Shown here piece after piece: positions 1-38,183 of a stretch of 38,183 nt of DNA. Location: positions 1 through 38,183 of the forward strand of contig JAISCX010000010.1 of assembly GCA_031265235.1 (NCBI GenBank). Direction: 5' to 3'. The position numbers and the translations under genes were made by a program. Origin of the DNA: Rickettsiales bacterium (GTDB lineage: Bacteria > Pseudomonadota > Alphaproteobacteria > Rs-D84). Each line of letters starts with the position of its first letter. Position 1 is the first letter of the stretch. A model generated the notes under the pieces. It had not been told where the DNA came from and made no database searches. It saw only the letters and a list, made by a program, of their open reading frames with translations.

Positions 1-3
1 TTG

Positions 4-124
4 GAGGTTTACAACAATTTTACTGGAATTGCCCGCTTTATTCAGTATATTCAGCGGCCTCCAACCAAGCGGTTGGAGTTTTTTCGTCTTTTCTGACGCC
101 AGTAAAAAGAGGTTGTAAAGCCTC
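4..124. repeat. Imperfect inverted repeat enclosing three hairpins (cloverleaf-like element)
   Basis: The arms 4-26 and 99-124 are complementary over about 21 base pairs: GAGG/CCTC, TTTACAAC/GTTGTAAA and TTTTACTGG/CCAGTAAAA, interrupted by one bulged G and a small internal loop. The enclosed sequence folds into three separate hairpins: 31-58 (GCC-GCT against AGC-GGC, one bulge), 59-78 (CTCCAACC/GGTTGGAG) and 85-98 (CGTC/GACG). As RNA this would be a cloverleaf; as DNA it has the form of a MITE with terminal inverted repeats. I do not recognise it as tmRNA, 6S or SRP RNA. The fold is seen in the sequence; the role is unknown. Confidence 0.55.
59..84 (+). terminator. Rho-independent terminator-like hairpin
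   Basis: A perfect 8-bp stem CTCCAACC/GGTTGGAG with loop AAGC is followed by six T. It could end a transcript entering from left of the window. It lies inside the larger inverted repeat 4-124, so the two structures may compete. Confidence 0.5.
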
Positions 125-210
125 GTTCCAGGAATTCCCCGAAACACGTGTATAATACAGCATTTGTGGGAAATTTCAAGCTTTATTTATCGGAAGTCCT
201 TAGCTCTTGC

Positions 211-239
211 TTGCATTATCAAATTTCGTTTGTTATATT
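211..239 (+). promoter_or_regulatory. Promoter of the D,D-carboxypeptidase gene
   Basis: TTGCAT (211-216), 17 nt spacer, TATATT (234-239). Only 6 nt separate the -10 box from the ATG at 246, so the predicted transcript begins at or next to the start codon (leaderless). A second -10-like TATAAT at 151-156 lacks a good -35 box. Confidence 0.5.
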
Positions 240-245
240 GACGGC

Positions 246-1433
246 ATGAAAAAATTATTATTCGCTATTTGCTGTTTGATATTTGCCGGTTCGGTTGAAA
301 ATTCTGCACATGCCGAATTTTCAACGCCGGCGAAATCAGCTTTTTTAATTGACGCGACATCCGGCGTTGTTATTGTGAACAAGGCCGGGGATGAATTGAT
401 GCCGCCGTCAAGCATGCTGAAGCTGATGACATTGGCCGTAACTTTTGACGCGATCAAGGGCGGGCGGCTGAAAATGACGGACCAGCTGACCGTGTCAGAG
501 AACGCCGACTATAAAAAAACGCTCTGGAAAACGGCCAGCAAAATATGCCTGGTTCGCGGTCAAAAGATAAGCGTCGCCGACGCGGTTACGGGAACGATCG
601 TAATGTCCGGCGGGGACGCCGCGGTCGTGCTGGCGGAACGCATCGCCGGCAGCGAGCGGAATTTCACAGATTTGATGTTAAAGCGCGCGCGCGCGATTGG
701 AATGCGGGAATCGACTTTTGGAAATGTTTCTGGACTGCCGCATCCTGATAATTTAATGACTTCGCGCGAATTGGCGACTTTGGCGGCATACCTGGTTGAC
801 AATCATCCTGAATTTTATCACCTTTTCGCAACGCGGCGTTTTGAATTCGGCGGTTATAAAAATGAATGGTGCGTCACTTGGGGCGCGCAGCATACGGTAA
901 ACTATAACAAGTTGCTGTTTATAATGCCAGGGGCGGAAGGGCTGAAAACCGGGCATACGGACGGCGGCGGTTATGGGATGGCGGCAACGGCAAAACACGG
1001 GGACCGGCGGCTGATCGGCGTGATAAACGGAATGCGCGCCAGGGATCACAACGCATTGGCAAAAGAAATGAAGCGCATGTTAGAGCATGGTTTTGACACG
1101 ACTGCAAATCGCGTATTTTATCGGCCGGGCGACGATATTGTTCGTGTCCCGCTGTGGTATGGGCGAAAGAAAGATGTTGTCGCCACAGTTGCAAAGCCAT
1201 TTGCGGTGACATTGGCAAAAGGCGCGAATACTGCGGGATTGCGCGTTCTGGCGCGATATGACGAACCGTTCGCGGCGCCTGTGCGTCAGGGCGGCAAAGT
1301 AGGGGAAATTATTGCGGAATTGAACGGCCGCGTAATTGCGCGCGCGCCGCTTGTTGCGAAAGACAAAGTCGGCCGCACCATATTCGTCAGCAGAATTATA
1401 CAGAATTTGAAGATTGTTTTTGGGATGGACTAG
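246..1433 (+). CDS. D-alanyl-D-alanine carboxypeptidase (peptidase S11, PBP5/6-like)
   Basis: Serine D,D-carboxypeptidase that removes the terminal D-alanine from peptidoglycan stem peptides in the periplasm. The 395-residue protein starts with a Sec signal peptide (residues 1 to about 23, ending SAHA). The catalytic SxxK motif is SMLK at 56-59 and the KTG motif is at 234-236, within GLKTGHTDGGGYG. The middle SxN motif reads SGG (121-123), with Gly replacing the usual Asn. After the penicillin-binding domain comes a PBP5 C-terminal-like beta domain (about 275-375) and a short amphipathic tail that may hold it at the membrane. The start at 246 is preferred over the upstream TTG at 207 because the signal peptide begins there and no ribosome binding site precedes either; the promoter suggests leaderless translation. 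The 3' end overlaps the convergent mtaB gene by 38 nt. Confidence 0.9.
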   Translation: MKKLLFAICCLIFAGSVENSAHAEFSTPAKSAFLIDATSGVVIVNKAGDELMPPSSMLKLMTLAVTFDAIKGGRLKMTDQLTVSENADYKKTLWKTASKICLVRGQKISVADAVTGTIVMSGGDAAVVLAERIAGSERNFTDLMLKRARAIGMRESTFGNVSGLPHPDNLMTSRELATLAAYLVDNHPEFYHLFATRRFEFGGYKNEWCVTWGAQHTVNYNKLLFIMPGAEGLKTGHTDGGGYGMAATAKHGDRRLIGVINGMRARDHNALAKEMKRMLEHGFDTTANRVFYRPGDDIVRVPLWYGRKKDVVATVAKPFAVTLAKGANTAGLRVLARYDEPFAAPVRQGGKVGEIIAELNGRVIARAPLVAKDKVGRTIFVSRIIQNLKIVFGMD

Positions 1434-2673
1434 CGCAGGTTTGCATATTGCCGGCAAAACAGAATTCTTTTTCTTTTCTTATTCCTGTTATTTCAACATT
1501 TGCAATCGTTCGCGCGGGAATCTTTGCGCCGCTGATTATGACCGGGATATCGTGCGCATCGCGCGCGATATTGTTTTCTTCCACCAATACTTGAACCGTC
1601 TTGCCATATTGCGAAACCATGAACGCGCGCATGTTTTCACGCGCGATATCCGTTGCGATATTTAGGCGGCGTTTTGATTCCGCGCGGTCGATTTGATCCG
1701 GCATGGTCGCGGCGGGCGTACCCGGCCGCGGGCTGAACGGAAACGCGTGCAGGCGGATGGGTCCCAGTTCTTTGATCAAGTCGCATGTTTCATTGAATAG
1801 TTCCGGCGTTTCGCCCGGAAATCCGCAAATCAGATCCCATGAAAAAGAAATTTCTTTCGCATAATTCATCAATTCACGAACCATTCGCGCATTATGCCGG
1901 CGGGCCATTTTTGCCAGAATTGTATCGGAACCGGACTGCATTGAAAGATGCATGTGCGGCAGCATTCGCGAATCTTCGCGCATCAGGTCAGAAATTGGCC
2001 GCAAATCCGTGCCCGGGTCCAGTGAAGACAATCGCAAACGCCGCAAGTCCGGAACATCGCGCAGCAATCCGCGGCACAGGTCTGACAGGCGCGGTTCGCG
2101 AACCCCGCCCGTGTCGCCCCGATATCCCGCAATATCAACCCCGGTCAAAACAATTTCATGATACCCGTTCGCAACCAAAGCGCGGACATCGGATAGAATC
2201 TTTTCGTATGGAAACGACACGTTTTTGCCGCGAAGACGGCTGACTATACAATATGCACAATTATGGTTGCATCCGTTTTGAATCTGGACAAAGCCCTTGG
2301 AAAGAGAAGGCGGAAAAAGAAAAAGGGAAGAAAATTTCTCTTTTGATGGTTTTACCCCATAAGCATGCATATCCAATTTGTCTTTGTTAGAAACGACAGC
2401 AGCGACACCCTTGATTTTGGAATAATTTTCCGGGGCGCGGGTGGCGGCGCAACCGGTAATATACAACGGCACCCCTGGATTTTCACGGGAAAGTTTTCGT
2501 ATTGCTTGACGGGACTGGCGTTCCGCTTCGGCCGTAACCGCGCATGTGTTTACGACTATGGCATTCCGCATGCCGGCGTCATACAGCATATTGCGGATTT
2601 TCTCTGATTCCAGCGTGTTCAACCGACAGCCGAAAGGCACTATTTTAATATTTTCCATCTTTAAAAAGTCCAT
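1396..2673 (-). CDS. mtaB: tRNA (t6A37-C2)-methylthiotransferase MtaB
   Basis: Radical-SAM enzyme that converts t6A37 of ANN-decoding tRNAs to ms2t6A. The N-terminal UPF0004 domain shows FGCRLN, NTCAVT and ITGCAA, supplying the three cysteines of the auxiliary 4Fe-4S cluster. The radical-SAM cluster motif CNHNCAYC follows at about residue 135, and a TRAM-like C-terminal part (about 355-425) ends the protein. The pattern FGCRLNTLESE and NTCAVTAEAERQ is MtaB-like rather than MiaB- or RimO-like. A second in-frame ATG at 2658 (MENIKIV) fits the family N-terminus slightly better. It is the last gene of the minus-strand run and starts 19 nt after the RNase J stop. Its end overlaps the convergent carboxypeptidase gene. 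Confidence 0.88.
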   Translation of the reverse strand: MDFLKMENIKIVPFGCRLNTLESEKIRNMLYDAGMRNAIVVNTCAVTAEAERQSRQAIRKLSRENPGVPLYITGCAATRAPENYSKIKGVAAVVSNKDKLDMHAYGVKPSKEKFSSLFLFPPSLSKGFVQIQNGCNHNCAYCIVSRLRGKNVSFPYEKILSDVRALVANGYHEIVLTGVDIAGYRGDTGGVREPRLSDLCRGLLRDVPDLRRLRLSSLDPGTDLRPISDLMREDSRMLPHMHLSMQSGSDTILAKMARRHNARMVRELMNYAKEISFSWDLICGFPGETPELFNETCDLIKELGPIRLHAFPFSPRPGTPAATMPDQIDRAESKRRLNIATDIARENMRAFMVSQYGKTVQVLVEENNIARDAHDIPVIISGAKIPARTIANVEITGIRKEKEFCFAGNMQTCASPSQKQSSNSV

Positions 2674-2691
2674 CCGCTTTGATAAAAAGGA

Positions 2692-4590
2692 TTATTTCAT
2701 CACATAATGCACTGTGACATTCGGCTTTTTCATGCGGCCGATCAGCGGGCGCAACGCGCCGTTCACTGCTGTCTTTACCGTCATTTCCAGGTTCTTTTGG
2801 TCACGGCGTTCATGCTTTGACAGTCCGTCGATCGCTTTGGTGATGGCCAATTGCACGGATTTTTTCATGACCCCCGTCTGATCGGATTCAAAGATTCCCG
2901 CACTTGACACTTCCGGAACGCCTTTCAAAAATCCTTTCTTGTCCACCGGCAACGTCACAAATACCGCGCCATTCAGCATGACGCTTTTACGCGCCTTGAA
3001 AACCGGGTCATTGTGGTTGTATTCGGTTTCTCCTTCCAGAATGATGCTGCCGGTATGCACGGTTTCCGTTACATACGGCGCTTCGTTCCGGCGCATCGCG
3101 ATGACTTCGCCGTTTTTCACCAGCATCATGTGCTTTGCGCCGCCGCGTTCCATCGCCATTTTTGCATGCAGCATTTCCGACACATATTCGCCGTGCATCG
3201 GAATGATTGTCTGCGGGTGCACCATGTCAAAGAATCGTTCGAATTCCGGGCGCCCGGCATGTCCGTTCGCATGCAGGTTCGGCGTGTCGAAGATAGTGTG
3301 ATAATGCACGCCTTTTTTCGCCAAAGCATTATACAGAAACGATACGTCTTTTTCGCGGCCCGGGATCACGATCGCGCTGAATATCACGGTGTCCGTCGGT
3401 TGCAGTTGCAACTCTTTCACATCATTCTTGCACAGGCGCGTCAGCATGGCGTATTTTTCGCCCTGGGACCCGGTCAGGAATATGACTTGTTTTTCAGCGG
3501 GAAGGTCCTTGATATCCCGATGCAGCAGCAGATCGTCTTTATTCAGATATCCGTATTCGATTCCAATCTCGCGGAATTCGGGCAGCCCCACATACGGCAC
3601 AGCGCGCGAATTGCTGCGTTCTTTGATCGCCGGAACGCGGCCCGCGGCCTTGGCGGCCTCTGCCACCATTTTCAGGCGCGACAAGCTGCGCGAATAACCG
3701 GTGATAATGATGCGCCCGGGCGCTTTTTTGAACAGTTCGGTAAGCGTATCGCGAACTTGAACCTCTGTCGTTTGCACCGGCTGGCGCGCGATTTCGGTTG
3801 AATCGCCGACAACGGCCAGCAATTCCGGGTCTGATCCGATTTCTTTCAAACGCGCATAGTTCGTCATGGGTTCAATAGGATTGTCATCGTTAAATGTCCA
3901 GTCGCCGGTATGCAGCACTTTTCCCTGGGCGGTTTTGATGATGACCATATTTGCCTCTGGCACGGAATGCGACGCGTGGAAAGTTTCGATTTCGAACGGG
4001 CCGACGTTGAATTTGTCGCCGTTGTGATTGAATATGCGGAAATCATCGGGTTTGGTGTTTATGCCGACGCCATTGAAAGTCTTGCGCATGAAATTTTCCA
4101 CAAACCGCGTGCAATATATCGGGGCGCGGAATTTTTCCCATATGTATTTCAGCGCGCCGGTATGGTCTTCATGCCCGTGGGTGATTATGAATCCGACGAC
4201 GTCTTTCTTGTGTTTTTCCAGGAATTTTGTGTCCGGATATTTTGTGTCCGCGCCTTCGAATTCGCCTTCCAAAAATCCCATTCCCGCATCCACCACCAGA
4301 TACTTGCCCTTGTATTTATACACATACATGTTCTGGCCGACGTGTTCCAGTCCGCCCAGGGCAAAGAAATATAAAGTATCGTCGTTCGGATCGACAGAGT
4401 TTATTTTGCTGGTATCGGATTTGATGGCGCCCGCGCCTTTACCCGCGCCGGCATTTTGATGTTTCTTCGCCGGTTTTGTCGCCGCGATCGCGACGGCTTT
4501 GTCGTCATCCATAAAGTCATTTCCGTTGGATAGAAAGGGCAGGTTTCCGATATGATTGTTTTCGTTTTTGTCTTTTTTAAGTTTTACCAT
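2692..4590 (-). CDS. rnj: Ribonuclease J (metallo-beta-lactamase / beta-CASP)
   Basis: RNase J-type ribonuclease: 5'-3' exonuclease and endonuclease acting in mRNA decay and rRNA maturation. The 632-residue protein has the metallo-beta-lactamase motif HGHEDH at 138-143, further zinc ligand regions (HTGDW near 227), a beta-CASP domain (about 270-420) with the ITGYSRS and TGSQGE segments, and an RNase J C-terminal domain. The usual MIPMHGEY motif is present as IIPMHGEY. An N-terminal extension of about 70 low-complexity residues (Lys-, Ala- and Asn-rich) precedes the conserved FALGGLEHVG start; an internal ATG at 4512 would remove part of it. It is separated from the upstream nrnA-like gene by a hairpin-rich 264-bp gap, so it may have its own promoter or be produced by processing. 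Confidence 0.92.
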   Translation of the reverse strand: MVKLKKDKNENNHIGNLPFLSNGNDFMDDDKAVAIAATKPAKKHQNAGAGKGAGAIKSDTSKINSVDPNDDTLYFFALGGLEHVGQNMYVYKYKGKYLVVDAGMGFLEGEFEGADTKYPDTKFLEKHKKDVVGFIITHGHEDHTGALKYIWEKFRAPIYCTRFVENFMRKTFNGVGINTKPDDFRIFNHNGDKFNVGPFEIETFHASHSVPEANMVIIKTAQGKVLHTGDWTFNDDNPIEPMTNYARLKEIGSDPELLAVVGDSTEIARQPVQTTEVQVRDTLTELFKKAPGRIIITGYSRSLSRLKMVAEAAKAAGRVPAIKERSNSRAVPYVGLPEFREIGIEYGYLNKDDLLLHRDIKDLPAEKQVIFLTGSQGEKYAMLTRLCKNDVKELQLQPTDTVIFSAIVIPGREKDVSFLYNALAKKGVHYHTIFDTPNLHANGHAGRPEFERFFDMVHPQTIIPMHGEYVSEMLHAKMAMERGGAKHMMLVKNGEVIAMRRNEAPYVTETVHTGSIILEGETEYNHNDPVFKARKSVMLNGAVFVTLPVDKKGFLKGVPEVSSAGIFESDQTGVMKKSVQLAITKAIDGLSKHERRDQKNLEMTVKTAVNGALRPLIGRMKKPNVTVHYVMK

Positions 4591-4672
4591 TTTTTATTTT
4601 TTCCATTATTTATATTGTCATTCCGTTTGCGGGAATAACGATTATTATTTGCCGCGCATCCGCGCGACGATT

Positions 4673-4756
4673 AATCCCCGAATCTCTGGAAAAATTCATT
4701 GTCAATAAAGAAAGCTTCTTTATCAAAAGTGAATCTGCCAGAGATTGCGGGGGGTT
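4673..4756. repeat. Long nested palindrome between nrnA-like gene and rnj
   Basis: Nested complementary arms are visible: AATCTCTGG (4681-4689) with CCAGAGATT (4738-4746); ATTCA (4694-4698) with TGAAT (4730-4734); ATAAAGAA (4705-4712) with TTCTTTAT (4716-4723). The outer arms extend with AATCCCC (4673-4679) against GGGGTT (4751-4756), one G-U pair. A smaller hairpin, TGCCC/GGGCA, follows at 4759-4772, and the 14-bp palindrome TGTTATTAATAACA lies just beyond. No T-run marks a classical terminator. It may be an mRNA-processing or stabilising structure, or a dispersed palindromic repeat. Confidence 0.6.
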
Positions 4757-4854
4757 GTTGCCCATTCGGGCACGTGTTGTTATTAATAACACTTAGGCAT
4801 AAATTGCCCTTTGCCGGCGATTATACGATATTAAAAAAGAATTATCAATAGAAA

Positions 4855-5805
4855 TTATAACACTTCTGCAAATGCGGCCAGAATCATTTGTTTCGCTGTT
4901 TCCAAATCTGTATTCAGACGCACCGCCGCTGCGTTCAGATGTCCGCCGCCGCCCAGCTTTGCCGCGATTTTATTCACGTCCATCCTGCGGCTGCGCAATG
5001 ATATATGAATGATGTTTTCCATGGGTTCTTTCAATAATGCCACATATTCCACAGTGTCAATCGTGCGCAACCATTCCATTGCATGTCCGCCCTTGCCATC
5101 CAGCATTGCATAATCCGCCAGGGGCACGGTTGATATCGCCAGCCGGTTATCAAACAAGAATTCTGCATTCATCATGATTTTTGCGTTTGCCAGAATATTA
5201 TCCTTGGTTGTTATCGCCAGGTTGTCTTCGATATCGCGCGGCCGCGCGCCATGCCGCATACAATCGGCGGCCGCGTCAAACGCGGATGGATCGTCGACCC
5301 AACTGAAGCGGCCCGTATCGCTGGAAATCGCGGTATACAGGCAATCTGCGGCAATCGTGTTGATTTTCCAATTTGCGGCGTGCGCAATTTCCAAAATAAC
5401 TTCCGCGGTGGAGTTTACGATTTTATGAATATTTAGATTCGCGATATCGGGTGACGTTTGATGATGATCGATTTTGATAGAATCACGTGCACGGTTGAAT
5501 ACGGCCATGGATTCATCGCCGGTATTTCCGCCGGATGTATCCACCATTATCGCCAAATCCGGGATAAAATCATCCGCGATGTCTTCGGCTTTTTTTACCG
5601 CTTCGTATCGTCCGGGCATCCAGTCAAGAAATTTCGGAATTTTACCGGTGTGAATTATCGGCGCGGTTTTTCCAAAATTATCGCGAATCAGTTCGACCAG
5701 CCCCAGTGACGACCCCAAAGCATCGCCATCTGGATTATTGTGCGTGATGATGACAATATTTTCCGCCGTACTTAATTTTTTAATTAAAGATTCAATATTA
5801 TTCAT
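4855..5805 (-). CDS. DHH/DHHA1 phosphoesterase, NrnA-like (oligoribonuclease / pAp phosphatase)
   Basis: DHH-family phosphoesterase, 316 residues, the size of NrnA, which degrades 2-5 nt RNA fragments and dephosphorylates 3',5'-pAp in the cytoplasm. Visible motifs are HNNPDGDALGSS (22-33, motif I), MVDTSGG (motif II), IDHHQTS (the DHH motif), TGRFSW (motif IV) and the C-terminal DHHA1 signature GGGGHLNAAA near residue 286. The start is set by a good ribosome binding site, AAAGGA, 7 nt before the ATG. It follows alaS by 23 nt and precedes rnj, so the products of RNase J digestion and the enzyme for their final breakdown are encoded side by side. RecJ is excluded by length. Confidence 0.85.
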   Translation of the reverse strand: MNNIESLIKKLSTAENIVIITHNNPDGDALGSSLGLVELIRDNFGKTAPIIHTGKIPKFLDWMPGRYEAVKKAEDIADDFIPDLAIMVDTSGGNTGDESMAVFNRARDSIKIDHHQTSPDIANLNIHKIVNSTAEVILEIAHAANWKINTIAADCLYTAISSDTGRFSWVDDPSAFDAAADCMRHGARPRDIEDNLAITTKDNILANAKIMMNAEFLFDNRLAISTVPLADYAMLDGKGGHAMEWLRTIDTVEYVALLKEPMENIIHISLRSRRMDVNKIAAKLGGGGHLNAAAVRLNTDLETAKQMILAAFAEVL

Positions 5806-5828
5806 GGACGCGTCCTTTTGTAATAAAA

Positions 5829-8090
5829 TTATTTTGCGGCGTCCCCAACAGACATTTTTATGCGGCGTATGCCGGATGCGATTGATTTTTCGCTGTTAAT
5901 TTTCGCGGCCTTTATTTCGGACGTGCGCATTGCATGCGTTCCGCCGCACAGTTCGGTTGACACGTCGCCAACACATATTGCGCGGATTTTTCCGTCTTCG
6001 TATTTTTCGCCGAATAATGCCATCGCGCCCATTGCCTTTGCTTCGTCCACAGTTGCCGGGAATTTGGTTTCAACTGGCAAATCCGCCGCAATCCATTCGT
6101 TTATCAGTTTTTCAACCGCGGCCTTTTGTTCCGGCGTCATGGCATTAGGGTAAGAAAAGTCAAATCGCACGGAATCGGGCGCAACCTTGGATCCGCGCTG
6201 TTCCACGCTGTCGCCCAAGACGCGGCGAAGCGCGGCCTGGAGCAAGTGCGCCGCCGTATGCGCCCGGGCAATCTGCATGCGCGAATTTGTATCAATAAAG
6301 GTTGAAACCGCGTCCCCGACATTTAATTGCGCGTTTAATTTTCCCTTGTGAACAACAATCCCGTCAACCGGGAATGTTTCCAAAACGTTCATGTCCGGCG
6401 TTTTGAATATTTCATTATTAACTTCGTGTTCTGTAAATTTGACCATGTTTCCAACGTCGCCGGTCTGACCGCCCATCGTCGCATAGAAAGATGTTCTGTC
6501 CAGCGCGATTTCAACTTCGTCGTCTGTATCCGCTGATTCAACGAATGCGCCGTCTTTTAATATAGCAAGCACTTTTCCAGTCGCGAAATTAAACGGTTTG
6601 CCAGGCTGTAAGACATTATATTTTGCGCCGTCATCTGTTTTAGGCAAATCGATGCGCGATTCCCACAGCGTCTTTGTTCCCTTGGTATCCGCGCGCGAAC
6701 GTTCTTTTTGTTCCGCCATTGCTTTGTTGAATTCTTCTTCGTCAACCGAGATGTCGTATTTTTCTTTCAGAATCATTTTTGTCAGATCCAGGGGAAAACC
6801 GTATGTGTCATATAATTGAAAGGCCTTTCTCCCCGGGAAAACAAAGGTGGAATTGTTTTTGTAATTTTCATGGATTTGACGCGCAAAATCTTTTGGTCGC
6901 CTCTCTCCGGGATTATCTATTGCTGCCATTTCGGGTCCGGATATTGTCAAGGATTGCAGTTCATGAACCTCGTTTCGTAACAATTTCATCCCATTTTCCA
7001 GCATGCTTGCGAAAGAATTCTCTTCATTTTCAATTGTTTTAACAACCCTTTCCTTTTCACAAATCAGTTCCGGATATGCGGATCCCATCTGTTCACATAG
7101 GGCTGGATAAAGCCCGGAAAGTAGATTCTGGGTTATTTTTATTGAATCTTTTTCGCCGAGTATCTGCCCATGCCGCATTGCGCGGCGCAATATTCTGCGT
7201 ATGACGTATCCGCGGCCTTCATTGGATGGCTCTATCCCGTCGGCAATCGCAAATCCCACACAGCGCAGGTGATCGCATATGATTTTGAACGACGGCCGAT
7301 TTTCCGGCGTCTCTGAAACACCTGTCAGTTCTGTGACCGCGCGGCGCAGCACCATGAACAAATCGGTATCATAATTATCCAGCTTGCCCTGTAATATTGA
7401 CGCTACACGTTCAAGCCCTGCGCCGGTATCAACATTTTGCTTTGGCAGCGGGGTCAGATTTCCATTCGCATCTCTGTCAAATTGCATGAATACGTCGTTC
7501 CATATTTCGACATAGCGCCCGCCGTCTTCGTCGGGCGTCCCGGGCAGCCCGCCCGGAATATCCGGGCCGAAATCATAAAACATTTCCGTGCACGGTCCGC
7601 AAGGGCCGGTATCCCCGGCCGCCCACCAGTTGGATTTATCGCCAAGTCGAATTGCGTCTTTACCAGCGACTTTTTTCCAAATTTCGGTCGCCTCGTCGTC
7701 AGTTTGATGGGTCGTCACGACAATGCGTTCGGGATCCAGCCCCCAAACGCGGGTCAGCAATTCCCAAGACATCTCTATCGCGTCCTGCTTGAAATAATCC
7801 CCGAAAGACCAATTGCCCAGCATTTCAAAGAAAGTATGATGCCGTCCGTCAAATCCGACGTCTTCAAGATCGTTATGCTTTCCCCCCGCGCGGATACATT
7901 TTTGACAATCTGCGACGCGTGGCGCGAACGCTGGTTCTGTTCCTTGCAAGATTCCTTTCCACGGGACCATTCCGGCGACGGTGAAAAGCAGGGTGGGGTC
8001 GTTCGGAATAAGCGACGCGGACGGCACTATTTTATGGCCCTTGGATGCAAAATAATCCAAAAACGACTTGCGGATATCATTGTATGTCAT
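5829..8090 (-). CDS. alaS: Alanyl-tRNA synthetase lacking the C-Ala domain
   Basis: Class II synthetase that charges tRNA-Ala. The 753-residue protein has the complete catalytic core (FTVAGMVPWK and HHTFFEMLGNWSFGDY at the N-terminus), the tRNA-recognition domain, and the editing domain with zinc-binding motifs HTAAH (about 610) and CGGTH (about 710) that clears mischarged Ser and Gly. It stops about ten residues after the SGIRRI segment, where most bacterial AlaS proteins (about 870 residues) continue through a coiled coil into the C-Ala/DHHA1 domain. Start: AAGGGA lies 5 nt before the ATG. The next gene in the operon encodes a protein with its own DHHA1 domain. No frameshifted remnant of C-Ala is seen in the 23-nt gap. 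Confidence 0.95.
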   Translation of the reverse strand: MTYNDIRKSFLDYFASKGHKIVPSASLIPNDPTLLFTVAGMVPWKGILQGTEPAFAPRVADCQKCIRAGGKHNDLEDVGFDGRHHTFFEMLGNWSFGDYFKQDAIEMSWELLTRVWGLDPERIVVTTHQTDDEATEIWKKVAGKDAIRLGDKSNWWAAGDTGPCGPCTEMFYDFGPDIPGGLPGTPDEDGGRYVEIWNDVFMQFDRDANGNLTPLPKQNVDTGAGLERVASILQGKLDNYDTDLFMVLRRAVTELTGVSETPENRPSFKIICDHLRCVGFAIADGIEPSNEGRGYVIRRILRRAMRHGQILGEKDSIKITQNLLSGLYPALCEQMGSAYPELICEKERVVKTIENEENSFASMLENGMKLLRNEVHELQSLTISGPEMAAIDNPGERRPKDFARQIHENYKNNSTFVFPGRKAFQLYDTYGFPLDLTKMILKEKYDISVDEEEFNKAMAEQKERSRADTKGTKTLWESRIDLPKTDDGAKYNVLQPGKPFNFATGKVLAILKDGAFVESADTDDEVEIALDRTSFYATMGGQTGDVGNMVKFTEHEVNNEIFKTPDMNVLETFPVDGIVVHKGKLNAQLNVGDAVSTFIDTNSRMQIARAHTAAHLLQAALRRVLGDSVEQRGSKVAPDSVRFDFSYPNAMTPEQKAAVEKLINEWIAADLPVETKFPATVDEAKAMGAMALFGEKYEDGKIRAICVGDVSTELCGGTHAMRTSEIKAAKINSEKSIASGIRRIKMSVGDAAK

Positions 8091-8101
8091 GTAATTCCCT
8101 T

Positions 8102-8129
8102 ATTATGTAGCGGGCGGATTGTAAAACAA
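8102..8129 (-). promoter_or_regulatory. Promoter of the alaS operon
   Basis: On the minus strand TTGTTT (8124-8129), 16 nt spacer, CATAAT (8102-8107), just upstream of the alaS ribosome binding site. It is divergent to the promoter at 8155-8183. Confidence 0.4.
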
Positions 8130-8154
8130 GAACCGTCCGGTATCAAGAAGAAAC

Positions 8155-8183
8155 TTGTTTTTGCGGTTTATTGCATGTATAAT
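8155..8183 (+). promoter_or_regulatory. Promoter of the 8193 membrane protein gene
   Basis: TTGTTT (8155-8160), 17 nt spacer, perfect TATAAT (8178-8183). The ATG at 8193 is 9 nt after the -10 box, predicting a 5' UTR of at most a few nucleotides. Confidence 0.6.
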
Positions 8184-8192
8184 GCGCTTATC

Positions 8193-8696
8193 ATGAAACC
8201 GATTGCTCTTTTTTCCACGCTGGCTGTTATCGCGATTATAATCGCCGCATCATTCGGATTGTCCGTGACGCCGACCGCCCCGATTCACAATCTTCCCGAT
8301 TCGGCGCGGGACATTGCGTTATTCGTGTGTCCTGCGGCGGATTCTGTATTTGATGAAATTGCGCGCGGGCTGATGATGTTCCGCAATCAATTGATGATGG
8401 TTTTCTTTTTCTTTTTCATCTTTTTTCTGGCGTCCCTGGGGTGGTCGGTGTATCAAAACCTTATAAAGGATAAATTTGAAGAAAAGGTTTATAAATTTCC
8501 ATTTTTCCTTGGAAAATCGCTGTTTTGGGCGACAATTATCGTGACTGTATTGATGCATTCGCCGAACAGTTTCAGAACGGTCGGCGTCATGGGCGCGCCG
8601 GGTAAATTTGTTTTGTGCCAATCCAATACTCCGGGGTCAAGGCCGGTACGTGCGAACGCTATAATTGTGCACTCTAAAATTGCTCTTGACAGATAG
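8193..8696 (+). CDS. Small membrane protein of unknown function
   Basis: The 167-residue protein is not recognised. It has three likely membrane helices: residues 4-26 (the first could also be an uncleaved signal), about 68-88 (a phenylalanine-rich stretch, MMVFFFFFIFFLAS) and about 107-125 (SLFWATIIVTVLM). A conserved-looking periplasmic or cytosolic loop with a single Cys lies between helices 1 and 2. The C-terminal 40 residues are basic and polar with one more Cys. The reading frame is open much further upstream (antisense to alaS), but the promoter and the hydrophobic start identify 8193 as the start. No ribosome binding site is visible, in line with a leaderless message. The HU promoter overlaps its 3' end. 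Confidence 0.65.
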   Translation: MKPIALFSTLAVIAIIIAASFGLSVTPTAPIHNLPDSARDIALFVCPAADSVFDEIARGLMMFRNQLMMVFFFFFIFFLASLGWSVYQNLIKDKFEEKVYKFPFFLGKSLFWATIIVTVLMHSPNSFRTVGVMGAPGKFVLCQSNTPGSRPVRANAIIVHSKIALDR

Positions 8697-8715
8697 GTCT
8701 TTTTTTCTTTATTAT
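8686..8715 (+). promoter_or_regulatory. Promoter of the HU gene
   Basis: Consensus TTGACA (8686-8691), 18 nt spacer, TATTAT (8710-8715). The -35 box lies inside the last codons of the preceding gene. The resulting leader is about 50 nt with a ribosome binding site. Confidence 0.6.
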
Positions 8716-8772
8716 TAGATAACCGAAGTATAAAATCGGTTGGAAAACATAACTCTACAAAGGAAGAACATC

Positions 8773-9045
8773 ATGAATAAAGCAGAACTGATTGAAGCGA
8801 TTGCGAACGAAGTTGAAATTTCCAAGGCCGTTGCTGGTGCAACGTTGGATGCGTTCATCAACACTGTTACCAAAGTTTTGAAAAAGAAGGGCGAAGTCCG
8901 CCTGGTTGGTTTCGGAACATTCACAACCGCAAAGCGCAAAGCGACCACAGGCCGCAATCCGCAGACCGGCGCCGCCATAAAAATACCGGCGTCCATCCAG
9001 CCGAAATTCAAAGCCGGCAAAGCTCTGAAAGATACGCTGAATTAA
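8773..9045 (+). CDS. HU family DNA-binding protein
   Basis: Nucleoid-associated histone-like protein of 90 residues, the standard HU length. It begins MNKAELIEAIANEVEISKA, contains the VRLVGFGTFTT turn into the DNA-binding beta arm, and the arm signature GRNPQTGAAIKIPAS with the tip Asn-Pro that intercalates into DNA. The single HU gene in the window suggests a homodimer rather than an alpha/beta heterodimer; other copies outside cannot be excluded. The start at 8773 follows AAAGGAAG with good spacing; the upstream in-frame ATG at 8740 has no such site. It is monocistronic, with its own promoter and terminator. Confidence 0.95.
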   Translation: MNKAELIEAIANEVEISKAVAGATLDAFINTVTKVLKKKGEVRLVGFGTFTTAKRKATTGRNPQTGAAIKIPASIQPKFKAGKALKDTLN

Positions 9046-9046
9046 G

Positions 9047-9068
9047 AAAACCGCCGAAAGGCGGTTTT
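9047..9068 (+). terminator. Rho-independent terminator after HU
   Basis: Stem CCGCC/GGCGG with a GAAA tetraloop, flanked by A- and T-runs (seven T). Confidence 0.9.
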
Positions 9069-9137
9069 TTTATTATAATGTTAAATACGCAATTGCGCTT
9101 TGCGTATTCAACATTATGCATTTTGAAAAAATTCCCC

Positions 9138-9166
9138 TTGCGAAAATATTCTTTTTCATATACGAT
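9138..9166 (+). promoter_or_regulatory. Promoter of the 9196 gene
   Basis: TTGCGA (9138-9143), 17 nt spacer, TACGAT (9161-9166). The leader of about 22 nt includes the ribosome binding site. Confidence 0.45.
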
Positions 9167-9195
9167 AAAGTTGTCAAAACCAAAAGGAAGGAATT

Positions 9196-9627
9196 ATGAC
9201 TAAAAAAACTGTTAAAAAAGTTGTTGCAAAGGCAGCGGCGAAACCGGCGCCCAAAGCGGTTGCCCCAGTGGCGGATTCCGTTTGTAACTGCGGTTGCGCG
9301 TGCGGATGTCGCGGCGGATTCTGGCGTTTTGTGAAAAAGCTGATTATCTTCGCGATTATCTTTGCATTGGGCTTTGCGGCGTGCAAATTCTGCTGCTGCG
9401 GCCATCACGGCATGAAAAAACATATGCGCTTTGCATTTGTCGAAGGATGTCTGGATGTTTCTAAAATAAAGTGCCCGGAAATGTTGCAGAAAGTCATGGC
9501 CGCGAACGCGAATGGCGACGACTGCATCACCAAAGAGGAACTGGCTGTCTGGAAGAAAGCAAAGTTCGCCAACAAGGCTGGGGAAAAAGTTAGTGAAGTT
9601 GATGAAGTAGAAGAAATACGCGACTAG
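9196..9627 (+). CDS. Small cysteine-rich membrane protein with an EF-hand-like loop
   Basis: The 143-residue protein is not recognised as a named family. Order of features: a Lys/Ala/Pro-rich basic N-terminus (1-27) resembling histone-H1-like tails; a dense cysteine cluster CNCGCACGC (30-38); one membrane helix (about 47-63); a second Cys cluster with CCCGHH (66-71); and a soluble tail with the loop NANGDDCITKEE (105-116), whose Asn, Asn, Asp and Glu fall at EF-hand calcium-coordinating positions 1, 3, 5 and 12. The tail ends acidic. The start has the strong site AAGGAAGGA. The Cys/His clusters on both sides of the helix suggest metal binding; this is inference. It has its own promoter and terminator. 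Confidence 0.75.
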   Translation: MTKKTVKKVVAKAAAKPAPKAVAPVADSVCNCGCACGCRGGFWRFVKKLIIFAIIFALGFAACKFCCCGHHGMKKHMRFAFVEGCLDVSKIKCPEMLQKVMAANANGDDCITKEELAVWKKAKFANKAGEKVSEVDEVEEIRD

Positions 9628-9630
9628 TAA

Positions 9631-9656
9631 AAATCCGCCGAAAGGCGGTTTTTTTT
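9631..9656 (+). terminator. Rho-independent terminator
   Basis: The same CCGCC-GAAA-GGCGG stem-loop as after HU (stem 9635-9648), followed by eight T. Confidence 0.9.
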
Positions 9657-9848
9657 ATAATTCCAGCATTTGAAGGAGGGGACGGGTTGACATGGTAGGT
9701 TTGACTTGCGACTACCCAAAACGGCTTAATGGGATTATTGGACGGGAAGAGCCGCGATGGGGCAGATTAAAAGACGTATACCGGGCATAGAATTCAGATA
9801 TACATCAAAAGTTATGAAACTATTTAATGTCTGATTATTTCAAAATGG

Positions 9849-9877
9849 TTGATTTTTAAGTTAGTTTTTCGTATCCT
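9849..9877 (+). promoter_or_regulatory. Promoter of the 9898 gene
   Basis: TTGATT (9849-9854), 17 nt spacer, TATCCT (9872-9877). It is followed by the AGAGGAA ribosome binding site of the next gene. The preceding 9657-9848 interval holds no gene I can support; base composition turns AT-rich here. Confidence 0.4.
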
Positions 9878-9897
9878 TTTTTGAGAGGAAATAGTAA

Positions 9898-10638
9898 ATG
9901 AATCAATCGATTTTGGATAAAGTTTATAAATTGCTAGATTTGCATAAGTCTGGCAAACTTGGCGGAGAAGTTATGCCAGAGGATGAGAATCCGGGACTAG
10001 ATGTTTCTGTGGCAGAAAATTACATCTATTTTACTTTGCCTATGGCATTAAACTATCAACGGAATTCTTATAAACTGTGGGAAGCAGCTAACAAGTCTTA
10101 TAAAGATTCTAAAACGTCGGATATATTTAATCCAACGGCGGTTGTTAAAATGTCAAAAGATGAATTACAGGAAAAGTTGTTGAAATATAAAGTTGCATTA
10201 CAGCCTAACAAACATATTGAAATTTGGCGAACAATATCAAGTACGATAGCGTATGATTTTAGTGGAGATGTTCGTAATTTGTTTATAAAAAATGGTTATG
10301 ATATTAAGCAAATTAAGGATTATGTCTTAGCGCATAAAAAAGATTTTCCATATTTAGGTGGGGCAAAAATTCTTAATTATTGGTTGTATGTTGTGGAGCA
10401 ATATACGGATGCTAAATTTAAGAATCGGAATTTTATTACCGTTGCGCCAGACACGCATGTCATTCAATCAAGCGAAAAATTAGGCTTGATAACTAGCGCC
10501 GAAGCACAAAACCCGAATATTCGCGATGAATTGGCGACAAAATGGCAAAAATTGTTGACAGGCACAGATTTATCGCCGATTGATGCTCATACTCCTATGT
10601 GGCTATGGAGTCGTGGTGGATTCAAATATGAAGTTTGA
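9898..10638 (+). CDS. Uncharacterised protein, possible HhH-type DNA glycosylase fold
   Basis: The 246-residue protein has no signal peptide or membrane helix. Its C-terminal half recalls the HhH-GPD superfamily: a helix-hairpin-helix-like segment FPYLGGAKILNYW (150-162) with a lysine at 157 is followed by APDTHVIQSSEKLGL (183-197), which resembles the VDTHVxRxxxRLG catalytic-aspartate motif of endonuclease III. A terminal segment PIDAHTPMWLWSRGG is Trp-rich. The N-terminal half contains a helical region with NPTAVVKMSKDELQ. The similarity is weak and judged by eye, so base excision repair is only a suggestion. Codon use is AT-rich compared with the HU side, pointing to acquired DNA. It has its own promoter and a strong ribosome binding site. 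Confidence 0.6.
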   Translation: MNQSILDKVYKLLDLHKSGKLGGEVMPEDENPGLDVSVAENYIYFTLPMALNYQRNSYKLWEAANKSYKDSKTSDIFNPTAVVKMSKDELQEKLLKYKVALQPNKHIEIWRTISSTIAYDFSGDVRNLFIKNGYDIKQIKDYVLAHKKDFPYLGGAKILNYWLYVVEQYTDAKFKNRNFITVAPDTHVIQSSEKLGLITSAEAQNPNIRDELATKWQKLLTGTDLSPIDAHTPMWLWSRGGFKYEV

Positions 10639-10695
10639 TAAAAATCCGACATATATCGGACATAGAAATCTCGTCCATCAAATAAATCATCCGCA

Positions 10696-10726
10696 AGCCC
10701 AATCAACCTGCGGGGTTTGGCTTTTC
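10696..10726 (+). terminator. Possible terminator after the 9898 gene
   Basis: AAGCCCAA pairs imperfectly with TTTGGCTT and is followed by a short T-run; the inner sequence also has CCGCA/TGCGG pairing. A weaker candidate than the others. Confidence 0.3.
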
Positions 10727-10776
10727 GCCGGAACTATTTTTTATAATGCTAAATTCGCTCTTTGCTCGTTTTTTAT

Positions 10777-10805
10777 TTGACATCATATTTTAATTATGTC
10801 AAAAT
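10777..10805 (+). promoter_or_regulatory. Promoter of tRNA-Lys
   Basis: TTGACA (10777-10782), 17 nt spacer, CAAAAT (10800-10805), 10 nt before the tRNA. TTGACAT and ATGTCAA (10796-10802) form an inverted repeat across the spacer. Confidence 0.4.
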
Positions 10806-10815
10806 CCGCTACATC

Positions 10816-10891
10816 GGAGTTGTAGCTCAGTTGGTAGAGCAAGTGACTTTTAATCACTGGGTCCAGGGTTCGAATCCCTGCAACTCCACCA
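10816..10891 (+). tRNA. tRNA-Lys (anticodon UUU)
   Basis: A complete cloverleaf: acceptor GGAGTTG/CAACTCC, D stem GCTC/GAGC, anticodon stem AGTGA/TCACT with loop CTTTTAA (anticodon TTT), T stem CAGGG/CCCTG with loop TTCGAAT, discriminator A and an encoded CCA. Its last 18 bases recur at 11047-11064, so it has probably served as an integration target. Confidence 0.97.
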
Positions 10892-10895
10892 GGAT

Positions 10896-10926
10896 ATATG
10901 GCCGCCGCAAGGCGGTCATATTTTTT
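10896..10926 (+). terminator. Rho-independent terminator after tRNA-Lys
   Basis: CCGCC-GCAA-GGCGG core extended outward by ATATG/CATAT pairing, followed by a T-run. Another GNRA-loop terminator. Confidence 0.85.
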
Positions 10927-11046
10927 GTTGGTGCTGTTGGGATTTGAACCCGATAGAGCCGCGAAGCGGCGAGGGGTTCGCGTACGAGTTGGCGTGCGCA
11001 AACAAGGCGCATGCCTTACGAGTGCTAGCGAGCAGCGCGAGCAGCC

Positions 11047-11064
11047 ATCCCTGCAACTCCACCA
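11047..11064 (+). repeat. Direct repeat of the tRNA-Lys 3' end (att-like scar)
   Basis: ATCCCTGCAACTCCACCA is identical to the last 18 bases of tRNA-Lys (10874-10891), including the CCA. The two copies lie 173 bp apart, start to start. Such duplications arise when an integrase uses a tRNA 3' end as attB. The DNA between the copies contains the tRNA terminator, a GCCGC/GCGGC hairpin, and, on the minus strand at about 10930-10955, a T-arm-like GGGTTCAAATCCC followed by a shortened acceptor end, which looks like a decayed tRNA fragment. Confidence 0.75.
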
Positions 11065-11108
11065 AGACTCTGCGAGAGGTATAATTTCTCGCGTAGATTG
11101 AAGATTGT

Positions 11109-11130
11109 CCCGCAGTTCTGCGGGATTTTT
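11109..11130 (+). terminator. Rho-independent terminator
   Basis: Perfect stem CCCGCAG/CTGCGGG with a 2-nt TT spacer in the loop, followed by ATTTTT. No gene is seen directly upstream; it may serve the tRNA region or be left over from an excised element. Confidence 0.65.
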
Positions 11131-11211
11131 ATGCCATGACTGCGGTATGGCTCCGATGCTTGCGATTCTTGGCGCATATATACCCCTTTCTATGTAATGG
11201 CCGTTTTGACC

Positions 11212-11267
11212 GAGTCACACTTCCAAAATCCGCAGGAAGCGGCGCCATTCTGCCAAGTGTGTGACTC
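11212..11267. repeat. Inverted repeat in a 348-bp gene-free stretch
   Basis: GAGTCACACTT (11212-11222) pairs with AAGTGTGTGACTC (11255-11267) with a 2-nt bulge; the loop contains GGCGCC. It lies in 11131-11478, a stretch with no gene I can support. The rest of that stretch becomes very AT-rich towards the next gene. Confidence 0.55.
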
Positions 11268-11426
11268 TGGGCCACGCGCAGAATATCGATGTTTTTAATT
11301 GTATTGATTTTTTAGGCGATAGTTGAAATATGCATATGCCGTCTGAGATAAATTAATTCTACACAGGCTAATTTCTCTCATGATCATCGGCATTTTGATA
11401 AAAAGTATGATTTTTTCAGAAAATGC

Positions 11427-11454
11427 TGGATTTTTGGATATTTTGATCTAGAAT
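11427..11454 (+). promoter_or_regulatory. Possible promoter of the ASCH-ITPase-kinase operon
   Basis: A good -10 box TAGAAT (11449-11454) with only a weak -35 candidate TGGATT (11427-11432), 16 nt apart. The leader to the ATG at 11479 would be about 18 nt and holds AAAGGTGA. Confidence 0.35.
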
Positions 11455-11478
11455 TGTGGAAATAATTAAAGGTGAACA

Positions 11479-11799
11479 ATGGTTATTCACCATGAATCTA
11501 TAATTGATAAAGACTCTTTCGATTTAATTAAGTCTGGTGCGAAACACCTCAAATTTTACCTAGATGATTCTAAGCGTCAAGGCTTGAAATCTGGCAATCT
11601 TATTAAATATACAAACAAAGAAACTGCTGAAACTATGATTATTTCTGTAAAACAGATAATAAAGGCGGAAAGTTCAGATATTCTTGCTAGAAAGTTAGGT
11701 CTTGATAGAGAACAGGTTATATACATAAACAGCTGGTTTTCAGCAAAAGACCAAGAAAAACATGGATTATTGGCCGTTCAGATAGAAAAGGAAGCATAA
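11479..11799 (+). CDS. ASCH/PUA-like domain protein
   Basis: A 106-residue single-domain protein. Its layout matches the ASCH fold: an N-terminal segment FDLIKSGAKHLKFYLDDSKR resembling the G-K-x-x-E-x-R signature, then LKSGNLIKYTN (the GDxI-type strand), a strand-rich middle with ISVKQII, and a helix SSDILARKLGL. ASCH proteins bind RNA or modified nucleosides; YqfB, for example, hydrolyses N4-acetylcytidine. The canonical Glu-Arg pair is not clearly conserved here, so the activity is open. The ribosome binding site AAAGGTGA lies about 5 nt before the ATG. Its stop overlaps the start of the ITPase-like gene as TAATG, showing translational coupling. Confidence 0.65.
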   Translation: MVIHHESIIDKDSFDLIKSGAKHLKFYLDDSKRQGLKSGNLIKYTNKETAETMIISVKQIIKAESSDILARKLGLDREQVIYINSWFSAKDQEKHGLLAVQIEKEA

Positions 11800-12392
11800 T
11801 GAAAGTACATTTTATTACATCAAATACAGGAAAGGCAAAGACGCTGCAAAGCTATTTTGAATCCAAGGGACGTTCTGATATCGAAATTGTACCGACCAAT
11901 CTGGACTTAATAGAACCGCAGGCAGATACGGTTGCCGAAGTGTCATTATTCAAGGCGCGTCAGGCATTTGAACAGTTAAGAGAGCCCGTGTTGGTAGAAG
12001 ATGGTGGTTTTGCTATTGAGGTTTTAAAAGGCTTTCCGGGTGTTTATACAAAGTATTCAAATAAGACGCTTGGTGCCGATGGTATCATAAAACTGATGGA
12101 CGGAGTATCTAATAGGAACGCAAAGTTTGTAAGCACGGCTACCTATATAGATGTTAACGGGAAAGAACATCAATTTCATCGCAAAGGCGGCGAAGTATCA
12201 ATCGCAGAAACGGTTAGCTCTGTGGATTCGCCGCTTGCTTGGTCTGTCCTGTGGAAAATAGTTTGGATTGAAAGATTTCAAAAGGTAATGGCCGAAATGA
12301 CCGAAGAAGAAGTTAATCAATATTATTCTGGTGGGAAATCAGAGGGAAGCCTGAATATATTCGTGGATTGGTTTATGGAGAACAACAGCTAA
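11799..12392 (+). CDS. Non-canonical purine NTP pyrophosphatase (Ham1/RdgB family)
   Basis: ITPase-fold enzyme, 197 residues, expected to hydrolyse deaminated or otherwise altered purine nucleoside triphosphates to monophosphates and so keep them out of nucleic acids. Motifs: TSNTGKAK at 7-14 (triphosphate binding), VEDGGF at 66-71 with the catalytic acidic pair, and GFPGVYTKYSN at 78-88. The canonical C-terminal motif (SHR-type) is not obvious: the tail reads YYSGGKSEGSLNIFVDWF, so substrate range may differ from housekeeping RdgB. It is coupled by TAATG overlaps to both neighbours. Its AT-rich codon use and location in the island suggest an accessory, transferred copy. Confidence 0.85.
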   Translation: MKVHFITSNTGKAKTLQSYFESKGRSDIEIVPTNLDLIEPQADTVAEVSLFKARQAFEQLREPVLVEDGGFAIEVLKGFPGVYTKYSNKTLGADGIIKLMDGVSNRNAKFVSTATYIDVNGKEHQFHRKGGEVSIAETVSSVDSPLAWSVLWKIVWIERFQKVMAEMTEEEVNQYYSGGKSEGSLNIFVDWFMENNS

Positions 12393-12622
12393 TGAATCCT
12401 TGGTTAATATTCATCATAGGCACTTCTTGTAGCGGTAAGAGCTCTTTTATAAGGGCAATAAATACTGATGATTATATTTGCTTGGACGATGCAAAACCTT
12501 TGTATAGAAAACCAGCAGATTTCTGGTGTGTTCGCATGATTAATAAGGTAAATTTAACCAATAAAATGCACAATTTTCCCTGTAAATACCCTGTATTTAT
12601 GAATTCAGGTATGGGAAATTAG
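12392..12622 (+). CDS. Truncated P-loop kinase-like protein (probable remnant)
   Basis: The 76-residue product opens with a Walker A loop GTSCSGKSS (9-17) directly after a short hydrophobic strand, as in small nucleotide or antibiotic kinases of the chloramphenicol phosphotransferase/AAA_33 type, and continues with a DDYICLDDAKPL segment. Such kinases usually run to about 170-200 residues; here the homologous part fades after about 50 residues and a stop follows, with a terminator 33 bp later. The gene is therefore probably a 3'-truncated remnant, although the start is intact and coupled by TAATG to the ITPase-like gene. Confidence 0.55.
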   Translation: MNPWLIFIIGTSCSGKSSFIRAINTDDYICLDDAKPLYRKPADFWCVRMINKVNLTNKMHNFPCKYPVFMNSGMGN

Positions 12623-12654
12623 CGAACAGAATACCGACCCACCAAGACAATAGT

Positions 12655-12684
12655 GGCTTTCAGAGAAATTTGAAAGCCATTTTT
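12655..12684 (+). terminator. Rho-independent terminator of the ASCH-ITPase-kinase operon
   Basis: Perfect stem GGCTTTCA (12655-12662) / TGAAAGCC (12671-12678) followed by ATTTTTT. Confidence 0.85.
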
Positions 12685-12734
12685 TATATCAAAATTCTGT
12701 CTATATTGGATTTTTCCGTCTGTATTTTTACATC

Positions 12735-12763
12735 AGAGCAAATGACATTTAGTCATTTGCTCT
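12735..12763. promoter_or_regulatory. Perfect 12-bp palindrome upstream of the 12810 promoter (candidate operator)
   Basis: AGAGCAAATGAC (12735-12746) and GTCATTTGCTCT (12752-12763) are perfect reverse complements with a 5-nt spacer. The palindrome ends 12 bp before the -35 box of the next gene. There is no T-run, so a protein-binding site is more likely than a terminator. Confidence 0.55.
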
Positions 12764-12775
12764 AAGTGATTTATG

Positions 12776-12803
12776 TTGACAAAAGCTATAATTGTATTAT
12801 GAT
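12776..12803 (+). promoter_or_regulatory. Promoter of the 12810 gene
   Basis: Consensus TTGACA (12776-12781), 16 nt spacer, TATGAT (12798-12803). Only 6 nt separate the -10 box from the ATG at 12810, predicting a leaderless mRNA. Confidence 0.6.
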
Positions 12804-12809
12804 TGTGCC

Positions 12810-13952
12810 ATGAAAACGGTTTATGATATTATAAAAAAACAAAATGGCGAGACATTCGCCAGAACCATTCGAAATTTTGATAATGGTATTTTTGATGTTG
12901 AAAATTTACCAGAAATTGTGAGATTTGCAGGTCGTGATGCAAAACCGCTATTGCCATATTTGAATTCCTTAAAAGATATAAAAGACATCAATGAGAAGTC
13001 TACCAAGAATCCGTTCGATTTATTAGATAAAGCGGGATACAATGCTTTTCATGCCGATACATTAAAAAAGCAAAATTCAATTAAAATATATTTTGAAAAT
13101 GGCGAAGAAATTTGTACATTTAACGACCCAACAAGATTTGAGCGTTATTATATTATAAATGCTGTAAAACATGATGTTGAAACGATTTTACGAAAAAACT
13201 TTATAAATCCATCACGTGAAGATGCATACGGAACGTCCGTGATATCAATACAAATTATAAAAACTGGCGGGTCTATATCAATAAAAAACAGATATAACCA
13301 TATTGTCCAGTCTTGTGATAATACATTTAATAGCAATCCTGATAATATATATCCCGGATTATCAGCCGCAATCAAAGGTTATTTTAATGTAGATTTTACA
13401 ACTGGGAATGTCAGGCCTCCGGATGGTTTTTTGCTGATAGGCGACCAGATTGTTAGATATAACCATGAAATAAACGCCACATATTATGGCGATGGATTTG
13501 TCGTCAAAGATTTTAAAATCATCAAATTGAATCCCGGCCATCAAATGGTGTTGGATTATTTTATATTTGATACAAAAGAAGAAGATGACGAAAAACGAAT
13601 AAAACAGATTGATAAAGATTTTAAAGATAGTTTTCTTGATATATTCAAAGCAGAAATAAAAGATGAAAAGACATCTGTTGCGATAAATACAGCAGGGAAT
13701 AAATGTATCAAAGTTGGCAATCGTATAATAGTAGAGACAAAAAATAGTCAGATCATATCCGCATCGTTTGAAAAATCTAAAATGGTTGGTCCAAATTTTT
13801 TATGTCGTAACGAGGCAATGATCGATTTGTCGATCCCAAATGTTTCAAATATATTAGGTTCATTAAACATACTAGAAAACAACGGATTTATGGCGGGTAA
13901 ATTATATTATGACCATGCAATGAAGTTACGCAAAGAATGTCAGGGGAAATAA
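12810..13952 (+). CDS. Uncharacterised protein, first gene of a two-gene island module
   Basis: The 380-residue protein has no signal peptide or membrane helix. I do not know a named domain in it. The N-terminal part contains LPEIVRFAGRDAKPLLPYL (about 32-50) and LLDKAGYNAFHADTLKKQN (about 70-88); the middle contains a strand-rich block with GTSVISIQI and SISIKNRYNH, then PDNIYPGLSAAIKGYFNVDF. From memory this middle block recurs in uncharacterised proteins of gut bacteria of other phyla, which would fit horizontal transfer; unverified. The charged segment EEDDEKRIKQIDKDFKD (about 250-266) separates it from a C-terminal beta-rich region ending with FMAGKLYYDHAMKLRKE. The start at 12810 is chosen from the promoter position; a TTG 18 nt upstream is unlikely. 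The stop overlaps the next ATG as TAATG. Confidence 0.75.
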   Translation: MKTVYDIIKKQNGETFARTIRNFDNGIFDVENLPEIVRFAGRDAKPLLPYLNSLKDIKDINEKSTKNPFDLLDKAGYNAFHADTLKKQNSIKIYFENGEEICTFNDPTRFERYYIINAVKHDVETILRKNFINPSREDAYGTSVISIQIIKTGGSISIKNRYNHIVQSCDNTFNSNPDNIYPGLSAAIKGYFNVDFTTGNVRPPDGFLLIGDQIVRYNHEINATYYGDGFVVKDFKIIKLNPGHQMVLDYFIFDTKEEDDEKRIKQIDKDFKDSFLDIFKAEIKDEKTSVAINTAGNKCIKVGNRIIVETKNSQIISASFEKSKMVGPNFLCRNEAMIDLSIPNVSNILGSLNILENNGFMAGKLYYDHAMKLRKECQGK

Positions 13953-15478
13953 TGATTACTGACTTTGATCATTTATATAAAAAGACCAAACTGTTGCCTA
14001 TTGAAAAGGCAAGAGAGTTGTTAAAGTTGAATCTTAAAGGTGGAATAGATAAGGGTGCCGTATTTATGGCGTCTGACGATATGTTATGTCGTAAGAAGTA
14101 TTGGGCTTTTGTTGACCGCATGAAACTTATGATGACTACAATGTATATGAAATTGCTATCCACCGGCAATCATCCACAACCAGAATCAGATTTCTTGGAA
14201 GAATTTGATGGCATACCGCAATTTTTATGGCCAGAAATAATACATGAATGTTTAGAACCAAAAGATATTGTATATATTGTCAAACATCATCATAAGACTG
14301 TTGCATCCATTATTGACTATCTGATTGCTGCATTGCCTGAACAATCCCAAGCACAGGCAGTTCAGGATGCTATATCTGTGATAAAACCAGAATATGATGG
14401 ATTTGATGCTTTTTGGTATTCCGTATCAAAAGAAGCGCGCGAAGTATTAAGAAAAGCATATCCAAATTGTAAACAGGCAAATGATATTGTTGAAAAGTTA
14501 AAAAATGTTGACCCTTTGCAACTAAACGATGTGATCCAATCTGAATTGAAGAATATAAAACCTGCTGATTGCGATGATATTATTGAATTGGCATTATTAA
14601 AATATTCACATGGTATTGATAATGAAAGAAAATATAATTACGAAACAAAATCTTCTGAACTCAGCAAACGCGAACAAACAATACAGACATTTTTCAATAC
14701 ACAAGAATACGTTATCGGCAATGCTTCGAATGAACGCCTGGAATCTTTATTGTGTCAAATGACAATGATAACGCACCCGCATGCCATAACTGGTGCGAAA
14801 CAGTATTTCGCTGATAAGTTCCCCGTAAATAGAAACAGCAACATTTTATACGATGCGCCAAGAGTAATTTCAAAAATCGCTACTGATACAAATACAAAGT
14901 CTGACGATTATAATGATTTGAAAGAAGTATTTTCGTTTGTTGCAAAGAATGTTCCGCAAAATGTAAACGTTGCTGAATTACTATTATTATTCCGCATGGC
15001 GCTTGCGTCACATGATTTCTCAGATTCATTGGTGCATAAATCAATACCAGAAGCATTGTCGTGGCAGAAAGAAGTATCAAGTGAGTTCTTTTGGCAATTT
15101 AGATGCGATTTTGGACAATCTGTTCTTGGAATTATATCGCCAAATACAAAAGATGTTAAGAATTATGGATGTATCGAAAATTCGCCGGATATTATAGATA
15201 TCTCGAATAAAAGCCCAGCAGCAGTATTTGCGGCATTATATAATTATGCATGGCCACAGGGGATGGGATTTTTACATTATCATGGTATGCCCATGTTTGA
15301 ACATGATGCGCAATATATACTTGAACGCGGTCATGGGACCCAAGAATATTGTATGGGGCGCGCCATGAAAATACGAATGGACAATAAACAAAAAACATTA
15401 AATGTCGATGGTTACAATTTTAACAATGGTCGTGATATTGCACAAATGGCAATCAGGACCTGTCAAAATATAAAATAA
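13952..15478 (+). CDS. Uncharacterised protein, second gene of a two-gene island module
   Basis: A 508-residue, mostly helical, soluble protein of unknown function. The N-terminal third has PIEKARELLKLNLKGGIDKG and HHHKTVASIIDYLIAALPE; the middle is rich in predicted helices with charged residues. The C-terminal 60 residues, from PMFEHDAQYIL through EYCMGRAMKIRMD to YNFNNGRDIAQMAIR, resemble a small domain I associate from memory with short phage and island proteins (pattern: DY-x-GR-x-MK ... YD-x-x-NG ... A-x-x-x-I); unverified. The start at 13952 overlaps the preceding stop as TAATG and is preceded by AGGGGAAA. An in-frame ATG at 13937 would overlap the upstream gene further. The close coupling suggests that the two products act together. 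Confidence 0.75.
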   Translation: MITDFDHLYKKTKLLPIEKARELLKLNLKGGIDKGAVFMASDDMLCRKKYWAFVDRMKLMMTTMYMKLLSTGNHPQPESDFLEEFDGIPQFLWPEIIHECLEPKDIVYIVKHHHKTVASIIDYLIAALPEQSQAQAVQDAISVIKPEYDGFDAFWYSVSKEAREVLRKAYPNCKQANDIVEKLKNVDPLQLNDVIQSELKNIKPADCDDIIELALLKYSHGIDNERKYNYETKSSELSKREQTIQTFFNTQEYVIGNASNERLESLLCQMTMITHPHAITGAKQYFADKFPVNRNSNILYDAPRVISKIATDTNTKSDDYNDLKEVFSFVAKNVPQNVNVAELLLLFRMALASHDFSDSLVHKSIPEALSWQKEVSSEFFWQFRCDFGQSVLGIISPNTKDVKNYGCIENSPDIIDISNKSPAAVFAALYNYAWPQGMGFLHYHGMPMFEHDAQYILERGHGTQEYCMGRAMKIRMDNKQKTLNVDGYNFNNGRDIAQMAIRTCQNIK

Positions 15479-15519
15479 TCAGAGCAATTCCGTCAGTTTT
15501 TTATCGTTTGATTTGTTTC

Positions 15520-15549
15520 TTGTTAAAAAACAGTGCATTATGTTACAAT
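15520..15549 (+). promoter_or_regulatory. Promoter of the 15557 gene
   Basis: TTGTTA (15520-15525), 18 nt spacer, TACAAT (15544-15549). The ATG at 15557 follows after 7 nt, again predicting a leaderless transcript. Confidence 0.45.
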
Positions 15550-15556
15550 GTATTGC

Positions 15557-15913
15557 ATGATGAAAAAGATTTGCATCTTAATCGCGATTGCGGCGCCGAT
15601 ACCCGCATCGTCAGCAGAAGACGCATACGTCCCGGCCGCGGCCGGGACAGGGAACGCCGGTGTTGAAAGTTACCAGGAAGCATATGCGGAAAAAAAGGGT
15701 CTGGATGCGCCGGTTGATGACAATGATTCTGAACTGCTTGACGGAATGATTTCAATCAGCCTAAGCGACCCAAAGGATATAAACTGGCAAGGCGTTCTGG
15801 ATGCATCCGACGCTGCGGCCGCGCCGGGCAATCAGGTGATACTGCCATTTTTGCAATCATATCCGATTGATAATTTGGAAATAAAGTTCAAGCTGTGGCG
15901 CCAAAGGTTTTGA
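15557..15913 (+). CDS. Small secreted protein of unknown function
   Basis: A 118-residue protein with a short Sec signal peptide (about 1-20, ending PASSA). The mature part is acidic and Ala-rich (AAAGTG, DDNDSELLDG, DASDAAAAPG) and ends with a basic, hydrophobic segment, LEIKFKLWRQRF. No Cys in the mature part and no recognisable domain. Two adjacent ATGs (15557 and 15560) can start it. It lies just beyond the AT-rich island; its base composition is that of the core chromosome, so it marks the island's right side. It is followed by a terminator shared with the convergent kinase gene. Confidence 0.65.
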   Translation: MMKKICILIAIAAPIPASSAEDAYVPAAAGTGNAGVESYQEAYAEKKGLDAPVDDNDSELLDGMISISLSDPKDINWQGVLDASDAAAAPGNQVILPFLQSYPIDNLEIKFKLWRQRF

Positions 15914-15920
15914 TGTAAAA

Positions 15921-15946
15921 AACGGGCATTTTATGCCCGTTTTTTT
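15921..15946. terminator. Bidirectional terminator between convergent genes
   Basis: AACGGGCAT (15921-15929) pairs with ATGCCCGTT (15933-15941) with A-rich and T-rich flanks, so it can act on both strands: after the 15557 gene and after the minus-strand kinase ending at 15948. Confidence 0.85.
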
Positions 15947-15947
15947 G

Positions 15948-16523
15948 TTAGTCAAACTTTGCCAGATGGTTTTTTATTTTATCATATGTCTGCGCTTCAT
16001 CAAGATCAGACACATCGATAGACAGTTTGTTAGGATGTTGAATATCGATAAGTTTGTTTGTTTTTAATACATTGTCCATTATTTCCGGCGATGCGATCTT
16101 TCCGCGGTCTTCCCTTGCTTTTGTCTGGCATCTGGATTTTAGCACTTCCGGTTTTGCCAAAAGCTCTATCGGTATGAATTCCGCCTTTATATCGGATGCC
16201 AGTTTTATAAATTGTTGCAATATTTCCCCGTCTTGTTCGAAAAGGGCATTCGTCAGAAGATATCTGGTGTGGTTCGTTTTCGGATACAATTGCCCAAGTA
16301 TTTCGAAAAAGTCGCTGCGAATTTTTGCAACGCCGCGGGTATATGTATCCCAATCTTCCGGCCCCAGTTCCACAAAAGGACGCACAAAGTCGCGGAAATA
16401 ATGGTTATCCATTAACAGCGCGCCTTCGGATTGCAGTCTTTTAGCCATGGTAAGTTTTCCCGAAGAAGGCATGCCGTATAATAAAATTAGTTGATTAGAC
16501 TTCATTGCAAGCCCTTTGATCAT
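15948..16523 (-). CDS. P-loop ATPase/kinase of the AAA_33 type
   Basis: A 191-residue P-loop protein with Walker A GMPSSGKLT early in the chain (about residues 17-25 from the 16523 start), then LMDNHYFRDFVRPF and the Arg-rich region LKSRCQTKAREDRGK that fits the lid of small kinases. It resembles AAA_33/zeta-toxin-like nucleotide- or metabolite-kinases; the substrate is unknown. The start at 16523 overlaps the acyl-CoA ligase stop as ATGA; an alternative ATG at 16505 has a better ribosome binding site (AAAGGG, 7 nt before). Last gene of the minus-strand operon. Confidence 0.7.
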   Translation of the reverse strand: MIKGLAMKSNQLILLYGMPSSGKLTMAKRLQSEGALLMDNHYFRDFVRPFVELGPEDWDTYTRGVAKIRSDFFEILGQLYPKTNHTRYLLTNALFEQDGEILQQFIKLASDIKAEFIPIELLAKPEVLKSRCQTKAREDRGKIASPEIMDNVLKTNKLIDIQHPNKLSIDVSDLDEAQTYDKIKNHLAKFD

Positions 16524-18106
16524 TCCGATCTTTCCGGGAATTCGCCGCGGTCCAGCATTGCCGCTATCTCGTGATGCTTGATTTTCTTTGCGGATGTCTG
16601 GGGCAGCTCTTCTTCGGTTATCGCGAAATGATTAACCCATTTGTATGGTGCGATCATCAGGTTAGACGCCTTGGTCAGCAATTTGATTTTTGAAAGCGAT
16701 GTTCCCGGTTTTACTTGGAATACCCCGTATGCGACGGCCTTTCCCTTGATTGTGCGTTCCAGAACCGCGGCAGAAAGAATTTCGTCGTTCATCATGTATA
16801 GTTCTTCCAATTCATCCGGGTAAACGTTCTTGCCGCTGTCCAGGATTATGACCTGTTTTTTTCGGCCTTTGATTATCAGACGGTTTTTTGCGCCAAATTT
16901 CCCCAAGTCCCCCGTTTTGAACCATCCGTCTTCAAAAGATTCCGCATTCGCGGCGTCATTGTTTACATATCCGTTCATAACCAGATTTCCGCGAACCCAG
17001 ACTTCGCCAATGCCGCGCTTGTCGGGATTATGAATCTTGATTTCATTCCCCGGCAGCGGCCCCGCATGGTGCGTTGACCCGTCGTCCATTTTGAATTTAA
17101 AGTTAAAGTTTCCGGGCCCGGTTGTTTCAGTCAGCCCATAGCAGTCGCCGACGACAAATCCCAATCTTTCGAAAAACTTCCGCACCCTGGGCTTTAAGGT
17201 TGCGCCGGCGGATACCAGAACTTTGCATCGTCCGCCGAATACTTCGTGAATCGGTTTTGTCACTTTGCGGACCAGCACGCCCAGTCCGACCACGCGCAGA
17301 AATCCGCGCATGCCGATTATGATTTTCATCGCCATGTGTTTTTTTTGCACCTTTGCGTTTTCGATGATTTTTTTATAGAATCCTTCCAGAACGCGCGGCA
17401 CCGCCGGTATGACTTCCGGACTGTATTGTTTAAAGTCGGCCATGAATTCGCGCGGATTAAGCACAGGCTGCAGCAACAGCCGGCACTTCATCGTCAGCGG
17501 CGCGATTATATTGATCACCACGCCGTATATGTGATACAGCGGCAGAAACCCGTAAAAAGTGTATCCAGGCCGTATGGCGGGCGCATATTTCAAAGCGCCT
17601 TGGCCCAGCGATACGATGTTGCTGTGCGTCAAACCCACGACCTTTGGATTTCCCGTTGACCCGGATGTAAAGGACAGCATGGCCAGATCGGAACTTTCGA
17701 CTTCCGCGGCGGCGAATTCTTTTTCATCCGTCGCGTCTGTTGTTTCTATATCGAACATTTCCGGACCGTTTTCTACAAAATATGATTTCTGGGCCAGCGC
17801 AAGCTTGCAATCCGTATGCCGCATCATGTTAAGATGTTCAGTTGCGGACAGTCCGGTGTCCAGCATTAAAACCTTTGCCCCCAGCGATGTAATCGCAAAG
17901 TAAGATTTTATGAATTCAGGCGTGTTGCCGGAAAGTATCGCGACAGTGTCGCCCTTTTTTATCTTGAACTTTTGCGTCAGCAAAACGGCGCGTTTTTTTA
18001 CTTTGGACAGCAGATCCGCATAAGTTTCGTTCTGTCTGACAAAGAATACATGGTCCTTGTTTTCCGAACAAACCTTGCGCAGCATGTCGTATATGTTTTT
18101 TATCAT
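16520..18106 (-). CDS. Acyl-CoA synthetase (AMP-forming, FadD-like)
   Basis: ANL-superfamily adenylating enzyme of 528 residues that activates a carboxylic acid, most likely a fatty acid, to the acyl-adenylate and then the CoA thioester. Motifs: the phosphate-binding loop TSGSTGNPK (147-155), FLPLYHIYG, the AMP-binding core YGLTETTGPG (about 321-330), GWFKTGDLG (about 395-403) with the ribose-binding Asp, and the hinge/lysine region KGRKKQVIILDSGKNVYPDELE. The catalytic C-terminal Lys is plausibly in the TSAKKIKH segment. The short form, without membrane helices, suits long-chain acyl-CoA ligases. A good ribosome binding site (AAAGGA) precedes the ATG. The substrate cannot be deduced from the context. 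Confidence 0.88.
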   Translation of the reverse strand: MIKNIYDMLRKVCSENKDHVFFVRQNETYADLLSKVKKRAVLLTQKFKIKKGDTVAILSGNTPEFIKSYFAITSLGAKVLMLDTGLSATEHLNMMRHTDCKLALAQKSYFVENGPEMFDIETTDATDEKEFAAAEVESSDLAMLSFTSGSTGNPKVVGLTHSNIVSLGQGALKYAPAIRPGYTFYGFLPLYHIYGVVINIIAPLTMKCRLLLQPVLNPREFMADFKQYSPEVIPAVPRVLEGFYKKIIENAKVQKKHMAMKIIIGMRGFLRVVGLGVLVRKVTKPIHEVFGGRCKVLVSAGATLKPRVRKFFERLGFVVGDCYGLTETTGPGNFNFKFKMDDGSTHHAGPLPGNEIKIHNPDKRGIGEVWVRGNLVMNGYVNNDAANAESFEDGWFKTGDLGKFGAKNRLIIKGRKKQVIILDSGKNVYPDELEELYMMNDEILSAAVLERTIKGKAVAYGVFQVKPGTSLSKIKLLTKASNLMIAPYKWVNHFAITEEELPQTSAKKIKHHEIAAMLDRGEFPERSE

Positions 18107-18125
18107 AAATCGGTCCTTTTATACA

Positions 18126-18740
18126 TCACTCTATACAGCAGTTCACGGCATTTTTCACCCACGCGCCAAGACGTTTGGTAAGGCTTTTGTTTTCAGTATT
18201 TGCATCGATAGTATTTTTGGCTTTTTCCGTATTCTTTTTTCCTTGTTCCCTTGCGATGTCGCCGACCCAGATGTCCAGGCCATGGGGCAGGGCGCCGTCT
18301 ATTTTCGTAACGCCGTCCAAATCTATCAGATTCATATTGATTCCCCAGAACAATGAATATAAATCATACGCTTTGTTGAACAAATCATGCGCTTCTTCTT
18401 TCTTGCCGGCGCCGTTCGCTTTGTCGCCAACTTCTTTAAGGCGCATGCATGCCGCCAGCAAATGTTTTGATATGCACCATACTTCGGCGCCGTCGTGCCC
18501 GTCGCGATCGACAATGCGGTGCATCAGTTCGCTGCGCATTTCGCGCACAATCTGGATCATGTCGTAATAACCCGGCTTGCCGGTCTTGCCGCCCGAAAAG
18601 AAAAAGTGTTCTTCCAATGAAATAAGATTCATTAACGCGATGGACAAATCCTGGTCCGACGACAAATCCAGCGGGTTTGCCTTTTTCGCCGCGTCGGCCT
18701 TTTCAATCAATTCATCAAGGGTCAGTTTTTTTTCATTCAT
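18126..18740 (-). CDS. Conserved helical protein of unknown function
   Basis: A 204-residue all-helical, soluble protein. Segments: DLSIALMNLISLEEHFFFSGGKTGK (about 30-54), IQIVREMRSELMHRIVDRDG, EVWCISKHLLAACMRLKEVG and a TPR-like pair EEAHDLFNKAYDLYSLFWGIN; the last 35 residues are basic. I recall similar proteins, next to CPVC-type membrane proteins, in Patescibacteria (candidate phyla radiation); this is unverified memory. It follows the CPVC gene by 21 nt and precedes the acyl-CoA ligase by 19 nt in an operon. The ribosome binding site AAAGGAA precedes the ATG. No function assigned. Confidence 0.75.
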   Translation of the reverse strand: MNEKKLTLDELIEKADAAKKANPLDLSSDQDLSIALMNLISLEEHFFFSGGKTGKPGYYDMIQIVREMRSELMHRIVDRDGHDGAEVWCISKHLLAACMRLKEVGDKANGAGKKEEAHDLFNKAYDLYSLFWGINMNLIDLDGVTKIDGALPHGLDIWVGDIAREQGKKNTEKAKNTIDANTENKSLTKRLGAWVKNAVNCCIE

Positions 18741-18761
18741 AATAATTCCTTTTGCTCGTCA

Positions 18762-19274
18762 CTATATATATAATATTCCTGCGAACACGGCACTGACCAG
18801 CAGCAACGCGCCCATCGGCAGAATTACCTTTTGCATCTTGAACCGTGATTTTCCATTGTTGCGCTTTATAATTCCGGCGTTCCATCTTTCGGCTATGTAA
18901 AGAACAACTGTTCCGACAATCACGCCCAGCATGAATTTGTCGATTCCCCATAAAGAATTCACACCGAATTCAATTCCCGGCAGCCAATAAACGCCCGCCA
19001 CCAGAGCGTAATAAGCAACGAACGCCAGCAAATACCACAGACCGTTATGGACGCCTTTCCTGTTCATGTATTTCGCGGTCCAGAATACCAGAACCAGCGT
19101 AAACCCGCCGGCCCATATTCCGGTGATTACATCATCCAGGCCCAACAGCCGCGCGCCTTCCAGTCCGGCGCCGACCGCGACCGTACATACCGGACAGACG
19201 GCGTTGGCTGCGCCGATAAAGAGCATAGAGCATAAAGCATATAGCATGGATTTTTGCAAAGTGTGTTTTTTCAT
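18762..19274 (-). CDS. CPVC-motif integral membrane protein with signal peptide
   Basis: A 170-residue membrane protein: a signal peptide (1 to about 25), directly followed by CPVC (27-30) in CPVCTVAVGAGLEGARLLGLDD, then four predicted membrane helices (about 48-69, 78-99, 110-132 and 148-169). A CxxC at the mature N-terminus facing the periplasm suggests a thiol-redox or metal-binding role; similar proteins I remember from Patescibacteria and archaea are uncharacterised. It heads the operon with its helical partner, the acyl-CoA ligase and the P-loop kinase. The ribosome binding site AAAAGGAA is 6 nt before the ATG. The signal-peptide coding region is built on four copies of a 7-bp repeat (19220-19247), so slippage could switch it off. 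Confidence 0.75.
   Translation of the reverse strand: MKKHTLQKSMLYALCSMLFIGAANAVCPVCTVAVGAGLEGARLLGLDDVITGIWAGGFTLVLVFWTAKYMNRKGVHNGLWYLLAFVAYYALVAGVYWLPGIEFGVNSLWGIDKFMLGVIVGTVVLYIAERWNAGIIKRNNGKSRFKMQKVILPMGALLLVSAVFAGILYI
19220..19247 (-). repeat. Four tandem 7-bp repeats (ATGCTNT) inside the CPVC gene
   Basis: On the coding strand the heptamers ATGCTAT, ATGCTTT, ATGCTCT, ATGCTCT follow one another without gaps and encode part of the signal peptide (MLYALCSML). Gain or loss of one unit shifts the frame, because 7 is not a multiple of 3. Confidence 0.85.
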
Positions 19275-19293
19275 GGTTATTCCTTTTGAAGGG

Positions 19294-19323
19294 ATCCTAG
19301 CAATTTTTCAACGCATGCGTCAA
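19294..19323 (-). promoter_or_regulatory. Promoter of the CPVC operon
   Basis: On the minus strand TTGACG (19318-19323), 18 nt spacer, TAGGAT (19294-19299). It is placed about 20 nt before the start codon with the ribosome binding site between. Confidence 0.45.
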
Positions 19324-19385
19324 TATAAAATAGTTCGGACTTGTGGGGGCTGTTGATATAATTTTAAATCCGATGATTTTTTCTC

Positions 19386-19415
19386 TTGTGGCGCACCACA
19401 ATAAAATTGTATAAT
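19386..19415 (+). promoter_or_regulatory. Promoter with palindrome over the -35 box
   Basis: TTGTGG (19386-19391), 18 nt spacer, perfect TATAAT (19410-19415). The -35 box is the left half of the palindrome TTGTGG-CGCA-CCACAA (19386-19401), which could be an operator for the cysteine-rich secreted-protein genes. Confidence 0.55.
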
Positions 19416-19454
19416 ATCGGTGCTATCGTATTTATGTATGTTCCGGGAGAGATA

Positions 19455-21926
19455 ATGTCTGGCAAATCGCCTGCTTTTTTCAAATCATTCAAGCAGATCT
19501 TGTTGGGCGCGTTTTTTTGCGCGCTGACGCTTTTTGCATCCCAGAACGCCTTTGCCGCTGGATATAGTTGCGCAAAATGCTATACTTCTTGTAAGGCTGG
19601 GTATGCGCGCTGTTCTGGAACTACTGACACCGGTGGGGTAAATTGTTCAAGCACCACGTATACCAGTGGTGCATCAACTTCATGTTATAAATGTGCGCCA
19701 TGTCTGTCCGGATATTCCCAGACATCTTCCAGCTATACCGGTACTACATGCACGGCCAGCAGTTACACGATGACATTTTCTTGCACAGGAACCAGCGTTG
19801 CCGGAACCGCCCCGTCATCCGGGACTAAAACTAATGGCACTACTTATACCTTGCCCACTAACAATTATACTTGTACTAAATCACTTTCAAAGCAGATCGG
19901 TTGGGCAACATCCACAAACCAGACCACGGCGACAACAAGTTTTACAACTAATGCCGCCCAGACTTTTTATCCGGTGTTTTCAGCCTGCACGGCCTGTTCT
20001 TCAACGACCGCGAACTGCGGAACGTCGGGCGTGTCCAGCAACGTGTGCACATACACTGGCGCGACCTGCAAGGCGAATTACTTTAATCTTTCCAGCGGCA
20101 CAACCGCCAGTCCAAGCTGTTCATCATGTCCGAGCAATTCCTCGACTGCCAACACTAACTCCGCCTCAAGCTGCACATGTTCCACGGGATACAGCACGAC
20201 CGGAAAGAAAGCCGGCGCCACGACCACGAGCAGCACCGCATGTTCAGCGATTGACGATTACTCTATCAGCTATACCTTGAACAGCGGAACCCAGGCGACC
20301 AGCAACGTTCCGACCACATACAAATACGGTGTTGGCGCGACCATAAGCGGCGTTCCCACGCGCAGCGGATACACCTTTGCCGGATGGTGCACGGATTCCG
20401 GGCTGACCAGCTGCGCCATGTCCCAGACAGTCGCAACAACCGCGACCGGGGACAAGACGTTCTATGCAAAATGGACCCAATGCACGGCCTGCAGTGCGGG
20501 AACTGGTGCAAGTTGCACGCTTAGCGTTGTTAACAATGTGTGCACCTATGCCACTTCGTGCCAGACAAACTATGTTCTTACCTCCGGCAGTGGAACAGCC
20601 ACACCAATCTGTACTACTTGCGCGGCGGGACAGTATTGGAACGGGACCGCGTGCGCCAATGTCACCGCTGGATATTACAGCCCTGCGAACAGTCCGTATA
20701 GATGGGCATGCCCAAGCGGATATACCACATCCGGATCTGGCACGACTTCTGATGCTATAACCGATTGCTATAAGGATGAATCCCTTTCAACATTGGGTCA
20801 GTCTACATATTGCTCTGCCGGTGTCCGGCGGTCTACCATATCAGGAACATCAGGCCTGACCCAGGGAAGTTTGTCCAGCTATACCTACGCTGCATGGACA
20901 GGGACGATAACAAGCGGCACCAATATGACATATAGTGCGTCAACCTCATTCCAGGCAAAAGCGGGAAGCTATGTCAGCGGATATACCTGCGCACAATGCG
21001 CGGCGGGATCGTTTACAACTTCGGCCGGGACTCAGACATCTTGCACAGTATGCGCAGCAGGATCGTATAACACGACCACGGGATTGTCCAGCTGCACGGC
21101 CTGCACCGCTGGAAAAACAACGACTGGCACGACTGCCGCAGACCACAGCGCGTCCAGCAAGTGTTCTGTCGATTGCGGAAATTCAGGTAATGCCAATGGA
21201 ACCTATGCATCCGTATCGTGGAGCGATAATTCAGTCTCAGGCCTATGTACATTGGCATCTTGCAAGAAAGGGAATAGGTTTAGCGGCTCTGGCACCACTA
21301 CTGCATGCACGGTTTGCTCTGCCGGAACATTCCTGCCATCCGATAATCATACGACCACAACCTGCACGTCGTGCGCGAACGGATCGTATAACACGACCAC
21401 GGGCCAGTCCAGCTGCACGGCCTGCGGCGCGGGCAAGACTAATTCTGGGACTGGAAACAACGCCGCGTGCACCACGAATTGTTCCAATGCGACAAATGCC
21501 AGCGGATGGACCGCCGCATCGTGGTCTAATAATACGACCAGCAATCTGTGCACAATCAGCACATGCGCCGCAGGGTATTATACATCCAGCAATGCGTGCG
21601 CGTGCGTCGGCGCCGATTATTACAGCGCGGCCACGTCGGGCACCCGCACCAGTTGCGCATCAAATACAAAGACCAGCGGATGCGGAACCGGTGCCGCCGC
21701 ATCAACCGACTGCAAGGCGTATAAAGTAATAGTTAACAGCCGGAACAGCACAAGGACGATATTGCGCGCGATAAAGACCGCGCCGGCCAGCCGGAATTTT
21801 GCCGTGAAAGTCGGGGATACGGTATATTATGGAAATCTCAGCACTAATACAAAGACTGGCGCGGTCCGGCTGAATGTGGGTGGAACAACGTATTATCTGA
21901 ATGACAACGACTATCTGAATCAATAA
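19455..21926 (+). CDS. Large secreted cysteine-rich repeat protein (putative adhesin)
   Basis: An 823-residue protein with a signal peptide (1 to about 34, ending NAFA). The mature protein is extremely rich in Cys, Thr, Ser and Gly. It carries TNFR/ephrin-receptor-like Cys modules with the recurring patterns CAAGSYNTTTG and SSCTACxAGKT, one Listeria/Bacteroides-type (InlB B) repeat, GYTFAGWCTDSGL ... KTFYAKW (about 305-345), and the module GYYSPANSPYRWACPSGYTT that recurs in the protein at the right edge of the window. The last 65-70 residues lack Cys and have the segments KVGDTVYYGNL and LNVGGTTYYLND. The start at 19455 is set by GGGAGAG; an upstream ATG at 19434 and the alternative at 19386 have none. 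The likely location is the cell surface, with many disulfides. No enzyme motif is seen. Confidence 0.8.
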   Translation: MSGKSPAFFKSFKQILLGAFFCALTLFASQNAFAAGYSCAKCYTSCKAGYARCSGTTDTGGVNCSSTTYTSGASTSCYKCAPCLSGYSQTSSSYTGTTCTASSYTMTFSCTGTSVAGTAPSSGTKTNGTTYTLPTNNYTCTKSLSKQIGWATSTNQTTATTSFTTNAAQTFYPVFSACTACSSTTANCGTSGVSSNVCTYTGATCKANYFNLSSGTTASPSCSSCPSNSSTANTNSASSCTCSTGYSTTGKKAGATTTSSTACSAIDDYSISYTLNSGTQATSNVPTTYKYGVGATISGVPTRSGYTFAGWCTDSGLTSCAMSQTVATTATGDKTFYAKWTQCTACSAGTGASCTLSVVNNVCTYATSCQTNYVLTSGSGTATPICTTCAAGQYWNGTACANVTAGYYSPANSPYRWACPSGYTTSGSGTTSDAITDCYKDESLSTLGQSTYCSAGVRRSTISGTSGLTQGSLSSYTYAAWTGTITSGTNMTYSASTSFQAKAGSYVSGYTCAQCAAGSFTTSAGTQTSCTVCAAGSYNTTTGLSSCTACTAGKTTTGTTAADHSASSKCSVDCGNSGNANGTYASVSWSDNSVSGLCTLASCKKGNRFSGSGTTTACTVCSAGTFLPSDNHTTTTCTSCANGSYNTTTGQSSCTACGAGKTNSGTGNNAACTTNCSNATNASGWTAASWSNNTTSNLCTISTCAAGYYTSSNACACVGADYYSAATSGTRTSCASNTKTSGCGTGAAASTDCKAYKVIVNSRNSTRTILRAIKTAPASRNFAVKVGDTVYYGNLSTNTKTGAVRLNVGGTTYYLNDNDYLNQ

Positions 21927-21963
21927 TTTTATGTTCTATAACTTTATCATTCATAAAATCCCC

Positions 21964-21992
21964 TTGCCTAAATTTTCAAAAATATATAAAAT
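21964..21992 (+). promoter_or_regulatory. Promoter of the 22001 gene
   Basis: TTGCCT (21964-21969), 17 nt spacer, TAAAAT (21987-21992); the ATG follows after 8 nt, so the mRNA is probably leaderless. Confidence 0.45.
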
Positions 21993-22000
21993 AGTAAGAA

Positions 22001-24346
22001 ATGAAAAAATTTCTTATGTTATTTTTTTCTGCGATGGCGATGCCTTTGATCGTTTTTGCCGCGCAAACCCCCAACAGCCGCGGGGGCGCTGGTGATGTTT
22101 CTGCCAGAAAAGACAGCGCGGTTACGATTCGCAAAAACGCATCTTCCGATTATGTGTCGCGCGCGGCCGTATCTGATCGCGGCGCGGTTTCTCTGCCGCG
22201 CGGCAATGCTTTAAATCGCGCGGCGACAAATGCCACCGTGTCGCGCAGCGCATCAAGCGCCGCAACCGCGGGTCAGCGCGGCGTGGTCGCATCTGGCGCG
22301 GCGCGTGCCGCTTTGCCTGTAAATTCCGCGCGTTCGGCGGCAACCATGGTGTCGGGCGCAACCGTCGGACGCAGCGCTGTTACGCAATCACGCGCGGGTG
22401 CCGCGCGCGCAGCCGCGGTATTTAACGATATTTCAAAAATGGGCGGCGGATATGCCGCGTGCCGCGAAACTTACAATACTTGCATGGATCAATTTTGCGC
22501 GAACAAATCCGATGTTTTTCGCAGATGCATATGTTCGGAACGGTTCAAGGATTTCAACGATCTGGAAGACAAGCTGGACAGGGCGAAGAACATGCTGCAA
22601 AATTTTGCGGACACGTATCTAGAAGCAGTGGAATTATCATCGGCCGAAGCAGGGGCAATGTATAGCGCCACCGCCGGGGAAAAAGCCGTGAAAAAATCAG
22701 ACTCTACGGCGGCGGGAAAAATGCTGACCCAGATTGAAAACCTGCTGTCCGGCAAGTCCGAGCCAACACAGAAAAAAACCACGTTGGATTTTAGCAGCTT
22801 GAATTTCGGCACCGCTATGGATGATATCTGGGGCGGGTCCGACAGCGATAATTGGATGCTGGGCGGCGGCAACAACACCGCCAACATGGAAGGCCAAGCC
22901 CTGTTTAATTCTGTAAACCGCCAATGCGCGGAACTTGCGAAATCTTCCTGCGAATCCGAAAACGTCATACAGATGGTACGCAGCGCTTACAGCATTCTTA
23001 TTTCCAACGATTGCTCTTCATATGAAAAGAAAATTAATTCCACCAAGGAACAGGTCGCCCAGAAAGTCCGCGAAGCCAACAGCGTGCTCCGCGCCGCAAG
23101 ACTGCAAGAATACCGCGATCATAATTCCGCCAGCATTAATGAATGCGTGGCAAAGGTGCGCGCCGATGTTATGGACGAATACGCTTGCGGCCCGGAATGG
23201 AAACGGTGTTTGGACTTTACAGGCAGATATATAAACCCCACGACTGGCGAACCCGTGTTCACGCCGGTGCTTTTCGAGCTGGCTAGTCAAATAGAGCTAT
23301 CCAGCACCATCGGCGAAAACAGATCGGCCACGGGAACTTCTAATTTCCTGCAAGAATTGGATAAATTCAAAAACCGTGCAACGGCTTCGCTGGATTCATG
23401 CCGCGATGATGCCGACACCGTTTGGTCGATTTTCAAAGACCAGGCCCTTATTGAAATCGCACAGGCCCAGGATAGAAAAATAGAAGAAGTTAAAGAATCA
23501 TGCGTAGAGACCATGAAAATCTGCTATGACAAGCAGTCTGGGGCCCTTAAATCCTTTGACGACACCACCGCCCAGGCGGCCGGCGCCATGTCCGCGCGCG
23601 CCGCCAAGGCCATGTGCGCGGACAAGGTTTCCGCCTGTGCCAGCCTTTATGGTAACGGTTCCGAAAACTGCGCCTTTGACGCCAGCAATGGCAAGCTGGC
23701 AGACGCTACCAGCTGTGGGCCCGCCGTCAGCGCCCTGTTGAATTTCGTTAACGCTGTCGATAACGTTAAAATTCAGGAAGGGTGTGAAGTCGCGCTTAAA
23801 AACTATGCGACTGAAATCTGCACGCCCGCTGTTTCGGGGCAAAAATTTCCATTTCAATGCAGGTTGATGAAACTTGGCGCAAAAACTGACGGAAAAGGAG
23901 CATCTACTGTAACTAATACTCTTTACGCGGCATTGAATATTCGCGCGGATACCTATTGCAACGAAACGAGAGGGACTTTTGAAGCAAATACAGAGGTGTT
24001 GATCGATAAAATCGCAAACGAAGTCAGAGATGTTCTGCGGAACATGCTGGCCGACGAATGCGACAAGGTTTCCGGACTGTGGCAGGATGACATACCGACC
24101 GGCTCCCCAGCCCCAGAGGCTGAAAAAATGTTCATAGGCAATGTTTTTGGGGGAAATGCGGACCAATCGGAAAACTGGGGCTTTTGCGAGAAGAATAGCG
24201 TTCTTGCGCAATGCAATATAATGGAAGGAACATATAATTCCGCCAACCAGACATGCAACTTTGATGAGGAATGGTATAATGCGCGCTGCACGGGTCATTT
24301 AAGCGGAGTGATGGAAAACGGGGTTTGCTATGTCGTTGAAGAATAA
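22001..24346 (+). CDS. Large secreted helical protein of unknown function
   Basis: A 781-residue protein with a clear signal peptide (1-21, MKKFLMLFFSAMAMPLIVFA). Residues about 22-145 are low-complexity (Ala, Ser, Arg, Val, with repeats like SRAAVS and RSAATMVSGA). Then comes a Cys-patterned helical region opening with CRETYNTCMDQFC and RRCICSERF (about 153-185), long charged helices with coiled-coil character (DLEDKLDRAKNMLQNF, KINSTKEQVAQKVREA, KIEEVKESCVETMKICYDK), and further paired cysteines to the end. No catalytic motif is seen. Base composition is GC-richer than the island. It overlaps the next gene by 17 nt, so both are probably made together with the preceding Cys-rich protein as a surface or envelope system; this is inference from order only. 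Confidence 0.75.
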   Translation: MKKFLMLFFSAMAMPLIVFAAQTPNSRGGAGDVSARKDSAVTIRKNASSDYVSRAAVSDRGAVSLPRGNALNRAATNATVSRSASSAATAGQRGVVASGAARAALPVNSARSAATMVSGATVGRSAVTQSRAGAARAAAVFNDISKMGGGYAACRETYNTCMDQFCANKSDVFRRCICSERFKDFNDLEDKLDRAKNMLQNFADTYLEAVELSSAEAGAMYSATAGEKAVKKSDSTAAGKMLTQIENLLSGKSEPTQKKTTLDFSSLNFGTAMDDIWGGSDSDNWMLGGGNNTANMEGQALFNSVNRQCAELAKSSCESENVIQMVRSAYSILISNDCSSYEKKINSTKEQVAQKVREANSVLRAARLQEYRDHNSASINECVAKVRADVMDEYACGPEWKRCLDFTGRYINPTTGEPVFTPVLFELASQIELSSTIGENRSATGTSNFLQELDKFKNRATASLDSCRDDADTVWSIFKDQALIEIAQAQDRKIEEVKESCVETMKICYDKQSGALKSFDDTTAQAAGAMSARAAKAMCADKVSACASLYGNGSENCAFDASNGKLADATSCGPAVSALLNFVNAVDNVKIQEGCEVALKNYATEICTPAVSGQKFPFQCRLMKLGAKTDGKGASTVTNTLYAALNIRADTYCNETRGTFEANTEVLIDKIANEVRDVLRNMLADECDKVSGLWQDDIPTGSPAPEAEKMFIGNVFGGNADQSENWGFCEKNSVLAQCNIMEGTYNSANQTCNFDEEWYNARCTGHLSGVMENGVCYVVEE

Positions 24347-25484
24347 GCTGACTATATTTACGGTGTTGGCAATGGGTCTGTTCGTGCCCATGTCGTTGTG
24401 CGCCTGGCCGTTGATAAGCAATGAAACAATACGAAGCGCATGGGGCGCGCCCGGCGGGTCTTGGAATTTGTTCCCAACGGGGGGCAGCCATGCGGAATTC
24501 TGCATAGGCAGCACTCAGTCCGGATCATTTGGATGCCAGTTCTTGGCCGGGACATATTCAGACGACCAGGCGGCGCTTGGCGTAGTCGCGCGGAAAATCA
24601 CCGCCAACGGCGGTTACTTTTGCGTGACCCAGCTTCAATGCGAAGGCAAACACAATCCTTATACGTATAATGTAGAGCCAAACAGCGGCGGATGGTGCGA
24701 TTGGTTGTGCAAAGACGGATTTTCCGGCGAAGGTTGCAAACCCATAAATGCGTCGGAATATTCTTTATCCGCGGGTAATGCGGCCTGTGACCAGAAAACC
24801 ATATCAAGATCGGGTTTTTCCGGTTCAAGACTGAAAACTTCTGGCGGCGTGGCCGGGAATATAGAATACAATGTGGACATATTGCATAACGGACGCGATG
24901 GCGGCAAGGAAAAAGATGTTATGGTCGGCATATCGGGATGGCTTGAAAATAAACGCGGTGCGGTTGCGTCGCCGCTATTGTTTTATTGCGCAAATGCGGC
25001 GAATTCCAACCAAATAGGGCTTAATGTGTTTACGAATCTGGCAATGCATACGCTGTGTCTTCCCGGATACACTGGGCCTAATTGCGAAAAATGCAAGCCC
25101 AGCAAGATGTGCGATGGTTTTACCACGGGATTTGATCCTGCGAAACATATAATTCAAGCCGGGACAAACTGTTCCGAATTCAGATGCAGCGATCCGACCC
25201 AGGGATTCAAATCCGCCACAGACCGCTCGTGCATAGAATGCACCAATATCAGCAATCAGTATTACACGGACAACAACGGCGTTTGCAATAAATGTTCCGG
25301 ACATAATGTTTATGATTCTGTTACCAAACAATGCAAGAATGTTCTTGCGCTGACCAAGGATCAGTTGCGCTATGGCATTTCTTCCCCATCGACCGAACTT
25401 TGTTGGATGAAGGCCGAGCCAAAAGAATATGAATGCTGTGTCCGTAACAAAACATGGAATACAACAGCAAAAACTTGCAGCTAA
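24330..25484 (+). CDS. Secreted cysteine-rich protein with EGF-like segments
   Basis: A 384-residue protein with a signal peptide (1 to about 24, ending MSLCA). The N-terminal half contains a globular region with a Cys pair every 20-30 residues and an EGF/laminin-like stretch WCDWLCKDGFSGEGC (about 121-135); another, LCLPGYTGPNCEKC, lies at about 243-256. The C-terminal part has further Cys modules (CIECTNISNQYYTDNNG, CNKCSGHNVYD). The start overlaps the end of the 22001 gene by 17 nt without a strong ribosome binding site, suggesting coupled translation. No membrane anchor is seen. It shares the cysteine style of the 19455 protein but not its GYYSP module. Confidence 0.75.
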   Translation: MSLKNKLTIFTVLAMGLFVPMSLCAWPLISNETIRSAWGAPGGSWNLFPTGGSHAEFCIGSTQSGSFGCQFLAGTYSDDQAALGVVARKITANGGYFCVTQLQCEGKHNPYTYNVEPNSGGWCDWLCKDGFSGEGCKPINASEYSLSAGNAACDQKTISRSGFSGSRLKTSGGVAGNIEYNVDILHNGRDGGKEKDVMVGISGWLENKRGAVASPLLFYCANAANSNQIGLNVFTNLAMHTLCLPGYTGPNCEKCKPSKMCDGFTTGFDPAKHIIQAGTNCSEFRCSDPTQGFKSATDRSCIECTNISNQYYTDNNGVCNKCSGHNVYDSVTKQCKNVLALTKDQLRYGISSPSTELCWMKAEPKEYECCVRNKTWNTTAKTCS

Positions 25485-25560
25485 CTTCATTTGGCGTGGT
25501 TGCGAACTCTCTCGGCCGACTTGTATATCTTGTGCCACGCAACATTATTGCGAAAATACC

Positions 25561-25589
25561 TTGCATTTTGAAAAAAAGTCATATAAAAT
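25561..25589 (+). promoter_or_regulatory. Candidate promoter of rpsD with a long leader
   Basis: TTGCAT (25561-25566), 17 nt spacer, TAAAAT (25584-25589). If used, it gives rpsD a leader of about 250 nt containing the inverted heptamer repeats at 25666-25825. Confidence 0.4.
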
Positions 25590-25665
25590 CCCTTTGCTGG
25601 ATAACCAGAACTGAATAATTTACGGCGCCCTATGGTCGCCCGAAAAGATAAGGATTCTGTTAATT

Positions 25666-25825
25666 CGTGATTTGTGATTTGTGATCTGTAAATAATTATT
25701 TGCTTTCATAATTCGTCTAATCCTTTGACCGAACATTTGGCACAATTAACCGTGGTTGTTGATTTATCGGATTTTGGTTTGTATGTTAAAAAATACAAAT
25801 CACAAATCACAAATCACAAATCACG
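25666..25825. repeat. Inverted arrays of 7-bp tandem repeats in the rpsD upstream region
   Basis: Left array: GTGATTT twice plus GTGATCT (25667-25687). Right array: AAATCAC four times (25797-25824). The arrays are reverse complements of each other over about 20 bp, so an RNA could form a long stem with a loop of roughly 110 nt. They fill most of the 362-bp gap between the 24330 gene and rpsD, which contains no gene I can support. Confidence 0.8.
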
Positions 25826-25846
25826 CATTAACCATAGGAAACAAAA

Positions 25847-26479
25847 ATGGCAAGAGATGGCGCAAAGCGCAGCACACGCAAACTGAAAATCGGCCGCCGC
25901 TGGGGGCTGAATCTGTGGGGCCAGGCAAAATCCCCGTTCAACAGTCGAAAATACAAACCCGGCCAGCATGGTCCGACCGCCCGCAACGGAACGCAATCCG
26001 ATTATGGCAAGCAGCTGAAGGCCAAGCAAGTCCTGAAAGGCTATTACGGCAATATTGGCGAAAAGAAATTCCATAAATATTATGACGAAGCGGTAAACAT
26101 GAAGGGCGACACACCGCAGAGCTTGATCGGTCTGTTAGAGCGCCGTCTGGATGCAGTCATATATCGCGCGAAACTGGCGCCGACGGTCTTTTCCGCCCGG
26201 CAATTGGTCAGCCACGGTCACGTGTATGTAAACGGCAAGCGCGTAAAAATCGCGTCTTTCCAGGTAAACCCAGGCGACGTGCTTACCATCTCGGAAAAAG
26301 CAAAGAACATGCCGCTGGTGGTTTTGAGTTTGGAATCCAGCGAACGTGACTTTTGCGATTATGTCCGGGTTAATTCCGGCGATTTTACTGTGACGTTTGT
26401 CCGTGTCCCTGCATTCGAAGATGTTCCATATCCGGTTCAGATGTCCCCGGAATTGGTAATAGAATATTACAGCCGTTAA
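25847..26479 (+). CDS. rpsD: 30S ribosomal protein S4
   Basis: Primary 16S rRNA-binding protein of the small subunit, 210 residues. The N-terminal S4 domain starts [18 protein letters not shown] and lacks the zinc-binding cysteines found in some bacteria. The S4 RNA-binding motif runs from [32 protein letters not shown] (each part visible around 94-125) to the C-terminal [10 protein letters not shown]. The site AGGAA lies 7 nt before the ATG. It stands alone, not in the S13-S11-S4-RpoA operon, as in many alphaproteobacteria. In other bacteria S4 represses translation through a folded leader; the structured leader here could play that part, but this is not shown. Confidence 0.97.
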
Positions 26480-26482
26480 AAA

Positions 26483-26509
26483 ATGCCGCGAAAGCGGCAT
26501 TTTTTTTTT
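26483..26509 (+). terminator. Rho-independent terminator of rpsD
   Basis: ATGCCGC-GAAA-GCGGCAT stem-loop followed by nine T. Confidence 0.92.
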
Positions 26510-26515
26510 AATGAT

Positions 26516-26581
26516 AAGTGATACTGGTTTGGGTTGGACTGCAAAATTTGATTTTGGTCCAAAACCGGGTATCACTTTTTT
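26516..26581 (-). terminator. Long hairpin at the end of the 26572 gene
   Basis: AAGTGATAC (26516-26524) pairs with GTATCACTT (26569-26577); GGTTT/AAACC and GGAC/GTCC pair further in. The stem includes the stop codon of the minus-strand gene. Without a clear T-run on the minus strand it may protect the mRNA end rather than terminate. Confidence 0.45.
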
Positions 26582-26922
26582 ATTCCCATCTTTTTCGCAT
26601 TGCCCAGCGCTTTGCGCAGGGCCATCTCTGCAATTTGTCGAATGCGCGGCGCGAACGCCCGCATATTCAGCGCGTTTGCGACATTATTTGCAAACAATTC
26701 CGCGACATGCGATACCTGGGCGGGTGTTATCATATGGACGGGGGATATTATCTTGTCGGGCGATAATTGAATCGCCGCGCGCGCGTTCGCGTCGTCGTCG
26801 TTTAATTCCGCATGCGGGATAAAATCGGGCAGTGGCTGGGCGCCCGCATCAAGCCGCGCCGGCGCCGGCCCGTTCAGCTTGGTCCGCAGTCTTTTCAAAA
26901 TATCGTCTATTGATTCCGGCAT
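26572..26922 (-). CDS. Small helical protein of unknown function
   Basis: A 116-residue soluble protein beginning MPESIDDILKRLRTKLNG. An Ala/Pro-rich acidic linker follows (about 20-50), then a segment QLSPDKIISPVHMITPAQVSH and a C-terminal helix pair with LFANNVANAL and IAEMALRKALGNAKKMG. The N-terminal and C-terminal parts are amphipathic. No recognised domain. The reading frame stays open to 27006, but that part would encode a repeat-derived Leu/Ser/Phe stretch; the start at 26922 is placed 7 nt after a good -10 box and is taken as real. No ribosome binding site is visible. It converges on rpsD. Confidence 0.6.
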   Translation of the reverse strand: MPESIDDILKRLRTKLNGPAPARLDAGAQPLPDFIPHAELNDDDANARAAIQLSPDKIISPVHMITPAQVSHVAELFANNVANALNMRAFAPRIRQIAEMALRKALGNAKKMGIKK

Positions 26923-26929
26923 AAATGGA

Positions 26930-26957
26930 ATATTATCATAAAAAAATATGATTGCAA
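26930..26957 (-). promoter_or_regulatory. Promoter of the 26922 gene
   Basis: On the minus strand TTGCAA (26952-26957), 16 nt spacer, TAATAT (26930-26935), then 7 nt to the ATG: predicted leaderless. Confidence 0.45.
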
Positions 26958-26959
26958 GG

Positions 26960-27049
26960 AGTGAAAGAAGTGAAAAGAGTGAAAGTAGTGAAAAAAGTTC
27001 TGTCACTCATTTCTCTCTTTTCACTGTTAAAATGTGCAAAGCGCATTTT
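26960..27049. repeat. 9-bp tandem repeats and hairpins upstream of secA
   Basis: AGTGAAARN is repeated four times (26960-26995). Part of it (AGTGAAAAGAG, 26969-26979) is the reverse complement of CTCTTTTCACT at 27015-27025, so the region can fold back. A separate hairpin AAAATGTGC/GCGCATTTT follows at 27029-27049 with an AAA loop. They fill the space between the divergent 26922 and secA promoters. Confidence 0.7.
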
Positions 27050-27068
27050 AACTATTTCACTTCCCCAC

Positions 27069-27097
27069 TTGACCTTTATCCTAAATTTTACTATATA
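27069..27097 (+). promoter_or_regulatory. Promoter of secA
   Basis: TTGACC (27069-27074), 17 nt spacer, TATATA (27092-27097). The leader of about 20 nt contains the AAGGA ribosome binding site. Confidence 0.55.
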
Positions 27098-27124
27098 TTG
27101 GCGGTATATATATAAGGAATGGTT

Positions 27125-29758
27125 ATGATTACTAAAATTATTGGAAAATTGCTGGGATCGGCATCCGACAGAATTGTCAAATCTTATGGAAAATCGGTTT
27201 CTCTGATTAATGATCTGGAACAGAAATACCATGCGATGTCGCAAGACCAGCTGCAAAAACAGACAGCCGAATTCCGCGCCCGAATCAAATCCGGCGAAAA
27301 AGAAAAATCAATACTCGCCGATGCTTTCGCCGTCGTTCGCGAAGCTTCGATCAGAACGCTCGGCATGCGGCATTTTGATGTCCAGATGATCGGGGGTATG
27401 GTTCTGAACAATGGCCAGATCACGGAAATGAAGACCGGCGAGGGCAAGACGCTGGTCGCGACGCTTGCATTGTATCTGAAAGCATTGCATGGCAAGGGCG
27501 CGCACCTTGTCACGGTAAACGATTATCTGGCCAATCGCGACGCCAATTGGATGGGCGCGATTTATAAGTATCTGGGGCTGACCATCGGAATCATCCAGCA
27601 TGACATGACGGATGAAGAGCGCAGCGCGGCATATGCATGCGATATCACATACGTTACTAATTCGGAACTGGGTTTTGACTATCTGCGCGATAATATGAAA
27701 TTTTCCAAAGACCAGCAGGTTCTGCGCCCGTTCTTTTATGCCATTGTTGACGAAGTGGACAGCATTTTGATCGACGAAGCGCGGACGCCGCTGATTATAT
27801 CCGGACCCGCCGAAGACACGTCGGAACTGTATAACAAGGTTGACGACGTCATTATTCAGCTTTCACCGGAAGATTATAAGAAAGACGAAAAAGACAGGCA
27901 TGTCACATTGACAGAGCAGGGCGCGGATAACATAACAAAACTGTTGGCGGACGCGGGGCTTCTTGTCGGCAGCAATCTTTACGCCCCGGAAAACGCGGCG
28001 CTGGTAATGCATATTCAGCAGGCGCTGCTTGCGCATCACTTGTTCAAAAAGGAAGTGAATTACGTCGTCCGTGACGGAGAAGTGTTGATCGTTGATGAAT
28101 TCACTGGGCGCGTGATGACGGGGCGTCGTTTCAGCAAAGGTCTGCATCAAGCGTTAGAGGCAAAAGAACATGTCGCGATCCAGCCGGAAAATCAAACCGT
28201 ATCCAGCATTTCATATCAGAATCTTTTCCGGCTGTATCCAACGTTGGCGGGCATGACAGGAACGGCCATGACAGAAGCGACGGAATTCGAAGAAATTTAC
28301 AATCTGCGCGTTGTGTCGATCCCGACAAACCGTGCCATTGCGCGAACGGATCATCATGATGAAATATACAGAAATAAAAATGAAAAATATGCGGCGATTA
28401 TAAATCAGATCAAAGACTGCCGCGAACGCGGCCAGCCTGTGCTGGTCGGAACCGTGTCCATTGAAAAATCCGAAGAGCTGGCTGAATTCGTGGAACGCGA
28501 ATTAAAAATAAAACCGGCCGTGTTGAACGCAAAACATCACGAGTCAGAGGCAAAAATAGTGTCCCAGGCCGGCGCGCCCGGCATGGTTACGATTGCGACA
28601 AACATGGCGGGCCGCGGCACGGACATCAAGCTTGGCGGAAATGCGGAAGATCTGATCGCAGAACTGGCGACGAACAACGAACAACTGGCGGCAGAAGAAT
28701 TTGAAAACAAGAAAAAAGAAATTTACGAAAAAATAGAGGCTGACAAAGTCAAGGTCCTGGATGCCGGCGGATTGTATGTGATCGGGACAGAGCGCCATGA
28801 ATCGCGTCGCATCGACAACCAGCTGCGCGGACGGTCGGGCCGCCAAGGCGATCCGGGCGATTCAAAGTTTTTCCTAAGCTTGGATGATGATCTGATGCGT
28901 ATTTTCGGCGCGTCGCGCTTGGACGGAATGCTGACGACGCTGGGTCTGAAATCGGGCGAGGCGATAATGCATCCATGGATTACCAAAGCGTTGGAAAAGG
29001 CGCAAAAACGCGTGGAAGCGCGATATTTCGAAGCCCGCAAAGAATTGCTGAAATATGACGATGTTATGAACGAACAGCGCGGGATAGTCTATAAGCAGCG
29101 CGATGATCTGATGACGATGGATGATTTCCAGCCGTTTGTAAATGAAATAATGGCGGATGTGGTGGAAAGCATTTGCGAGCAGAATATTCCGGAAAAAGCG
29201 CGGCCCGAAGATTGGAATATGACTGGCATGCATGATTCGATGGTCCGCGTGTTCGGCATAGACATCACGGATCTGGAATCATGGAAATCAGATGATACTA
29301 TTACGGAACACAAAGCGTTCGAAGGCCTGATGCGTCTGGCGCGCGGCCGGTATGAATATCAGCGCGAACGATACGGGGACGACATGATGAGACAGGCGGA
29401 ACGCCAGACCGCGCTGCATTCGCTGGATGCCAATTGGCGCAAGCACTTGGCGAACATGGATTATTTGCAGACGGGTATCGGGCTTCGCGGATATGCGCAA
29501 AAGAATCCGCTTTACGAATACAAGCGCGAAGCGTTTGAATTATTTCGCATGATGATGAATAATTTCAAGGCCATGGCGTTGACTTATATTTGCAGATTGG
29601 AACTTTCCCGGGAAGAGCTGGATGAAATGAAGGCCGAACATGATGCGCGCGATGCATCGCTTAACAGCGCCGACACAGGCGCGCCTGTTTCCCGCAATGA
29701 TCTGTGCCCGTGCGGTTCGGGATTCAAATACAAGCACTGTTGCGGAAAGCTAAGTTAA
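27125..29758 (+). CDS. secA: Preprotein translocase ATPase SecA
   Basis: Motor of Sec-dependent protein export at the inner membrane, needed by the many secreted proteins in this window. The 877-residue protein has the DEAD motor with Walker A MKTGEGKT (102-109) and Walker B VDEVDSILIDEARTPL (about 205-220), the preprotein cross-linking domain, the second motor domain with GTVSIEKSEEL, ATNMAGRGTDIKLGG and RQGDPGDSKFFLSLDDDLMR, the helical wing/scaffold, and a C-terminal zinc tail CPCGSGFKYKHCCG that normally binds SecB and lipids. The start at 27125 is preferred over the ATG at 27119, because AAGGA ends directly next to the first ATG but lies about 6 nt before the second. Confidence 0.97.
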   Translation: MITKIIGKLLGSASDRIVKSYGKSVSLINDLEQKYHAMSQDQLQKQTAEFRARIKSGEKEKSILADAFAVVREASIRTLGMRHFDVQMIGGMVLNNGQITEMKTGEGKTLVATLALYLKALHGKGAHLVTVNDYLANRDANWMGAIYKYLGLTIGIIQHDMTDEERSAAYACDITYVTNSELGFDYLRDNMKFSKDQQVLRPFFYAIVDEVDSILIDEARTPLIISGPAEDTSELYNKVDDVIIQLSPEDYKKDEKDRHVTLTEQGADNITKLLADAGLLVGSNLYAPENAALVMHIQQALLAHHLFKKEVNYVVRDGEVLIVDEFTGRVMTGRRFSKGLHQALEAKEHVAIQPENQTVSSISYQNLFRLYPTLAGMTGTAMTEATEFEEIYNLRVVSIPTNRAIARTDHHDEIYRNKNEKYAAIINQIKDCRERGQPVLVGTVSIEKSEELAEFVERELKIKPAVLNAKHHESEAKIVSQAGAPGMVTIATNMAGRGTDIKLGGNAEDLIAELATNNEQLAAEEFENKKKEIYEKIEADKVKVLDAGGLYVIGTERHESRRIDNQLRGRSGRQGDPGDSKFFLSLDDDLMRIFGASRLDGMLTTLGLKSGEAIMHPWITKALEKAQKRVEARYFEARKELLKYDDVMNEQRGIVYKQRDDLMTMDDFQPFVNEIMADVVESICEQNIPEKARPEDWNMTGMHDSMVRVFGIDITDLESWKSDDTITEHKAFEGLMRLARGRYEYQRERYGDDMMRQAERQTALHSLDANWRKHLANMDYLQTGIGLRGYAQKNPLYEYKREAFELFRMMMNNFKAMALTYICRLELSREELDEMKAEHDARDASLNSADTGAPVSRNDLCPCGSGFKYKHCCGKLS

Positions 29759-29824
29759 AGCGCGACACCAGACTTATTTATTCTTTACCGCGTTTCGAAA
29801 GCTGATGATGGCGGGATGTCCGGT

Positions 29825-30697
29825 TTAAATTTTTGCGACCGCACGCAAGTGCGCGCTGCGTGCGCGGGGATTCGCGGCAAGCTCTGCATCATTCGGGACG
29901 AATGCTTTTAGTAATTTGAATGGCGCGGTCGCGGCGGATGGCATCCGCGGGTCGCCCATGACAGTCGTCCATTCGCGGAAAATGCTTTTGACAAGCCTGT
30001 CTTCCAAAGAATGGAAAGTCACGACCGCGCATATTCCGCCCGGTTTCAGCAAATCCGGGACAACGGATAGGGCACGCTTTATTTCGCCCAATTCATCGTT
30101 CACGGCAATTCGCAAAGCTTGAAACACCGGCGCGGTATCTTTCGGATTGAAAATCAGATCGCGCAGCTCGAACGTAGTTTGCGGCAGCCGCTCCTTTATT
30201 GCACGCGCGATCGGAACAGCCTTTTTTACATCGCCATAATCGCGCAATATTTTTGCGATTTCATCAACTTTTAATTGTTCTATTAATTCCGCTGCGGTTT
30301 TTCCGGATGATTCCATCCGCATATCCAGCGCCGCATCCGCGCGAAATGAAAACCCCCGTTCCGCTTGGTCTATCTGCATACTGGATATGCCCAGGTCAAA
30401 TACGACCGCATCCGCTGTATCCGGCGCTATATAATCTTTCAGTTCGGAAAAAGGACGGTTTATAAATGTAAATTTGCCGCCATATTCGCGTGACAATTCT
30501 TTCGCCGCCGATGCGACCGACGGGTCGCGGTCAAAAGCGATCACTTTTGCGCCGCGTTCCAGAAATGCGCGCGAATATCCGCCTGCGCCGAACGTGCAAT
30601 CCGCAACCGTTTTGCCGGCAAGAGATTGCAGAGGCATGTCATTATTCGCCTCTATGGTTTTTAAAACGTCATTCAAAAGAACTGGTATATGCTGCAT
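29825..30697 (-). CDS. rsmH: 16S rRNA (cytosine(1402)-N4)-methyltransferase RsmH
   Basis: SAM-dependent methyltransferase acting on C1402 in the 30S decoding centre (formerly MraW). The 290-residue protein begins MQHIPVLLNDVL, as is typical, and shows the SAM-binding loop DCTFGAGGYS (33-42), the AFDRDP strand, VFDLGISSMQIDQAERGFSF, and the C-terminal VVTFHSLEDRLVK and NPRARSAHLR motifs. The frame is open further upstream into the dnaE end, but the family start at 30697 is clear. Unlike in most bacteria it is not beside mraZ, ftsL or ftsI; it follows dnaE by 16 nt and probably shares its transcript. It converges on secA. Confidence 0.95.
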   Translation of the reverse strand: MQHIPVLLNDVLKTIEANNDMPLQSLAGKTVADCTFGAGGYSRAFLERGAKVIAFDRDPSVASAAKELSREYGGKFTFINRPFSELKDYIAPDTADAVVFDLGISSMQIDQAERGFSFRADAALDMRMESSGKTAAELIEQLKVDEIAKILRDYGDVKKAVPIARAIKERLPQTTFELRDLIFNPKDTAPVFQALRIAVNDELGEIKRALSVVPDLLKPGGICAVVTFHSLEDRLVKSIFREWTTVMGDPRMPSAATAPFKLLKAFVPNDAELAANPRARSAHLRAVAKI

Positions 30698-30713
30698 AAA
30701 ATCTTCTGGATGT

Positions 30714-33700
30714 TTATTCAATCGCCGCTTTGACCCCCAGCGCGGCCAAATCATTGCCGATCGTTAGGGACAATGCGACCGCGCCCGACAGCGCGATTTG
30801 GACGGATTTTTCCCCATGTATATTTATGATAACTTTGGTGTTGCCCGGTCGCAGCGCATCCAGCGCGTTCTTTACATCCGGCAGAATTTCCTGTTTGTAG
30901 ACATCCAAAGTCATTCTTGAAGCCACCCCTGCAATCCATGCCCCCAGCGGCTGCACCGAATCAATGAATATTGATGTTCTGTCGTCGCGCGCGGATGCGC
31001 GGCCCGATAACAATACCAATGGCTCTGCGGCAAGCTGGGCGGCGATTTGCGGCACAAAGTCGCCGAACGCGACCGCGTCAATGTTCCCATGGCTGTCGGA
31101 CGCATTTACGGCGCACATTAGTTTTCCGGCCTTGGTTGTGCGGCGATTGAATGTATTCACGCTGACCGCTATTTGGACATTTTCGCGGTCGCGCTTTTTT
31201 GAAAGCGTCGCGGATGTGGTCAATCCCGTCCGAGAGATAAGATTATTGTATTGGTCCATCGGGTGGGCGGATATATAGAATCCCAATACCGAATGCTCGT
31301 TCGCCAGTTGTTCGCCAAAATTCCAGTGGGCGACTTTCGTCATGTTTTTCTGCAACCTGTTTTCCGCGACATCGTTTGTCGCGGTGTCTTCAAATAGCGA
31401 CAGGGAATTTCCGGCTTCCTTTGATTTTATCGCAAAATTTAAAATCAGATCCGTGTTCATGAATATCTGCGCGCGGTTGGGCAGCAGAGAATCAAACGCG
31501 CCAACTTTTGCGAATGCTTCCAGTACGCGTTTGTTAACGAACGGCGCGCACCGCTTTGCAAAATCAGTGATGTTTTGGAATTTCCCGTTCGCGCGGCGTT
31601 CTGCGATAATCTGGTCGGTCGCGGATTTCCCGACGCCCTTGATCGCGGCCAGCGCGAATATGATTTTCCCATTTTTTACAGTAAACAAAGATTCGGAATT
31701 ATTGATATCAGGCGGGACAATTTCCAGATTAAAATTGCTTTTCGCATCGTTGATGAACACCGCCAACTGGTCGGAATCGTTCATGTTGCTGGACATTGAT
31801 GCCGCAAGAAATTCCGCGGGATAGTGCGCCTTTATATACCCGCATTGCGCCGCGATCACCGCATAGACGACAGAATGCGCTTTGTTGAACGCGTATTCCG
31901 CGAACTTTACGAATTGCTGATACATTTCTTCTGCTTGTTCGCGGCTGAGAGTATTTTGTTCTGCGCATCCGTCCACAAATTTCACGCGCATCTTGTCCAT
32001 GACTTCTTTGATCTTTTTTCCCATTCCTTTGCGCAATGTGTCCGATTCCCCGCGCGTAAAACCGGCCAAAGCACGCGACAGCTGCATCACCTGTTCTTGA
32101 TAAACAATGATGCCGTATGTTTCTTTTAAAATTTCTTCGGCCAGCGGATGCGGATATGATACTGGTTCCTCGCCATGCATGCGCGCGATGTATTGCGGTA
32201 TATATGCCATCGGTCCCGGCCGGTTCAGCGCGTTCAGCGCGATTATATTTGAAAAGCATGTCGGCTTCATCTGGCGCAGCCAAGGCAGCGCGGATCCATC
32301 GTATTGGAATATCCCGATTGTTTTCGCCGGCCGCCAGATCGTATTAAACGTCTTTTCATCTTCCAGCGGTATAAAGTCCAAATCTATATTTGTGCCGTAA
32401 TTTTCTTTTATCATCTTGCACGCGTATTTCAATACGGTAAGCGTTTCCAATCCCAAAAAGTCAAATTTGATAAGTCCCACGGATTCCAAGTAATGCCCGT
32501 CAAACTGACAGCTGGGCATTTCATTCGACGGATCACGATAAATGGGCGCAATCTGTGTAGTTGGCCTGTCGCCAATAACAACACCGCATGCATGCTGGCC
32601 CAGGTTTCGGAATGCGCCTTCTATTTCCATGGAAATATCCACGACTTTCTTCAAGTCGGCGTCGGTGTCCAAAACATCTTGGATTTCGTCGGATTTTTCG
32701 ATGGCGTCGGAAATCTTTTTCGCATCCATCGGGATAAGCTTTGCAAACCGGTCGGTCTTGGAATAGGGCATTCCGTACACGCGCCCGATGTCGCGGATTG
32801 CGCCGCGCGCCTGCAACGAACCAAAAGTAATAATGCGGCATATGTGATCGGCGCCGTATTTCGAACAGATATAATCCATGATGCGCGGAATTTGATCCGG
32901 TTCAAAATCCACGTCAAAGTCAGGCATGGAAATTCGGTCAGGATTTAAAAATCTTTCGAACAGCAATCCGTATTCCATCGGATTCACGTTCGTGATGCCC
33001 AGCGCCCACGCCACGACGGAACCCGGGCCAGAACCACGGCCCGGCCCGACGAGAATGTCGTTCTGCTTGCACCAGTTTATATAGTCTGCGACAATCAGAA
33101 AATACCCGGGAAAACCCATTTTGATTATGACATCCAATTCAAATTCCAATTGGTCGAAATATTTTTTTTGGTCGGGCTCTGTAATTTTGTTCTCGGACAT
33201 GCGGACGTCCAGGCCTTTTCTCGCATTATCGCGCAGCATTTGACACTCGGTATCAAAATCGTTTCCGAATTTGGGCAGCAGCGGCTTTGACTTTGTATCC
33301 ACCAGATACGCGCATCGGTTCGCAATGCCAACGGTGTTTTCCAACGCTTCCGGCAAATCGTCGAACAGTTCGGCCATTTCTTCCGGCGACTTGAAATATT
33401 GCTGAGAGCTTTTGCGGGTGCGTTCAGGATCAATTATCTTTGTCTGTTGCAGAACGCTGGCAATCGCGTCTTCCGCCTCGTAATTTTCGGGCAGCGCAAA
33501 GCACGCGTCGTTTGTCGCGACAATCGGAATATTCATATCCGCGGCCAGCTTCAGAAACGCCGGCTCTGTCTTGATTTCCGATGGTATTCCATGACGCTGA
33601 ATTTCCATATAAAACCTGTCGCCGAAAATTTGTTTGAATCGCCGCGCGAAATCGGACGCCAGATTATCCTGGCCGTTCAATATCGCCATTCCGATCGGCC

Positions 33701-34160
33701 CGGTGTGCGCGCCGGACAGGCAGACGATTCCGTCACTATGCGCGGCAATTTCTTCGATTGTAATATAAGGACCCAGATGACGGCTTCCTTCGCGCATGTA
33801 TTGCATGGAATTAAGCGCGGTCAAGTTAAGATATCCCGTGTGATTTTGCGCCAACAGCACGATGCGTGAAAGTTGTTCGGACCGCAATTGTTTCGCGTCC
33901 ATGCTTTCATGATGGTTAAGGGTCGCCTCTAACCCGATTATCGGCTGGATTCCACCATTTGGCAGTGCGTCGGACATCTCGGCCGTTCCCGACATCAGAT
34001 TCGTGTCGGTCAGCGCGCACGCAGGCATGCCATAAGCCTTGCACAGTTTTACAATAGTCTGGCGATTTGGGTCTTTTTTTGGATTTGCGTCGATATACAG
34101 TGTCCCTTCGCCGATAGAATATTTTGAATGCACGCGAAGATGAACGAATTGCTGGGACAT
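30714..34160 (-). CDS. dnaE: DNA polymerase III alpha subunit
   Basis: Replicative DNA polymerase catalytic subunit, 1148 residues. Order of parts: PHP domain beginning FVHLRVHSKYS, the polymerase palm with GPGRGSGPGSVVAW and the catalytic Asp motif PDFDVDF (around 409-415), the fingers with NRPGPMAYIPQY, a helix-hairpin-helix segment IKGVGKSATDQIIAERR near 840, and an OB-fold near the C-terminus (IAVSVNTFNRRTTKAGKLM). PHP His residues are only partly conserved, so the proofreading exonuclease is likely a separate subunit. The start at 34160 fits the family; the frame is open 49 codons further upstream, overlapping rnpB, but this is not coding. The promoter predicts a leaderless mRNA. The divergent neighbour is rnpB. 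Confidence 0.96.
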   Translation of the reverse strand: MSQQFVHLRVHSKYSIGEGTLYIDANPKKDPNRQTIVKLCKAYGMPACALTDTNLMSGTAEMSDALPNGGIQPIIGLEATLNHHESMDAKQLRSEQLSRIVLLAQNHTGYLNLTALNSMQYMREGSRHLGPYITIEEIAAHSDGIVCLSGAHTGPIGMAILNGQDNLASDFARRFKQIFGDRFYMEIQRHGIPSEIKTEPAFLKLAADMNIPIVATNDACFALPENYEAEDAIASVLQQTKIIDPERTRKSSQQYFKSPEEMAELFDDLPEALENTVGIANRCAYLVDTKSKPLLPKFGNDFDTECQMLRDNARKGLDVRMSENKITEPDQKKYFDQLEFELDVIIKMGFPGYFLIVADYINWCKQNDILVGPGRGSGPGSVVAWALGITNVNPMEYGLLFERFLNPDRISMPDFDVDFEPDQIPRIMDYICSKYGADHICRIITFGSLQARGAIRDIGRVYGMPYSKTDRFAKLIPMDAKKISDAIEKSDEIQDVLDTDADLKKVVDISMEIEGAFRNLGQHACGVVIGDRPTTQIAPIYRDPSNEMPSCQFDGHYLESVGLIKFDFLGLETLTVLKYACKMIKENYGTNIDLDFIPLEDEKTFNTIWRPAKTIGIFQYDGSALPWLRQMKPTCFSNIIALNALNRPGPMAYIPQYIARMHGEEPVSYPHPLAEEILKETYGIIVYQEQVMQLSRALAGFTRGESDTLRKGMGKKIKEVMDKMRVKFVDGCAEQNTLSREQAEEMYQQFVKFAEYAFNKAHSVVYAVIAAQCGYIKAHYPAEFLAASMSSNMNDSDQLAVFINDAKSNFNLEIVPPDINNSESLFTVKNGKIIFALAAIKGVGKSATDQIIAERRANGKFQNITDFAKRCAPFVNKRVLEAFAKVGAFDSLLPNRAQIFMNTDLILNFAIKSKEAGNSLSLFEDTATNDVAENRLQKNMTKVAHWNFGEQLANEHSVLGFYISAHPMDQYNNLISRTGLTTSATLSKKRDRENVQIAVSVNTFNRRTTKAGKLMCAVNASDSHGNIDAVAFGDFVPQIAAQLAAEPLVLLSGRASARDDRTSIFIDSVQPLGAWIAGVASRMTLDVYKQEILPDVKNALDALRPGNTKVIINIHGEKSVQIALSGAVALSLTIGNDLAALGVKAAIE

Positions 34161-34166
34161 GTCCAA

Positions 34167-34196
34167 TGTATAGCAAAAAATATCAGCCGCGGGCAA
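34167..34196 (-). promoter_or_regulatory. Promoter of dnaE
   Basis: On the minus strand TTGCCC (34191-34196), 18 nt spacer, TATACA (34167-34172), then 6 nt to the ATG: predicted leaderless. Confidence 0.45.
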
Positions 34197-34212
34197 GGTA
34201 AAAATATTAGTC

Positions 34213-34240
34213 TTGATTAATGTCAAATTTATACTATATT
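34213..34240 (+). promoter_or_regulatory. Promoter of rnpB
   Basis: TTGATT (34213-34218), 16 nt spacer, TATATT (34235-34240); transcription would begin at about 34248, the 5' end of the RNase P RNA fold. Confidence 0.55.
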
Positions 34241-34247
34241 TCCATTC

Positions 34248-34570
34248 GCAGACGGGCGGGCTATAGCTTTGTAAGAAGAGGAAAGTCCGGACATCATGGG
34301 ACAGCATAGCGGCTAATGACCGCGCGGGGCGACCCGACGACCAGTGCCACAGAGACGAGCCGGTTCAGACCGGAGTGAAACGCGGTAAACTCTATGCGAT
34401 GCAACTCCAAATAGGCCAATCGCGGACAGGAATGTCCAGGTGTGTTCCGCACCGAGAAAGGCGGGTAGGAGGCTTGACGTTCGCAGCAATGCGAAACGCA
34501 GATTAATTATAGCCGGTGCGGCAACCTAAAAAGGCCCGCGCCACAGAATCCGGCTTACAGCCCGTCTGAT
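34248..34570 (+). ncRNA. rnpB: RNase P RNA (catalytic subunit, bacterial class A)
   Basis: Ribozyme that removes 5' leaders from pre-tRNAs. The ends pair as the P1 stem: CAGACGGGC (34249-34257) with GCCCGTCTG (34560-34568). Conserved region I, GAGGAAAGTCCGGACATC, lies near 34277-34294 and conserved region V, CACAGAATCCGGCTTAC, near 34542-34558, forming the P4 core together. The GGTTCAGACCGGAGTGAAACGC-like P10-P12 region and the AGGAGGCTT segment near 34468 fit a type A RNA. The length of about 320 nt is on the short side. It is followed by its own terminator. Confidence 0.95.
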
Positions 34571-34582
34571 ATTCAAATAAAA

Positions 34583-34612
34583 AAATCCGCGCTATACGCG
34601 CGGATTTCTTTA
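34583..34612. terminator. Terminator of rnpB, probably bidirectional
   Basis: AAATCCGCGC (34583-34592) pairs perfectly with GCGCGGATTT (34598-34607), flanked by A-rich and T-rich runs. It can also end the minus-strand gene whose stop lies at 34620. Confidence 0.85.
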
Positions 34613-34619
34613 TTTGTGT

Positions 34620-37600
34620 CTACCACGGTATAAACCCTTGTTTGCAGACCCTGTCGCATTTGTGCGTTATATTGTTCCAAGACATTGCGCCGGTTTCATC
34701 CTCGCGGCCGGACGGATCGCAGATGGGCAGGCATTCGTTATTTTCCAGGTTATACAATTCGCCTTGGTACATGCATGACGCGATTTCGCAATCTTTCACA
34801 TACGTGCTGGCCGCAATTTCGCCGCCCATGCCGAATTTGTTCCGGCATGCGCCGCACGGCTTGCCGGGCTCGCCGGTTTCGTATTTATCCGTTGTCCAGC
34901 CCGGATTGCAAGATGTCACTTGGCATTCGTCCCATGATCCGGTCAGATGGTCGCCAATCCAGTTCTGGACGCCCGCGCCGTTTTCAATATCGCATGCGCG
35001 TCCGCTGGTCACGCATGCGTTGGCGGATATATGGAATCCGTCCATGCAGCGCACAGGCTTGCAAGGGCCGTACACTTTTTCCGCGCTGTTCCATGTGCGT
35101 TCGGCGACTTCTGCATTCGTGATAGAGCATTCCATGACATCGGCTTCGCATTTCGTTCCATTCGGATGGAATCCGTGTTCGCAGGCATCGATCAGACAGT
35201 TCCCTGATGTCTTGTAAGACAACGCGTGATCACGGTCGCATGGCTGGCATTGGCCGCTTGTATTTTCCTGATCGTTCGGGCATTCCTGGGTTTTGCATAT
35301 GCTCCATGCCGTTCCATCCCATTCCATGTATCCGGAACCTTGCGGGGTGGTGCAGTTCTTTATATTCGGTTCGCATGCGTTGTCGTTATTCGGATCCGGG
35401 TGATACGCGCCCGCGCAGTTTATTACGCAACGCGGATGCGCCGTATTATTATCGGTCAGGGTAAATCCGGATTTGCAGGCAACGCTGAACGAACATGCCG
35501 GATATGCCGCGCCAGAATAATAAGAACCATAATCCGTGTTCGGCGTAATGCTTGCCGCGCCGTCGATTATCGGCCGGACGCATGTGATAAAGCATTGTGC
35601 AAGCGATGTTGCGCCATGCGCGGATGTTCCCGGCGCCGGGCAGGAACGCACGCTGCCGCAGTTCGGATAATAAGGATTCTTCGGCGTGCACAGGCATTCA
35701 GGATATCCCGGATTGCCGGGCGCGCATTGCGAACCGCCGCAGTTTGGATAATCCGGATCGTCCGGCGTGCACAGGCATGTCGGCCAGCCGGCGCCGCCAG
35801 AGACACATGTTCCGTCGCAAACCGCGCCAGCGGGGCATGTTTCGCAGACACCGTTGTCAACATGGAATCCTGCGTCGCAATTATCGGCTTTGCAACTAGT
35901 GCAGTTATCGCCATATATGGCTGCGGATCCTGCGCCGGATGTGTAATAGCATGTTTTTTCTCCTGTTCCATTCTGGGTATTGCAAGGCATGGATTTAAAG
36001 CATTGCTGAACGGTTGACACACCTGGCTGGGATGTTCCGCCATTTGGACAAGAGAACACATTGCCACAGTTCGGGTAATTCGGATTGCTTGGCGAACACA
36101 GACACATTGGATATTCCGAATTGCCTGGAATACAGCTGGGACCGCCGCAATTCGGGTAATCCGGATCATCCGGCGTGCACAGGCATGTCGGATAGTCGGG
36201 GTTGCCGGGCAGACATACGCCAGTGCATACTTTTCCGGTCGGGCATAGGACGCACGCCCCGCCTTCTGCGATGTATCCCTTGTCGCACATCAGCGTAAAC
36301 GAGCATGTGTTCGGATGATTCACATACTGCGCATTTGCAACCAGCGTTCCATTTGCGATCAGACTGGAGTCGTTGAGGCACTGCTTTTGACATTGATCGA
36401 TTTCGGTCAGGCCGGTGGCCGGGCCGTCGGTGTATCCGACAGGGCATGACTTTGGCGGGTTGCAGTTCGGATAATTCGGATTGCTTGGCGAACACAGGCA
36501 CAGCGGATATTCGGGACTGCCCGGAATACAGCTGGGACCACCGCAATTCGGGTAATCCGGATCATCCGGCGTGCACAGACATGTCGGCCAGTCTGCGGCG
36601 CCAAGCGTGCAGGCGCAGGTTTTTCCAGCCGGACATTCGACGCAACTTTCGTTTTCGGCTGTCATACCGGCCTTGCAAATCACGCTATACGTGCACGTCG
36701 GATACGCCGCGCCGGTATAAAATTCTTTTGCATTGATAGGTTTGACGATTTCAGAATTTACAACGCTTTTAGCCGGGCAGCTGTAATAACAGTCCGTATC
36801 GGCCCCGCGCGGCGCGTCAGAACCTGTGTTGGTCGGCGGGCATACAGTGCGCGCGGCCGTCATATTCGGGCTCCACCATCCGCTTGTTACGTCGCGGCAT
36901 ATTGATGGTCCGGCTATGAATGAAATGTCGAAATAGTATCCCGCCTTGCAAGTAATATCGTCCAATTCCACATATGTCTTGTCGATGGTTGCCGGCTGTC
37001 CGGGCGCATACAGGCAGGTGTTCGTCGCCGAATTGCAGACATTCGGCCAAACTGTTGACGCCGTGGAATATGTGCGCCGCATGCCGCCGTCGCCATTGGT
37101 GTCTATGGATGCCACCACTTCGTCTTTATAGCACGAAGATATGATGGTGGCTTTCGGAGTGAACGTTGTAAATCCATCCGGGCATATATAACGGTTGAGG
37201 TCGTTGATGGGCGAGAAATAACCTTCTCCAACTTCTGAACATGTTGTTGGTGTATCGGCGTAATACCCGGCGGCGCAAAGCCATTTCGCATGGAATTCCA
37301 GTTCTCCTGTGCTGCCGGTTGGGATAGTGTTTGATTCTATCGCAAATGCACTGGTGGTAAACCATCCGTCAAAGGTTGAATTTGCGCGTGTAGGCGAGCT
37401 TAGCGTTACAATCGGCGTTGCGATGTTGTATGCGCTTGGCGGTGTCGGCGTTCCATGTGTTCCGTTATACAGATAATATGTGATTGCAAATCCGGCAGGT
37501 TCACATGTCGGGCTTGCCGTGCCGTTATTCGCCGGTTCAAATCCCAAGACTGTTGTGGTGACGTTGTATCGGCATTGGGCATCCGGACCAACCGCGCCAT

Positions 37601-38183
37601 CGTATACAGTAGCATTCACATTGGATATAGTCGTGCAATTTGCGGGCAGCGTGCCGACCGGACATGTGTAATAACAATCGGTATTCGCGGCGCGCGGTGC
37701 CGAAGAATCAGTATAAGGTGCCAGGCATTCCGTGCGCGTTGCCGTCATGTTTGGACTGAAGTATCCTGATGTAACGTCGCGGCATATTGCTGGTCCGGCG
37801 ATAAATGCAATGTCGAAATAATATCCTGCTTTGCATGTGATGTCATCCAGTTCAACGTATGTCTTGTCAATTGTCGCCGGCTGTCCGGTTGCGTATGTGC
37901 AAGTATTTGTCGTCGTGTTGCAGACATTCGGCCAGACTGTTGTCGCCGCGGAAAATATGCGCCGCAATCCGCTGTCGCTGTTTGCGTCTATGCTGGGGAC
38001 TTCTTCATCCATATAGCACGAAGATATTATGGTGGCTATCTGAGAGAATGTTGTAAACCCATTCGGACATATATACCGTTTCAGATCGTTGATTGGGGAA
38101 TAGTATCCAATGCCAACCTGAGAGCAGGTTGTTGGCGTATCAGCATAATATCCGGCGTCGCATGCCCATCTTGCATAGAATTC
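34620..38183 (-). CDS. Giant secreted cysteine-rich repeat protein (5' end outside the window)
   Basis: The frame is open from the right edge to a TAG at 34620, giving 1187 codons without a credible start; the ATG at 38012 is internal, since the preceding codons continue the repeat (for example CDAGYYADTPTTC and GYYSPINDLKRYICP). The protein is almost all Cys-rich modules: repeats of about 295 residues with a Listeria/Bacteroides-like segment (STFDGWFTTSAF ... ELEFHAKWLC), three proline/cysteine blocks CLCTPDDPDYPNCGG, and a run of EGF-like modules near the C-terminus (CMDGFHISANACV, CEHGFHPNGTKC). It ends CDRVCKQGFIPW with no anchor. It shares the GYYSP module with the 19455 protein, so both belong to one family. 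A cell-surface or extracellular role is likely; the function is unknown. Confidence 0.85.
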   Translation of the reverse strand, partial: EFYARWACDAGYYADTPTTCSQVGIGYYSPINDLKRYICPNGFTTFSQIATIISSCYMDEEVPSIDANSDSGLRRIFSAATTVWPNVCNTTTNTCTYATGQPATIDKTYVELDDITCKAGYYFDIAFIAGPAICRDVTSGYFSPNMTATRTECLAPYTDSSAPRAANTDCYYTCPVGTLPANCTTISNVNATVYDGAVGPDAQCRYNVTTTVLGFEPANNGTASPTCEPAGFAITYYLYNGTHGTPTPPSAYNIATPIVTLSSPTRANSTFDGWFTTSAFAIESNTIPTGSTGELEFHAKWLCAAGYYADTPTTCSEVGEGYFSPINDLNRYICPDGFTTFTPKATIISSCYKDEVVASIDTNGDGGMRRTYSTASTVWPNVCNSATNTCLYAPGQPATIDKTYVELDDITCKAGYYFDISFIAGPSICRDVTSGWWSPNMTAARTVCPPTNTGSDAPRGADTDCYYSCPAKSVVNSEIVKPINAKEFYTGAAYPTCTYSVICKAGMTAENESCVECPAGKTCACTLGAADWPTCLCTPDDPDYPNCGGPSCIPGSPEYPLCLCSPSNPNYPNCNPPKSCPVGYTDGPATGLTEIDQCQKQCLNDSSLIANGTLVANAQYVNHPNTCSFTLMCDKGYIAEGGACVLCPTGKVCTGVCLPGNPDYPTCLCTPDDPDYPNCGGPSCIPGNSEYPMCLCSPSNPNYPNCGNVFSCPNGGTSQPGVSTVQQCFKSMPCNTQNGTGEKTCYYTSGAGSAAIYGDNCTSCKADNCDAGFHVDNGVCETCPAGAVCDGTCVSGGAGWPTCLCTPDDPDYPNCGGSQCAPGNPGYPECLCTPKNPYYPNCGSVRSCPAPGTSAHGATSLAQCFITCVRPIIDGAASITPNTDYGSYYSGAAYPACSFSVACKSGFTLTDNNTAHPRCVINCAGAYHPDPNNDNACEPNIKNCTTPQGSGYMEWDGTAWSICKTQECPNDQENTSGQCQPCDRDHALSYKTSGNCLIDACEHGFHPNGTKCEADVMECSITNAEVAERTWNSAEKVYGPCKPVRCMDGFHISANACVTSGRACDIENGAGVQNWIGDHLTGSWDECQVTSCNPGWTTDKYETGEPGKPCGACRNKFGMGGEIAASTYVKDCEIASCMYQGELYNLENNECLPICDPSGREDETGAMSWNNITHKCDRVCKQGFIPW
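35660..36605 (-). repeat. Three copies of a Pro/Cys-rich block within the giant protein gene
   Basis: Blocks at about 36462-36605, 36068-36211 and 35660-35795 encode nearly identical sequence built on the pattern C-x-P-x-x-P-x-Y-P-x-C, read twice or more per block. The copies are spaced about 390-410 bp apart. Confidence 0.8.
36740..38183 (-). repeat. Tandem repeat of about 885 bp within the giant protein gene
   Basis: The sequence around the CYKDE/CYMDE motif recurs with a period of 885 bp (GCACGAAGAT at 37131 and at 38016). The same order of segments follows in each copy: VCN-rich stretch, DKTYVELDDITCKAGYYFD, ICRDVTSG. The first copy is cut by the window edge; the copy nearest the C-terminus is incomplete. 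Confidence 0.85.

What the first reader, a model, noticed from the sequence alone, without database searches (positions are those of the whole stretch)
12810..15478. Candidate undescribed two-gene module
Two large soluble proteins of unknown function (380 and 508 residues) are translationally coupled (TAATG), driven by one promoter with an operator-like palindrome, and sit in a tRNA-associated AT-rich island. The first contains a block I remember from uncharacterised gut-bacterial proteins of other phyla; the second ends in a small domain reminiscent of phage or island proteins. This is the strongest candidate in the window for an unrecognised system (defence, toxin-like or inter-bacterial).
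Basis: partly seen in the sequence, partly recalled or inferred. Interest (0 to 1): 0.65.

Follow-up and report, generated by a model that had tools for sequence, protein, structure and literature searches.

The report
Conserved two-gene pair, undescribed proteins
A tiny gut bacterium that depends on other cells carries two tightly linked genes for undescribed proteins, one built on a domain that phages also place in giant proteins next to their virion genes and the other ending in a common phage mini-domain; the same pair occurs in another genus with the gene order swapped, so the two very probably work together, possibly as a two-part effector.

Summary
The module is real. P1 (12810-13949, 380 aa) and P2 (13952-15475, 508 aa) are coupled by TAATG behind a TTGACA-16-TATGAT promoter, in a 32-35% GC stretch (flanks 48-50%) beyond a tRNA-Lys whose 3' end is duplicated. 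A same-genus genome has other genes there. One other genome (different genus) has both genes adjacent, in the opposite order, again joined by TAATG and behind the same promoter layout: strong evidence of joint function.

P1 is a short member of a large family absent from Pfam, NCBIfam, PHROGs and PADLOC: a ~250-aa domain (RxDxYGTS...NRYNH) normally followed by BspA-type leucine-rich repeats, found in 57 of 183 genomes of its family, often in tandem, and inside ~3,600-aa tailed-phage proteins. AlphaFold folds it confidently (pLDDT 92) with no PDB or BFVD match. Both P2-linked P1s lack the repeat array and share a unique C-terminal helix. P2 is mostly helical and ends in a mini-domain common in phages (54 viral contigs).

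Best guess (30%): a two-subunit effector in which P2 replaces the repeats as recognition part. Relatives have basic C-termini and VirB4, compatible with type IV secretion. Defence or toxin-immunity roles are untested; nothing specifically supports defence. Biochemical function unknown.

The parts
12810..13952 (+). P1 gene (380 aa + stop): NRYNH-family domain (~1-258), one LRR-like unit (~300-348), C-terminal helix (359-377)
13952..15478 (+). P2 gene (508 aa + stop): all-helical region (1-~410) plus phage-type small domain
15194..15475 (+). P2 C-terminal small domain (residues 415-508), homologous to stand-alone ~90-aa phage proteins
   Evidence: profile E 5e-17 to the Dulem virus 39 protein
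13950..13954 (+). TAATG stop/start overlap; the same overlap joins the pair in G174 with gene order reversed
12776..12803 (+). sigma-70-like promoter TTGACA-16-TATGAT, 6 nt before the ATG (leaderless layout; same spacing before the first gene of the pair in G174)
12735..12763 (.). perfect 12-bp-arm inverted repeat (hairpin or operator-like), unique in the genome
12652..12681 (+). terminator-like hairpin with T-run closing the upstream genes
10816..10891 (+). tRNA-Lys(TTT), upstream border of the variable interval
11047..11064 (+). 18-bp direct repeat of the tRNA-Lys 3' end (att-like scar)
16520..18106 (-). AMP-binding (acyl-CoA ligase-like) gene, downstream border; syntenic in the same-genus genome G177, where other genes lie between it and tRNA-Lys

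Best explanation
P1 and P2 are the two subunits of one machine, made together by translational coupling. P1 supplies a conserved effector-type domain (the NRYNH domain). In most relatives this domain is guided by a C-terminal leucine-rich-repeat array on the same polypeptide; here the array is lost and the separate helical protein P2, with its phage-type end domain, takes the recognition role, docking on the C-terminal helix found only in P2-linked P1s. Most likely the complex acts in, or is delivered into, another cell on which this host-dependent bacterium relies. Shown here: the genes, coupling, recurrence of the pair with swapped order, P1 family membership, loss of repeats, unique tail, and phage relationship of both parts. 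Inferred: physical complex, P2 as recognition part, delivery and target. Unknown: the biochemical activity.
For: P2 occurs in two genera, each time next to a short P1 and joined by TAATG although gene order is opposite; P2 was found nowhere else at full length among 201 order-level and 385 class-level genomes or viral contigs. Both P2-linked P1s lack the repeat array (no LRR_5 hit, while 6 of 8 sampled relatives have one) and share a tail motif absent from all other fetched members. The NRYNH domain plus LRR_5 also lies in ~3,560-3,740-aa phage proteins, resembling a protein class proposed to be injected with phage DNA (PMC5512222). P1-type genes are concentrated in these reduced-genome lineages (57/183 in the family, against 3 of 385 class-level genomes, two of those from the same family). 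The order is described as obligate symbiont/parasite (PMC12306168). Family C-termini are basic: mean charge +2.7 over the last 20 residues against -0.07 internally and +0.9 for neighbouring genes' C-termini; VirB4 is in 19 of 20 relatives.
Against: Only two instances of the pair. In the P1 tree the two paired P1s are not sisters, though a joint clade is not rejected (p-AU 0.19). No fold match, so no enzymatic clue. Basic C-termini are only compatible with type IV export. P2's helical region is modelled with low confidence (pLDDT 66). No interaction was modelled or measured.
Confidence: 0.3

Rival explanations
1. Toxin-immunity or toxin-antitoxin pair: P1 is toxic to the cell or to neighbours and P2 binds and neutralises it.
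For: Bicistronic, coupled, accessory, AT-rich, absent from the same-genus genome; order can be swapped, as in some toxin-antitoxin families (general knowledge); invariant polar residues (R136, D138, R161, N163, H164) suggest an active site.
Against: Most P1-family genes stand alone with no conserved partner, so the domain is not generally toxic to its producer; P2 (508 aa) is larger than typical immunity proteins; no PADLOC or Pfam toxin hit.
Confidence: 0.2
2. Anti-phage defence: P2's phage-like domain is a decoy or sensor of a phage DNA-metabolism protein, P1 the effector.
For: P2's C-terminal domain is a widespread phage protein, lying between the single-strand-binding protein and recombination genes in Dulem virus 39; P1's domain occurs in phage giant proteins; variable tRNA-flanked site.
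Against: No PADLOC hit for either protein or the neighbours tested, beyond one weak match (E 0.028) of the neighbouring kinase-like ORF; no recognised defence genes nearby; in G174 the pair sits between housekeeping genes.
Confidence: 0.15
3. Mobile-element or phage-derived cargo without a fixed role for the host, kept briefly.
For: Phage relatives of both proteins; AT-rich; absent from the same-genus genome; att-like scar at tRNA-Lys.
Against: Both genes intact at ~45-49% identity across genera with coupling and promoter layout preserved: long selection. In G174 the pair has nearly native GC (43-48% against ~48%).
Confidence: 0.15
4. Intracellular housekeeping or scaffold complex unrelated to conflict or delivery.
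For: No signal peptide-like N-termini in the family; G174 location beside purL and a carbonic-anhydrase-like gene.
Against: Patchy distribution, multicopy tandem arrays and low GC of family genes are unlike housekeeping genes.
Confidence: 0.1

Closest known systems
BspA-type leucine-rich-repeat proteins (Pfam LRR_5, PF13306)
   Same: P1's long relatives carry LRR_5 arrays (E down to 1e-44); P1 keeps about one repeat-like unit.
   Different: BspA-type proteins are usually secreted surface proteins; P1's family has an undescribed N-terminal domain and no signal peptide, and P1 itself has no LRR_5 hit.
Phage polyvalent (multi-domain, virion-delivered) proteins (Iyer et al. 2017, PMC5512222)
   Same: The NRYNH domain plus LRR_5 lies in ~3,560-3,740-aa phage proteins that also contain HExxH-type motifs and follow late, probably structural genes.
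   Different: P1 and P2 are separate, small, chromosomal genes; that paper does not mention LRR or BspA.
Stand-alone ~90-aa phage protein family (ALYN..PQGMGFLHY...FDYLKGRVMKV...YDRDNG); example Dulem virus 39 XCD07496.1, unnamed
   Same: P2 residues 415-505 align over the full length (profile E 5e-17).
   Different: In P2 it is fused to ~410 helical residues and the FDYLKGR and DRDNG motifs have diverged.
Type IV secretion effectors of Rickettsiales-like bacteria
   Same: Host-dependent lineage, VirB4 present, basic C-termini.
   Different: No translocation tested; no homology to any named effector.

Membership tests
BspA-like LRR proteins | LRR_5 repeat array above Pfam cutoff | tested here: not met
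   P1 and its G174 homologue: no hit; 6 of 8 other family members: hit
NRYNH-domain family (defined here; unnamed) | N-terminal ~250-aa domain with RxDxYGTS and NRYNH motifs | tested here: met
   Alignments A1 and A4; hits in 57 of 183 genomes
Phage polyvalent proteins | Several disparate enzymatic domains in one polypeptide encoded by a phage or conjugative element | tested here: not met
   P1 and P2 are short chromosomal genes; only the P1 domain is shared
Known anti-phage defence systems | Hit to a PADLOC model | tested here: not met
Known anti-phage defence systems | Protection against phage | not testable with these tools
   needs phage challenge
Toxin-antitoxin / toxin-immunity | Toxicity of one gene relieved by the other | not testable with these tools
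   needs expression assay
Toxin-antitoxin / toxin-immunity | Two-gene, co-translated, recurrent pair | tested here: met
Type IV secretion effector | Secretion-system gene in the genome | tested here: met
   VirB4 family PF03135 in G000 (E 7e-12) and 19 of 20 relatives; other components not searched
Type IV secretion effector | Positively charged C-terminal tail | tested here: inconclusive
   Family tails strongly basic; P1 +3 and P2 +2 over the last 20 residues, modest
Type IV secretion effector | Translocation into another cell | not testable with these tools
   needs assay

The most novel reading that the evidence does not exclude
A new two-component effector system of cell-dependent bacteria, built on a domain of unknown fold that phages place in giant, probably virion-delivered proteins: the NRYNH domain is a general activity used by both phages and symbiotic bacteria inside other cells, and P2 is a swappable targeting subunit that replaced the leucine-rich repeats.
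Probability: 0.2. Interest if true: 0.75.

Novelty: new variant of a known kind. Interest (0 to 1): 0.5.

Why it matters
It exposes a large domain family, absent from the protein-family and structure libraries searched, that is shared by obligately host-dependent gut Alphaproteobacteria and tailed phages, with a confident predicted fold unlike any found in PDB or the viral structure library. If it is a delivered effector, it would give a handle on how uncultured reduced-genome bacteria (order Rs-D84) interact with the cells they depend on, which is an open question. The natural gene-order swap with coupling retained makes P1-P2 a well-posed test case for complex formation.

Tried and rejected
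P2 as a fusion partner in phages: viral proteins L152-L154 carry the NRYNH domain plus a C-terminal region, but it is unrelated to P2 (hhalign probability 1%). P2 helical region in wider genomes: the class-level G341 hit (E 0.002, with a stop codon) looked spurious; G413 matched only the small domain. P2 in IMG/VR and plasmids: no full-length relative. P1 in phage and plasmid records by tblastn: none, although profile patterns found it in IMG/VR. Conserved non-family neighbours of P1-family genes: none beyond scattered housekeeping genes. Palindrome as a repeated element: unique in the genome; its similarity to the tRNA-Lys anticodon arm (18 of 21) was judged probably coincidental. Regular expressions used to classify repeat types were too strict and are not used as evidence. 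Fold searches for P2 gave only generic helical-repeat matches. Literature searches for this family together with Enterousia returned nothing.

Full report
OBSERVATION. The window is contig C38 of a 947-kb, 99%-complete genome. The region is 32-35% GC against 48-50% in the flanks. tRNA-Lys has an 18-bp duplicate of its 3' end 155 bp downstream.

GENOMIC SITE. In a genome of the same genus (G177, contig C51) the same syntenic borders (alanyl-tRNA synthetase, HU, tRNA-Lys ... acyl-CoA-ligase-like gene) enclose different cargo: a 212-aa ORF, a 79-aa ORF (DUF378-like by eye) and a 218-aa ORF. P1-P2 therefore occupies a variable interval next to an att-scarred tRNA gene.

THE PAIR. P2 has one full-length relative in the 201 order-level genomes searched (G174, matching record JAITCH010000013.1, 'Rickettsiales bacterium isolate Nl494_bin11'), 45% identical over 506 residues. 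There it lies directly upstream of a 49%-identical P1: the gene order is swapped, yet the junction is again TAATG (AGATAATGAAA) and the first gene again starts 6 nt after a TTGACA-16-TATTAT promoter. In G174 the pair sits between a carbonic-anhydrase-like gene and purL, far from a tRNA, at nearly native GC. Independent placements with conserved coupling in both orders are hard to explain unless the two products work together. No P2 relative was found in 385 class-level genomes (beyond the small domain), plasmids or IMG/VR.

P1 FAMILY. P1 has no hit above cutoff in Pfam, PHROGs, NCBIfam or PADLOC. It belongs to a large family: 57 of 183 genomes in the taxonomic family, with up to five matches per genome; 347 confirmed relatives in a scan of GTDB contigs; 15 of 57 loci hold two or more family members within about 11 kb. 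Outside the family it is rare: 3 of 385 class-level genomes, two of them from the same family, the third a 1.5-Mb genome with five matches, and 2 of 398 phylum-level genomes, both from the same family. Invariant positions across 71 sequences including phage ones: K9, G13, G76, E99, C102, R136, D138, Y140, S143, I158, R161, Y162, N163, H164, L184. Most members continue into BspA-type repeats (LRR_5 above cutoff in 6 of 8 sampled; the other two have a different 'LDFSGV' repeat seen by eye). P1 and its G174 partner-linked homologue are short, have no LRR_5 hit, and end in a shared helix motif (NGFxxxKxYxDxAxxLR) that no other fetched member has. AlphaFold gives P1 pLDDT 91.7 and pTM 0.82; Foldseek finds nothing at E <= 0.001 in PDB or BFVD: a probably new fold. 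In a maximum-likelihood tree of the N-terminal domain the two P2-linked P1s are not joined, but a joint clade is not rejected (p-AU 0.19), so it stays open whether P2 was recruited once or twice.

PHAGE LINKS. The NRYNH domain, again followed by LRR_5 repeats, lies inside ~3,560-3,740-aa proteins on IMG/VR contigs, encoded after late, probably structural genes (identified by eye). Such giant proteins carry HExxH-type motifs and resemble 'polyvalent' proteins proposed to be injected with phage DNA (PMC5512222); I did not test injection or virion packaging. A second viral type (~560 aa; L152-L154) has the domain without LRR. P2's last ~90 residues match a stand-alone phage protein family: tblastn E 4e-6 to a Dulem virus 39 gene lying between the single-strand-binding protein and RecT genes, profile E 5e-17, and 54 IMG/VR loci. 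Both halves of the module are thus related to phage proteins, but different ones.

MECHANISM (inference). I propose that P1 is the active part and P2 the recognition part of a two-subunit effector, with P2 standing in for the lost repeats. Delivery to another cell is suggested by the lifestyle, by the phage parallel, by VirB4 in 19 of 20 relatives, by the absence of signal-peptide-like N-termini and by the basic C-termini of the family (+2.7 against -0.07 internally and +0.9 in neighbour genes; Mann-Whitney on tail excess p = 6e-13 after dereplication; related sequences are not independent). P1's own tail (+3) and P2's (+2) are only mildly basic. Each of these is compatible evidence, not proof. 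The biochemical activity is unknown.

RIVALS. Toxin-immunity, anti-phage defence, mobile cargo and intracellular scaffold remain possible; simple expression, phage-challenge and co-purification tests separate them.

VERDICT. Observation confirmed; the interpretation as an unrecognised module is supported, the defence flavour is not. Interest 0.5: a new domain family with a probably new fold and a well-conserved two-gene derivative, but only two instances of the pair and no activity known.

Noticed in passing
window 10816-11064: tRNA-Lys(TTT) 3' end (18 bp, ATCCCTGCAACTCCACCA) repeated at 11047-11064; the short stretch between also contains a minus-strand sequence resembling a tRNA 3' end.
   Followed up: partly
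window 11799-12622: Ham1-family (inosine/dITP pyrophosphatase-like) gene (Pfam E 1.8e-22) followed by what looks like a truncated P-loop kinase fragment (12368-12622) in the same AT-rich island.
   Followed up: no
L056 (G116:C4) 3096-5633 -: Repeat (BspA-like LRR) protein whose open frame continues into a MoxR-like AAA ATPase domain (seen by eye).
   Followed up: no
L103, L123, L127, L112, L116: Tandem arrays of three to five P1-family LRR genes with diverging repeats, suggestive of rapid diversification.
   Followed up: partly
L163-L216 (viral contigs): Widespread unnamed ~90-aa phage protein family (ALYN..PQGMGFLHY...FDYLKGRVMKV...YDRDNG); in several contigs near DNA-metabolism genes or DNA methyltransferases by eye.
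   Followed up: partly
window 12776-12810 and L033 7259-7295: Both pairs have a leaderless-looking promoter layout (-10 box 6 nt before the ATG); may be common in this lineage.
   Followed up: no
window 34248-34573: RNase P RNA (class A) on the + strand.
   Followed up: no
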